Assembly (NCBI RefSeq): GCF_030253575.1
Contig: NC_080559.1
Span: 16,106,501 to 16,170,500 of the forward strand
Source: Rhododendron vialii
Taxonomy: Eukaryota > Streptophyta > Magnoliopsida > Ericales > Ericaceae
Direction of reading: 5' to 3'
Length of the DNA: 64,000 bases
The translations under genes and the position numbers were made by a program. Numbering within the stretch: position 1 is the first letter of the stretch; each line of letters starts with the position of its first letter. Positions 1-64,000 of the stretch are shown here, one piece after another. Under the pieces are notes generated by a model, which was not told the DNA's origin, searched no databases, and saw only the letters and a program-made list of their open reading frames with translations.

Positions 1-232
1 TCTTCTTAACATTAACCCCAAGGGGTTGGCCTAGCGGTCAAGTCTTGGGACTTAAGGGTTTGCTCTCCTCTAAAGTCTCAGGTTCGAACCTCTCAGGTGC
101 TATCAACTCGTTTGGGCCTAATCCATACGAAGCTTTGCTCCGAGTCCCCGCAAGAGGGTAGTGGGATTGGGCCTCTTGGATTAGTTGAGGTGCCCGTAAG
201 CTGGCTCGGACACCTGAGTTAATAAAAAAACA
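1..232 (+). mobile_element. tRNA-derived SINE (Au-like)
   Basis: A Pol III-type promoter is visible: an A-box-like tggcctagcgg near position 27 and a perfect B box ggttcgaacc at 81-90, the spacing of a tRNA-derived head. A tRNA-unrelated body follows and ends in an A-rich tail (about 221-232). This layout matches plant Au-type SINEs. No tRNA cloverleaf is completed, so it is not a tRNA gene. The 5' end may be cut by the window edge and no clear target-site duplication was found. It probably lies in the first intron of the DRB-like gene to its right. Confidence 0.7.
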
Positions 233-575
233 AAAAATTACTACTAATTTCCCGCTTCTCAATTCCATCAGTGAATCATTACCTTTTTTTTTTAAACTCA
301 AACTCAAAATTTGAGCGGAAATCCCCAAAAACCCACTCCACTCCACTCCTTTCACCCAAACCCATACCAAATTAAGTTTTACTCAAATCAAGGGAGACTC
401 CAATTTTTGCAAGGGTTTTTTCTCCTTCTCAAATTTACTATCATTACATTAACGAAACTTTTACTCAAATTTGTGCCTAGATTTGGATTCTCCCATTGGA
501 GTGCTGCATGCCAAAATGACCATTAACAAATCTTAACGGAAAAATTGAGACGAAACCCTAACGTGAAAGCTCACC

Positions 576-820
576 AGAATCCTGGCGGCAAGTGAATGCG
601 AGGGTCCACTGACGGCGAGCGCATTGAGGGCGACCTCGGCGGCGGAGTGCTCGGCCTGCCTGAGCGTGGTGCAAAAGCTAGGGCTCTCGAAGGAATCCCC
701 GTTGAAATTCACGACCGACTTAAACCTCGGCGCGTGATCCGGACCCTCCCTTATGCACGTGTACGACGGCAAGTTAAAACAGCTCCTCTGCGCCAGCTCC
801 TGCAGCTGATTCTTATACAT
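576..820 (-). CDS. DRB2: DRB2-like dsRNA-binding protein, first coding exon (partial)
   Basis: The start MYKNQLQELAQRS, followed by the phrases CIREGPDHAPRF, VNFNG and LRQAEHSAAEVALNAL, is the first double-stranded RNA-binding motif of plant DRB2/3/5 proteins. These act with Dicer-like enzymes in small-RNA pathways. The ATG is at 820-818. The exon ends after ..SHSLAARIL at 576, followed on the minus strand by a gtgagc donor (575-570). The second dsRBM and the C-terminal region would come from exons beyond the left edge; the 575 bp remaining hold only intron-like DNA and a SINE. Minus-strand sequence upstream (821 to about 1060) is a purine/pyrimidine-rich leader with a (CT)12 tract. The family is certain; which paralogue (DRB2, 3 or 5) cannot be settled from one exon. 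Confidence 0.88.
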
Positions 821-1020
821 ATCTCTCTCTCTCTCTAGAACTCCGTGAAACTATTCAACTCTCTAGATCGGAGCGTCGAGCTCTCTGATTGTAATGCGGA
901 CCATCCAACTGGATCGGAGAGCTCTAGGGTTTCGATTCATACATATAGATTGAGCGGTAGAGCGAAAGAGCTCTTGAGAGCGAGCGGAGAGGGGGAAAGA
1001 GATTGGAGAGCTCAGCAAAC

Positions 1021-1044
1021 GAGAGAGAGAGAGAGAGAGAGAGA
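1021..1044 (-). repeat. (CT)12 microsatellite in the DRB leader
   Basis: On the minus strand this is a perfect (TC)n tract about 200 bp upstream of the DRB-like ATG. It probably lies in the 5' UTR or core promoter. A second, short GA run (minus strand, about 822-838) touches the start codon. Confidence 0.7.
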
Positions 1045-1526
1045 TTTGCAGCTTAGAAAACAACGAAAAGAAAGAGAGAAGAAAGTACAGTCTGTGTTTT
1101 TCTGTTTGTACTCGATTTCTGGTAAGTTAGGAAGTGGTCGCCCTCATGATAGGGTTTTGGGTTGATAGAACACTGACCGTTGGATTGATACAGTGTTGAG
1201 AATTGAGAGTGATTTGGTTTTGATGTAGGGTGGGAGCGAGTACAGGTGGATGTAGCTTTGTTTTATTTATTGATTAATCTGAAATTTGTACATATTGGCC
1301 TGTTCATTTTGAGGTCATGGTTTTTAATAATTTTTTTTGGAAATTGAAATCTACACTTTCTTTTTTGACATCTACACTTCATTTTTTGGATTTTAGTGTT
1401 GAAAATGTATGTAATTTTTTTGCTAGAAGACAAAAAAAAGAGTGTAGATGTGAAAAAAGGGAGTGTAGATTTCAATTTCCTTTTTTTTTTATAATACTTC
1501 TTTCGTTCTCTATGTATTGAGAGTTA

Positions 1527-1794
1527 CTCCCTAATCTCTCCGTCCTGGTTTGTTTGTCCATTTTTTAAAAATCAACTTTTTAAGGAAACATAATGATTGC
1601 TCTTTAAGAGTTTTGATTTTTCAAGAATACCCCTCAATTTCCTAGCATTAAATGGAAGTGGACATTCTCCAATGCATTATTTTTTGAAAGAGAAAGGGCA
1701 TTAAGGAAATTTTAACAAGTCAAACTCATATTGGACAAATATTTTGGGACACTTAAAAGTCAAAAAGTGGATAAACAAATTGGGACGGAGGAAG
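1527..1794. mobile_element. Stowaway-type MITE (Tc1/mariner)
   Basis: The ends are inverted repeats of the CTCCCT..CTCCGTCC type (left ctccctaatctctccgtcc, right gggacggaggaag) and the element is flanked by the TA dinucleotide (1525-1526 and 1795-1796), the Stowaway hallmark. Length is 268 bp and there is no coding capacity. Confidence 0.8.
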
Positions 1795-2147
1795 TAACTA
1801 TAAAAAGTTATGTCAATTTTTAAATTAACAAATTAATTACTTTCGTGTATTATTTTAAAAATTTTTTTAAACCAAATTAAATGATTAATCAAGATCTTTA
1901 GTACGGTTCAAAAAATTATATACGGAAGTAGTTGATTTTTTTATTTAAAAAATGATAAGAGATGGAGTATGAGACTTTCAATATGGAACAGAGAGAGCAA
2001 GATTTTTTAAATACTATAGGAGATAAGTTGATACATGTAAATTACGGTGTCAGGGACTCGGGCGTCACGACTTGGAGACCTCAAGCAAATCTTAGGCAAA
2101 ATGCTTAGCAAAAGTGTAATTTCCTTCATTGGCTAGGCATCAAATAA

Positions 2148-2786
2148 GAGCATCTCCAATAGACTCGTCGGAACCACCATCCTCGTCGGATTTAGAGGCT
2201 TTGCCAAGGAAAGGGGCTGAAAATGTGAACCAACAGCCTCGTCGTAACCATCACCACTTCCCCTTTGCTACAGTAACTCGTCACTCCCAACGAGCCACTG
2301 TAGCACTCCCTCGGGCTCTCTCTCTCTCTCTCAAAGTCACAAGATTTGTGCCTCAAACAATTACGTCGTCATCGCCCTTGGCTCTGGCAAAGGTAAGCAC
2401 AGATTTTCGACGAGTTTTGTGATTGTATGTGTTTTGCGATTTTCGGTTGGTTTTGTGATTGTATGGGTTTGAATTTGCGGATTTTGTGATTTGTGATTGT
2501 ATGGCTTGCACCAGTGATTTTGATAGAATTTCCGATGGGTTTTGTGATCAGCAAGTTTTGTGATCGTGGGTTTGAATTTTGACTTTTTCGGTTGGTTTTT
2601 TGATTTCGGTGGGTGTGGGTTTTTTATTATCTTTTTTTTTTCTTTTCAAAAGAGTTTTTGTGATTTGAATAGGCAATTGCTTAGGCCGCTGGAAGAGAGA
2701 TGTATTTTGTGACTAGTTAAAGTATAGTTTTGGTGTTTTGGGTAGACAATTTGCTTAGAATCAGGTTGAGGTTGTTGGAGATACTC
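2148..2786. mobile_element. PIF/Harbinger-like element, non-autonomous
   Basis: The termini gagcatctccaa and ttggagatactc are inverted with one mismatch and flanked by TAA on both sides (2145-2147, 2787-2789), the 3-bp duplication of the PIF/Harbinger superfamily. The 639-bp body has no transposase ORF; it holds a CT run and GT-rich sequence. Confidence 0.65.
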
Positions 2787-2789
2787 TAA

Positions 2790-3085
2790 GAGCACTCCCC
2801 AAAGTGTTTGGATGAGTTTTTGAATATATTTGGGTTTAGTTTTTGGGGTAATGAGTGAAAAGAGAAATGAAGATAATAATTAGAGATATGAGTCATTAGT
2901 GAAAAGAGATAGAGAGAGAAATAAGAATAATGATTGGAAACAAGGGTAATGAGTAGAGAGAGTAATGATTAAAAGAAGGGAATATTTAAATATTCATCCT
3001 CTTTATTCATGCCATGGAAGAATTCATTCCACGCAATTTAAACAGTTATGATTTCATCCCCATCTTAAAATAATTCCAGAACTGC

Positions 3086-3125
<40 letters not shown>

Positions 3126-4171
3126 TTTGGGATGAAATCTTAATGCTAGGGTCTTAACCGTTATTAGAGATACCAATCCCAAAAACCAAATCCTGTAATT
3201 GACATCATATCCCATAATTAATGGAATTTGTTTGCCCCATAAACCAAATCCCATAATTATGGGATCAAAGCCTACCATATTTGAAACACCATTTTCATTT
3301 TGTCCATTTTTGCATGAGATCATTGAAATGACAGTTGTCATGAGATCAAAGCCTACCGCTGGTTCTTCAATAATAGCTTCAGGAGCTTTGAATAGATCCC
3401 CTTCTCCCCTCGTCGACCTCCTTTCGTTGCCCTCCGTGCCGACGAACGATGCTCTATTGTCGTTGCCGTTCAACTTCGCCCCTGCCCGAATCGACGGGTT
3501 CAGAGATGATGAGTTTGGGATAAAGAATAATGGGTTCAGGTAGCATCGCAAAAAGAGCGGCCCAAGATCTGGAGTGGTGTTCGACATCTTTGCTGGTTAG
3601 CTCCGTTTAGTTTTGTACCTTTTTTGTTTCATGGTGTTTTTTGTTTCAAACGTGATGTATTTTTCATATTGTTGAGTTTTCATGAATAAAACATTTTATA
3701 TTCATGTTTTTTCATGCTATTTTTCCAAAATGTTATGGATTTTCAAGTTTCACCGAGAAATCATGATTTTGATTTATTGCTTTTCATGATAAATTAACCA
3801 TAAAAAACATGGTTAGTTTGAATATTGTGTATGTTTCGAAATATTTCTTAAGATCATTTTGTAAAAAATAAAAATATGGTCAATCCACCATGTTGCAAAA
3901 AATAGCTATTTTTCATGTTGCAAGAGACCATGGCTGTTTGCAACAATGGCTTCCCAACAGTTGCCTTGCGAGAGCCGAGAGAGGGGGTGAAGCTAGTGTG
4001 CAATACCTCGCCGAGAGTAGCGTGTTACTGTAGCACTGAGGCTAAATGCCGAGCATCCATTGAGGCTGCTGGATTTGTGTTTTTACTGTTTTTGGTGTTT
4101 AGGCTATCCAAAGTAGAGAAAATGGGGAAATGCTGAGGCCCCGTCCCAGGACTCAAAATAAGTACACTTAT
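2790..4171. other. Intergenic, no gene recognised
   Basis: AT-rich DNA with a (TA)n microsatellite at 3089-3121. A less AT-rich patch at about 3390-3590 has open frames on both strands, but they match no family I recognise, and the minus one reads into the TA repeat. I regard it as non-coding or a captured fragment. Confidence 0.5.
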
Positions 4172-4180
4172 TTTTTAATA

Positions 4181-4554
4181 CGGGACGGTTTAAGGGACAC
4201 TAAAAAAAACACCTAAAAAACACCTCAAATCTCAATCTCATAGTTTCCGATCAAATTTTTATGATCCGAACCGTTTAATGTGTGCAGAATGTGATTTTAA
4301 GGGTGTCCGCGAGAAATTAGCAAAAAAAATGACCGAGAAATGCTTGATTTGAGTAGTTTTTATTTGAACCATTCAATAAAAAACTGTTTGAAACTGTTCG
4401 GATCAAGCCCTTCTTGGTCAATTTTTTTTAATGATTTCTCGCGGGTATCCTTAAAATCACATTCTGATCATATTGAGCGGCTCAGCATCAAAATTTGATC
4501 GGAAACTAAGAGGTTTTTTTAGGTGTTTTTTTCGGTATTCCCAGAACCGCACCG
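4181..4554. mobile_element. Mutator-like foldback MITE, copy 1
   Basis: Almost the whole 374 bp is one imperfect palindrome, with arms carrying ..tttccgatcaaatttt.. and its complement. The ends resemble cgggacggtt / aaccgcaccg and are flanked by a perfect 9-bp duplication, tttttaata (4172-4180 and 4555-4563). A 9-bp TSD points to the Mutator superfamily. Related copies lie at 13848-14181, 14191-14483 and 16586-16951. Confidence 0.8.
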
Positions 4555-4563
4555 TTTTTAATA

Positions 4564-5541
4564 AGGTAATTTCAAACTAAAAAATAATGTGTTTATGCAA
4601 ATAATTTTTCTAACAATATAGATCTTATTTGATAGATTTCATTGAGTTCTTTTGAACGATACTAAAAAAATCAAAAAATTATTTTTCATTTACATTAATT
4701 TTGAATTTGAAAATGTGAATTTTGAAATATTAGCACCGACCATGCATGTTGGAGATGCTCTACCACTACTTTTGTGTTGTATATTATTGTAAAGCGAAAT
4801 GCTAAGAGTACCCATCATATGACGTACATACGGCATATACGCTGTGTGAGCCTATAAAAATGATTCGATTCATTGATAAATTGTAAAATATTTTTTCAAA
4901 TCTTAGCAATTTTTTTTTTCAAATGGCCTGTAAAACATACCTAACTTTTGAATGAAAAGTTAGAATATTGGATCAAGTACTTACACATATTCAATTGAGT
5001 TAATTTTTTGTCAGTTGAATTTTTTTCAAAATTTACCAATGGATTAGATTATTTGTGCGGGACCCATAATGGGCCCCGCACAACAATGTGCGTCGTATGT
5101 ACATCACATGGTCGGTTCTAATAGCCGGTTTGGGAAGCGAATGGGAGGATGACACATTAGAAGAAAACAAGGCAACCACTAATCTCATGAATGAGTTCAG
5201 TAGACAATGGTTAATGCCGGAAAAAAATAACATTGAGATCTGTGAAAAATGTGTAGATATCCGAAATTCGAAAAAATGCATTGATATATGTAAAAAGAAC
5301 ATTGAACTTTAACTTCTTGGCATTAAGTGTGAATTGTCCGCTGCCTATTGAGAACAATTTTGTTCGCTCTTTCCTAAAGAGGGTGACCATTATATTCCCT
5401 GAGATTGGTGGAAACTGTATAGAGTCCACGGAATCAATACAATTTTTGATAATAATGGATTAATTTGTGTAGACTCACACAATTTTCATCAATCACAGGG
5501 AGAGTAATGTTCACCTTCTTTTAAAATTATTCTTCTGTCTA
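4564..5541. other. Intergenic, nothing recognised
   Basis: AT-rich sequence with only short chance ORFs, no family similarity, and no bounded repeat. Confidence 0.5.
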
Positions 5542-5544
5542 TTA

Positions 5545-6610
5545 GGCCATCCACAGTGGTATAATAAAAAATGGATAACCAAAAGTTGACACATCAGCTT
5601 TTGATTATTCACTTAAGAGGTTGTTAAGCTTAACAATATTGAGGTTCACAATGGTCACTTCTAATCCATAACCAAAATAAGGGGTCCACTACAATTTCAC
5701 ACAATCTCTCTCTTCCTCTCTGTTTTCCGTTATCACTTCCCTCCATTACATTTTTTTTATAGCAAAAATATATCAAACATGTGGTGTTCTTCCTAGTGTT
5801 ATCTATCAAAACAACACCAAAACTTTTTTTTTCTTCCTATTCATGTAGCCTATATCACAAATCCACCACTCTTTTAATCTTTTAAAAAAATCAGATGTGT
5901 TCTTGAATTTGGAAAAGAATGCAAGATTCTTCCTTCTTTTTTTTTACAAAGTTCTTCATTTACTCAACCATAGGTGAAGGAACCAAAAAAGAATAACTAC
6001 TTTTTAGTCGAAAAAATCATTTTTTTTGTTGCTAAAAAGTGGTTATTTCTCAAAATAATTGGGTAAAAATAAAAATAAAAATACTTTTTCGATTCCTTTT
6101 GTCAAGACGAATCAATAACCCATAAAAATTTGATGCAAAACTAACAAATGCGAAAAAAATTCAAATAAAGACAATTTTCAGATTTAAGTTAAGTTAATAA
6201 GAATGCAGTCTAAAATAGAAACGAAAAAGAAGAGTGAAATACCTTAATCCAACAACGATGGGTTAAATTATAGATGATCGAGAAATATGAGTTTCACTTT
6301 TGGAGGAAAAGAAAGAGAAACGTTTGTGGTTGAAGTGAAGAAGATATAAAACAGGTGAAGAAGAGAAGAAGAAGAAAATACTAATTGAAATACGCGTGTA
6401 TATAATTTTGGAACCAGTTAACTTATGTGGTGTGGGGTTCACAAATTTTGATTATTGAAAAATGTTGCTAGTTTTGGTTATCCAAAGCCCAAAATTTGAT
6501 TATTTCTAAGGATGTTGTTAAGTTTGATTATACCATTGTGATCCATTTTTTGCACCAATATTGTTAACTTTAATAACAATTGGCTTTTGATTATACCACT
6601 GTGGATGACC
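5545..6610. mobile_element. PIF/Harbinger-like (Tourist-type) element A
   Basis: The terminal inverted repeats ggccatccacagtggtataat and attataccactgtggatgacc match over about 21 bp. The element is flanked by TTA (5542-5544, 6611-6613). Length is 1066 bp with no transposase coding sequence. Its right-hand 286 bp are included in the 620-bp tandem duplication and recur at about 6945-7230. Confidence 0.85.
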
Positions 6611-7565
6611 TTAGAGCATCCTCATTATAATAAGCAAATGAGTGTGGATAAATAAATTTAATAACAATACTAAAAAAACACCCCATATTGTAATAAGCAA
6701 AATTATAAGTTTTTTAACAAATAACCAAATTCCACACATTTCATAATCAAACTTAACAACTTTTATCAATAACCAAAACTCAATAACTAAACTCAAAACT
6801 CAATAACTCAAAAACACCCCACATTGAAATCGTCTCGAATAATTTAGTGTGGTCGGATGTATTATTTGAACTCATATACGATTGGACAAATATGCATTGT
6901 GTATTGTGAGGTTTTTTTTTGGTTAGGGATGCAATAATAACTAATGTGGTTGAAGTGAAGAAGATATAAAACAGGTGAAGAAGAGAAGAAGAAGAAAATA
7001 CTAATTGAAATACGCGTGTATATAATTTTGGAACCAGTTAACTTATGTGGTGTGGGGTTCACAAATTTTGATTATTGAAAAATGTTGCTAGTTTTGGTTA
7101 TCCAAAGCCCAAAATTTGATTATTTCTAAGGATGTTGTTAAGTTTGATTATACCATTGTGATCCATTTTTTGCACCAATATTGTTAACTTTAATAACAAT
7201 TGGCTTTTGATTATACCACTGTGGATGACCTTAGAGCATCCTCATTATAACAAGCAAATGAGTGTGGATAAATAAATTTAATAACAATACTAAAAAAACA
7301 CCCCATATTGTAATAAGCAAAATTATAAGTTTTTTAACAAATAACCAAATTCCACACATTTCATAATCAAACTTAACAACTTTTATCAATAACCAAAACT
7401 CAATAACTAAACTCAAAACTCAATAACTCAAAAACACCCCACATTGAAATCGTCTCGAATAATTTAGTGTGGTCGGGTGTATTATTTGAACTCATATACG
7501 ATTGGACAAATATGCATTGTGTATTGGGAGGTTTTTTTTGGTTAGGGATGCAATAATAATTAATG
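6325..7565. repeat. 620-bp tandem duplication
   Basis: The block from about 6325 to 6944 recurs almost base for base at about 6945-7565 (offset 620, few differences visible). The unit joins the right part of Harbinger element A to the left part of element B, so the duplication post-dates both insertions. High identity suggests it is recent. Confidence 0.9.
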
Positions 7566-7669
7566 TGGAGGTAGAAGTTGTTAAATTTGATTATGAACTA
7601 AATGGATAATCGAATGCTGACGTGGTACATTTTGATTATTGATTTTGATTATTACCATTGCGGATGCTC
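6614..7669. mobile_element. PIF/Harbinger-like element B, abutting element A
   Basis: The left end gagcatcctcattataataa (6614) and the right end ttattaccattgcggatgctc (ending 7669) are imperfect inverted repeats flanked by TTA (6611-6613, 7670-7672). The same TTA serves as the right flank of element A, so the two elements share a target site. The left end is repeated at 7234 by the tandem duplication. No coding capacity. Confidence 0.75.
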
Positions 7670-7672
7670 TTA

Positions 7673-8451
7673 GGCTGAGATTATCAAATCCGAATACATA
7701 AGCGAGAGCAAGTTCACAATTGTGTCAAATATCATGCCGAAGTTAAGGTTTAGCATCAAGGACGACAAAGCCTCATCATTTTTATGCTAACTTTAATGTC
7801 ATTTCGATAATAGCATTATTGACGTTAAAATTGGTGATTACCAAACTTGCCATGGTCACCTTTAAAATGTGAGAAAGGTTGTTGCATGCAACTACTAAAT
7901 CAAAATTGATTATGCTATAATGAGATTAATTAGATTGATTGAGCAATCTTGTTATTTTTCTTACTACTGAACTGAAAATTAATTGGACAATGTTATTTTG
8001 CCATCATCAAATGGACTATAGTATCGTTTTGCTTATTTTCTTGAGCAAGTTGACAAATAGGTTACATAATTAACGTGCCATAGGATGGTATCCACCACAA
8101 TCCATGTGGTGCCTAATAATAGTGCTAAGGACACACATCAACTGTACAAATACTTCCACATTCTATCGCAACAAGCAGGGCCTACGCACTATACGCTCTT
8201 TCACAGTGTGAATGTGTCTACAAGTGTTTGAGTAATTTTGCGTATATCCTTACCGTTTCTTGGTACTTAGATTTTTTTTTGATCCAATTGTACTTAGATT
8301 AAATTCGGATCGTACTACTGAAATGAATGAGTCTACGAACAAGAATTTTGCATTTGCTAAGTTGGCATCATGATTGTTTTAAAGAGAAATTAGCTGTTGC
8401 TTATGGGTGTTTTATTGTCATTTAGTACATTTATGGCATTTGCAAAATGAG
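7673..8451. other. Intergenic, nothing recognised
   Basis: AT-rich DNA without a convincing ORF or bounded repeat. Confidence 0.5.
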
Positions 8452-8872
8452 AGTAAATTCTATCCACCATGGGTGGAAATCCCATGGTTTCCACCACCGC
8501 CTATGGGCCCCTCAAAATTGTTTCTATTATAATTTAAATTGTTCATTTTGTATGATAAGTAGAGTAGTATATCCATGAAAAAAATTAGCTTGATTGGATA
8601 TCGATAGGTATATCAAAATTTAAATTTTGGTTTACAGAAGGAATGATCATAGATTTTGAAGTTAAATTATCCATGACTATCCATTTCCTAAATCGAAATT
8701 CAATTTTTAATATACCTATTGATATCCGATCAAGCTCATTTTTTGCGTGAATATAATATTCTGCGAGTCCTACAAAATGAGTTGTTCAGATTATAACAAA
8801 AAAATGCCTGGTGGAGCCCGTAACGGACGGTGGTGGAAAACTTGGAAAGAATTTTATCTCCTGTAAAATTTA
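8452..8872. mobile_element. Foldback MITE-like palindrome
   Basis: The left arm (gagtaaattctatccaccatg.. then ..gcttgattggatatcgataggtat) is mirrored by the right arm (..atacctattgatatccgatcaagc.. then ..aagaattttatctc), making a ~420-bp imperfect hairpin. Flanks tgcaaaatg and tgtaaaatt match 7 of 9, compatible with an old 9-bp Mutator-type duplication. Superfamily assignment is tentative. Confidence 0.55.
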
Positions 8873-9888
8873 GGTTAAAAGTTAGACATTAAAAGCTTTT
8901 TGGTGGAAGGTGGAATCTTTTCTGTAAATAAAACAAGAAGAGTTAAACGTTACTGAGTTAAAACTTTGAATGTCATTTAAGATAGTTTCATAAGCATTAG
9001 GGTAACATTTTTCAAAAGAGAGATGCTACAACCACACCCAAAATTACACATTCAAATACATATCCTCTCACAAAACACAATGGTCCCACATACACTACAC
9101 ATAATATGTGTGAGACCTTTGGGTTTTGTGAGAGGGTGTGTACTTAGGTGTGTGATTTTGGATGTGGTTGTATAATTTTTGTTTTCGAAATGAGGTGGCA
9201 CTAATGCCAATGCCACAACAAATTCTGTTATGAGTCACGACACTCTGTACTATTTGAAGTGCGCAAGTGCGGAGTTGTTCAGGGTTTGGGTGGGATCCGA
9301 GATGTAGCATAACAATTCTCTGAATTCTTTCAGGAAAAAATTAACTCTTTCCTCGAAGAATTTGTTTTGGCTTTGGTTGCTGTTTTGGAGCGGGATTGTG
9401 GTTGTTTGGGCTTTCGATCGGTGGATGGGTTTGCGGTGTTGGCTGGGGTTTCGATTTGATCTGTATCCATGGGTTTTGAGGGGCAGCGACGGCGGTGCTT
9501 CGGTTTTTAGTTCTTCGGTGAGTTGGCAGTTTGGGCACGGGTTTATTCAGATGTGGTGACAAATCGGGAGTCAGGTGGTCGGCATTTCAGGTTTGGGGTG
9601 TTTTAGGGTTTTGTTGGTCTTTGACCAACGCTTGGGTCTCGTATACTTATGAAGATTAAGTAATTTTAATTTTTTTGTGCCATTGTCCTTTTAATCTCTA
9701 TAATTTTCGAATTCGGTGATTAATAAAAAAAATTGCTGATAAAAAAAAGAGTTTGTTTTTTATCCGAACCATTAATTACCAAGATGAATGGTTCGGATGT
9801 GCTCTGCAGGACGATCTACAGAAAGCTGTTTTGCAGCATTCCCGGATCCAAGGTTGGGTGGGGCCAGAGACCCCAACTTTATTATTAT
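8873..9888. other. Intergenic, no gene recognised
   Basis: The part from about 9200 to 9640 is G/T-rich with short open frames on both strands but no recognisable domain. It may be a decayed retroelement fragment; nothing proves this. Confidence 0.4.
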
Positions 9889-9890
9889 TA

Positions 9891-10290
9891 CTCGTTTCGT
9901 CCCATTTTGTTGCGTCTGTATTGACTTTTCTTTAATTTAAGGAAACATCACAATTGCATTGACTTTTTGTTAATTTTACCATTTTACCGCTTTGACAGAA
10001 TATTTAAAATTATATATATAAAATAAAAAAACTGAACCCAAGTATGGTATTGGAGCAAAATCCAATTTGATAGGTTGTCATGTCGTTGAGGAGCATGGTG
10101 CCATATTTGCTTCACATTGTGTCCTTGCAAATCAGATTCAAAATTTGAATTTCTAACGTTTTTAATGTAGAAGAAAATGAGGGATAAAATGGTAATAAAG
10201 ACATTTAAAAATTGAAAGTTTTGAAATAAGTACATCATTTTGAGACATTCCAAAAAAGAATAAATGCATAATAAAGTGGGACGGAAGGAG
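9891..10290. mobile_element. Stowaway-type MITE
   Basis: Ends ctcgtttcgtcccattttgt and (complement) ctccttccgtcccactttat are the Stowaway terminal type and are flanked by TA (9889-9890, 10291-10292). Length is 400 bp, non-coding. Confidence 0.7.
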
Positions 10291-11230
10291 TATTATTATT
10301 ATACTTTTTTTTTATAGATTTTCTTGAGAGGTGGAATAGAGCTGTCAAAGCTTCATGTATTCGCTTGGGTATATAGAAGTTGTAATATACAAGTTGCGAC
10401 TTTGAAATTTTCATTTTCAAAACATAGAAACCCTCGTCCAAAACCTCGCATATTGCTGTATATATAGTTCGCCCTCTATGTTTTTAGTTACTAATAAATT
10501 GAGCAATGACATGCAAACACAACTTTAAAACATAACACCCACAGTTCGATACACGAGTCTACATGTGTCGAATTGTTCCAGACACAGTTATATCTAGAGT
10601 TGTATTTTAAAGTTGGGTGCAGTAGACTTATCGTAATAAATTTGCATGTTGATTATGTTTTCGCCTCTTTGTATATACGTCATCGTTAGTTTAGTGCTAT
10701 ATAGTATACATGTGTTTATGTGATCTTCATAGCCAAAATTTGTTTCCCTCCGCCCCTATTTAATATTCCATCGTTTTATTCTAAATAATTAAATTTTTTT
10801 ATATTTTTAAGTTGGTAATGAATTTTATATTTCGATATAAATCTTATTTGATAGATTTTGATTAGTAAACGTTCAATGTTTAGTCTAATAGAGGAATTGG
10901 GAATTACGTATACTTTAGCATTTTAGACTATATTAGTTTGTTGATTTTGATGAGCATTATATGTCTCCCGGGTGAAATCTTAGCTCCGCAACCACAAGTG
11001 CAATTTGTGTCATTTGAGGCACTGCATCAAGTGATACCCGAATAGTTTCACATGCGATTAGCATCGTTTTCCGTTCACTTTATTATGGTCTGTTTCTGTT
11101 GGCTTCACAACATATATAGGAATTCTCATATGACAGGAAGCACGATTCAGAATTTGGAGGAAGCTTAACCTTTTCCAATCCAAGTGATATTTTTGCAGAG
11201 CAACTCTTCTGGGCACAAGGGTCTGGTTGT

Positions 11231-11295
<65 letters not shown>

Positions 11296-12045
11296 TGCAT
11301 ATGGGATCGAAAAATGGATTGTACTCGATCGGTTATAGCATGGGTTCTTAAGGAGGAACATGGAGATCGAGTTGGCGGAACGTCAAGAGGGCAGTAACAT
11401 TCTAAATTCGAAGAGAATAAGTTAGGTCGGTTGTTAATTTATTGTAATTGTTCTTTACGCAAAATGAATATGTAGCTAGGGATCAAGTGCATGAAGCATA
11501 TGGAAAAGCGGCAGGGTACGGTATAAGAGAGCTTACAACTCTCCTAGTCCTACTAGCTAGCTAGGCTACTACTACTGCTGTGTAAAATGTAAAATGTTTG
11601 GTTTATGTATATATACTATATTATATATATACTATATTACATACTCTATAACATATACTTGTAGTTAGCTTGGTTCTAATTATTTTAGAGACCCACCATA
11701 TAGTCAAATTCATGTTGTCGCATGCACAAGGCGTACGTACGTGCATGCATAAGAGATATATATGATTTGCATGAATCGAAATCATTAGAATTGTACCTTC
11801 TGTACTTTACTAATCCGTTTTATGCATGCATGCATGATAATTGCGTGAAAATAAATGTAAAAGTGATGCCTGAGGAAAAAAGTTCTACAGACTACTACTA
11901 TGACTATATACTGATTATAAGCTACTCCATGGCAATGCTCGGTCCAGAGGTGACTGATCACATGTCTCAATCATCAATATTTTCAACCCGAATTAATCGG
12001 CAACATAAAACAATAATACTAATAAAGAGAAGAGGCCAAATTAGT

Positions 12046-12050
<5 letters not shown>
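10291..12050. other. Intergenic with a long (TA)n microsatellite
   Basis: AT-rich and without a recognisable gene. A 60-bp (AT)n tract occupies 11234-11293. ORFs crossing it encode only Tyr-Ile repeats and are spurious. Confidence 0.6.

Positions 12051-12082
<32 letters not shown>
12051..12082. repeat. (CT)16 microsatellite
   Basis: Perfect dinucleotide tract just beyond the 3' end of the SDR gene. Confidence 0.9.
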
Positions 12083-12083
<1 letters not shown>

Positions 12084-12135
12084 GATATATATCTCTCTGT
12101 TGAGAATGAGTCGAATGACTATGAGTACTCCAATC

Positions 12136-14594
12136 TTAACATTGGTAGACGAAACTCATTTGATTGGAAGCAGAAGTATACCCACCATCAACCACCAAAT
12201 TATGTGCCGTTACGAATCCAGCGTCATCACTGGCTAGATACAACACTGCGTGCGCCACATCCTCCACGGTCCCGCATCTCCCGCGCAACAAACTCCCCTT
12301 CTCCCCCACGATTCTACTCACTTCTTCCGATCCCAAATCTGTGTTCCCGAGGAACCTCCGGTACCCACTCACCAGCATCTCCGTAGGAACACCGTGTGGC
12401 GAAACACAGTTCACCCGAATCCCGTGCATGCCTAACTCGCACGCGGCACTCCTCACTAAACCAATTATGGCTTCCTTGGAAAGCGTGTAAGCGTGGGCAG
12501 CTAGGCCCCCCTTGATGGCGGCTGAGCTCGACGTGCATATGATCGATCCGCCATCCCCCCTACGGATCATGGCTCTAGCGGCATGCTTTATCCCGTGTAC
12601 TATCCCGTTTAAGTTGATATCGAGCAGAGTCTTCAACTGGTCCATTTCCAGGAAGGCGATGCTGCCGTTGGGGCCCCCGATTCCAGCGTTGTTGAACATG
12701 ATGTCTATTCGGCCTTTCCATGTCAGCGCGAGTTGCACGGCGGTTATCACGTCGGATTCCTTTGACACGTCGCAGTGCACGTACCGGCCTCTGATGGAAT
12801 CGGCCAGGGTGGCCCCCAGTTCGTCGAGTATGTCGGCTATGACGACGTGGGCTCCGTTTATAGCGAAGATCTTTGCTGTGGCTGCTCCAATCCCTCTTGC
12901 ACCACCAGTTATAACTGCAACTTTTCCTGTCAATCTTTGAAAAATCAACGTATTAATTAAGTTTGATTTCTCAGCAAGAAAAGAAGATCAGTCATAAGAT
13001 AGGAAAGTCAACGCACTGTTGATATTGGTACTTTCAAATTCCTTCAAAAACTGATCAATCAGTTACTCCGTTTCACACAGGCATGAACACATCACTATGA
13101 GCACATATTTCAGTTTCTGACTGTTGGCCCCCCCCCCCCCCCCCCCCCCCCGCCCCGCTAGCTTTTGGGATAAGCCACAAAGTTTTTTTTGGGAAATTAT
13201 AATGCTAAAATTGTTTTTGTTGGGGTCAAAATTTTAGTGCACAAAAGGCTTATACTATGTGTAGTCAAACAAAAACAGTTTTGACATTACCACTACTATT
13301 TTATCCCTAAGATGAGAAAACGGTAATGTAACAGGCACAAACATTAATTAATACAATAATCCCTCCCGTCAATAATTTTAGTTGAGTAATGCTACAGACG
13401 TAAAATTCTCAGACACAGATGTGTTCATAACCGTTAGATGTATATAGTTCAGTTGGACCTATACACGTTGAATGGTTGCGAACACATCCCATATATATCC
13501 AGACATCCGTGCCTAAATTATTTTTGGTTATAGTTTCTCTTTGAGAATCTATATGTTGTTTTTAAGGAGATATCATTATACATGATTTCAACATGTATTA
13601 TTATGCATGTAAAAGATTTCAAAATTTACCTGTTATTTTGAAAATTTGAAAACAGGGATCTATTGGTCAATTTTAATAAAGAAAGGATGAAAAATAAAAA
13701 GATCAATCAGAATTTTAACTTTGAGTACTTGTCAAAACAGACATGTACAAGGCATTGACATCCATCCACAAATATATACAGTAAAATAAAAGACCAATTA
13801 AATTAGGAAACGGGCTGCTATATATATATATATATAAAGTTAGGTTCTGGTGAGGAATCCCTCATTTTATTAAAATGCGGGACTCCCCTTCCCGATTGAA
13901 TTTCGATGATCCGAGCAGCTCAAAGTAATCAGAACGTGATTTTAAGGGTCCCCGCGAGAAATCAGCAAAAAAATGACCGGGAAGGGCTTCATCCGAGCAG
14001 TTTTCATTGAACGGTTACAAAAAAACTGCTCGGATGACGCCCTTCCCGGTTATTTTTTTTGTTGATTTCTCGCGGGGACCCTTAAAATTACGTTCTGCAC
14101 ACATTGAACGGTTCGGAGTTTCAAAATTTGATCGGGAAATAAAAGTCCTTCATTTTAACAAAATGAGGGATCCCTCACTTGAAAATTCCTCTATATATAA
14201 AATCCGAACCGTTCAATGTATGTAGAATGTGATTTTTAGGGTGCTTGGGAGAAATTAGCAAAAAAGATGACCGGGAAATGCTTGATTTGAGTAGTTTTTA
14301 TTTGAACTGTTCAATAAAAAACTGTTCAAAACTGTTCGGATCAAGCCATTCCCGGTCATTTTTTTTGCTGATTTCTCTTTAATTCCCTTAAAATCACGTT
14401 TTGATCACATTGAGCGGCTCGGATCATCAAAATTTGATCGGAAACTATGAGATGTTTTTTTGGGTGTTCCCGGAACCGCCCCGTATATATATATATATAT
14501 TCAGCCAATTAAAGATATATAATCAAACCAGACCAACGTACCTTTCCCCTGATAGACTCGGCTCATCAGCATTTACATGAGCATTTAGCTCCAT
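12136..14594 (-). CDS. Short-chain dehydrogenase/reductase (SDR110C / ABA2-like family)
   Basis: Two coding exons on the minus strand, 14594-14542 (53 bp) and 12934-12136 (799 bp), join in frame to give 283 aa. The junction restores ..GE-R-LTGKV; donor is gtacgt, acceptor ttttcaaag. Classical SDR marks are present: TGGARGIG (residues 27-34, NAD(P) binding), Asp52 after the second strand (NAD preference), NNAG (99-102), Asn125, Ser154 and YTLSK (Tyr167, Lys171). The tail HNLVVDGGYT is typical. The family includes xanthoxin dehydrogenase (ABA2), momilactone A synthase and secoisolariciresinol dehydrogenase; the substrate cannot be told from the sequence. The 1.6-kb intron carries a C24 tract and two foldback MITEs. 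The open frame upstream of exon 2 has only a TTG, which is why the upstream ATG exon was sought and preferred. Confidence 0.88.
13128..13151. repeat. Poly(C)24 tract in the SDR intron
   Basis: Uninterrupted C run followed by cgcccc. On the transcribed minus-strand gene it reads as poly(G). Exact length may be unreliable in assembled sequence. Confidence 0.8.
13848..14181. mobile_element. Mutator-like foldback MITE, variant copy A
   Basis: Long palindrome with arms sharing the family core (cgcgagaaatcagcaaaaaaatgacc / its complement) but different outer ends, gtgaggaatccctcatttt and aaaatgagggatccctcac. Lies in the SDR intron next to short TA repeats. TSD not resolved. Confidence 0.65.
14191..14483. 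mobile_element. Mutator-like foldback MITE, truncated copy B
   Basis: Shares the family core and the right end ..ttcccggaaccgccccg, but lacks about 85 bp of the left terminus seen in copies 1 and C. It follows copy A almost directly, in the same SDR intron, and is followed by a TA repeat, so a TSD cannot be recognised. Confidence 0.65.
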
Positions 14595-14599
14595 GATGA

Positions 14600-16585
14600 T
14601 GTCCTCAGAATTTTGTCAAGAGAAACTTGGTCATGACTGTTATATATTGAAAAATGGGTGAAAAAAGTAGGTAGTGGTTAGAGGAATGGGGAATTGTTTG
14701 CTATTACACGCCCTTCTCATTTCCTCCAACTACTCTTGATCAGCTTGTTACTTACCTAATAGCTAGCTAGCTAGCTAGGTGGAGTAGTGTTTTACGTATA
14801 TTGTAGGCAATTACTGCATGTTTTATATAGTCACATGCAATTCCCTGACGAACCTACTTCTCAGCTAAATTACTACATGGTCTTAATTTGCACCCAACAA
14901 TATATCTTTCTTGAAATTAAAATAAGAAGATTAAACCAGTACTTTATCTAATTAATTGTTTCAAGTGACATTGCCAATGCGGATGGGTTCGGTTACTTTG
15001 GTATTCATCGGTTTCAGGTGAAATTGACATTCCTAATCGAAAGTCGATCAGCTTGAACATTTATCCATTATTAAATTAAGTTGGAGAATAAGGCAAGAAA
15101 ATAATTGTAGCTCAAATCGTAGAGAAGAATCCTTTCTCGCCAGAAGTCGGGAGTTAAAAAGGCCTGTCAGGAACATAAATTTGTTTTTTTTAGAATGGTG
15201 CACCTTATTCCACATGTTCAAGAAGCAAAAGATCAGTTTCCAATGGCAAGCAAAAATAACGTGGGTGGCTTCCTAATTCTTTATTTTTGGCTCGGCAGGG
15301 TGGCTTCCTATTGGAATCACGTCATATCAATTTAGTAATTTCTAGAATGCTGCAACTTGGTACCGGCTCCTGGAACACCACCTCATTGTGTTTCATAGAC
15401 CTTAATCATCACGCATTAATGTGAATTTCATACATTTAGTTCTGGATCCTAGGTGAATGAGTGGTATACTAGTAAAGACTTTTGGAACACTGATACTCCA
15501 AGAACAAATAATACTCCGAGGAAGTTAGCTCTTGAAGTGGCCATGAATTCTCACTTCGTAATCCTCAACTCTCTCCTGGGAAGGGCCCATATTCAGGAGT
15601 TTTTATTTTTGTTTTTTATTATTATCTTGGCTATGATTTTATGGAGCAAAAATCTTATCCTCCTTCCATATAACGATTTCTTAGAGCATCTTCAACCTAT
15701 TTTTATTTTTTAAATTAGAAAATGAATGTGACATATTGATGAAAAATTTTATAATTTATTTTCTCTTTTCTTCACTTTATATATTTTATGAGAGAATTTT
15801 GGCGGGACCTATCGTTTTATTGGTGCTAGTGGGCGAGTCTCTTTTGTGGTGGCTGGCTTGTGAGTCCTTATTGGTGCCTTTTTTAATAAATTACAAGAGA
15901 TCTAGAATAATATTGATATTTATGATATTGAACAAAATGTTTGACGTCCGAGCTTGGAAGCCAAAATAGATTTTTATATCTAGGCGTCCCAAGGGGGGAG
16001 GATGTGTCTGATTTCAGGCCAAGTCTCGGGCTCCGGACTGGCTAGCTAGTGCGACAGCGTACCGCTTTGCCTGCACGCGTATCAAAGCATAAGGACAAAA
16101 TACTGCCCGATTTGGAAAGTGCGATGTGCGAATATCAAATCAACTCCGTTATGCATGAAACTCGTCTGGAGGTTAGAAACTTAGAATACCATAATATCAC
16201 TGTTTACCGGAACCTTACTTCTTTTTTGTTAACTAGAGAGGGGACTGCCTTTGTTCAAAGATGTCATGTCTCATACTTTGGCTATGCACATTCAAATGTT
16301 TTAGAATATTTGTCATACCAAGTGACTGTTGGACTTTCTGGTAGAAAACCTGGTTCGTCCGACGTCGATTGGTGCTTATCGATAGATGTGCATTCTTCGT
16401 ACGTTAGATGAGGGTTGACGCTCTTGTAAGAGAGAGTTCAATAGAGAGTTTCGTTTTTATTTTAGATAACTACATACTTATAGTATATAGTATAAGTTTA
16501 AAATTTTGTGACCTGAACGCTAGTGAATTAAAAAAATAGGAGGAAATTCAGTTCATCTTCCCTCAAGTTCAGCCAATAGAAAGAT
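14600..16585. other. Intergenic, no gene recognised
   Basis: Upstream of the SDR gene. One 120-codon open frame (16049-16411, plus) has ordinary amino-acid composition but matches no family I know and has no obvious introns or neighbours of its own; it could be a pseudogene remnant. Otherwise AT-rich DNA. Confidence 0.4.
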
Positions 16586-16951
16586 CGGGGCAGTTGCAGG
16601 AACACCTAAAAAAAATCTTAAAAAAACTCCAAATCTCAATCTCATAGTTTCCGATCAAATTTTAATGATCCGAGCCGCTCAATATGTTCAGAACGTGATT
16701 TTAAGGCGACCCGCGAGAAATTGGCAAAAAAAATTATTGGAAAGGGCTTGATTTGAGCAGTTTTTTATTGAATCGTTTAATAAAAAACTATTCGGATGAA
16801 GCCCTTTCCGGTCATTTTTTTTGCTGATTTCTCACAGGTTCCCTTGAAATCAAGTTCTAATTACATTGAGCTACTCGAATCATCAAAATTCTATCGGGAA
16901 CTTTGGGGTATTTTTTTAGATGTTTTTTTAGATATCCTCGGAACCGCCCCG
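16586..16951. mobile_element. Mutator-like foldback MITE, copy C
   Basis: Ends cggggcagtt and gaaccgccccg, palindromic body with the family core. The flanking nonamers tagaaagat and aagaacgat match 7 of 9, consistent with an aged 9-bp duplication like the perfect one at copy 1. Confidence 0.7.
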
Positions 16952-17387
16952 AAGAACGATATTAAATTCAGCCATTTAAATTTTATATAAATACACATAT
17001 CTCCCCTTAACTTAGCAGAGTCTAACCACATGACAAAATCCAAGTGAAAAAAATTAGGAAAAAAAATTTAAAACGGAAAGTTTTGAAAATATTGAACTTG
17101 AAAGTTTAGAAAATATTTCTTTCCTACTCTTACTGATTGAGAGGATTTTGGAATTAATTCGACATAAAAAATTATTCATTCTGTTTATGAATGGATTATT
17201 ATAAATATCATAAATTCCAATCATGCAATCGGATTTGGCTTCTCTAAATTCAGCAACTATTTCCAGTAGTGAATTAGAGTTATCGTAGAAAAAAAAGTTT
17301 TTGTAGATAATTTTTTAATTAGTGAAAACGAGATAGTAAAATGCTGAATCTTTTTTGTTAATAAAAACGAGATGGTAAAATGCGTTA

Positions 17388-17634
17388 CTTTCTCAGTCTC
17401 TATTTAATTGTCCACTACAGTTTTGCGTGCATTTTCAATGGCTTATATATCTTTAAGTATATTTTACTTTATGTTCTTAAAATCATTATCTTATAAAAAA
17501 AATTGAAATCTATCAAACAAACAAGATATATATTGTATATTTTTAACAATATAAATAATAATTTTTAGCAATATATGTCGAGAGTTGAAAATATACGCAA
17601 AATCGTAGTAGATAATTAAATAGGATAGTAGGAA
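17388..17634. mobile_element. Stowaway-like MITE
   Basis: The left arm (ctttctcagtctctatttaat..gtccactacagttttgcgt) is mirrored by the right arm (acgcaaaatcgtagtagataattaaata..gtaggaag). TA precedes the left end; the right TA is lost. It lies about 300 bp upstream of the PDI start codon. Confidence 0.55.
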
Positions 17635-17765
17635 GTTTTCAGTGAAAACGGGACCTCAGCCTTTCCAAACAGTCAACCATGACTACGGTGACTCACACTT
17701 TACACGTGGCAATTTATTATAGGCTATCACTTCTCGTAACCGCAGCCCACACCATTCCCACATAA

Positions 17766-17773
17766 CCACGTCA
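17766..17773 (+). promoter_or_regulatory. Candidate UPR element CCACGTCA of the PDI promoter
   Basis: CCACGTCA lies 176 bp upstream of the PDI ATG. This octamer is the core of plant unfolded-protein-response elements bound by ER-stress bZIP factors (bZIP17/28/60). A G-box-like cacgtggc is at 17703-17710. Placement ahead of an ER chaperone gene fits, but binding is inferred from the motif only. Confidence 0.5.
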
Positions 17774-17882
17774 CAAGCATGCACTTTAGATCCCAGTCAA
17801 CGAGCAAAGTGTGAGGGGTTCGCAACTCTCTCTCTCTCTCTCGTCCTTATAGTCCCATAGTCCCGTTATTACTTTCAAATTG

Positions 17883-17884
<2 letters not shown>

Positions 17885-17925
<41 letters not shown>
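17885..17925 (+). repeat. (CT)20 microsatellite in the PDI 5' leader
   Basis: Tract ends 24 bp before the PDI ATG. It is open in the same frame as the gene, but no upstream in-frame ATG exists, only a TTG, so it is very probably untranslated. Confidence 0.85.
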
Positions 17926-17927
<2 letters not shown>

Positions 17928-17948
17928 TGTCTGAAACCGCCAATCGCG

Positions 17949-20900
17949 ATGGCGGCCAAAGCTCTCCTCGTTCTCTCCCTCTCACTCCTCATCCTACTCA
18001 ACGGCTTCTCCTCCCTCACTTTCGCCGGCGACGACGACGAGGATCTCAGCTTCCTCGAAGAGGAAGACGACGCCGTTCCCTCCTCCGATCCAGATCCCTA
18101 CGACCACAGAGACTTCGAGAATTACGACGATCTCGAAGACGATGAGGGCTCCGATTCTTCGGGCGATCACCACGGGTCGTCGTCGTATTCGATCCCAGCC
18201 GTTGACGAGAAGGACGTCGTGGTGCTGAAGGACTCCAACTTCAGCGAGTTCATCGAGAGGAATCGGTACGTGATGGTGGAGTTCTACGCGCCGTGGTGCG
18301 GGCACTGCCAGGCGCTGGCGCCGGAGTACGCGGCAGCGGCGACGGAGTTGAAGGAGGAGGGGGTGGTGCTCGCCAAGGTTGACGCCACCGAGGAGACTGA
18401 GCTGGCGCAGAAGTACGAGATTCAGGGGTTTCCTACTGTGTACTTCTTCGTCGACGGTGTTCACAGGGATTATCCTGGTCAGAGGAGCAAGTACGTATCC
18501 TTCTTATTTTTTTCTTTTTGGGCATTGCGTTTTGTTTGTTTTTAATCATCGCATTGCGTTTTTTGAATTGTGTTTGGGCCCCTTTTCTTAACCCTTAAAA
18601 CCTGGAGTAACTTATTTGTTTGACATAAATTGATCACTTGTTTTTTCAAAGCTTATTTGGACCCCGTTTCTTAATCCTTAAAATCTGGAGAAACTTATTT
18701 AACACGTTTAACAAAAAAATATTTAATTCAAGAGTGCTTGTATAGAATAATTAAGGTCAAACTGTCAAATAGCTGTTTCTTGGTAATAATCTCAGTTTGA
18801 ACTTTTATTCTAGATTACGAAAAGTTACACCAAACACATCTACAACTAATCAAAACAATCATAATCTGAAAATCTTTCTTATAGATATTAGTAATAACAA
18901 GGCCTTAGTCTTGCTATCCACAGATTATGCGAAAATGGTGAAAGGACAAAAAACACAAAATATTTTCTCATATATTTTTTGTTTGGGTAGAAAAATGCTG
19001 CCAAGTTAACAATGTGCGTCAAATCTAATTGAAATTCCGTCTCTAAAAATTGAGTAGATTTTGCTGCTGTGGAATAACCTGCTTAGTTTATCAATCACTG
19101 GTGGCTTAATGCTATGATCGATTACAAAGTTAATCAATCTAGCTATGATCAAGCGCTAATTGTCTGATAAATCACTAAGCTATTTCATATTAGCAAAACT
19201 AGTTTTCAGATAAAATAATATAAAATAAAATCTACTCAGTTTTGACGAAGAGAATTTAAGTTGGTATTAGAGCGGGTTGCTTGTTCTCTAATTTTTTTAA
19301 TAACTCCGAGTATCCGGCCAGCTTGTGTGCACCTCAACTAATTTTTGGGGACCAATCCCACCGTCTACTAGCGTGGGACAAATTAAAGCCAAAGCAAAGC
19401 CCCCATGGACTAGCCCTGTAAGAGTCCCTATAAGAGTTGATTGCACTAGGAGGTTTCGCACCTGAGAACTAGGAGGAACTAGAGAGCGAACCCTAAGTCT
19501 TAGGCCTTGGTCACCAAGCCAACACCTTGTGGTTGCTTGTTCTCTAAATTTTAGTGAGAGCTCGATCCTAGTTGATTTGCCAAAAATTGATTTGCCCATG
19601 GAAGGTGATTCCACCATTAGGCCTCCTCAAAGGGCATTACTAGAGTAAGCAACTTATGAAATTGATAAGGTAAATGAGAGGGTGTCTAATTTTTAGTGTA
19701 AAATTGACTGTTATGAAGACCACTGGTAGCTGGTAGGGTCTTCGTGATACTAACTGAAATTGAAAGTGCAATTTTAATCAATCACAGAGTGCGGGGATTC
19801 TATGCTTTGAATGACGTTGAGATTTGATGTTTTTATTGTGAATTCTAAGGACTGGATCACCAGCTTGTTTTCTGGATATTGTTACACTGCCAAACTCAAT
19901 GGTAGTTTTATAAGAAACGCCCAATAGAACTATTTCATTGCATCTAAACATACCCTTATTTACTCAGGAATTAAACCAGTTATCAAAATTATTTATGCCC
20001 TTGTGATGAAAGTTTGGGTGCAATATCCCTACGTAAAAATTTCTGTCAAGTATTTTCTTTTGGGAGAGGAGATTCATCGATTGGGATCAATGAATTATAT
20101 TGATGATTTGTGAGTAAGTAGTCGCTTTCCTTTCCCCTATTTGGTGGAATACAAATAATAGCTTGTTTTGCTTTCTTTTGTGCATAAACTTACAGTTAAC
20201 TTTGTAGGGACGGTATTGTGACTTGGGTGAAGAAGAAGACAGGACCTGGTATTTACAACCTAACTACGTTAGGGGAAGCAGAGCAAGTATTGACTGCTGG
20301 ATCTAAAGTAGTTTTGGGCTTCCTTGACTCACTCACGGTATTTCCTCATTATCACCTGGGACTTCTATTTGTAGTTACGTAGTTGTGATTCCATTGACTA
20401 GCATATAGTTTCTTAGTTACCCATTTGGAATCTGCACAAGTTCTTTATCACTAATCTGCCACTCTTCTGCATGCTCTCAAACACCTTGACCATGCTATGC
20501 CTGAGAGTCCAAATCAAAAGTAATTCTAACATTGTGAATTTGATATTTTGCATTGACTATTGCTAATGCCTTTCCACAATTTTCGCTTCTAATCTTCTGT
20601 TTTGATGGATTTTACCTGCCTTCAACTGTTCATCAGATTTTTGTTTCCCACTTGGTAAGCAGTTCACCAACTTAACTGTGCCTATCTGTTGAGCGCATAT
20701 ACTTATTAATCCTGATTTCAGGTGGACTTTAGAAGTTCATTTCTTTGCTAACTAAAAGATTTTTCTTATTTGATATCTAAATCTCATCAGTTAACTAGCT
20801 GCCTTATGGACTTGTTTAGTCAACTTTAACAAAACAGCCAATTTTAAATTGAAGGTTGTTCTAATAGGGTTGTTTTGATTGAATGTTTTTAAAGCCTTGG

Positions 20901-23900
20901 GATTTGGGAAACAATTAACAGCCATAAAAGGGTTCATTCTATAATGTACTGTATCAAAACATTATGTCCTGAACTTTGAAATTTCAAAGTTGACAAATGC
21001 TATGAAGTGAATATTCAGTGGATTGCTCTTTTCAGTATCTTGTCTTGAACCCCATTTTACAATATATGTAGGGTCCACAAGCTGATGAGCTGGCTGCTGC
21101 TTCAAGACTGGAAGATGATCTCAGCTTCTATCAAACTGCTAGTCCCGAAGTGGCAAAACTTTTCCACATTGACCCCAAGTCAAACGTCCAGCTCTTGTCT
21201 TGCTGAAGAAGGAGGCTGAAATGATCAGCCACTTTGGTTAGTTTTGACATCCTTGTAATGATTGAAGACTCTTAAAATTTACGGTGCTCAATCATTTTGG
21301 TTACTCTTTCAATTGGGCGTACAGATGGTCAATTCACCAAATCAGCAATTGCTCAATTTGTTAAAGAGAACAAGCTTCCTTTGGTGACCACTTTCACCAG
21401 GGAGGTTGCTTCAGTAATATTTGAAAATCCAATTAAGATGCAGGTGTTACCTCATACTAGTGTCACTTATCTTAAATATGGTGTTCTTAACTGTTCACTG
21501 GATTTAGGTACATATTTTTCCTGTTTCAGTTTCTGCTTTTTGCTACTTCCAATGATTCAGAGAATCTTCTACCTGCGTTCCAGGAGGCAGCAAAAGTTTT
21601 CAAAGGAAAGGTAATTTTTATAGGATTTAATGTTTTCATATTCTGTTGCATGTTGATAAGGAATTTTTTGGTACGTTTCTCCTATGTCTTTAAAGTCACA
21701 CAATAACTATGGGCCTATGGCGCTGTCTCAAACCTTGAAGAAGAATACATATCAAATCTTACCCAACACCAACAGCCAAACTAGCAGACTTGCTTATCAA
21801 AATGCCTTGGGACATTGTTATTCGGTGAGAAATTTCCTCTTGTATTGGGTAGTTTGGAAATGTCAGAGCAAAATGACGGACTATACTCTTGAGTCCACAA
21901 GTAGTTTAGTGATGTCTTTCATCGGCAACCCAAGTATAAGAGTGGTCACATTGCAGTTATAGTACCATTTTTTTATTGTGCTTTTTATTTACATCATTTC
22001 GAGTCATATTTTCATGGTTAGTCTTCAGTATTATCCATGGAGTCACATTACAGCTTAAAACAATTAGTCCAAGCTGCAAGCATACTTGCATGGTAAGAAT
22101 CAGTTCTAAATGCAAACTTTGTGAAAAGGAATACGAGGCCACTGGTGGCCAAGGTAGTTTTTTTTTTTATAATAATCTTTGATAGTATGAAGGCCAAGTC
22201 AATTTGAACTATTGCATTCCAGATAAGTCCTTTATGTCAAAAGGGAAAGAGTCCCTGATCCTTTTTTTAAAAGCGTAAATTAGCGTTGAATATCTTGCTC
22301 TTTGCTTGATATTTGGGTGGGTGTTACCTGTGATGTTTTTGTTGGGAATCGGGTTTGTTGAGAAGTTTTTTTTTTTTGGTAAAGAGAGATTCTATTACCA
22401 AAAAAGAGACATGAATACAAGAAACAAGGGGCATAGCCCAGAGAATGTCCAGCCATCTACTGGGAACAAGATAGGAAAAGCAACAACTAAAAAAACAAAA
22501 GCCTAACTACTGCTAGTTACAAATTTTTTTCTGAGATGTTCCATGCTCTACACAAAGCTCTATTAACAGGGCTATGACCAAAATTCTGCCAAGAAGATGC
22601 CTATCCCGCACATTGGACCTTGACAATCATATCATAAATGGCAACCAAAGTGTACTGCTTGTTGCAAAAACAGTGTCATGCCTAGCCTTCCAAATGTATT
22701 ACACTGTCCCCGCCGTTGCTAACTTGTAGAGGGCAGATGAAAGGCCTTTCTTCTTGAGGTGCTGAATAGCCCAATCCATTTCTTGCCTCCACTCTGTTGA
22801 ACTTCTAGAAATGTCAAACATATGAAGAACTTTACCCTAAATGTAGGCTGAGAAAGAACAATAAAAAAAGAGATGCTTATGGGACTCATTCACATTAGAA
22901 CATAGAACACATAGGGGATCCACCATCAGTCCCCAAGAGAGAAGTCTATCCTTTGTCAAAAGTCTACCCCAGCAAACAAGCCACATAATAAATGTCCATC
23001 TAGGAATACCTTGCTTGAACCAAACAGTCGGAGCCCACAGAACTTTAGGGAGAGGATTTCTAAGAGCCTCCCAAGCAGTTTTAACAGAGAATGTACCATT
23101 TGAGGCAGGAATCCAGATCACAGAATCATCAACACCTGTGTTAGGCCTGAGGTTTGAAGGGGCACTCCTCATAATTTGCATAATGGCCCTATTTCTTTCT
23201 CTAGGCCAGCGCCACTCTCCATTTTGAATTATAGATGAAACCTTGGCCAGAAGAGCTGCCCGCATTCTATGCCTTCACCAAACACTTTATAGAGAGGTCC
23301 TACATCATGCCAGTAATCCAGCCAAAGAAAAGTAATGTTCCCATTTGCAATCAAATACTTTATGAGGGGCTGCACTACCTCTCTAAGATTAAAAAGTTTT
23401 CTAATGGTCCACGAAGAGTCTTGACTCTTGAGGCAAACACAACTGCCAAAGACACTTTCTTTTTATAATGTATGAATGAATCCATTTAACCATAAAGAGT
23501 CAGATTTCTTGCTCAAAGCCCACAAGTGCCTAATCATGGTCTATGTAGCATCAACACTCCTAGAGGTTGGCGTGTCCCTGTGTCCATCACGGGGAGACGA
23601 CAAAATACATATGGGACACGCCACTTGGTGTGTCCAACAAATTTACTTAATTTTTTTAGGGGGACATGGCAGGGAGTCGCGAGGGACACGTATGGGGACA
23701 CGGCAAGAGTTAAATATGCAATTTTTCTTTAAAACTTTGGGGTTAAATGTGTAATTGCCTTCAATATTTTAGAATAAATATTTTGTTGTGCGATGTATAC
23801 ATGATGCTTGCTTATAAATATTGAAGCTTCAAGTTTATACACCTAACTATATTTTCACTGGTATACAAGAAATATTATTTATTTATTTATTTTTGCCGTG

Positions 23901-26900
23901 TCCCCCACCTTGTCCGTTTCCCCATTTTGTAAGAAATCCCGTGTCTCATGTCTATGTCCGTATCCGTGTCCGAGTCTGTATTTGTGTCCATGCTACATAG
24001 ATCACGGTTGCTTTATTCCAGTCTTTGAGAGGCTTGAAACTCAAACCACCTTCACCTTTTGGAGTGCAAACCCATTCCCACTTAATTTTTGCCCCAGCCT
24101 GCCTTAGTTGAACTCCTGTCCACAAAAAGGCCCTGAGCAAACTTTGGGGGTGGATGACAATCGAACACCACTTGCATGCTCCATAACACAGAACTGATTA
24201 ATTGAGATCGACCCCCAAAGGAAAACAGCTTTGTTGTCCAGCTGTTGATCCTTTGCAAGATTTTATCTTTGCGTTGAACACAATCAGAGTAGGAAAGTCT
24301 GGAAGTGATGAGAGGAACCCCTAAATACCTGACAGGAAGGCTGCTTTGGGGAATGGGGAGAATAGCTTACAACACCACTTTAAGATCATTGCTCACACCA
24401 GAATAAAAGACAGCACTCTTGTGGAGGTTGGGACTGTGGCCAGAAAAGGAATAGAAATCATCCAAGGCAGCTTTGACTGTAGTGAAAGAACCCCGATCAG
24501 CCCCACAAATGTCAAACAAATCATCTGCAAAAGCTAGATGGTGAATCTATAGTTCTTTACACTCAGGTTGGAAGATAAAAGGGCCAGTTTTAGCCTTAGT
24601 GTGCAAGATAGAGCAGAAACCTTCCATAACTATTGGAAAAAGATAAGGTGGGATTGGATCACCTTGCCTTAACCCTCTTTCACCTTTGAAAAAGCCTTCA
24701 AGATCCCCATTTAAAGCCACTAAAAAGTAAAAACCAAGCATTTTAGACAGTACATGATCCATTTTACGAATTGAGCTGGGAACTGCCTAGCAACCATCAT
24801 TTCAGACATAAAGCCCCATGAGACGGAAGTTGTCAAATGTCATTGTTCTCAAATGTCTTTGTACTTTTTTGGACTAACGTTGTCCTCATTGTTACGTTCC
24901 ATTATTCTCAAAGCATATTACAGGTTCTCAATTTTGTCTCCTGTTTTTGAGATTTAAAATTCTCATAAAAAAGCCAGGTACCTATGTATCTTTTATCATA
25001 TAAAAGTGAGGAGCATGGAAAGTTTGCCTCTCATGGTAGATTAGTAGAGTGGAATTTACCGTTGAGTCTGACATTAGCAGGTGTCTCATTGTTCATTAAT
25101 GAAGTGAACTTTCATGTATCTCACTTTTTTCTCATAATTTCTCCTTCATGTAAGGTGAATATGATCTTAAGATCTCCATATGTTGGTTATACCCTGTTTT
25201 CGCAGTAACTGATTATCCATGTCATTATTGTTAAAACAAATGGTATATTCTATTTTATTTTGAAGCTTATCTTTGTCTACGTGGAAATGGACAATGAGGA
25301 CTATGGGAAAGCAGTTTCAGAGTACTTTGGAGTTTCTGGAGATGCTCCAAGAGTGAGTTTTCCCACTCTTCTCCTTTAAATCACAAGTATTTGTGCATCC
25401 TTGTTAATTGTATTTTCGTAATACAAATATAAACATCGGTTTTGGTGTTTTGTCCGTGTTTATGCAGGTTGTAGCATACACAGGAAACGATGATAGCAGG
25501 AAGTTTGTATTAGATGGAGATTTAACCTTACGCAGCATTAAGGTTCGTATGCGCAGTTCTTAATTTCTGTTGGATGAGTGGGTGAGGGACTAACTTATTG
25601 ATAGTTTGCTTCAACTGCCTTGAATTTTCATTTTGTAAACATGGTTTTCATGATATGTTATCCTTGTCATGCTGTAGTCATTTGCGGAAGACTTTCTGGA
25701 AGACAAGCTTAAGCCTTTCTATAAGTCGGATCCAATTCCAGAGACAGTAAGTCATTGGACTTAAATCTTACTGGCATTTGATTTGCATTCTCAAGCCTCT
25801 TGTCATATTTTGACATGTAATGGTTGATGCAGAATGATGGGGATGTGAAAATAGTGGTTGGTAATAACTTCGATGAAATTGTTCTTGATGAGTCGAAGGA
25901 TGTTCTTCTTGAGGTATATTTTTCATCTAAATGAAATCAGCAACTGTTGGGGTTTATTTTGATGGCCGGTTATGACTATTGATTTCTGGTTCTTAAATCA
26001 GATATATGCTCCTTGGTGCGGGCACTGCCAAGCACTGGAGCCAATATACAACAAGCTTGGAAAACATTTGAGGGGCATCGACTCGCTTGTTATTGCCAAG
26101 ATGGATGGGGTCACAAATGAGCACCCCAGGGCGACGGTACAGTTTTATTTTTTGTTCATTAATGAATATCACTTTCTTTCCCGGTCGTGGCATTAATTTG
26201 TTTTCCTTTCTGATTATTTTCCCATACATAGAAAGATAGGCTGACTAAGGTGATTCAATAGTTGGCTTGATTCATTATCACTTCTCCCTAAAATGCTTGC
26301 CGCGACTTGAACTCGAAATTCAACTTGCTGATTGAATTTTGGGTTTGACTGAACTGTGCCGATCGGGAATGGCAGAGGAATTTCCTTTGGGATGTTTTGC
26401 GATACTTGATTTTGTTTGGAGTTGCATTCTATCCAACAAGTTCTGTATATTTTGTAACTTTAAAGTTGTTTAATTTCTACGCCATTTTAAGTGACATGCT
26501 GGCCATTAGTATTTGAAGGTAATTCCTGTCACTGATAATAAAATTTCTGTTACAATATGGAAATCCTGATAAGGGAGATCTTTTTATGTCAGCAGTTTTT
26601 TGTGAAAGGGAAAAAGTAGAAAGGATTTTAAGAATTTTGCTTGCTTTGCTTTTACAGCCTGATGGATTTCCAACCCTTCTTTTCTTCCCAGCTGGCAATA
26701 AGAGCTTTGACCCGGTTAGTGAAATTTTATTTCTTTCTGATACAAAAATTTTAGGTTGCTGATTTTCTTTGTCAAGTATCAGCATATCTTATAGTGACTA
26801 CTTTTCCAATGTTGCCTTGTTTTGTGTTCTTGTTTTGCAGATCACCGTTGATACTGACCGTACAGTGGTGGCATTCTACAAGTTCCTGAAGAAGCATGCT

Positions 26901-27008
26901 TCGATTCCTTTCAAGCTCCAAAAACCAGCTGAAACACAGAAACCTAAGGACTCTGAAGACATTCAGACCCAAAAGAGCAGCGGTGAAGATGTAAAGGACG
27001 AATTGTGA
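17949..27008 (+). CDS. PDIL1-3: Protein disulfide isomerase, PDIL1-3/1-4 type
   Basis: Twelve exons: 17949-18490, 20208-20337, 21072-21237, 21325-21443, 21530-21610, 25266-25352, 25468-25542, 25678-25746, 25833-25913, 26002-26136, 26658-26714, 26841-27008. They join in frame to 569 aa. Order of parts: signal peptide (about 1-27), acidic spacer rich in D/E (28-75), thioredoxin domain a with WCGHC (Cys117, Cys120), two inactive domains b and b', thioredoxin domain a' with WCGHC (Cys456, Cys459), acidic/lysine tail and the ER-retention signal KDEL. The enzyme forms and rearranges disulfides in the ER lumen. Length matches Arabidopsis PDIL1-3/1-4 (about 580-600). Intron 1 holds a SINE and the 3.65-kb intron 5 a LINE split by a MITE. 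No frameshift was found. Whether it is the PDIL1-3 or PDIL1-4 orthologue is not settled, though the neighbourhood favours PDIL1-3. Confidence 0.95.
19292..19530 (-). mobile_element. tRNA-derived SINE in PDI intron 1
   Basis: On the minus strand an A-box-like tggcttggtgacc (about 19509-19521) and a B-box-like ggtgcgaaacc lie at tRNA spacing, and the 3' A tail is the T run at 19292-19298. The element is flanked by a perfect 17-bp duplication, ggttgcttgttctctaa (19275-19291, 19531-19547). Its body resembles the SINE at the left edge of the window. Confidence 0.9.
22368..24830 (-). mobile_element. 5'-truncated L1-type LINE, decayed, in PDI intron 5
   Basis: Minus-strand frames encode pieces of a plant non-LTR reverse transcriptase in the right order: ..SVSWGF.. 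then [18 protein letters not shown] (RT motif, 24547-24830), [20 protein letters not shown] (about 24000-24140) and the zinc-binding zf-RVT region with [18 protein letters not shown] (22837-23265). The frames are broken by stops and shifts, so it is dead. The A tail is the T run beginning at 22368. The 5' end stops inside the RT domain near 24830, typical 5' truncation. A hAT-like MITE (23541-24000) interrupts it. No clear TSD. Confidence 0.88.
23541..24000. mobile_element. hAT-like MITE (ctatgtagcat family) inside the LINE
   Basis: The termini ctatgtagcat and atgctacatag are perfect 11-bp inverted repeats, with GTGTCC-rich subterminal sequence. Flanks atcatggt (23533-23540) and atcacggt (24001-24008) form an 8-bp duplication with one mismatch, the hAT signature. 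Related elements lie at 53951-54692 and 54856-55270. Confidence 0.85.
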
Positions 27009-27215
27009 GGTTTTAACATCATATATATCATTTTTGTTCTATTTTAGATAAGATAAGAAACCCTAAAAATGCTCCTCACATAGATGAAAGACTGAGTTGG
27101 GATGAGGTCGGGGTTGCAAATTTCATGCCTTTTTAACACCCCTCTTCTTGTTTCATTGCTTTATTTACAAATTTTGACTGCTCATTTCCCCTTGGAAGTT
27201 TCAATAGGATGATAC

Positions 27216-27221
27216 AATAAA
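27216..27221 (+). terminator. Candidate polyadenylation signal of the PDI gene
   Basis: AATAAA about 210 bp after the PDI stop codon. Plant poly(A) signals are loose, so the real site could differ. Confidence 0.45.
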
Positions 27222-27397
27222 AGTTGGTCAACCCCAATAAGAACATGGCAGTGGTGCCGCTTTTAGGAACTTTCTTCTCAGTGTGAACAGACATTGCATT
27301 GGTATCATCATTAGAAGGAAATTACAAATGCCAACAGATTATGGGCTCTCAAACTTATGCTTCAATTTTGCTTCTCTTAATTAGCTTAGGTTTGTGT

Positions 27398-27573
27398 GTT
27401 TTTTTTGGTTGCCATATTTTATAGTTAGCGGGGGTTAGTGGGAAGTTAGTCAACGAGGGAGCCCATAGACTATTCATAGCTTTGAAACCCCAAACCCTGT
27501 CCCTCATGGGACTCGAACCTTGGTCTCCACAGAGGGGATATGAACAAACCATCTCACCAAGCATGGTTTCTCA
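27398..27573 (-). mobile_element. Short tRNA-derived SINE, 3' of the PDI gene
   Basis: B box ggttcgagtc on the minus strand (27510-27519), an A-box-like tggtgagatgg near 27555-27565, and a T run (A tail) near 27398. Flanked by taggtttgtgt at 27387-27397 and 27574-27584, an 11-bp duplication. About 176 bp long. Confidence 0.8.
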
Positions 27574-27729
27574 TAGGTTTGTGTTGAACTTGGTTAAACT
27601 GCAATTTCTGCCGGAGCTCCAAATGTCAACGAAAGCAGAATAACAGATTTGTGTAGGAGAACGAAAAGTTAAAATTGCTGAACTGGAAGTCTTAAACCAC
27701 ATACATATTCATGCACTTAAAACACAAAG

Positions 27730-28397
27730 TGTGGGGCTCTAGATCTGGGTTAGATAACCTCTCGTGCCTCTGGTTCGGCTGTGGCTCACACCTAGGTACC
27801 TTGCCTGACCTGCACAAGTAAGCACGACTAAAAGATCATGCCAGACGGCTACCGGGATGACTCTCTGACGAGCAAGTCAGAAAGTGCGTAACAAAGAAAG
27901 GAAAGTACTAGGGTTTGTGGGTGGAAGAGACTGTACCTCTTAGGGTTACATCCTTTCCTTTATATAGTGTCTTGACTTGCTCTCCAAGTACAGGCATGTG
28001 CCAAGCATGCTTAGTGCCTTCAGCTATGTCACGACTCACACCTGACGTCATGGACTAGGTAGTTGCTGCTCATGAGCTCCGGCTGTCACCCCATAACTGC
28101 TTTAAGTGACATCATCCCTGTCACTCTGGATAAGGTGGTTATATGCGCATGGGCAAGAGACCGAGGCCCAGCCTACTAGCTGTGTTACTTAGTCGAACGG
28201 AGGAAGATTGATCCATACATGAGATGAGCTAACAGCCCTCAATTGTCAATCCGAGCTCTAACGATGCCGAATCGTATGGCCGAGCCTATAAGCCGATTCA
28301 AAGGTTCGTTAGTTTTGAGCAGGACCTAGGGGCTAAACCCAGCCTTCTGCCGATCGTAGTGGCCGTGACTGAACCGTCATATTTGGTCCATTACACA
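27730..28397 (-). mobile_element. Probable solo LTR
   Basis: Read on the minus strand the segment starts TGTGTAATGGACC and ends CCCCACA. It contains a TATA-like ctatataaagg near 27957-27968 followed by a sequence of R/U5 character. No tRNA primer site or gag-pol is adjacent. A 5-bp TSD could not be matched, so boundaries are approximate. Confidence 0.5.
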
Positions 28398-28399
28398 GC

Positions 28400-29044
28400 C
28401 TAAGGGCTCTACACAATGCACTGGACATTGTTGCTCGGAGATTAGTTGAAACGAAATACCGTGCCAGTGTTAAGGCAAAACCTTTCTCCCATGACGAATT
28501 TTCCAACTTCACAGAAACAATCACCTCTGAACTGGTGAGTTTTGTACTTCGGCTGCATAATTGTGTATATCTCTCTTCCTCTTGCTTGTCCCCACCATTG
28601 CTTCTATCTTCTTCCAATTGGACCAATACTGCCAACTCTCTCTCTCCAAAAAATAACAGAGTCAATGTTTCTTGGGCTATGGCACTACAACTACGTAGTT
28701 ACTTCATATTATGACTGCCTAGTCCACCACCATCAGTGGCGCCGGAGGCAACTCCGCCACCTCCTCCTTTGCTCGCTGATGCACCGCCACTGTCGAGACC
28801 AAACGATTCAAAAGAAGGGTCTGGGTGGTGGAAAGAAGGCTAGGGTTAAAAAACAGAGGTTTTGCTGGAGCGGCGGCTGCGGTCAGAAGTGGTTCTATAG
28901 AGACGAGTACAAGAAGTCGTCCCTAGGGAGAATCAAAACTCTACAACTTGGAGCAAAATTCTACAACCTCTCTCTAACAAGACTAAGAAATGTTACTTAT
29001 CAAGAAAAATAAAAATTCTAAGAAATGTTATTTTTAGCGTTACA
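28400..29044. other. Intergenic, no gene recognised
   Basis: Contains a 156-codon open frame (28542-29012) without family similarity; composition suggests chance or a decayed fragment. Confidence 0.4.
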
Positions 29045-29055
29045 AAAAGTTGATG

Positions 29056-30188
29056 GTAGGGGGAGGGGGGCCGCCGCCTTCTCCTCCCCTCCCCTCCCCT
29101 CCCCATCCTTTTCTCTCCCTCTCCCCACCGCCTCCCCTTCTCCTCTCCGTTCTTGGTGTATCTATTCTCGGTTTGTTTTGGCAGGTGGATGTAAGATCTA
29201 GGCATTCAAGCTTCCGGTGTTCGGGCTTTTGGCCGGCGATCAGTGGGCCTGTTTTCGACCGGACTCTGCCACTTCTTCTTAGATCTGGTGATTAGTGGCC
29301 GGTGGCGAGGTAATAATGAGGTGTTGGGGTTAGGGTTTTTTCCTTCCTTTTACCGGTTCTTTTGGGGTCTACCGGCTAGTCTCCCTAGCTCGATATTTGT
29401 ACCGGTCTAGTTCCCAGATCCAGTGGGTTTGGTGGTGGATAAATAATTAGTTAGATGTTGTTGGTTTTGGTTTTCAGTGGTGGTGGTGCTGTGTTAGTGG
29501 TTTGGTCGGCGTCGGCGTCCGTCGGCATCTTTCCCCAGCTGATATGGTGGACCGCGGTCGTTGCTCTGGATTTGGTGGTGGCAGAATAAGGCTCCGGGGC
29601 TTGGCCATGGAAGCTGGATCATCCAGTCTCAACTTGGAGGGAAGGGGATTCGCAAGGGAGGTTCACAGTCATCGGCACCGTGCAGTTGGTTTGATCAGAG
29701 TTTTAGCCTAGGCAAATTTCTACTTCGATCTCCATGCTTGGAGCCTGCTCGTGTCAACGGGGGCTTGCTGAAGAAGATTCTCCATTGCTTCAGTTCGATA
29801 TCCAGTTGGTGCCTCCATCATCGGGTGGCTTCCTCTCGGCTAGAGTTTGGCCGGCGTGCTTAGTGGAGTCCATCCAGGATGACTTTTTTTCTTCCTTGTT
29901 CGTAATTACCCCTGGTTCCATCGGTTTTGTATTTTTGTCTCTGATTGGGAACATGCACCGGCCCGGGCCGGCTAGATTGGTAGATTGTTGGCCCCCTTGT
30001 GACCCGATCTTTTGAGGCAGTGAGACATGCTTAGGATCTTGTCACTAGTTTTGTCCCTTTGTCACCTGCTTCATGTTATTCTTTCTGTGATGGTTTGTTC
30101 TCCTTTCTCTGTATTCGGATGAAAGCGCTATAATTGTCTTTTATGGCTTTTAAGGAAATGTGTTTCAGATAAAAAAAGAAAAGAAAAG
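29056..30188 (+). mobile_element. Non-autonomous LINE-like retroposon, 1.1 kb
   Basis: Bounded by an 11-bp direct duplication aaaagttgatg (29045-29055, 30189-30199). It starts with a G-rich stretch and pyrimidine-rich leader, and ends with an A-rich tail (aaaaaaag followed by aaaag units, from about 30171). These are target-primed retroposition marks. No reverse transcriptase frame is present, so it is either a deleted LINE (5' leader joined to 3' end) or a retrocopied transcript. Confidence 0.75.
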
Positions 30189-30303
30189 AAAAGTTGATGT
30201 TAGCATTCATGTGGCGACGATACTCTATGAACTGTTGGGGTCGGCCCATGGCAGGAAAATTATCCCCTACTATCATGCTTTAATTCTCTTTTGGGGCACT
30301 AGG

Positions 30304-30640
30304 TTTTTTTTTAAACTCAGAAACATATAATATATAATATATAAATATAAAATGGATACTACCGGTCCAAAATACAAAAAACAACAACCAGATCCTAGGT
30401 AGGGCCGAAGCTGCTAACTGACACCGCTGAGCTGGTTCAAAAAACTCAGATCTAAAACTCTAGACCTGAGTTCAAAAATGACAGGGAGAGTGGGAGATCT
30501 TATTTTCTTAAAGAGAAAATCTCAACCACCTCGTAACCATGGGGCAAGAGAGGAGAGGGGAGGAGCGGAGAGATTCCGGAGATGGGGGATTGAGGGGTGG
30601 AGGAGGGGGAACCCACCCCAAACTTTCTCTCTCTAACACA
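30304..30640 (-). mobile_element. Retroposon fragment, inverted relative of 30729-31349
   Basis: On the minus strand it ends in a poly(A) tail (T run at 30306-30313). Its last part, ..tattttggaccggtagtatcc.., parallels ..tattttcagaccggtagtgtct.. of the next element, and a lctagag-ttttag block near 30440-30470 is mirrored near 30995-31010. The 5' boundary is approximate. Confidence 0.6.
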
Positions 30641-30728
30641 TGAGACACTACAGTACCAAATCATATTCCCAGCACCTAGTCTCTCTCTCTCTCAATAAAG
30701 GTCTTGTAAACTTGAAAGATGTATTGAT

Positions 30729-31349
30729 AGAGAGAGAAAGAGTGTGTGTACCCTGGGAGGGTACTCCTCCTCCTCTTTGTCCGCCCCCCTCCCCCCGCCA
30801 CCCCCCATTCCCCTCTTTCCTGCTCCTGTACTCCCCCTCTTTTCTCTTCTCTTCTTGCCACTCAACCTCCCAGTCCCCCTCTCCTCCGGTCTCTCTCTCG
30901 TCTCTCCTCTCCTCTGTGAGATGGTTGAGATGCTCCCCTATGGGTGAGCAAATCTCCCACTCTCTCCATAATTTTTAAGCTTCGGAGACTCAGATCTAGA
31001 GTTTTAGGTCTGGGTTATGACTCTTGCACAGAGATCCTGATCGGCTTCTGTTCGGGCGGCGGTTTTCTGAGCTCTCCAACAACGACGATGAAGGCGTCTT
31101 AATATAGATCTGGTGGCGATCATGCGGCGGGAGTGGCGATCTTGTGGTGTCTTAGTGCAGATCTGATGACGATCCTCCACCCACCCACCTCCGTGAGCGG
31201 AATTTTGGATCCGACATTGACGCTGAGCGGCTTGGTTTCGTTTCTTTGTTTTGTTTGGTTGATTCTTGTATTTTCAGACCGGTAGTGTCTCTTTTGTTCC
31301 TTTTTTTCTTATATATGATATGTTTTCGTTTCCTAACAAAAAAAGAAAA
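30729..31349 (+). mobile_element. Non-autonomous LINE-like retroposon, 0.62 kb
   Basis: Flanked by atgtattgat at 30719-30728 and 31350-31359. Begins with a purine run then a pyrimidine-rich leader and ends in an A tail (about 31338-31349). No RT coding sequence. Sits head-to-head with the related minus-strand copy at 30304-30640. Confidence 0.75.
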
Positions 31350-31359
31350 ATGTATTGAT

Positions 31360-31902
31360 TTGGTTCAATTTGGATTATTTTATGGGAGTAATTTCATTTA
31401 ATTACAAAGTAACGATTTATTGCTTTTAATTTGGACAGAAAATTATCCCAAAACAATACTATTACTATGTAAATTGAGATAATATATAATAATTTTTAGA
31501 GTATTGCTAGGTTCTTATTTCACAAAATGAAACAGAAGAAAACCAGGGAATTGTTGGATTTCAAGTATTCAGTTTTACCGAAAAGATACGCAAACTTTCC
31601 TTACATCTGAAACTGCACAAAAAGGACGATTTATCTTAGAGAAGTCTTTAGGATCCATTTATTTAAAATCTATGATTTCTAATTTTTATTGGCGAGATCA
31701 ATATATATTGACCATACACACAATGACAATATTTGAAACTTTATTTTTTCTATATAAATTACACTTTGTAGATGGTAATTGGTTTTTACTATGATATTAT
31801 ACGTATTTGTAAATGACCCATCTCCAAGAATTTTCGGAGTCACCGCTGGTACCATTTTCTCGGGACGTCGGTTTTTGTGCTTTCCCCATTTGTTTGTTTT
31901 TC

Positions 31903-31946
<44 letters not shown>

Positions 31947-32427
31947 CAAACAAAGTAGTGCTTGAAACTGAGCCAAGTTTTTTGTGCTGCGTTTTCTTAT
32001 TTCATGGTCTGGTCTTCCTTCATTCATCTTATTTGTCCCTTGTCTGGAAAATTATTGGGTGTTCTGATAGCACCACTTAGTGGTACCCCAAACGTCTGAA
32101 TTATTATTGGCTCTTAACTCTTTAATCATCTTTAGAGTTTAGCGAGGGCATGCATGCTCATTCCAGATCCTTACACCGCTCTCTATTACGTTTTCCTATA
32201 TCCTATATACACAAACGGTTGATTCTTCTGAAGGCATTGACAGGGAAAATACACGCGAACGCGAAATCTTATGCTAGTGCAATGCATTACTCATTCTATT
32301 TCTCTCACTATAAAACGGCCCTCCACAACTGTTAGCAAATCAGGGGTTCGAATCTTGCCACATTCCAGATTCCACCAAAAAAAGAAAAACAGTAACATTA
32401 AAGTAGTCATGCTCCGTCTGAACTACC
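31360..32427. other. Intergenic 3' of the permease gene
   Basis: No gene recognised. An (AT)20 tract lies at 31906-31945. Confidence 0.6.
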
Positions 32428-35400
32428 TTAGAAATGCAACATTGAGAGATCGTGAAAGATTTGCTCCAAAATGATCCCACACGCGAATAGCCCTACCCCG
32501 AGGAGCGCAGGCCTTGTGGTTGATATCGCCTTCTGGTCTGTTTTCTTCTCCTCATTTTCTCTGTTAGTCATAGCTGCCCAGGCCATCGCCGGTGGAAGAA
32601 CTCCATATAACATTGTCATACAATAGCCACCCTGTTTCACATTTTCCTTCATGGCTTGTAGACTTGTAGTATCTTCGAAATAACATCAGAAAGGAGCTTC
32701 TGTGTCTCGTTGTTCCTTTTCGGCTTTTGCCCAGTTTTCCTTCTTCGTGTATCCATTTTCTCGTATTACTTTTGAAATACACATTAATACTAGTTGGCAA
32801 ATTTTTTATTTTTTTTTGAAGCATATTAATTCCATTTTTCAAGAAGCACCAAAAGAGATGTTTTAATTTCAAAATTTTGTAACTCTTTTCACGAAATAAT
32901 GAAAACAAATGGAGATTAAAAGTGTTTTTGCGTTTTTCCTAGCTTTTGTTTTCCGAAAACATGAAAAATGTAAAAGAAAAAGATTAATGAAGAAAAAAAA
33001 ATAAAAAATCAAGTATTTCCAAATCAAAAGTAGTTGTGTTCTACCCACGATCTCACACTCCCACCATGAAAAAAGCTCATGCATACAAGCGCAGAAAATA
33101 AACTTACAGCAATGTCAGTTGCAGCAGAAAATGCATCTGGAACTACTGTTGATACAAAGAGCGGTGGAGCAATGACCATGGCCGTCGCAGTGAAGCTAAC
33201 TTTATTTCTTCCCCACCATTTTCGTAACACGAATAGATGGTCTGGTGTCTGTCACAATAGTGCTTTAAAAACAGAACAAGAAATGCCAGAAAAGTTATAT
33301 ATAACTACAAAAATCCTTAATAAAACCCAATCGATCACTTACTTAGAGTTAGAGATGGAAAGGTGGGAAAATACCTGCGTTGAAGGAGAATTCAGTGAAA
33401 TATTATTAAGTTGCTCCTTGAAGAACTCTGAAAATCCTAGGAGAGTGCCTATCATTGATGTCCCAACTGCCAGGAGAGAGAAGGCCTTTACCATGAACGA
33501 AACCCCGTTCCATCTCCCACTGGATTAGTGTCATGAATTTAGGGTTTGGCAACTTTTCTATGCTATAGAAACAATTATCATTCTAGTTGATTTCAGAAGA
33601 GGAGTCGATCATGAACCAGCTCAAGTACTTTGGTGCTTTTGTAGAGTAATAATAATTGATTGAGCTGCGTTAGAGCCTAACAATTAAGTAAACTATGTTT
33701 TGGAAAGGTTGAAGTTACCTCATGATCAACAATTCCACAGGATCAGCAACTTGGTGATCGGATTGGGATGATAGGCTAAGTGCAATTGCATCCCAAACAA
33801 GCAATGCTAGCAATGGCACCACACTACCAAGCAAAACTGAAGTCCTTATCCTTCGCAAATCACCTTCCAAATAAGCACATAGAACTGCAAGAAATCGCTT
33901 ACCATAAAATCAAAACAGTTTCGAGCATCTGTTGATAAAATTAGCCGACTCAATTCAATGATATAAATTAACATTACTTGACAAACAGAAAATCAAAGTA
34001 TGACGAATCTTTTTTTTTTTATTTACCAGGAGCTAGATCATGATAGACCAAAGAAAATATGATCACAGGAATCGTAGGTGGAACTTTTCCCCAGTCACCG
34101 CCTCCCTCCAGTCCCGACCACCCTCCAAACACAACGGCTAGAACCTCAATTGAAACTAGCAAACCTGTTCCATATCAGTTTTTCATACAATGTGAATTCA
34201 GGCCTTAGTCGTCTACTAAAAGAACAGAACATATTCACTTCTCGCATAGTATTCTACAGCTTCAATCTCCAACTCCATGAGCCTAGGAAATGGCAATGTT
34301 GCGAGATTCGAAACCGTCTGGGTATTTCAAACAAACACGAAGACATGTGCATGTAACATAAACCGAACATTAACATTTACCCAAAAAATAGAACATTAAA
34401 CATTTACCCTAAAGCGCGCAGAAGAATTTGGTACGTACCTATCATGGAAAGCGTGAGCCACTGGTTGACTCGGTCAGTGGCTCGAGTCCCTCCAACTGAA
34501 ATCAGAACAGTAAATAGGACAGTGAAGAAGAAGCCCGAAAACGACTCTGGAAGATTGATAAGATGATAAATGATCTCTCCAGACTTGGAACTGTATGCAA
34601 CCAAGGAAGTGTAGCCCAAGAAAACATAGGTCACAGTAGCAAGAGTTCCACCCCACTCTCCTAGTGTCTCTTGGGCCATGGTTCTGAGGGAGATTACTTC
34701 CAACTGGTCATCCTCTTCTTCTTGTACTGTCCTTTTCTTCTTTCTTAGAAGCCCGACGTTGATTTCTACTAGCAAAAGTGCTTCGATTACAAGGAAAGCC
34801 CAGCATATTGTCATGGTTATTGAACTTGGAAGTAACCCCTGCATTGTGGAAGAGATATTGTAATTAATAATTTGGATGGCAGGAATTAAGGGGAGTGGGA
34901 TTTTTTTCGTCTTTAGTACATTTTTTTTTTTGGTTGCTTTTCCCCATAAGTTTAAGGGATCCCAAGCAACATGCAAGCAACACATGCCAGGTGGACAATA
35001 ACTTCTCCAAATAATTCAAATCTATGGAAAAATATCCGGTGCATATCGCTTCACTTGGATTTTTGTTAATCGGATTTTGTTCTAAATCACAAAATTAATG
35101 TGGCACATTAATTTTTACCTAGAGAAACTCATAAATATCTGCCCAATTTAGATAATAGTTAATTAAATGGCCCTCCAGCGCTGGCTCAAAGTTTGGTGCC
35201 AAAAACGGATATAAACACTACTTTAAGATAATGTGAATACTAAAACGCTTTTTCTAATAGGGTTCTTGAAGAAATAGTTCAAAAGAAAGAAAACGAAGGT
35301 GTGTTAGATTCTTAAAAAAAAAGGTAGAAGATGTCTTGTTTTGCACAACAAAGTCGCATGTGTTGGATTGTTCAGCCACAGATAGTCTCTGGCTATGACA

Positions 35401-36611
35401 CTAGTGACATACATAGTTGGGTTAGTATTGCTTGGCAGCATCGATCCCCCATTCCCAAACACGTATCTCATTACTGTAGAGTGTATTGTCAGATCTCTTT
35501 GTCTCAGTGTTACAGAATGGGAGATCGATCCTGCAAAGTGGTGTAGAGCGGCCTTGCAAAGCGGTGTAGAGCAGTCGATCCGTCCGCTTATCTTGGCAAT
35601 CAACGGCTCGGATCTTAACTGAGCAATGGAAGGTTCAGATTTGCATGCGCTCAGATTTGATCCGAGTTGTCCGTGCTAAAATGAACAGCCGGATATTTCG
35701 GCACAGATGACTCAGATCGGCTGCTCTGCACCCGCTCGTTAGGGTGTTGCTCGGCAGCATCCCTGGGTCGACTGGGTTAGGAAGAGGCGCAACCTGCCCT
35801 GATCAATTCTATTTTCTTGATTTTGAATAAATTGGTGACACAGTGTCACTGTTAAACCTAATAAAATTTTTTTTTTCTTTCTTTTATTGGCAAGTGACCG
35901 TTAAACCTAATATTTGTTCCTAGATAAGGTCATCCACAAGTGGCCTATAGTTGTTTTGGTCGTCATTCCTAGTTTATAGTACTATGTTTTGGTTCATGCA
36001 GGACGTGAATGCGAAAATACCCCCATTGTAGGCACATATCGATGGTCTGTTTGATTGGCTGGATTAGCTAGAGGTAAAGTATTAGGCTTCAAATTGGTAT
36101 ATGATTTATGAATCTCGTTGGGTTATAATTTCCAACGTTTGAAGTCAACAATTAATGGAGGAATTCCATAACCAAGAGGGTCACTACATCGATCCTAGAA
36201 CCAATACTCGTCCCAATATTATCGATTGAAAAATGACAAAAACATGGAAAATGAAAGAACAAATTGGGACAGAAGGAGTAATAGTTCGGCCAATCAAATA
36301 TATATGGACAGAGAGAGCTAGAGAAAGAGATCAGGAAAAGTTACCGCGGGGGAAGTTTTCTGTGGAAGAGCAAGTATCCCAGAACCAATACTGGTCCCGA
36401 TAATTAGAGCGACTGCACCACCAATAGTTCCCTTTTTCTTGGACAAATTGGGGGGCTCCTCTCCCAATTTTGATAGACATCTCCATGTCTTCTTTGATCT
36501 ACAAACTGAGAGCAATTTCCAACTTTTTGATGGAATTTTCCCTTGCAGGTGGCAGTAGGCACAAGCATTATGGTGAATGCTACAAGTAATTACAGACAAC
36601 AAGCTTATCAT
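32428..36611 (-). CDS. Tryptophan/tyrosine-permease-like transporter (plastid-type)
   Basis: Seven minus-strand exons: 36611-36345, 34838-34439, 34164-34027, 33884-33719, 33519-33375, 33248-33108, 32631-32428. Total 1461 bp, 486 aa. The mature part begins KKGTIGGAVALIIGTSIGSG, the first membrane helix and glycine-rich motif of the Trp/Tyr permease family (APC superfamily, about 11 helices). Further family phrases are LRTMAQETLGEWGG, VAYSSKSGEI, GGTRATD, VPDAFSAATDIA and, near the end, RPALLGVGLF. The first ~60 residues are basic, Ser-rich and non-conserved, as in a chloroplast transit peptide; Arabidopsis At5g19500 is a relative. The role is probably aromatic or neutral amino-acid movement across a plastid membrane, but substrate is inferred. 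Start is uncertain: ATG-ATG at 36692 is in frame and would add 27 residues including a (SL)n run from a microsatellite. Confidence 0.9.
35427..35761. repeat. Segment bounded by 15-bp direct repeats in permease intron 1
   Basis: ttgcttggcagcatc (near 35429) and ttgctcggcagcatc (near 35747) bracket about 300 bp. The segment includes a 22-bp tandem (gcaaagyggtgtagagcrg twice, about 35533-35575) and GC-richer sequence than its surroundings. It may be an inserted element; class unknown. Confidence 0.4.
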
Positions 36612-36650
36612 ATTTTTCCTGCATACTTTGTTGGAATGGAAGCTCCTGAA

Positions 36651-36653
<3 letters not shown>

Positions 36654-36686
<33 letters not shown>
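36654..36686 (-). repeat. (CT)16 microsatellite at the permease 5' end
   Basis: On the sense (minus) strand a (TC)n tract directly follows the ATG-ATG at 36692 and is in frame with the permease. If that start is used, the tract is translated as Ser-Leu repeats. A second, shorter GA run lies at about 36799-36818. Confidence 0.85.
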
Positions 36687-36689
<3 letters not shown>

Positions 36690-36699
36690 CATACATGCT

Positions 36700-37739
36700 G
36701 GATTTGAAGCTTAGAGTGATGCTCTGCTTATGATTACTTCTCCATGATGCACTTATATCTGGATACAAAGAACAAGGCATGCACCGTGTATTCATTTGAG
36801 AGAGAGAGAGAGAGAGAGGAGAATGGACCATAAATTCTACAGTCGTTCTACTCCTACTAGTTTGCCAAAATATCTTGTAAGTGGACCCCATAGAATCTGT
36901 TTGGTTAGTCCAGAATTTTTTTCCTACGAAAGTGACTGTGGCAATGTATGGTTATATTGGTTGGACCACGAGATATTTTTCCATGGGCAATAAACTTGTG
37001 CTACAAATTCAAAACAATCAATGCAAGGCTATTTACATCTAGGATTTGCAAAATGCTTATAGAAAAGAAAAAGAAAAAAAGAGACTAATTCAGAAATCCC
37101 TCCAAAAACCCAAACCTAAATTAACTCAGACGCCTAGATATCCAAACAACTTTTTGTGTATGGATACATGTGGGGAAATAAACGATACACACATCCACAA
37201 ATGTCACATATGTGAAGAACAATGCTTTTGGGATATGACGGGTGGGTGATTCAAAGACAGTTGATTGTTGTATTCTACGATACATAAGCATTGGCCCAAA
37301 GCCAGGTCTATCTCTTATTTCATAGCAATCAAGAGAACACAACCTTGATTTCACCACCCATAACATCTACTGTTGGCTCCTCTTTGTCTTTAATTGGTCT
37401 CTCTTCGAAGTTAGATCTTGAACGTGATTTACCATTAGATAGGCAGAAAAGGAAAACACGTTATTTGTGAAACATGGTAGGATTATACTCAATGCCCAGA
37501 GAAGCAATTCATCGAACACCTTAAGTGCAACAAATTTTCGTTATGAACAATTACGTTATGATCTACAACTCAACATAGGATTAACACCTTTGGGGACGCT
37601 TACCGTGTGAAATTGTACAACTCCGACTGCAAGAGGTTTTGGATGGAGGGCGATGGCAAATGCATGCCTTACTGACCATCGCAAGTGGGTTGTGGAGAGC
37701 CAGTGCAATTGATAGGTGTTGGTTGGTGTAGAAGAGGTA
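36700..37739. other. Intergenic, upstream of the permease gene
   Basis: No ORF with recognisable similarity and no bounded repeat. Should contain the permease promoter. Confidence 0.5.
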
Positions 37740-37744
37740 TGTAC

Positions 37745-38488
37745 CGTTGGAAATTTACGGAATTTCGGATAAATGAAATCGGGGCTATCGGAGGGTCTCC
37801 CGAGGCAACCGTGCATGTCTCGGGTTCGTTGTATCTGGACACATCATAATCAATAAACGTATTGATGTGTTGATTTTATAACTTCCGTAACCCCTTCCCA
37901 TGATGGCCATGATGGTGTATTATTCTTGTAACCTCCAACATCATTTGATGGGAGCATAATGGCTGAATTCATTTCAGCAATTGATGGCTGCATTCACCTC
38001 TCCTACCTTCTCCACTCTATTTAAAGGAGGCTCACGTTTTGGAGGAATCATCAGAAAATTCACAGCAATCCTAACAAGTTCGTATATTCGTTCTTTGAGA
38101 GAGAGAGACATGCGGTAGTCAGTTCACCTAGGCGGTCAACGGTGGTGTTCTGACGGCTTGCGGTTTAGCCGAGCCAACCCTGGGAGAAAAGTCGCCGAAG
38201 CAACCTACAACACCGACGATAGGCGGCGAATCTTTCTTAAGGAGACTGTGGTATCACAGGACTCGGTTCGATATTCTAGAAATTCAATTTGTATCTCAAC
38301 TGTTTCAATCTGTTCTATATTTGTATTTTGTTTCGAATATGTAATTGTTACATTATTAATGAAATTCAATTTGTATCTCAACTGTTTCAATCTGTTCTAT
38401 ATTTGTATTTTGTTTCGAATATGTAATTGTTACATTATTAATGAAACTGTTCTCTGAATTTTACGTTACTGCCGAAATTTTCCCAACA
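37745..38488 (+). mobile_element. Solo LTR, probably Copia-type
   Basis: The end ..ttcccaaca and the start cgttggaaattt (a one-base change from the expected TGTTGG) are matched inverted LTR ends. They are flanked by the 5-bp duplication tgtac (37740-37744, 38489-38493). A TATA-like ctatttaaagg is near 38020-38030. No internal retrotransposon sequence remains, so recombination between LTRs is inferred. An 82-bp tandem duplication lies inside. Confidence 0.8.
38282..38445 (+). repeat. 82-bp tandem duplication in the solo LTR
   Basis: attcaatttgtatctcaac.. to ..cattattaatgaa occurs twice in direct succession with offset 82 and no visible differences. Confidence 0.9.
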
Positions 38489-38493
38489 TGTAC

Positions 38494-39089
38494 TACTTCA
38501 GTTTAGAGGCGCAACAGTTGGGTTAATTTGTTTTGAAGTTGGGTGCCCTTAGAGAATGGTGTAGATCAAAGAGTATCATCTTTAGTGAATGGTGCGAGCA
38601 TTGTCTGTAACTTGGGGTGGACAAGTTATATCAAGTGTTCTTAAGGGGTATTTTGTGTAGGAAAAGTGTGGGAAACACTTATGCATTTGTGGTTGTTGAG
38701 GAATGACGACCAATAGACATAAAGCTAATTTGCCGTTACTTAGACATCCAATAGACATACTACAACAATCGATGTGGGATATTTTGAAGATATGAGTTGT
38801 GCTTTTGAGTTACGTGTTTGAACTATGTAACTTGCAAGTGGCTTGCTAAACTTGCTAAACCTTATTATTAACCACAGCTCCAAAGTGTATTTAGGGATCT
38901 TGGCCCTTTGTAGGTATAAGTTGTCATTTTACTAGATTGCACAGGATATACTTCTGTTCGTTGCACACTCTTATCCCTTCTGATTTTATGATTATGAGAA
39001 GTCGTATATTGGATATGGCCTTGGTGATGGTTTCACCGGCGCTTTGTTACGGTAAGATTTACAGGGATGGGTCAGGATCGTTACAGAAG
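38494..39089. other. Intergenic, nothing recognised
   Basis: Between two solo LTRs. No gene or bounded repeat seen. Confidence 0.5.
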
Positions 39090-39094
39090 ACGTT

Positions 39095-40771
39095 TGTCAC
39101 GCCCTCGATTTTTAACATAAATATAAATGATTTCCATAATGAAATCCTCACAATAATCTGTATAATACCCCAAAAGAGTTTAACATTTCCATTCCCATAA
39201 TTATACCCTTCACGTCTAATAATTTCCAAAAGATTACATCATTGGCTCCAAGGCTCAAATAAACATAAGTACTACTAAGTATCAAAAGAGAGTTAAGGGT
39301 TATAATATTCCATATATAGTCAAAAGAATTGGAGTATAAATGAAGTTACAAATACATCTTCGAAAAGAGATTTACAAATATGACTAAGTAACTCCTTCAA
39401 TTAGCTTTCAAAAGTATTTTCCACACCACAAGAACTCCAAGCATGCAAGCTATTGTCCTGGGTTAGCACCTGAAAATAGGAAAGAGTTGAGCTACACTAG
39501 CCCAGTAGGAAATTTTACACTAACATTATATACAAATGAAATGCTAGGACAATCTCAATACAAGAACAAGAACAAGGACCATAGGATAATCAACAATCTT
39601 CGCTCAATAATCTCAAATCCACAACTTAACGATTACCATACAACTCAAACTAGAATCATTTCCATCTTCCATGTATCCAATGTCTTTTCGTTGCAAGTGT
39701 CATAAGTTAAAACTCCTGTCAGACCAATTAAGAGATACCGATACCCTCTGCCAGACACCATACCCATCGGTAGGTCTTGAATGAAATCAATACGAGTTTT
39801 TGCTCCTGCCGGGCCAATTAAGGGATCCTGATACCCTTTGCCAGACACCCACTCGTCGATGAATCCTGAATGTTCTCGTTGTGTCAATAAGTGTCCAATA
39901 ATCTCATACTCTCGTAATGTATCACTTCAATTCAACCGTGGTTCATGTGGTAATCAACGTCAAATTCTACCGAACAAGGGCTAAAGATGCAAAGGTACTC
40001 CACAAACTCAATGAGTACAAATAATCATGCTACGGGTGATTCGGTGATGTTTAGAACAAGTTAGAAGTGATTAGAGATCAAAACGATAGAGTATGAAAAA
40101 ATGCAACAAAATTGTCCATAAGCAATTGGTATCGATACCTATGCAAAATGGTATCGATACCAAAGGCCTGAGAAACATTCTATACACAAGAGTATCGATA
40201 TCCATGCAAAGTGGTATCGATACCAGCTCAGTTCGAGTAGATTTTCTGCAGAATTTCAAGGATTCAACAACAACAATTATAACAACCATAGGCATGATTC
40301 AAGGTAAGAAAACACTTCTTTTACATATATTGAGAGGTAGAATCTCTATCTTGAGGTCAAAGAACAATTTCCAAGAGAGAGAGACCGAGTCCTAGCCTCC
40401 AAAGTCCACACAGAGCAAAATACGCCTCACTGAGCTCAATCCAAAGAGGTACGAGCTCCAATACGCGCAGAAATGAAAGATTGAAGGTTGTTTTGTATGG
40501 ATTCTTGAGTGATTGGGTGGAATTTTGAGTGAGAGAGGAAGAGAGAGACGTCGGAGGGAGAGAGAGACGAGAGTGAGAGAGGAGAAAAGAGTGAGATTTT
40601 TCTCTACTACACATAGGTATACACACATATATGCACTCCACTTGTTGCACTAACACCCAAAGCTTTCCAAATTCTTGCACATTAACCCAAAAATGTAATT
40701 TCCACATTATACCATCATTTATCATTTATAAAACATTAAAATTATATATAAGAAATTTACGGGTCTCTACA
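39095..40771 (-). mobile_element. Solo LTR, probably Gypsy-type, 1.68 kb
   Basis: Read on the minus strand it runs from TGTAGAGACCCGTAAATTT to ..GAGGGCGTGACA, ends typical of long plant Gypsy LTRs. The plus-strand flanks are acgtt (39090-39094) and acatt (40772-40776), a 5-bp duplication with one CpG-type change. A TATA-like gcatatatgtg (minus) and a CT-rich leader near 40530-40640 fit an LTR promoter. No internal domain is present. Confidence 0.75.
40128..40224. repeat. Cluster of GGTATCGATACC palindromes
   Basis: The perfect 12-bp palindrome ggtatcgatacc occurs at 40128-40139, 40150-40161 and 40213-40224, and a diverged form (agtatcgatatcc) at 40191-40203. The second and last share the longer context catgcaaa-tggtatcgataccaa-type. 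All lie within the solo LTR. Confidence 0.9.
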
Positions 40772-40776
40772 ACATT

Positions 40777-41053
40777 ACAGGGCCAAAAGTGGGGAAGATT
40801 GTAATGTCCCACATCGGCAATGTAAAGGAAAATTATGAAGAATATAAGACAAATGTCCACCAGCTACTATTAACTTGATGTTAACCTTTTGAATCACGTG
40901 GTTAGGTGAATAGTTAGCAAGTCAGCTGGCCCATGTCATTATAGTTTATAAATTAAAAAAAATGGTTAGAAAATTAAGTTTTCCAATTTTCAATCCGTTT
41001 CAATCAGTGCGAAGATCTTATTTTTCTGATCATTTTATCCTTAAGAATCATAA
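40777..41053. other. Repeat-derived spacer
   Basis: Contains ttgtaatgtcccacatcgg at about 40799 and gttaaccttttgaatcacgtggttag at about 40888, which recurs inverted near 51665-51695. This suggests a dispersed LTR- or TRIM-type repeat; no complete element could be bounded. Confidence 0.45.
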
Positions 41054-41062
41054 TTATTATTT

Positions 41063-42500
41063 GGGAGAAAAACTATAATAGTCCTTGTAGTTAAGTGTTT
41101 GTGTCAATTTGGTCCCTGTAGTTATAATTGGCTTGATTTACATTCTGTATTTTCCATTTTGTTTCAATTTGGTCCAATTACTAACTTCTGTTAGTCCTTT
41201 AAATAGCAAAATCATACGGCCTCCTTTTTTGGGGTTAAAACAGACCCGTTCGGCTAAATAAGCCAACTTCCTTATTTTTTGTCCTTATTCAAATTTTTTT
41301 TCCATATTTGTTAGTTTTTCGTCAATTTTTTGGGAGTTATTACATCGTCATGACAAGAAGAATCTAAAAAGTAAAAAATTATTATCGAAATTCAATTTTT
41401 TTTGAATAAAGACGGAAAAATTGGCTTTGGTTTATTTTTCAACGTTTCTAGTCAGGAATCAGTGCATGGGCCAAGCGTAGGAAAATGAATGGAATGACAT
41501 GGCACTATTTTTTGTAACCACTTGGGCTGTTAAGTTAGGTTTATTATAACCTAGTTGAGTGGTTTGTTATGTTTATGTATTAGGCTATGACATGATAAAT
41601 TTGGAACTGAGTTTATATAATATTCTGACTTTTGGACATGGTTATTTATCATGTTCTGACTTTTGGATCTATATCATGTTGTAACTTTTGGACATGGTTC
41701 TATATGCATTTTCAGTACTATGCAGAAAATAAGGCATCTCAGTATTTGTCCACAAGTTGAACATGTAGACAATATCAGTGGTTATGATGCCTCATGGCTG
41801 ATCATGAAAATGCTGAATTCGATGACAACTTTTTGTAGAAAATTATAACCAAATTTCTTCCCAAGTGCCTCATTATCAATGGAGAATGGAAGAATGAGCT
41901 GTGTTTTGATTCAGAGGTATATTGGGGTAAGAGGGGAATGAGTAACCCTATTCAGCTAAATAAGCCAACTGCCTTATTTTTTTGTCTTTATTCAAAAAAT
42001 TTGGTATTTGTTAGTTTTTCGTCATTTTTTTTGGAAATTATTGTATCGTCATAATAAGAGGAATCTAAAAGTAAAAAATTACAATCGAAACCTAATTTTT
42101 TTTGAATAAAGACAAAAATAAGCCAATAAGCCAATTTTTTCGTCTTTATTAAAAAAAATTGGATTTCGATTATAATTTTTTACTTTTTAGATTTCTCTCG
42201 TCATGACGATACAATAACCCCAAAAAAATTGACGAAAAACTACAAATACGAAAAAAAATTCAATAAGGATAAAAAAATAAGCCAATTGGCTTATTTAGCC
42301 GAACAAGTCTATTTTAACCCCAAAAAAAGGGGCCATATGATTTTGTTGTTTAAAGGACTAACGGCGAACTAACGGAAGTTAGTAATTGGACCAAATTGAA
42401 ACAAAATGAAAAGTACAGAGTGTAAATCGAACCAATTACAACTACAGGAACCAAATTGACACAAATACTTAACTATAGGGACTATTTCAGTTTTTTCCCC
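41063..42500. mobile_element. Non-autonomous MULE with long terminal inverted repeats
   Basis: The first ~380 bp (gggagaaaaactataatagtcc..) are mirrored by the last ~380 bp (..ggactatttcagttttttcccc). The element is flanked by a perfect 9-bp duplication, ttattattt (41054-41062, 42501-42509), diagnostic of Mutator-like elements. No transposase is encoded. Inside, a second palindromic family (..cgtcatgacaag.. / ..ctcgtcatgacga..) is nested at about 41268-41440 and 41960-42290 and recurs at 52203-52487. Confidence 0.9.
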
Positions 42501-42509
42501 TTATTATTT

Positions 42510-43357
42510 TTATCTCTAAGACTCTTATAATCAAGTATTTGCTCTACAGGATCCAAATAAGGTCTTACATGACATTTTCCGTCTGAATTCCTAATTTTCG
42601 TTATCTATTGGACTAAGTAGGTAACGGTATCATAGTTGAGGGGATGAAATTGTCAAATTGATAGTTTATTGACTAAGGAGAAAAAATGTGCACAATTTAG
42701 GGGATAAAAAAAAAAACTCTATCATTAATGTCTTTTTTGAATAGAGAGGAAGGAGGGAGAGAGATCAACTGAGAGGGAGCGAGGGTGAGATCAATTGAGG
42801 GGAGGGAGAGAGATAGGTTTACAAAAGAAAAATTAGTTTTAAAGTGTAATTGTTTAGATAGTTTTGGGAGTCTTAGAATGGGAAAGGCATATTGGTAACT
42901 TTTCTTGATTTTTTTGGGATTGTATAGAGTAAATTGTGTTGTTAATAAAAATACGGGGTGAATTGTAGAAAGTAATTGGGTTGCAAGCGAGTTGCGACCC
43001 CCAATACATATTTATGACTACACCTTCAAGAGAAGAGATATACTTATGGATGGTAGGGTAGTGTGAATATGTAGCGTCTATTTCCTTTACAAGTATATTT
43101 TCATGGATAGATTTCATCAACCATACAAAATTTCTCAAATAGACATCAACCTAATTTTGAGGAAAGAAGAGGAAGGTCCACTCCATTCCGAGTGCACCAA
43201 ACCGCCTGGGATCGTCCCTCTCTCAAAACAAAAAGTACGCTCCCCTTCTCCACTTTATACGCGGGGTCGAAAATTTTAAACTTCATTTAATCGGACGATT
43301 CTACCCCTCTCTGATACTCCTCCCTAAAAAACACAGTCCAGGAAAGAAACGGCTTGG

Positions 43358-43361
<4 letters not shown>
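42510..43361. other. Spacer upstream of the coiled-coil gene
   Basis: No ORF of interest. The last ~200 bp should hold the promoter of the coiled-coil gene. Confidence 0.5.
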
Positions 43362-43425
<64 letters not shown>

Positions 43426-43485
43426 AACGGTTCTTCTCAGTCGCCGCCCTCTGACGTCTTCAACTACAAGTCTACAACCCCTTCA
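43362..43485 (+). promoter_or_regulatory. Probable non-coding first exon with (CT)31 tract
   Basis: A 62-bp (CT) tract (43362-43423) is followed by a GC-richer stretch ending in a good donor, ccttca|gtaagt at 43485/43486. The next acceptor is ..tgctcacaacag at 45054, leading to 45055 and the ATG at 45141. This implies a 1.57-kb intron in the 5' UTR of the coiled-coil gene. Inferred from splice signals only. Confidence 0.55.
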
Positions 43486-45140
43486 GTAAGTCTCTGTATA
43501 CATAGGTTTATGCGCCGTTTGTGTGTATATCTATTTCTTTGGAAAGATTTGAATTATCTATGTAGGGTCTATCAATGTATCGTGTTCCTGGAATTTTGGG
43601 ATGCTTTAGTTCAATTTTTTTTTATTTATAATTTGAATTCTGGGCAAAATCTTTGAAGTGAAACGGTAATTCATTAAATGGTAATTATCTTGCCAGAAGT
43701 GCAAATTGATAGAGGATAATAATTCTGTAAAATTCTTGAATTCCCTGTGAAATCATGTTTCTTCTGGCTTCTTGGGTGTTGCGAAAGAGCGTATGTAGTG
43801 TAATCATTTGTTTCTCGTTGATTGAAGCTAGAAAGAGAGAGGCGCTGCAAATTCGTAAGTATATCTTAGTTGGTTTTTTGGTTTTCCTTAAAAGTTTGAG
43901 AGGGATTAATGTAGTGGTGGTATAGAGTGGAATTCCACTCGTAACAATAGAAACTGTTTTGATTAGAGATAGAGAGAGAGAGACTTCATGTGATGGTTTG
44001 GAAATTTGTCTTTTGTTTTGTTGAGAATGAGATTACTAGAGTGCAATCAAATTGGTTATTCTTGAATTTGGTTACTTATAAAATTAAATATACTAGTTTG
44101 TGGAGGAGGACGTTTGTTTTGTTTATTTTGTAGGCATCTAGGGTTTTGAGTGAAAGGGTCTTTTAGGTACTACTGTACTAGTGTTTTATTGGAAAAGGTA
44201 CGCTAAAAACGGTGAGGGGGGTATATCTTATATATTTAATTGCAATTATGGGTCAGAGAGAAACACATTGATTGCTTCTTTTTGGGGGGTTCATGATTTC
44301 TGCCACAGCAACGAGGTTACTGAAATCAATGCTTCACTTTCTTCTCAGTCACTGAAATCAATAATTTAGTGCTAGTGGTGTATAGGTTCATATTTTGTTT
44401 TGTTTTTTAATCTCTCTTCTTTGAGGTTTTATATGTTGCCCGTTGGGAGTGTTGAGCCTTTTGCTCTGTTTGTTTAATTCTTGACTGGCCCCTTATATTA
44501 TTTCTTGTTATTTTTACTGAACTTGTTTATTAAGGTTTGATTCGTCTTCCTGGTCTGCTGCTTTACAATTCATCTTTGCTTCAAGAATCTATTTTGGAGG
44601 AAGAGGTTCCGAATTACTCCTTCGAAATGCTATGAGTTGTTCTGGAACATTGAGAGACCTTGTTCATATTTCTTATTTTTGGCACCGAATATTGTGATAT
44701 GATATGTCCTTGAATGAAGTGACTGAATGGTGGGAATTGTTTCCTATTCTTTTCATATGAGAAACATGAACATGCTCAAAATAGGCTTTTCTACACATTA
44801 TTCTTCCCTTAAGTGTTCTCTTTTAGGCTTCTTGTTGTGGGCTCTTTTATTGTATTTAGGTTCTCAATTTATCATCCCAAAGATTGCTTTTGTTAGAGCT
44901 TCCATACACAGTTGATATTTTTTTAATACAATATGTATTATCACTACCAGAAACTAAGTATATGAGAAATTTTGTTACTGAAGTTCATCCACTAGGTTTT
45001 AATTTATCATTATCCTTGTTAATCTTAAATTTGTTTTCTTTTTGCTCACAACAGATCAGAGCTCAAGGGTTGGTGGTGGTTGTCTTGCAAAATTTTCCTT
45101 CTGACCTTCAGCCAGCAATTCCAGTTGAACGCATAAAAAG

Positions 45141-48100
45141 ATGAAGAAGCTCTTCTTTTTCAGATCTAGTGCTAACAACAATCCATCTCTCACTGGAGTA
45201 AATGATGATCAAGCTACTGACAGAGCCAGGAATAGTTTCCGAAGTCCCAGGGGTTCATCAAGAACTCGAAAACAAGTAATTGAAAACTCGACCTCTGGTA
45301 CCAGTCCACGCCTTAGAAGGAGCCTTTCATTTTCCTCAGCAGCATTAGATGAAGGAGAGCTAGGACAGAAATATTCTTCTTTCTTCATTAATCAGAATGA
45401 GTCTCCTTGTAGTAGCAGTAACATTCCACGCAAGGGAGCAGATCGCCATTCATATCGGTGAGGGCTTTGATTGACACTTTTTTCCAGAACATGGAGGCTA
45501 AACATATTTCATTTTCCAATCCTGTTTGTCTAAGGGGAGTCCGTCAAACTTTCGATTTTACAAAAGCTGGTACTGAAAATCAGAATCTAAAAGCAGAGAA
45601 AACAATGATTCTCAGAATCAGCTTTTAAAGCTATTTCTGACCCGAAAGAAGAAACATAAGCAGAAGTTGAGGCAAATACAGTAGCACAGGTTCTGAAATG
45701 CCTCTATATAAATTCACCTTTCACAAACAAGTGCAAACACTCCCTAATTACATATGAACATGCCTATGGAATTCCTTGTTGAAACTAATTTTACTGTATT
45801 GTGACTTGTGTAGTCGTGCTCTTACTCCTGAGAGACAGTCCAGGTCAAAATGCCATGAAACGGCTGCTGTTCAAAATGCACATGTGGTAGATAAACGTAG
45901 TTCTTCCTCAGAAAGCTCTTCATATTGCTCTAGTAATGTCTCAAATAAAGTTGTGGATCGGTATATAGATGGGGAACAAGATCATGAAAACCATGAATCA
46001 AATAACAATCCTTTCCAGAGGAATCAATTTGGAAATGGAAATGGCAACGGGAAGCGTCCTCCACGAGTTCAGCGTACAGCACCTGCTTCACCAACTGATA
46101 GTACGAAAGACAAATCAAGAGCTCATTCACTTAGGGAAACCAAGGGAACTCAACTTCATTTTTCGTCTAGTGTGGAGAATGGATTTGGCCATGAATCTCC
46201 TCGGAGTCTTGCGAAGCATGTGATTGAAAGACTTTCTCAATCTCATGCGTTTTCAAAAACAAGTTTAAAGGAATTTGACCCTGAGATGCCTATCACGATC
46301 GAGGATATCTATGGGGGATCCTTGAGTCGATGCCCGAGTTCAAATGCAGATGAAACATGTAGAGAAATCACAGATTTTCAGAAGCGAAACTGTCTTTCTC
46401 ATGATAATTGTAGATTTGCAAATCCTATGGAGCCTAAAGAGGAAATAGATGCAGAACTACTTAGAAAATCAAAGGAAGCGGGGGAGAGGTTCTTGTTACT
46501 TTCGGAAGAGATTGAGCAAGAGGACTTTCTTGAGGACAGAGGCTTCAGTGTTCCGGAATTGATTCAAATAATTAGAAACCTGAATGAGGAGAGGGTAAGC
46601 ATGGCACATGAGGTTTCAGCTGTCCTGAATGCTCAAATTGCTGAGAGGGCTTCAGCCAATGAAGAAGAAAGGTTTTTGAGGGCAGAATTGGATTCTCGGA
46701 CCCGGAGGCTGGAAAAGGAGAAAAATGAGCTGCAATCAGCATTAGAGAAGGAGTTAGACAGAAGATCAAGCGATTGGTCATTTAAGCTCGAGAAATATCG
46801 AATAGAAGAGCATAGGCTTCGTGAACGAGTAAGGGAGCTTGCGGAGCAGAATGTATCTCTCCAAAGGGACGTTTCTTCATTAAGCGAAAGGGAAATGGAG
46901 AGTAGAAGCAAGATTTCAGGTTCAGATTCAAAACTTAAGGAACTGAGTTCAAGGGTGGAGGAAATAAGTGAGGAGAATGGAAATTTACAGAAAAAACTTT
47001 CCAAGTTAGAAGAAAAGTATAGAGCGGCAGAAGAAGATCTAGATTGTATCAAAAGGAACTGTGGAGAGAAGGAGAAAGAGTGCAAGGATTTGCACAGGTC
47101 TATTACTAGGTTACTGAGAACTTGTAGTGAACAAGAGAAGACAATAGATGGGTTGCGAAAAGGACTTCGCGAGGAAATTGGGAAGAAGGGTTCTTTAGAG
47201 AATTTTGATAACCAAACGGGGAAGTTGCAAATGGAGCAAATAAGGCTGACAGGTGTGGAGCAAGCTTTGAGGAAGGAGGTGGAATCGTATAGGCTTGAAG
47301 TTGATTCTCTTCGGCGCGAGAATGTAAGCCTATTGCACCGTTTAAAAGTTTGCGGAAAAGGTGGCGACTTTTCGAATTTCAAGCTGGATCAAGAACTGTT
47401 GAGCTGCGTCTGTTGCATGCAAAATCAAGGGATGTCGTTGGTTAACCAGAGCAACCAGCTTTGTGCAAAGCTGTTGGAATACATCAAAGTGATAGCAGAC
47501 CCAAATCCAGAAACTAAGCAGGGTATTGAGTTCATGATGAATGGTTTCGATGGACAATTTATTATTGAATCCGAGGTGAAACTCCAAGGCTTCAAGAGGG
47601 GAACTGCAAGCCTCACCAGAAGTTTACATACAATTTCCAGTGCGCTGAATGAGAAGTCCAACCAAGTTGTAATGGATTCTCATTCGCATTGTTCAGGGGA
47701 TAAATCTGAACGACAAATTGATAAGAGCTCAGAGGTATATTACTGCTAACATTTCTCTCCAGAGATAATTATTACAATTTCCTCTCAGATTTCTGACAAA
47801 ACAAGGTTCTCCCCCGTAGTCTATTTCTGATTAGATATGCTAAAGTTCCTTTTGTTAAATTAAAGGAGCCCAACTATAATCGTCAGAAACCTCAACTGAG
47901 GTCTCTAAGTATCCCCCCTTTTTTAAGACCAGTTTAAAAATGCTAAAATATAATGAAGTACTTTCGCTGCTTTTTACAGTTTCATAGTACTAATGTTCTT
48001 TCATGTTGATCATGTACAGAGGGTTTGACACTTGACCCCCCCTTTTTACATGCAGGACCTTCTAAGGTCAGAGCTTAAAGCAGAAACTTTGCTAACAAGT

Positions 48101-49641
48101 TTATTGCGAGAAAAGCTGTACACCAAAGAAGTGGAGGTGGAGCAACTGCAAGCTGAACTGGCAGCTGCTGTTAGAGGTAATGGGATGCTCAGGTCTGAAG
48201 TCCAAAATGCACTGGATAACATTTCTTGCATGACCCATAAGATGAAAGATCTTGAACTTCAGGTAAGCCTATGAAGATGTCATTATCTCATATTCTAGAA
48301 GTTAATGGTCAGTGTCGCCATTTTATCTGTTGTAATAAAGATTTTGAACTTCAAGTAAGCCAATGACAATGTCATTAGCTCATCTTCTAGAAGTTAATGA
48401 TTGATATCCTATAATTTATTTTCTGTGTGCTTATATGTAATTGCACTTGCACTTGTAGCAAACACTGCATTGAGTGGAGCACTGGAGCCTCGAGAGTTTG
48501 CAATGGTTCCTGGAGAACTATTGAGCATACTTAGGAAGAGGGACCCTTATTATGGTGTTTGATTTTACTCTTCGTTTGATTTAGAAGACTAGTGCATTTT
48601 GAAGGCTGATTTTGTAATATCAAGATTAATCTAATAGAAGGGGATAAGTGCATATTTGCTTGGGAGTTGAAAGAAGGAACATTGATTAACATGAGGCTAT
48701 CGATGGTGATTATTTTCATCTTTTCTGATAGTTTTTTTTCAGTTACAAATCTTTTCAGATAGTTGAACGATGAGTTGCTTTTAGTATTCTTGATTACCGT
48801 GACACTAAGTTGAAGGTTAGAATGCTTGCTATCGATGGTAGGTTTAAATGATGGGTTAAGTACTTCACAAATGGGTGAAATATTTCTTAGTGGTGTATGC
48901 TATTGGAGTTGAATTTGTGTTGCACTATACTTTCCTAATGGCTTCCTTAGAAAGTGACTTATAAGTTGTAATGTTTCGTGTAGTTTTGTTTTCTATTGCT
49001 ACTTATCTTTTACTTTTCTTTTCCTTAGCTATTGAACCTAATGATGGATTACGAAGTACTAACTTTTCCAATTGATGTTTGATACAATTGCTTAGTTTCT
49101 TGTTCTTAGTGGTGTATACTATTGAAGTTGAATTTGTGTTGCACTATATTTCCTTAATGGCTTCCTCAGAAGGGACTTATAAGTTGTAACGTTCGTGGTG
49201 TTTTGTTTTCTATTGCTAATTATCTTTACCTTAGCTATTGAACCTAATGATGGATTACGAAGTACAAACTATTCCAACCAATTGATGTTTGATACAACTG
49301 CTTAATTTCTTGTGTTTCAATTCTTACTCGCTCTGTTCGAATAGATGATTAAGAAGGATGAAAAAGTAAATCAGCTTCAAAATGATCTCCAAGAATGCAC
49401 AACAGAATTGACTATCACGAGAGGAATACTACCAAAGGTTTCGGAGGAGAGAAACTTGATGTGGGAGGAGGTGAAGCAGTACAGCGAGAGGAACATGTTG
49501 TTGAATTCTGAGATCAGTGGATTGAAGAAGAAGATAGAGGCGCTTGATGAAGATATACTTCTCAAAGAAGGCCAGATCTCTATCCTCAAAGACACCATAG
49601 GCAAACCTTTCGACCTTCTTGCCAGTCCAGATTGTATGTGA
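45141..49641 (+). CDS. Plant-specific long coiled-coil protein (At2g39300/At3g55060-like)
   Basis: Four coding exons, 45141-45457, 45814-47734, 48056-48262 and 49345-49641, join in frame to 913 aa. The start MKKLFFFRSSA and a basic, Ser/Arg-rich N-terminus (phosphorylation-type RSLSFSS) are typical of this uncharacterised family. The middle (about 320-620) is a long heptad-rich coiled coil with many EEIEQED, LEKEKNELQSALEKELD and KKLSKLEEKYRAAEE type runs. A Cys-containing LSCVCCMQNQG segment follows and the tail is again coiled coil (exons 4 and 5). No membrane segment or catalytic motif is seen. Function is unknown; relatives are sometimes labelled CAP-Gly linker-like or filament-like. Start chosen because it matches the conserved MKK(L/F)FFFRSS beginning and follows a spliced leader. 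Confidence 0.9.
48886..49317 (+). repeat. 219-bp imperfect tandem duplication in an intron
   Basis: The sequence from cttagtggtgtatgctattg (48886) recurs from cttagtggtgtatactattg (49105) with scattered substitutions and small gaps, up to near the acceptor of the last exon of the coiled-coil gene. No effect on the coding frame. Confidence 0.85.
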
Positions 49642-49886
49642 AGGTTTTTGGGGGATAATTTTATTTTATTTTATTTTATATCCTCTTGGGTTAGTTTGGT
49701 TTGATTAAAGGTTAATTACTGCTTCATACTTGTACAAGCAAGTTTGTTTCTTTAGTTTGTTGATAGCTTACAAACAATACCTTTGTAAACTGTGATCATA
49801 ATGGGGTTGGTTTTCTGTTTTGCTGAGAGGCAAGGAAAGTTGTTTTCCTTTTCGGTATTGATTTACTTGGAAATCTGACCTTTTGC

Positions 49887-49892
49887 AATAAA
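49887..49892 (+). terminator. Candidate polyadenylation signal of the coiled-coil gene
   Basis: AATAAA about 245 bp after the stop codon at 49641. Confidence 0.4.
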
Positions 49893-49899
49893 GATAAGC

Positions 49900-50330
49900 A
49901 TATCAAATTTCACCCTCAAGCAACGGTGCCCAACTCCAAATGTTGGCGTCATTGATTAGTGGACTATTGGTATCTCTTATGCTGGTTTTTTCTTGGGTTT
50001 CTTAATTTTCTTTCTTTTCTTCTTTTTGGTTTTGGTACATGGGAGATTTCGTCATTTGAATGAACTTGGAATGTCCCTTATTTGCACAATCCTTCCAAAC
50101 ACATCCTTCTCTCATAGGGGCATTTTTTGCGATTGATATTTTGACCATTGGGTCTGAATCCTTGTTTGAATTAGGTTCGTGATTTACTAGTGGCAAGATG
50201 ATATTAGACTTGAATTGAAATGAGTTGTAAAAGGCCACATAAGAATTATTTCTTGCTTACTACATCGAAATGTGAAGAGGATAGAAGATTTTTATTTATT
50301 TATAACTGCGAGAAGAGAGAAGATTGGTGG

Positions 50331-50369
<39 letters not shown>

Positions 50370-52202
50370 TTATTCAGAGTATTTTGGATGTATCAGATTT
50401 CTTTTTCTCTAAATAGTAATACCAGTAATACAAACAAATCAATTATGAAAAAAATAACAATCACTATAGTTGGAGATGCAAGATTCTTATTGTGAGGGGA
50501 CCAAATTACATGTATTCATATATTAACGACAAAATATCATCCTTGTACAATAATGATACAATTTTGATGGACTTTCTTCATAATTTCTACAAACAAAACC
50601 CAAAATGACTAGAAATAATTGGATAATTGGGAGGTGTGCAGGCCCCGGACTCTTGCTTGCAGCCTTGCACCCTTGGTCTGCCCCTAATCACTACACAAAT
50701 TTTGTTAGGTGAGTTTGCCTAACTTTATTATTAGATTAACAATATTTTTGACGACGAGAGAGAATTAAGTCTAAAATTATGATAAAAAATTAAAAAAAAC
50801 TTACTAAAAACAAAATAATCAGAATTATTTATTTATTTTTATCTTTAATAAATACTTTTAACTCTCAATTACTATGTAAATTAATCATGAGTCCAAAGTG
50901 AAATGTTAGTGTAAGCTTTCATCCTAGTTCTAACACTGACTTAAGTTATCATCCTATAATTTTAGAGTTCACCTAAAATATCATTCATCTTTGTATATTC
51001 GAATGTAGTGAATATTTTTTAATCGATCCTAATTGATTTCATAACATTGATTGGTGAAATAACGAATCGCATTAATTGGTTGACAACAATATTCAATAGA
51101 TTAATTTGGAAAAGAATACTACCTCAATTGATGGGAAGAAGATTAATGAGAGAGAATAAAATTCAAATTTTAAACTTTGGAATATAAGATTTCCGGATCT
51201 GGGGTTGGTGCTGCCGGGCAGCACTGTGCTGTCCCCCGCGAGTGCGGTCCGCTCCAAGTTTTCCATAATATTATCCAGAGTAAGAGGTTCATTCTCTAAG
51301 TCCTTCATCCTTTAAGCTATTTATCATACTGCCAATGGACAACATCAATATTCACAGATTGTATATTCAAAATCAATATGAAGTTTTTTGCACTCCCCAA
51401 ATTGTTAACTTTGGGGAGTGAGAAAATCACTCCCCGTCATTTCTATTTTCACATATTAGGCGACGTGGGACTATGGCCCATTATGGGCTCTCACAATTTC
51501 CCCACCTTGTGATGCAAGGTCCTCTGGTGGTCATGATGTGGCACTTAACTTTGTACAGTACACAAAGCTCGTACCAGATTCTAGAGGTGACCCCCACCAT
51601 GTAGACCAGGGTTACGGTCTGATACCAATTGTAACGATTCGCGTTAGTTGACTTACTTACCATTAGCCTAACCACGTGACTCAAAAGGTTAACCTCACCT
51701 CAGGTTATACAGTAGTTTGTCAAAATCACTTTATATACCATATATTAGGTGATGTGGGACTATGGCCCATTATGGCTCTCACATTATGTATCAAGATCAT
51801 GCTTTTTTTTTCTCGATAAGCCTTCATCCAATAAGTTGTTCATTCATTATTGAACAAAAGATGGTTGATTTGATAATCGTGTAATCGATGAGTTTACAAA
51901 GGCGACATTCACATTGTTCAAAGCATGCTAATTTCCATTTTCCAGAAACTATGATATACTATTTGTTATGTATGCCTAACTGTTAGATTATAGCGGGCGA
52001 ATTTGAGCGTGTTAAAAATAATATGGGTTTAATTGCAACCTCTAATTTCGACCGAATGAGCTGTCCCATAAGCTCTTAAGCACGTGTTCTTTGGTTCTAT
52101 ATTGCGAGAAAAAATAATCTCTTTAGCACTTAGCTTTAAATAGGTTTATCATTGAAAACAAATGTCAGAAAAGCTGGCCTATATTGGTCTAAGTCAAATG
52201 GT
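49900..52202. other. Intergenic with repeats, no gene recognised
   Basis: Holds a (TTA)13 microsatellite at 50332-50370. A ~40-bp direct repeat (..ttaggcgacgtgggactatgg.. near 51456 and ..ttaggtgatgtgggactatgg.. near 51745) brackets about 250 bp of repeat-like DNA related to 40800-40960. The pair looks like the edges of a degraded LTR or TRIM element. Confidence 0.5.
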
Positions 52203-52487
52203 TCATTTTTTTGTCATTATTCAAATTTTTTTGCATTTGTTAGTTTTCTGTCGATTTTTAATGAATTATTGCTTCGTCATGACAAGAAGAATTAAAAAAT
52301 TACAATCAAAATCCAATTTTTTTAATAAAGACAAAAATTAGCTAATTTTTGTCTTTATTAAAAAAATGGTTCCAATCTTAATTTTACTTTTTAGATTCCT
52401 CTCATCATGACGAAATAATAATCTACACACAAAAAATCGAGGAAAAACTAACAAATGCGGGAAAAAATTGAACAAGGACAAAAAAGA
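52203..52487. mobile_element. Foldback palindrome related to the MULE interior
   Basis: A ~285-bp imperfect hairpin centred near 52345. Its arms (tttgtcattattcaaa..cgtcatgacaagaag / complement) match the inner palindrome of the MULE at 41063-42500. No TSD recognised. Confidence 0.6.
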
Positions 52488-52873
52488 GAGAGAAGACATT
52501 AGGCCAAAATATTGAAAAGCAGTTGATTTCTTTCCTGCGTAACATTTAAAAAAAAAAAAAAAAACCAACCCCATCCTTGGCCTCAAGGAGTGGTAAGCGG
52601 CGCAGAACTTGAATCAATCAAATGGCATGGATTCCCATCAAATTATTCAACATATTGAAAGGGCAAGTGAATGAAAACATCCCAATCCAGACAACATACC
52701 AAGTTATGAAATGAAAAATGACCTCTAAGAAACGTACATATATATGAGCAAAAGCAGCGGCTGATGGCTCACCCTAATACCTCAAATAACATAAAATATT
52801 CATGCAATTACGAGTGCAATTTAAACCAGCTTTGAACTTCCATCCGGGTCATCAGAAGCAACCACCTTCTTAT

Positions 52874-54379
52874 TCAACACAAACCGGCAGACTTCCAGAA
52901 CTCTGCAGGCTTACGATGCTGAGAAGGGTAAAAGTTAAAACCGTAAGTTATTTACTGTGGGAAAAATGCAAATCTAAAGTGGATGCAGTGATACAAGGAA
53001 ATGACATAATAATCTTAGCACATGTGAATCATATTCATCCGGTTATGGCCACCATGGATATATAAACAAATCTGTAAAAACAAAAGCCTAGAGTCTGTAG
53101 TCTCTCTCCTGTATTGTTACAACTCAGCTCAACTGCATCCTGTTAAGCCACTACTCGGAGAAAACCCTATATTTATACCAGAATAGAAATGCTGGTTTGA
53201 GATAAACATTGGTTCAGTTTCGTCCAAATATTGCCAAAGGTCAGATTTGTCTCTCATCTAATCCTTAGTTACACGAAGCGGAAGCGGGAGCGGGAGTGGG
53301 AGCGGGGGCGGGGACGGGAGAGCGGATGATCACAGAAGTGTGGGAGCGCCATTGGGAGCGGTTAGGAAAAATTATTAAAATTATAAATATATTTTGAAAT
53401 TTTATATTGTTAAATGTCAAAATAAAAATATTATTCTACCACATAAAATATTAATATTAAAATTATAAGTTTCTAGTTATATTTCAACATTTTTATTGTA
53501 GCACATGATTACACAATAGAGCTCTTATGCATATTAAGTAGGCGTAAAAGTTAAGGGCATTAATATGATTCTAGAAGGTTAATATCAGATGTGCTCACTA
53601 ACAAGATCAAAACAACTTTAAAGGTACCAATTGCAACTTGAATCGTAAGTCTCTCAACCGTTTTTTGGTGTAAGTTCCCGTATAGGTAAGGAACGAGTTC
53701 CCGTCGTCATTGGGACGGGTTTCTTGGAGTTTCCTTCGACGGGAACGCGGAAACGTGTATCAGTCGAAGAAACGTGGGCATAATTGAAGGTTCCTGCAAC
53801 TAAGATCTAATCCTTCCCAACAACTTCTTTGAGTACGAGCACATTCCTATGTGTAAGCTTATTTCCTTCAACATACTGCAACACCTTGTTAGTCGTTTTA
53901 GACTCGAGGAAAAACGCCCGGTGGGTGCAGAATTATGTGATCCACCAGACCTATAAAGCACGGATACTCTATTTTGGCCTCCATATCACATACCGTATGC
54001 ATATCGGATATGGATACACTCGGATATGCTCCGGATACGTATCCGATACGTTTTTTAGAGTATCCGATTTTTTATTTTATTTTTTGGTATTCGGATACGT
54101 TCGGATGCGCTGGGATATGTTTTGGATACGCGTGGGGTAAATATGTTTTTTCTTAAAACATATGGGTTAAAGTGCAATTAGGGCTATATTTGTTTCTTCT
54201 ACCCTATCGATCAGAATCAGAAACGATGAAACGAACCAAAAGGCAGGAAGAAAGAAGGTGATTTCCTCTCATCTATCTCCGACCTGCTCGTCTCTCTCTC
54301 CTCCCTTGTCTCTCTCTCTCGTCTCTCTCGCCTCTCATCTCTCTCGCTGTGTTGTTGTGTGTATATACTATATACAGTG

Positions 54380-54418
<39 letters not shown>

Positions 54419-57400
54419 CATATATATCTCGCCTCTCTCTCTCTTCAGTCACATCTCTCTCTCTCTCGTTCTTGTCTGAGACTGAAACCCTCATATATTA
54501 CATATATATACTTTGTTTTTTTTTAACAATCAGTCTGAGACTTTTCAAAATTATATTTATATAATATATATAATATATTTTTTATTTAATTTTATATTCA
54601 ACGTATTCCCTAATGTATCGTATTCTACTTTTTGAAAAAACCACGTATCCGTATCTCGTATCCGTATCTATATCCGTATCCGTGCTTCTTAGCACCAGAC
54701 AAACAAAATTTGAAAATATCCTACTTTTTGAAAAAACCACGTATCCGTATCTCGTATCCGTATCTATATCCGTATCCGTGCTTCTTAGCACCAGACAAAC
54801 AAAATTTGAAAATGCCGTAACGTACATCATATAATGCATATGTATTCACTACACTCTATGTTACATGGATCTTTCATTTTGGCTCAAGTACCCGTGTCGA
54901 TGTGTCCGACACCCGTAATATTTTGGACACTCGGATCCTCTAATTGTTACGATACTTATAGAAAAGGAATATCAAACTAGCTAGAAAAGCGATATTTCGA
55001 GTATTTCACATAGACAAGAAATAGGGAAATAGCAAAAACATAATTTTCTTAACCCTTTATTGTTTAAATACATTTGTAAACATAGTTTATGGTACATAAT
55101 CTGGGAAAATTATGCAATATATAATACAAATAAGAGTTCAAGACGTGTCCCTGTATCCGTACCCAAGTTGGGGACACATATCCACGTATCCTAAGATTTA
55201 AGTTTAGGAAGGTCCGAAGCTTGGACTTGCACCCGCACCCGATACTCGCACCCGAGTCCATGTAACATAGACTACACTACCTTCTCTTGTGAAAAGCTTA
55301 CAAGTTAGGTTGGTTAGGATAGAAATTAGATATTATGGCTAAAAGAGTGACAAATATGATAGGAACTCATGTAACAGTACCAGACATGCTATTTATATAA
55401 AGAATGCACTACAACTATGTGATTAAGATAGGACTATTTACCAGTAACAAAGACAGCTAGGGCTATTATTAATATCGCATGACAAATGAATTCGGCATTG
55501 TGTTCAGGTAAAAGTTTTACCAAATTGTACCTTGGAAATTGGCATCTTTGCTCTGACTGAATTGATCAATGAAAAATCGATATCTGCCACAGTAATACCC
55601 ATTGATAACCGATCTGAGACAGAAAAATCAAGAGTGACTGTGAGAGAAAAGGGTTTGCTAAAGTTGGCCTCATCCCATTACGAGTGCCACAAAGAACATT
55701 CGGCACAGAAAATTGCTTACCATACTCCGAGTGATCTGCAGATTTAAAAGATACCCAAGTCCCAATTTATAGAAAGAGACATTTTTCTAAGCAGAGACAA
55801 TAGCAATCCATCCCCGCAAGAAACTGTATATTTGATCGACCATTGACTCTATTAGATCAAGTCCTAACTCCTAAGTGAATGAAGATCACATCTGCTGTTA
55901 TTATTTGGTCGTTGACTGTAGCGGGAACAAGAAAAACATTAAAACCATTTTGCAAAAGATTGATCCATCCGTATGTTTTAGAGCTGCAAAGGTAACTAGT
56001 AGAGATAGTTCAAGAAACAATAGTTTGTTTCAAACTCCGCATAGAAAGTTTCCCAATCCTATCTCTCCCTTAGGGAGTGGCAGACCAAGGATTTGCCTCA
56101 CATGGAGGCACATTTTACTAATAACCTTAAGAAAAAATTGAAATTAAGCGCAAAGCCACAAACTATGGGAAATTGAATTGTAAATTTCAATCATTGAGTA
56201 AAAACCAAAAAAAGAAATGAAGGCCTGATTTTCCCAAACAATCAAAATATATATTACGAAACTTAAAAGGAAAGAATAGAAGGTCCTAGTTTATGTAGCC
56301 CCAAATAAAAAGTCCTTTCAATAAAATGTTACTTTTGGCGATCAAAAATATATATGTAGCCCCAAATTTAATTGATGATTGGTGAGGGACGCGGTGAGGT
56401 GACCGGCGACGACCATAGAGACGAGCGACCGGCAACGATGAAGTAAACCGAGCGTCCGTCGAGTTTTCTATGTGGGTTTTTCGTTCTCCCACTCATTTTG
56501 GCTATAAAAAAAAAAAAAAACTCACTTTTGCCTAAAAAACAAACTGTAAATTAAAAAAAAAAAAAAAAAAAGGGGGGCGGGGGGGGGGGGGGGGGGGGGG
56601 GGGGAGGGGGGGGGGGCACATGACCCCACATGCCCCAAGGTGGGTCCGCCACTGCCCTCATGGCATAATTTGGCTCGTGTTTAAGGTAAACCACTCGTGT
56701 TATATTAGCTCTAGTTAATATGGGCTTCCAAGGCAAATACAGTCCTAAGGAGCTAGTGTCATGAGGGGAAGAATTGAGACAAGATACGAAGATAAAGAGG
56801 ATTTTCCCCATACCAAATAATACAATACATTCATAGAAAGAGTAGACACGAGTTACATATCAACACAACCATAGTCACAATTCAGCTTCAGCATTTTACA
56901 AATAGAGAACCCATGTAATGCACATTGCATTAAAAAGGACAATGGCAATTCAATATCAAAAGCACAAACTTGTAGTTCACTTGTTGATATTTTTTACTGC
57001 CACCAATGTAGTTTCTGATGTGCTCCCAGCTCTTTGGAGAGCGATTTACAATTATGATTCTAAGAAGCAATACAAGGAACCACAAATGAAGCACCAAAAT
57101 ATGCAACTATGCAAGGGAAACAGCCTCACCAGGTAGCCGACCAACTACAGTCCCCCATGGATCAATTATCAAGGTGTTACCATAGCTTTCTCTTTTGTCA
57201 TTATGTTTTCCAGCTTGTGCAGCAGCTATGACCTGTTTATGTGTTTATAATCATCATTTCCCGGAAAAAAAAAAAAAACACCAATACAAAGAAAAGCACA
57301 CATGAATGCTGGCTCAGAGCTACTGCCTGGCATAGATGCAAAGAATTAAAAATGGTGACCACTAGACAAAAGTGTGCCACAACGGGAGATTGGATACTAA

Positions 57401-60400
57401 ATGATGTTTGTGCGACCCTGTACAAACACGAGTTGTTCTCTTTTACTGCTTTTGAACCCAACAAGGCCTTTGAAAGATTCCTACATGGAAATTTTCAGCA
57501 TTCTATGCTGTTACCTGATAACTGAAGCAAGAGTTTTCCAGCTAAGAACTTTTCATGTAGGAAATTTACTCAATCCTCAATTGCTAATCTTAAAGAGTAT
57601 AAACCATTGGGAACATGAACAGAACTGCAAAGAAGCAGTAAGGGTGGAAGTACCAGCTCCATGAGCACAAGTTTTTAGTGGCTATTCGGTACTTTAGTTG
57701 ATAACTTGAGACTAAAAAAAAGATACCAACGTTATGGGAAGCAATTAAAGTAACTTGTTAGACTTGCTTGCTTACAGCATCAGGGTCATCGGTCAGTAAA
57801 AGGCACCTACATCGTTATAGGTTCACTGGTCGAAGGAAATTTAGTTAAACGATACAGAAATGCTGTATTAAGCATATTTACAGGGATCAAAATCTAAAAA
57901 TAAATAAATCAAAAAAGTAATGTCTTGTGAAAAACAATTCAAGCATGATTTCTTCATGAATAATGATACAAACAAAACAGATGATCGAAATTTCATACAT
58001 AACATTGAGTTTCTATGGCACGCGCACGAAGAAGAATTTCCCAGTGTGCCTGACCAGTTACTTTTGTGAAAGCTGCTGGTACCAACAATACCTAGATATT
58101 GACAATCAGTCAATGTTAGGCACAAAAAACCCCTTACTCTAATAAAATAGAGGAAATTCGTCTGCTTGTACCTGTGCTTCATGATTGAACCTCAACTGTT
58201 GATAGAGCTCTGGGAATCTCAAATCATAGCAAACAGTCACACCCAAACGTCCAAACGGGCTGTCTACCGCAACAATGTCCTTCCCTATAAAACTTCACCT
58301 CTTTGAATTGCTTGAATGGTAGACATAAGTTATGCCGGTCAATTATATTTAAGGGGATTGTTTTACCTGGAGAAACATGAAAACAGAACACAAAGCATAT
58401 TTATATGTAATTAAACAAGAAAATCATTTGACACAAAAACCCACACATTGGTTCTAGTACACCCACTCGCTCATTTATCACAGGTAGCATATTAGTAATG
58501 GTTAGACATCTTATACTCAGAAGGTATCAATATGTTTCAATAGTCTAGGAAAACCAAAGCATCAGAACATCTTTCTGTTAGCAATTATGTGTAGTTAAGC
58601 GATAGGTAGGCGGAGTTGGATTTTAGTGCATAGTTACTTCATTCACATGTTCATCTTTTCCAAGAGGTGTGCAAGAAAACCATAGAAATAAGTTATATGT
58701 ATCACATGCATGGTGCAGAAAACTAAATTAACTGTTTTTTTATGTTCTTATATTCTAAAACAAAAAGGAGGATTTCAGAAGAGGAAGAAATTCATCAAAC
58801 CACCGGGGCATATCAGCTATATCGTGAATTAGTGCATACCTGCTTCTGTAAAGCTGCTCTCCTTGAATACCATACCACCAGGAACATCCACATCAAACCT
58901 TCAGAAATAACCAAAAATAGCTCTTGAATATCATGTCAATTCAGCTGTATATGGGAAGCACAATCAACCTGGCTCTGATGAACATGGTTTAACAAGCCAA
59001 AGACAGCATGTTTTCATGCTTAAATTCCATTTACACTACTAGAATGGAAAGAAGAATCAATCGTGAAAAGTTTAGAACTGAATATCAAATATCTTACAAG
59101 AACATTTTTGAATATGTGCTCCTAATATTCCCGGCATCATCAATTAATACATGGGTGTTACGCAAGTGCGCATCATCAGATCCTTTTTCTTGGAATCCTC
59201 CAAGTGACAACCAAATGCTCGACTCCCTGCAAATTATGCGAGCTATGTGTTATTAGAAAAAGTCTGACAAAAACAAACCTACACGTAACCAAACTAGTTG
59301 TAGTCAGAAAAATTTAAGCTCTCGACAAAAATGACAGTCAAGAAGGCAACATTCATAGTTAACAATTCAAGTGACGAACTGACATACTAGAAAACAAACT
59401 CTTAAATTTGATTGAGCAACAAATGAACATAGCTTTAATACCCAGCTCTCAACCTTTTCACTGGACAACTACTGAAGCTTTTTCCATCTAGAAGTAAAAA
59501 ATTCAGAGAGAGCTAAATTTAAGAGAGTCTCACCTGGCAAGAGAACAGTAACCTTTCATAATAGGTCCATCAAGGGATTCTGCAATCTTAAGACTATCCC
59601 CATCCTTGGCACCTACATAGGAGAAATTCTCAGGAAAACACAGCAGCTTTGCCCCTGCAGCAGATGCTTCCTATGCAAATACAATGTCAAAACTTCGATC
59701 AGAAATGCCTACACTCTACATGCACACAAGTATGATCAGTTTGTCTAGCTGGTCAATATAATTGGACTCCATCAAATTTTATTTGATGGTATATTGGTAT
59801 TTAAAACAAGATCAAAGAACTGATTAGAATACCAACTGTATTGGACCGGACCGATGGCCCATACCCGTTCCATTCAGTTAGGCCCATCCAAATTAAGAGG
59901 CCTGACCTTAGTTGCAGGAACCTTCAACTATGCCCACGTTTCTTCGACTGATACGCGTTTCCGCGTTCCCGTCGAAGGAAACTCCAAGAAACCCGTCCCA
60001 ATGACGACGGGAACTCGTTCCTTACCTATACGGGAACTTACACCCAAAAACGGTTGAGAGACTTACGATTCAAGTTGTAATTGGTACCTTTAAAGTTGTT
60101 TTGATCTTGTTAGTGAGCACATCTGATATTAACCTTCTAGAATCATATTAATGCCCTTAACTTTTACGCCTACTTAATATGCACAAGAGCTCTATTGTGT
60201 AATCATGTGCTATAATAAAAATGTTGAAATATAACTAGAAACTTATAATTTTAATATTAATATTTTATGTGGTAGAATAATATTTTTATATTGACATTTA
60301 ACAATATAAAATTTCAAAATATATTTATAATTTTAATAATTTTTCCTAACCGCTCCCAATGGCGCTCCCACACTTCTGTGATCATCCGCTCCCCTGTCCC

Positions 60401-61304
60401 CGTCCCCGCTCCCGCTTCGTGTAACTAAGGGTCTGACAACCCAGCAGCTGAGCCCAGCCCAAACGGCAGGATGGCCATTCGGTCCATGGCATTGTGAGCC
60501 GAGCAAACTGTTTGGGTCAGGGAATTACAAGCCACGTACGACAGGATGGCGAGACATGTCAGACCAGTCACCAATGGCATGGTTCTGCCACTCATACTTG
60601 CCTACATGGTGCTTGGCAATCGTCATGCATGACTTCAAACCGTGAGGTAGTTATTCAAGACGTCATGGGAGGCACAAGCTCGACATGAGCTAACTTGGAG
60701 GCTAAAGCAAGTCTTTCCCTATATAATTAACCGTTTGGAGGCACACAAGCTCGACATGACCAGTCACCATTGCTAACTTACTGTTCACTCAAGAGTTTAT
60801 TTCCCTTCCTTAAGAGACTTACTTAGCCCTCAAAGTGCCTTAAGACTTACTTAGCCATCAGAGCACCTCCTAGTTTACTAGGGCGGGTCAGGCACAGAAG
60901 GTGGTTCTTTCTTGCAAACCCAAGTAGAGGGAGGTCTAGACATCCAGATCCGTACTCGGAGGTCCACAAGGAGGTCCGAATAAACAAATTGGACAATTGG
61001 CCAAGAGCATAGCACACACATAGAGTGGCACAAAACTCTTGTTCGCCTTTCCACTGACTAAAATAAATACTTATTTTTTGAATTAAAGGTAATGTATTAT
61101 ACTTACAAAATAAGAACCGTACAGGAATGGGTCTAAATTACTCAAAAAAGCACGGCCAAACAAGATTGCCGTTACTTTATTCACACTTTTTCAATGCACC
61201 AGAATTAACGCCATTGATGCGTCGTTGATTTTTTTTTTTTTTCAATTCGATCGTGCGATTAACATAAAATCATAATTAAAAAAAACATAGCTCATAAAAT
61301 CTGC

Positions 61305-61346
<42 letters not shown>

Positions 61347-61577
61347 CTTGACAAGGCGAGAGCATGTGGCAAAATTGGCGGCTAGGTCGTTGATGGAGGT
61401 CATCTGAGCTGCGGCGACTCGGACTGAGTTGGCCATGGTAGACTCGCGGGCGGCGACGGCAAGTACCTTTACGGACCTGGGATGAGGATATAGACTGTTG
61501 GAGTTTGGGGTCGACCTTATTAGAAGACGAGAGGAGGGCTGTTTGGTTGGGACTTGGGAGTAGAAACAAAATGCCAT
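52874..61577 (-). CDS. NLP2: Nitrilase-family deaminated-glutathione amidase (NLP2-like)
   Basis: Nine minus-strand exons: 61577-61347, 59670-59534, 59226-59098, 58898-58840, 58284-58172, 58091-57999, 57232-57130, 55613-55531, 52918-52874. Together 993 bp, 330 aa. The nitrilase Glu-Lys-Cys set is visible: Glu91 in CFPENFSY, Lys163 in YSKMF, Cys204 in VCYDLRFPE. Other family phrases are [41 protein letters not shown] and [13 protein letters not shown]. The enzyme repairs deaminated glutathione, a by-product of transaminases. The first ~50 residues, Ser/Arg-rich, look like an organelle targeting peptide; an internal ATG at 61436 would give a 283-residue cytosolic form. The final exon is only 45 bp (ends ..EFWKSAGLC). 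Introns 1, 7 and 8 are filled with MITEs. The residue after Lys163 plus one is Phe where relatives carry His. Confidence 0.92.
53264..53804 (+). mobile_element. hAT-like MITE family cttagtt, copy 1 (nitrilase intron 8)
   Basis: Ends cttagttacacgaag and ..ttcctgcaactaag are inverted repeats with two differences. Flanked by a perfect 8-bp duplication, atctaatc (53256-53263, 53805-53812). Length 541 bp, no ORF. The left subterminal zone is an array of GCGGGA/GCGGGG-type hexamers. An inverted copy lies at 59907-60429. Confidence 0.92.
53951..54692. mobile_element. hAT-like MITE (cggatac-rich) in nitrilase intron 8
   Basis: Left end ctataaagcacggatac and right end gtatccgtgcttcttag are near-perfect inverted repeats. 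Flanked by an exact 8-bp duplication, caccagac (53943-53950, 54693-54700). Interior carries many cggatac/gtatccg repeats, (CT)n runs and a (TA)17 tract at 54382-54416. The right end plus flank is duplicated once more (to 54788). Confidence 0.85.
54625..54816. repeat. 96-bp tandem duplication across a transposon end
   Basis: The unit 54625-54720 recurs at 54721-54816 with three visible differences at its tail. Each unit contains the last ~68 bp of the MITE, the caccagac target duplication and about 20 bp of host DNA, so the duplication happened after insertion. Confidence 0.92.
54856..55270. mobile_element. hAT-like MITE (ctatgttacatgga family) in nitrilase intron 8
   Basis: Perfect 14-bp terminal inverted repeats ctatgttacatgga / tccatgtaacatag. 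Flanked by an exact 8-bp duplication, actacact (54848-54855, 55271-55278). Length 415 bp, non-coding. TIRs are close to those of 23541-24000. Confidence 0.92.
56081..56655. mobile_element. Possible hAT-like element in nitrilase intron 7
   Basis: The right end ..ggtgggtccgccactg is the CAGTGGCGGACCC-type hAT terminus, and a partly matching inverted end (gtggcagaccaaggatttgcc) begins near 56081. Flanks cccttagg / ccctcatg agree at only 6 of 8 positions, so the boundaries are tentative. Confidence 0.45.
56553..56616. repeat. Poly(A)-poly(G) tract
   Basis: About 19 A followed by about 45 G with single C and A interruptions. On the transcribed minus strand it reads poly(C)-poly(T). Length is the kind of homopolymer that assemblies often get wrong. 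Confidence 0.85.
59907..60429 (-). mobile_element. hAT-like MITE family cttagtt, copy 2, inverted (nitrilase intron 1)
   Basis: Reverse-complement copy of 53264-53804, co-linear over its full length by eye. It is 523 bp, and the 18-bp difference sits in the GC-rich hexamer array (three units fewer). Flanked by ggcctgac / ggtctgac (59899-59906, 60430-60437), an 8-bp duplication with one mismatch. Confidence 0.92.
60438..61050 (+). mobile_element. Possible LTR fragment in nitrilase intron 1
   Basis: GC-richer than the surrounding intron, with a TATA-like cctatataatt near 60719 followed by R/U5-like sequence; similar DNA precedes the MITE at about 59840-59898, so the MITE seems to have inserted into it. 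Ends and TSD could not be defined. Confidence 0.35.
61309..61343 (-). repeat. (CT)17 tract at the nitrilase exon 1 donor
   Basis: On the sense strand the donor reads aag|gtactctctct.., so the microsatellite starts within the first bases of intron 1. Its length changes would not alter the GT but sit inside the U1-pairing zone. Confidence 0.85.
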
Positions 61578-61649
61578 TCGTGCTCGGAATGATATACTCC
61601 GTACTAGAAAGAAAGAAAGAAAAACAAGCTCGTGGTAAACAGTAAACAC

Positions 61650-62569
61650 CAGTTTCGTTTCAGCTACTACTGTACAGTATTTACCACGCGGTAAAGATAA
61701 TAAAGAAAAAAGAGAATGAGAATTTTTTCCACCATTTTCTATTCATTTTTTCTACTTCTATCTATTCCTATACATCTATAACAGTTTTTCGTTCATCTTT
61801 ATACAAAATTGCAATATTAAATTAAAATGAAAAATAACTAAAAGAAAAGTTTGAAAATTCATTTAAGAAAAATCCTATCTATACTTTCTACTCCAACTAA
61901 GTCGAACTAAAATCATAATTAAAATTTCAAGAAGGAAAACTTATTCAAATTGAAAACCACAACAAAAATTTACTCCATTTCAGTATTGAAAAGTAGTAAA
62001 TTTAAAAAATATAAAAATACACTTGATATAACAAAAAGTACGTAGTAGTAAAATTTAGGGGGTAAATTTCACGGACCTCTCTTGAGCTGCTTTCTGACAA
62101 AAACAAGAATTTCTTCCAATGTATCTGAAATGTCATTCACCCTCCTCCTCAACTAGAGCGACTATCCCAAGGCTAAAATTCTGAAACCATATCCAAATAG
62201 TACGAAAACTTGAAACTTACACCTTCACAGCCACTAATAGATATAGGTCCCACAAATATTGGTACTTGGTAGTGTGTGCCCACTTTTATTATGAGTATAT
62301 ACGAGTGTGATGGTAGAATTGTTGTATCTCTCCCCCACTCACACGGCCATACCCACAGGTCCCACACCCACAGCCAAGATTTTAATAAACATTTTCATGC
62401 GTACGTGACGGTAAACTCGCAAATTTGCATGTGACATTCCCCTCCACTCCCCTCCCCTCCCTTTCTCTCTCTACTCTCGCACTCTTTTTTTTTTGTTTGG
62501 TCAAACTACTCTCACACTCTCGCTTGTGTTGGAGTGCGGCGCCAATCACTGCACTGAGAACACGATCCT

Positions 62570-62570
<1 letters not shown>
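61650..62570. other. Divergent intergenic region, nitrilase and TBC genes
   Basis: AT-rich, with no ORF of interest. It should contain the promoters of both flanking genes, which are transcribed away from each other. Confidence 0.55.

Positions 62571-62606
<36 letters not shown>
62571..62606 (+). repeat. (CT)18 microsatellite in the TBC gene leader
   Basis: Perfect tract about 135 bp before the TBC start codon. Confidence 0.85.
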
Positions 62607-62607
<1 letters not shown>

Positions 62608-62740
62608 CTATTGGCTTTGGACAGACCAGACCAATTCAGTTGCAGAAAATCAAGGGAAACTCGGAAGAGATCTACTGTATCACAATTTACAGTCTAATCC
62701 ACCGACGATCTCACTGATAATCCAAAATCAAAGTCCGAAA

Positions 62741-64000
62741 ATGAAGGCCAGGGCAGCATCTGCTGCATCATCAACAGCAGTCCTCACTCCCCCTCTACTC
62801 ACTTTCGAACACAAGAGGTACCGTACTACTCCCCACAACGGACACAACTACCTCTCTCTCTCTCTCTCCACGCCTCTCTCTTTCTCTAGGTTTTTTTCAA
62901 ATCCCTCTGTTCGATCTCTTTCCAATCTTCTCAATTGTGGCCAATTTTGATCTGTAGATTTTGATGTTGAACTCCGTTTGACTGCGGATTTTGATTTGTA
63001 TGTTTATCTGGCCACTCTTGATTTTACTGAAGAGTAAGATCGGACTTCTATGTGGTTTCAATTGGAAGAATTTCTTCATTCGTTGATGCTGAGTTGACTC
63101 GTTCATGGTATCTGGGTTTTTTTTTTTGATCCGCAATATCTGGGGTTTAGATGAGGGTTTAACAAGTAATGCATGTGGCGTGATGTTAGTAATTTTGACT
63201 TTGTTCTAATTGTTGAGGAGGCATTGAGAAGCACGATGGGTTACCGTAGAATTGAGAGTCTGCCTAGAACATGTTGTTGTCCAATGTAAGTCGGCAATTA
63301 TTGAAGGCTGACAGCACGTAAATTAGGCTGACAGCTGGTGGGGGATATACATTTCTTTTTTTGTTTTTGTGTAAGGCAGTTAAAGCTTAAGCTTCAGTCC
63401 TATTGATGTAATTAGCAGATAGTGATCTGAATGAACATGGGGATTGTATAGTTGGTAACTTAATAGTGTCATTGTTCTGTGCAGGGATGCGTATGGTTTT
63501 GCCGTAAGACCACAGCATGTGCAAAGATACCGTGAATATGCTAATATATACAAGGTTTTTCTCTATTCTTGTACTCATGTTTTTCTTTTCTGACGTCAAA
63601 TTTTTTATCTTGACAGAAACTGTATTCGATGACCCTAGAATCCTGAAAACAATATACAGATGAGTTCTATGTGCTATGCTATGTGGTGGTGGTGTTTTAT
63701 TTTTTTTGGTTCTTCTCTGTTATAAGAAGTGAAAAAGGGACCTTGTTTTTGAACAGCAGAAAGGGGCCTTGATTAAGGCTAGTAGTTCCTTGAAGAATAT
63801 ATGCTGTTTTACCCTTCATTAGGCTTTGCCACAAATTTTGTGGAGTCTTAGTTAGAAAAGTATTTCCAAAGACACAACTATGCCTACTTTCAGGAGGAAG
63901 AGGAGGAAAGATCAGATAGGTGGAAGAACTTTCTGGAACTGCATGTAGAGTCTGCACAGTTGCCTGTAAATGGGTTTTCTTCAAAGGAAGATGACAAGAC
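62741..64000 (+). CDS. TBC-domain Rab GTPase-activating protein, N-terminal part
   Basis: Exons 62741-62817, 63485-63554 and 63894 to the window edge join in frame (..FEHK-R-DAYGF.., ..NIYK-EEEEERSDRW..). The conserved opening FEHKRDAYGFAVRPQHVQRY, followed by YANIYK, the acidic EEEEER run and W-NFLE, is that of the plant Ypt/Rab-GAP family At2g39280/At3g55020. The catalytic TBC domain (Arg and Gln fingers), which speeds GTP hydrolysis by Rab proteins in membrane traffic, lies beyond the right edge and is not seen. Start is the first ATG after a CT-rich leader and gives the expected short first exon. Confidence 0.9.

Follow-up and report, generated by a model that had tools for sequence, protein, structure and literature searches.

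A single short DNA transposon is found in both intron 1 and intron 8 of a probable Nit1-type amidase gene of Rhododendron vialii, in opposite orientations, and the two copies probably represent two independent insertions of a fairly young hAT-like MITE family into long introns of this gene, normally spliced out as passengers. Within the window (the whole 64-kb stretch of DNA that was analysed), the gene, the two copies and the exons between them are arranged as follows:

52874..61577, minus strand: gene of nine exons encoding a carbon-nitrogen hydrolase of 330 aa, probably of Nit1 type, with the ATG at 61577 and the stop codon ending at 52874
59671..61346, minus strand: intron 1, 1676 nt, containing copy B
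52919..55530, minus strand: intron 8, 2612 nt, the longest, containing a second, different hAT-like element besides copy A
55531..59670, minus strand: exons 2-8, between the MITE copies, 717 nt of exon, phase 0 at both ends
53264..53804, plus strand: MITE copy A, 541 bp, in intron 8; TIRs CTTAGTTACACGAAG / CTTAGTTGCAGGAAC (12/15), TSD ATCTAATC
59907..60429, minus strand: MITE copy B, 523 bp, in intron 1, in opposite orientation; TSD GTCAGACC/GTCAGGCC (7/8)

The host gene and the two MITE copies

All eight introns of the gene have GT-AG ends, and the 330-aa reading frame is intact. Exon 2 (59670-59534) and exon 8 (55613-55531) bound the segment between the copies in our gene model, and the positions 55531 and 59670, between which the earlier note had placed a conceivable back-splice junction, agree with this model. 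The predicted protein matches PF00795 (1.5e-60), and the best of its 38 PDB matches is NitFhit (1ems, 257 bits), followed by NIT2 (4h5u, 169 bits) and nitrilase homolog 2 (2w1v, 145 bits). Because 1ems scores above the other two, a Nit1-type enzyme with a probable function in glutathione repair is probably the better reading of the product; among 11 NCBIfam models, the top two are both for deaminated glutathione amidase, at scores below their cut-offs (215 bits with a cut-off of 500, and 141 bits with a cut-off of 355). Alignment with 1ems places a Glu in exon 2, a Lys in exon 3 and a Cys in exon 5, which we take to be the catalytic three of Nit; on that identification, exons 2-8 do hold all three catalytic residues, as had been claimed.

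At the junction of exons 3 and 4 (59098, 58898), a Phe stands two residues past the Lys (YSKMFLFD), at a position occupied by His (KLHLFD) in both Nit structures whose alignments were displayed, of the 38 matched. This replacement may indicate altered activity or a changed paralogue. Scans of the window detected neither a structured RNA (Rfam, gathering score) nor a tRNA gene.

The view that a single short DNA transposon is present twice in the gene, in opposite orientation and in introns 8 and 1, is upheld by self-comparison of the window and by the gene model, and alignment confirms the sizes of 541 bp and 523 bp. A global alignment between 53264-53804 and 59907-60429 in reverse complement, suggested earlier as a check for exact identity, gave 98.1% and thus not exact identity (513/523 aligned bases), with 10 mismatches (8 transitions and 2 transversions) and a single 18-bp gap close to one end, where the sequence is rich in GGGAGC. 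The inverted arms (53295-53807 and 59904-60416) are 513 nt long and 98% complementary, with additional terminal arms of 32 nt (91%), and are separated by 6096 nt, in accordance with the spacing of about 6.1 kb noted before. The sequence match between the two copies, taken by itself, goes far beyond chance. The earlier note had further assigned an 8-bp TSD to each copy, which stands for copy A (8/8) and only in part for copy B, where the pair is imperfect (7/8).

The ends of the element are 15-bp TIRs with 12/15 matching positions, and their terminal motif occurs four times in the window at up to 2 mismatches, precisely at these four ends. They start with CTTAG, a departure from what we take to be the common hAT terminal form, roughly YAGNG, and the designation of the copies as hAT-like accordingly stands on TSD length as far as the superfamily label is concerned. 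Neither copy contains any of the 32 ORFs of at least 100 aa. Self-comparison and the terminal-repeat scan both give two copies of the family in the 64-kb window, and no third copy that could compete for pairing was found there among self-matches of at least 80 columns (E 1e-5) or among TIR matches with up to 2 mismatches.

Judged by their sequences, copies A and B are two separate insertions of one family, because their TSDs differ and their flanks are unrelated. Local alignment detected no homology outside the copies, the 300-bp flanks scoring 10 and 11 compared with mean scores of 9.65 and 10.36 for shuffled flanks (n=100 each). An inverted segmental duplication was considered as an alternative origin of the pair and is ruled out by the same unrelated flanks and differing TSDs. 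The divergence of the copies (K2P 0.019) corresponds to 0.75 to 3.9 million years at substitution rates of 1.3e-8 to 2.5e-9, so that the copies appear fairly young, with the reservation that gene conversion could have lowered their divergence.

Predicted pairing and chance expectation

The copies had been described as complementary over more than 500 nt in the pre-mRNA, and folding indeed predicts almost end-to-end pairing (513-nt arms, 98%). The transcribed copies cofold at -916 kcal/mol with 516 intermolecular pairs, compared with -122 and -108 kcal/mol for each copy alone and -258 kcal/mol for a control cofold of the copies in the same orientation. When an 8950-nt transcript (61649-52700, ends assumed) was folded, 516 of the 523 bases of copy B paired with copy A in the minimum-energy structure, and a limit of 1500 nt on pair span changed the fold energy from -2971 to -2296 kcal/mol; all these energies are equilibrium predictions for naked RNA, in which co-transcriptional splicing is ignored.

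How unusual such an arrangement is was estimated by a model of two insertions, uniform over the intron length of this gene and with both orientations equally likely. Values are conditional on two insertions in one gene, and ranges reflect calculation with and without the second element of intron 8. The chance of insertion into different introns is 0.80-0.82, and that of different introns with inverted orientation, i.e. of a pair flanking at least one exon, is 0.40-0.41. An inverted pair around the exons with all three catalytic residues has a chance of 0.115-0.123, and an inverted pair in exactly introns 1 and 8 one of 0.041-0.054. At 2612 and 1676 nt, introns 8 and 1 are now the two longest of the eight; with the insertions subtracted, intron 1 measures 1145 nt and drops to third rank, behind intron 7 at 1516 nt. 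By their lengths, both host introns were therefore large targets even without the insertions.

Self-comparison of the window, with rows shorter than 80 columns dropped, yielded eight self-matches on the minus strand that join separate places over 200 columns or more. Several of these fall within one family, and the MITE pair is the only one of the eight to exceed 90% identity. MITEs are associated with 58.2% of genes in rice, according to a review (PMC12595863). The pair described here illustrates that such inverted arrangements can come from ordinary insertion.

Possible fates of the MITE pair

If the copies are passengers, intron 1 would often be spliced out before copy A is transcribed, only a minority of pre-mRNAs would form the duplex, and whatever circular RNA or siRNA came from the pair would be a low-level by-product, not a control layer. 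Past the acceptor of intron 1, the polymerase reaches copy A after 5.9 kb and has transcribed all of it after 6.4 kb. Chromatin-bound RNA of soybean is reported to retain most introns at less than 0.5, with a median near or above 0.25 (PMC8063115). Taken together, the distance of about 6 kb and these retention figures suggest that intron 1 would often, though not in every case, have been removed by the time copy A is transcribed. The same source reports higher retention in longer introns, which counts against the copies being passengers, and its sentence on position, taken literally, has retention decreasing toward the transcript end (PMC8063115); because of these trends in length and position, early loss of intron 1 is not established by the soybean data. 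The great length and stability of the predicted duplex count in the same direction, and so do two observations from reviews: constructs of poplar with altered flanking MITEs gave less circRNA transcript (PMC12595863), and in grape a 40-nt flanking repeat is enough for circularisation, which rises with longer flanking introns (PMC11276256). Low-level RNA effects of the pair are thus possible. The suggestion of the earlier note that circular RNA or Dicer products act as a control layer on the gene is, by analogy, a possible candidate mechanism with plant MITE precedent.

The first alternative to consider is that the intronic duplex brings the donor of exon 8 near the acceptor of exon 2, so that exons 2-8 would be back-spliced into a circle at the expense of linear mRNA. 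We consider this unlikely, although the gene offers its ingredients, with inverted copies in both flanking introns and a predicted duplex of -916 kcal/mol that dominates the full-length fold. One of the closest known cases is that of Populus tomentosa (Song et al. 2021, via PMC12595863), where MITEs likewise lie around the circularised region and where hAT and PIF/Harbinger MITEs are enriched at circRNA loci with support from constructs; unlike the Rhododendron pair, known from its DNA sequence alone, the poplar loci come with circRNA and construct data (PMC12595863). Transposon-related sequence in opposite orientation also flanks circRNAs in maize, where LINE1-like reverse complementary pairs are reported at 17.3% of circRNA flanks, but those are LINE-like elements in genome-wide RNA statistics, whereas a DNA transposon in one gene is concerned here (PMC11276256). 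Circularisation with the 40-nt flanking repeats of grape speaks for this alternative as well (PMC11276256). Against it stand the counts from rice, in which complementary intron sequence of at least 18 bp within 500-bp flanks was reported at 20/2354 circRNAs and MITEs in both flanking sequences at 72/2354 (PMC4647462), and similarly low counts in a review for rice (46/6074), Arabidopsis (1/5152), bamboo (10 sequences among 720) and soybean (2.7%) (PMC11276256). Counts over 500-bp flanks, the length used in the rice complementarity test, might miss the present pair, because the donor of exon 8 and copy A are 1.7 kb apart. The position of copy A, which is also 5.9 kb past the acceptor of intron 1, would be kinetically unfavourable to back-splicing. 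Pairing-driven circularisation is thus known in kind, and in the plants counted it is a minority route.

A stronger version of this alternative, in which the pair drives exons 2-8 into a 717-nt circle of 239 codons without a stop, lowers linear Nit1 mRNA and even makes the circle endlessly translatable into repeats of the catalytic domain, appears very unlikely. Joined head to tail, exons 2-8 are indeed free of stops in frame 0 over three rounds. Special meaning of the in-frame circle was rejected, as it needs only the shared phase of introns 1 and 8: once these phases agree, the frame is open because the exons are coding sequence. Skipping of exons 2-8 would likewise keep the frame, with loss of nearly the whole domain.

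A second alternative assigns the effect to small RNAs: 24-nt siRNAs, whose source could be the MITE duplex or further members of the family, would methylate both introns and might loop the gene. We regard this as quite improbable. According to a review, about 486 of 634 inverted repeats close to Arabidopsis genes give 24-nt siRNAs, and HaWRKY6 of sunflower has an siRNA-linked chromatin loop (PMC12595863). The copies differ by so few bases that siRNAs from one would fit the other. On the other hand, siRNAs over the MITEs may have other sources, or may leave expression unchanged. The Arabidopsis and HaWRKY6 cases share with the present one a MITE-derived complementary sequence at a gene, but they concern repeats near genes that come with small-RNA data, whereas here, known from DNA only, the arms sit in two introns 6.1 kb apart (PMC12595863). 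In one library of openly licensed papers, a search for plant intronic inverted repeats together with siRNA and splicing gave papers on human or neuronal RNAs only, judged by the start of their abstracts. No paper in that library came up for the combination of a nitrilase gene, a MITE, an intron and circular RNA, and prior publication elsewhere is possible.

Two further possibilities may be dealt with briefly. It is highly improbable that the pair matters mainly in DNA, where recombination between inverted copies of 98% identity would turn exons 2-8 around and thereby disrupt the gene. In Brassica napus, an inversion of 29.8 kb is likewise associated with two MITEs that face opposite ways, but there the elements are of the PIF/Harbinger type and the inversion is actual (PMC12595863), whereas the gene is intact and in normal order in this assembly. 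That one copy was misplaced by an assembly artefact is hardly credible, since the copies have separate TSDs, lie in unrelated flanks and are set apart by 10 substitutions and the 18-bp indel, even if copies of one family can be misjoined and a homopolymer stretch at about 56506-56616 makes the sequence locally difficult.

The MITE pair, whose copies are probably passengers, is at present best described as a well-defined candidate, not a demonstrated control layer. If it does drive circularisation or silencing, it would provide a clean natural test of a change in splicing by a transposon pair, because one-copy alleles would serve as controls.

Other repeats in the window

The second hAT-like element of intron 8 (53951-54692, 742 bp) has the ends CTATAAAGCACGGATAC / CTAAGAAGCACGGATAC and the TSD CACCAGAC; a segment of 96-97 bp that takes in the right end of the element, the TSD and flank has a tandem copy (about 99%), to position 54813. 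Intron 7 contains a probable older hAT-like element (56075-56654) bounded by GAGTGGCAGACC / CAGTGGCGGACC and by what may be an 8-bp duplication, with agreement at 6/8 positions. Runs of poly-A and poly-G at about 56506-56616, inside this element, may hamper assembly. Two further multi-copy families consist of largely self-complementary repeats, one at 4181-4554, 13829-14522 and 16585-16990, the other at 41063-42499 and 52190-52485; 41063-41439 and 42114-42499 form a close inverted pair within these families (85%). A tandem duplication of about 625 bp with 99.2% identity occupies 6325-7568, and an ORF at 22837-23265 with a zf-RVT domain (2.4e-24) is presumably the remnant of a retroelement.
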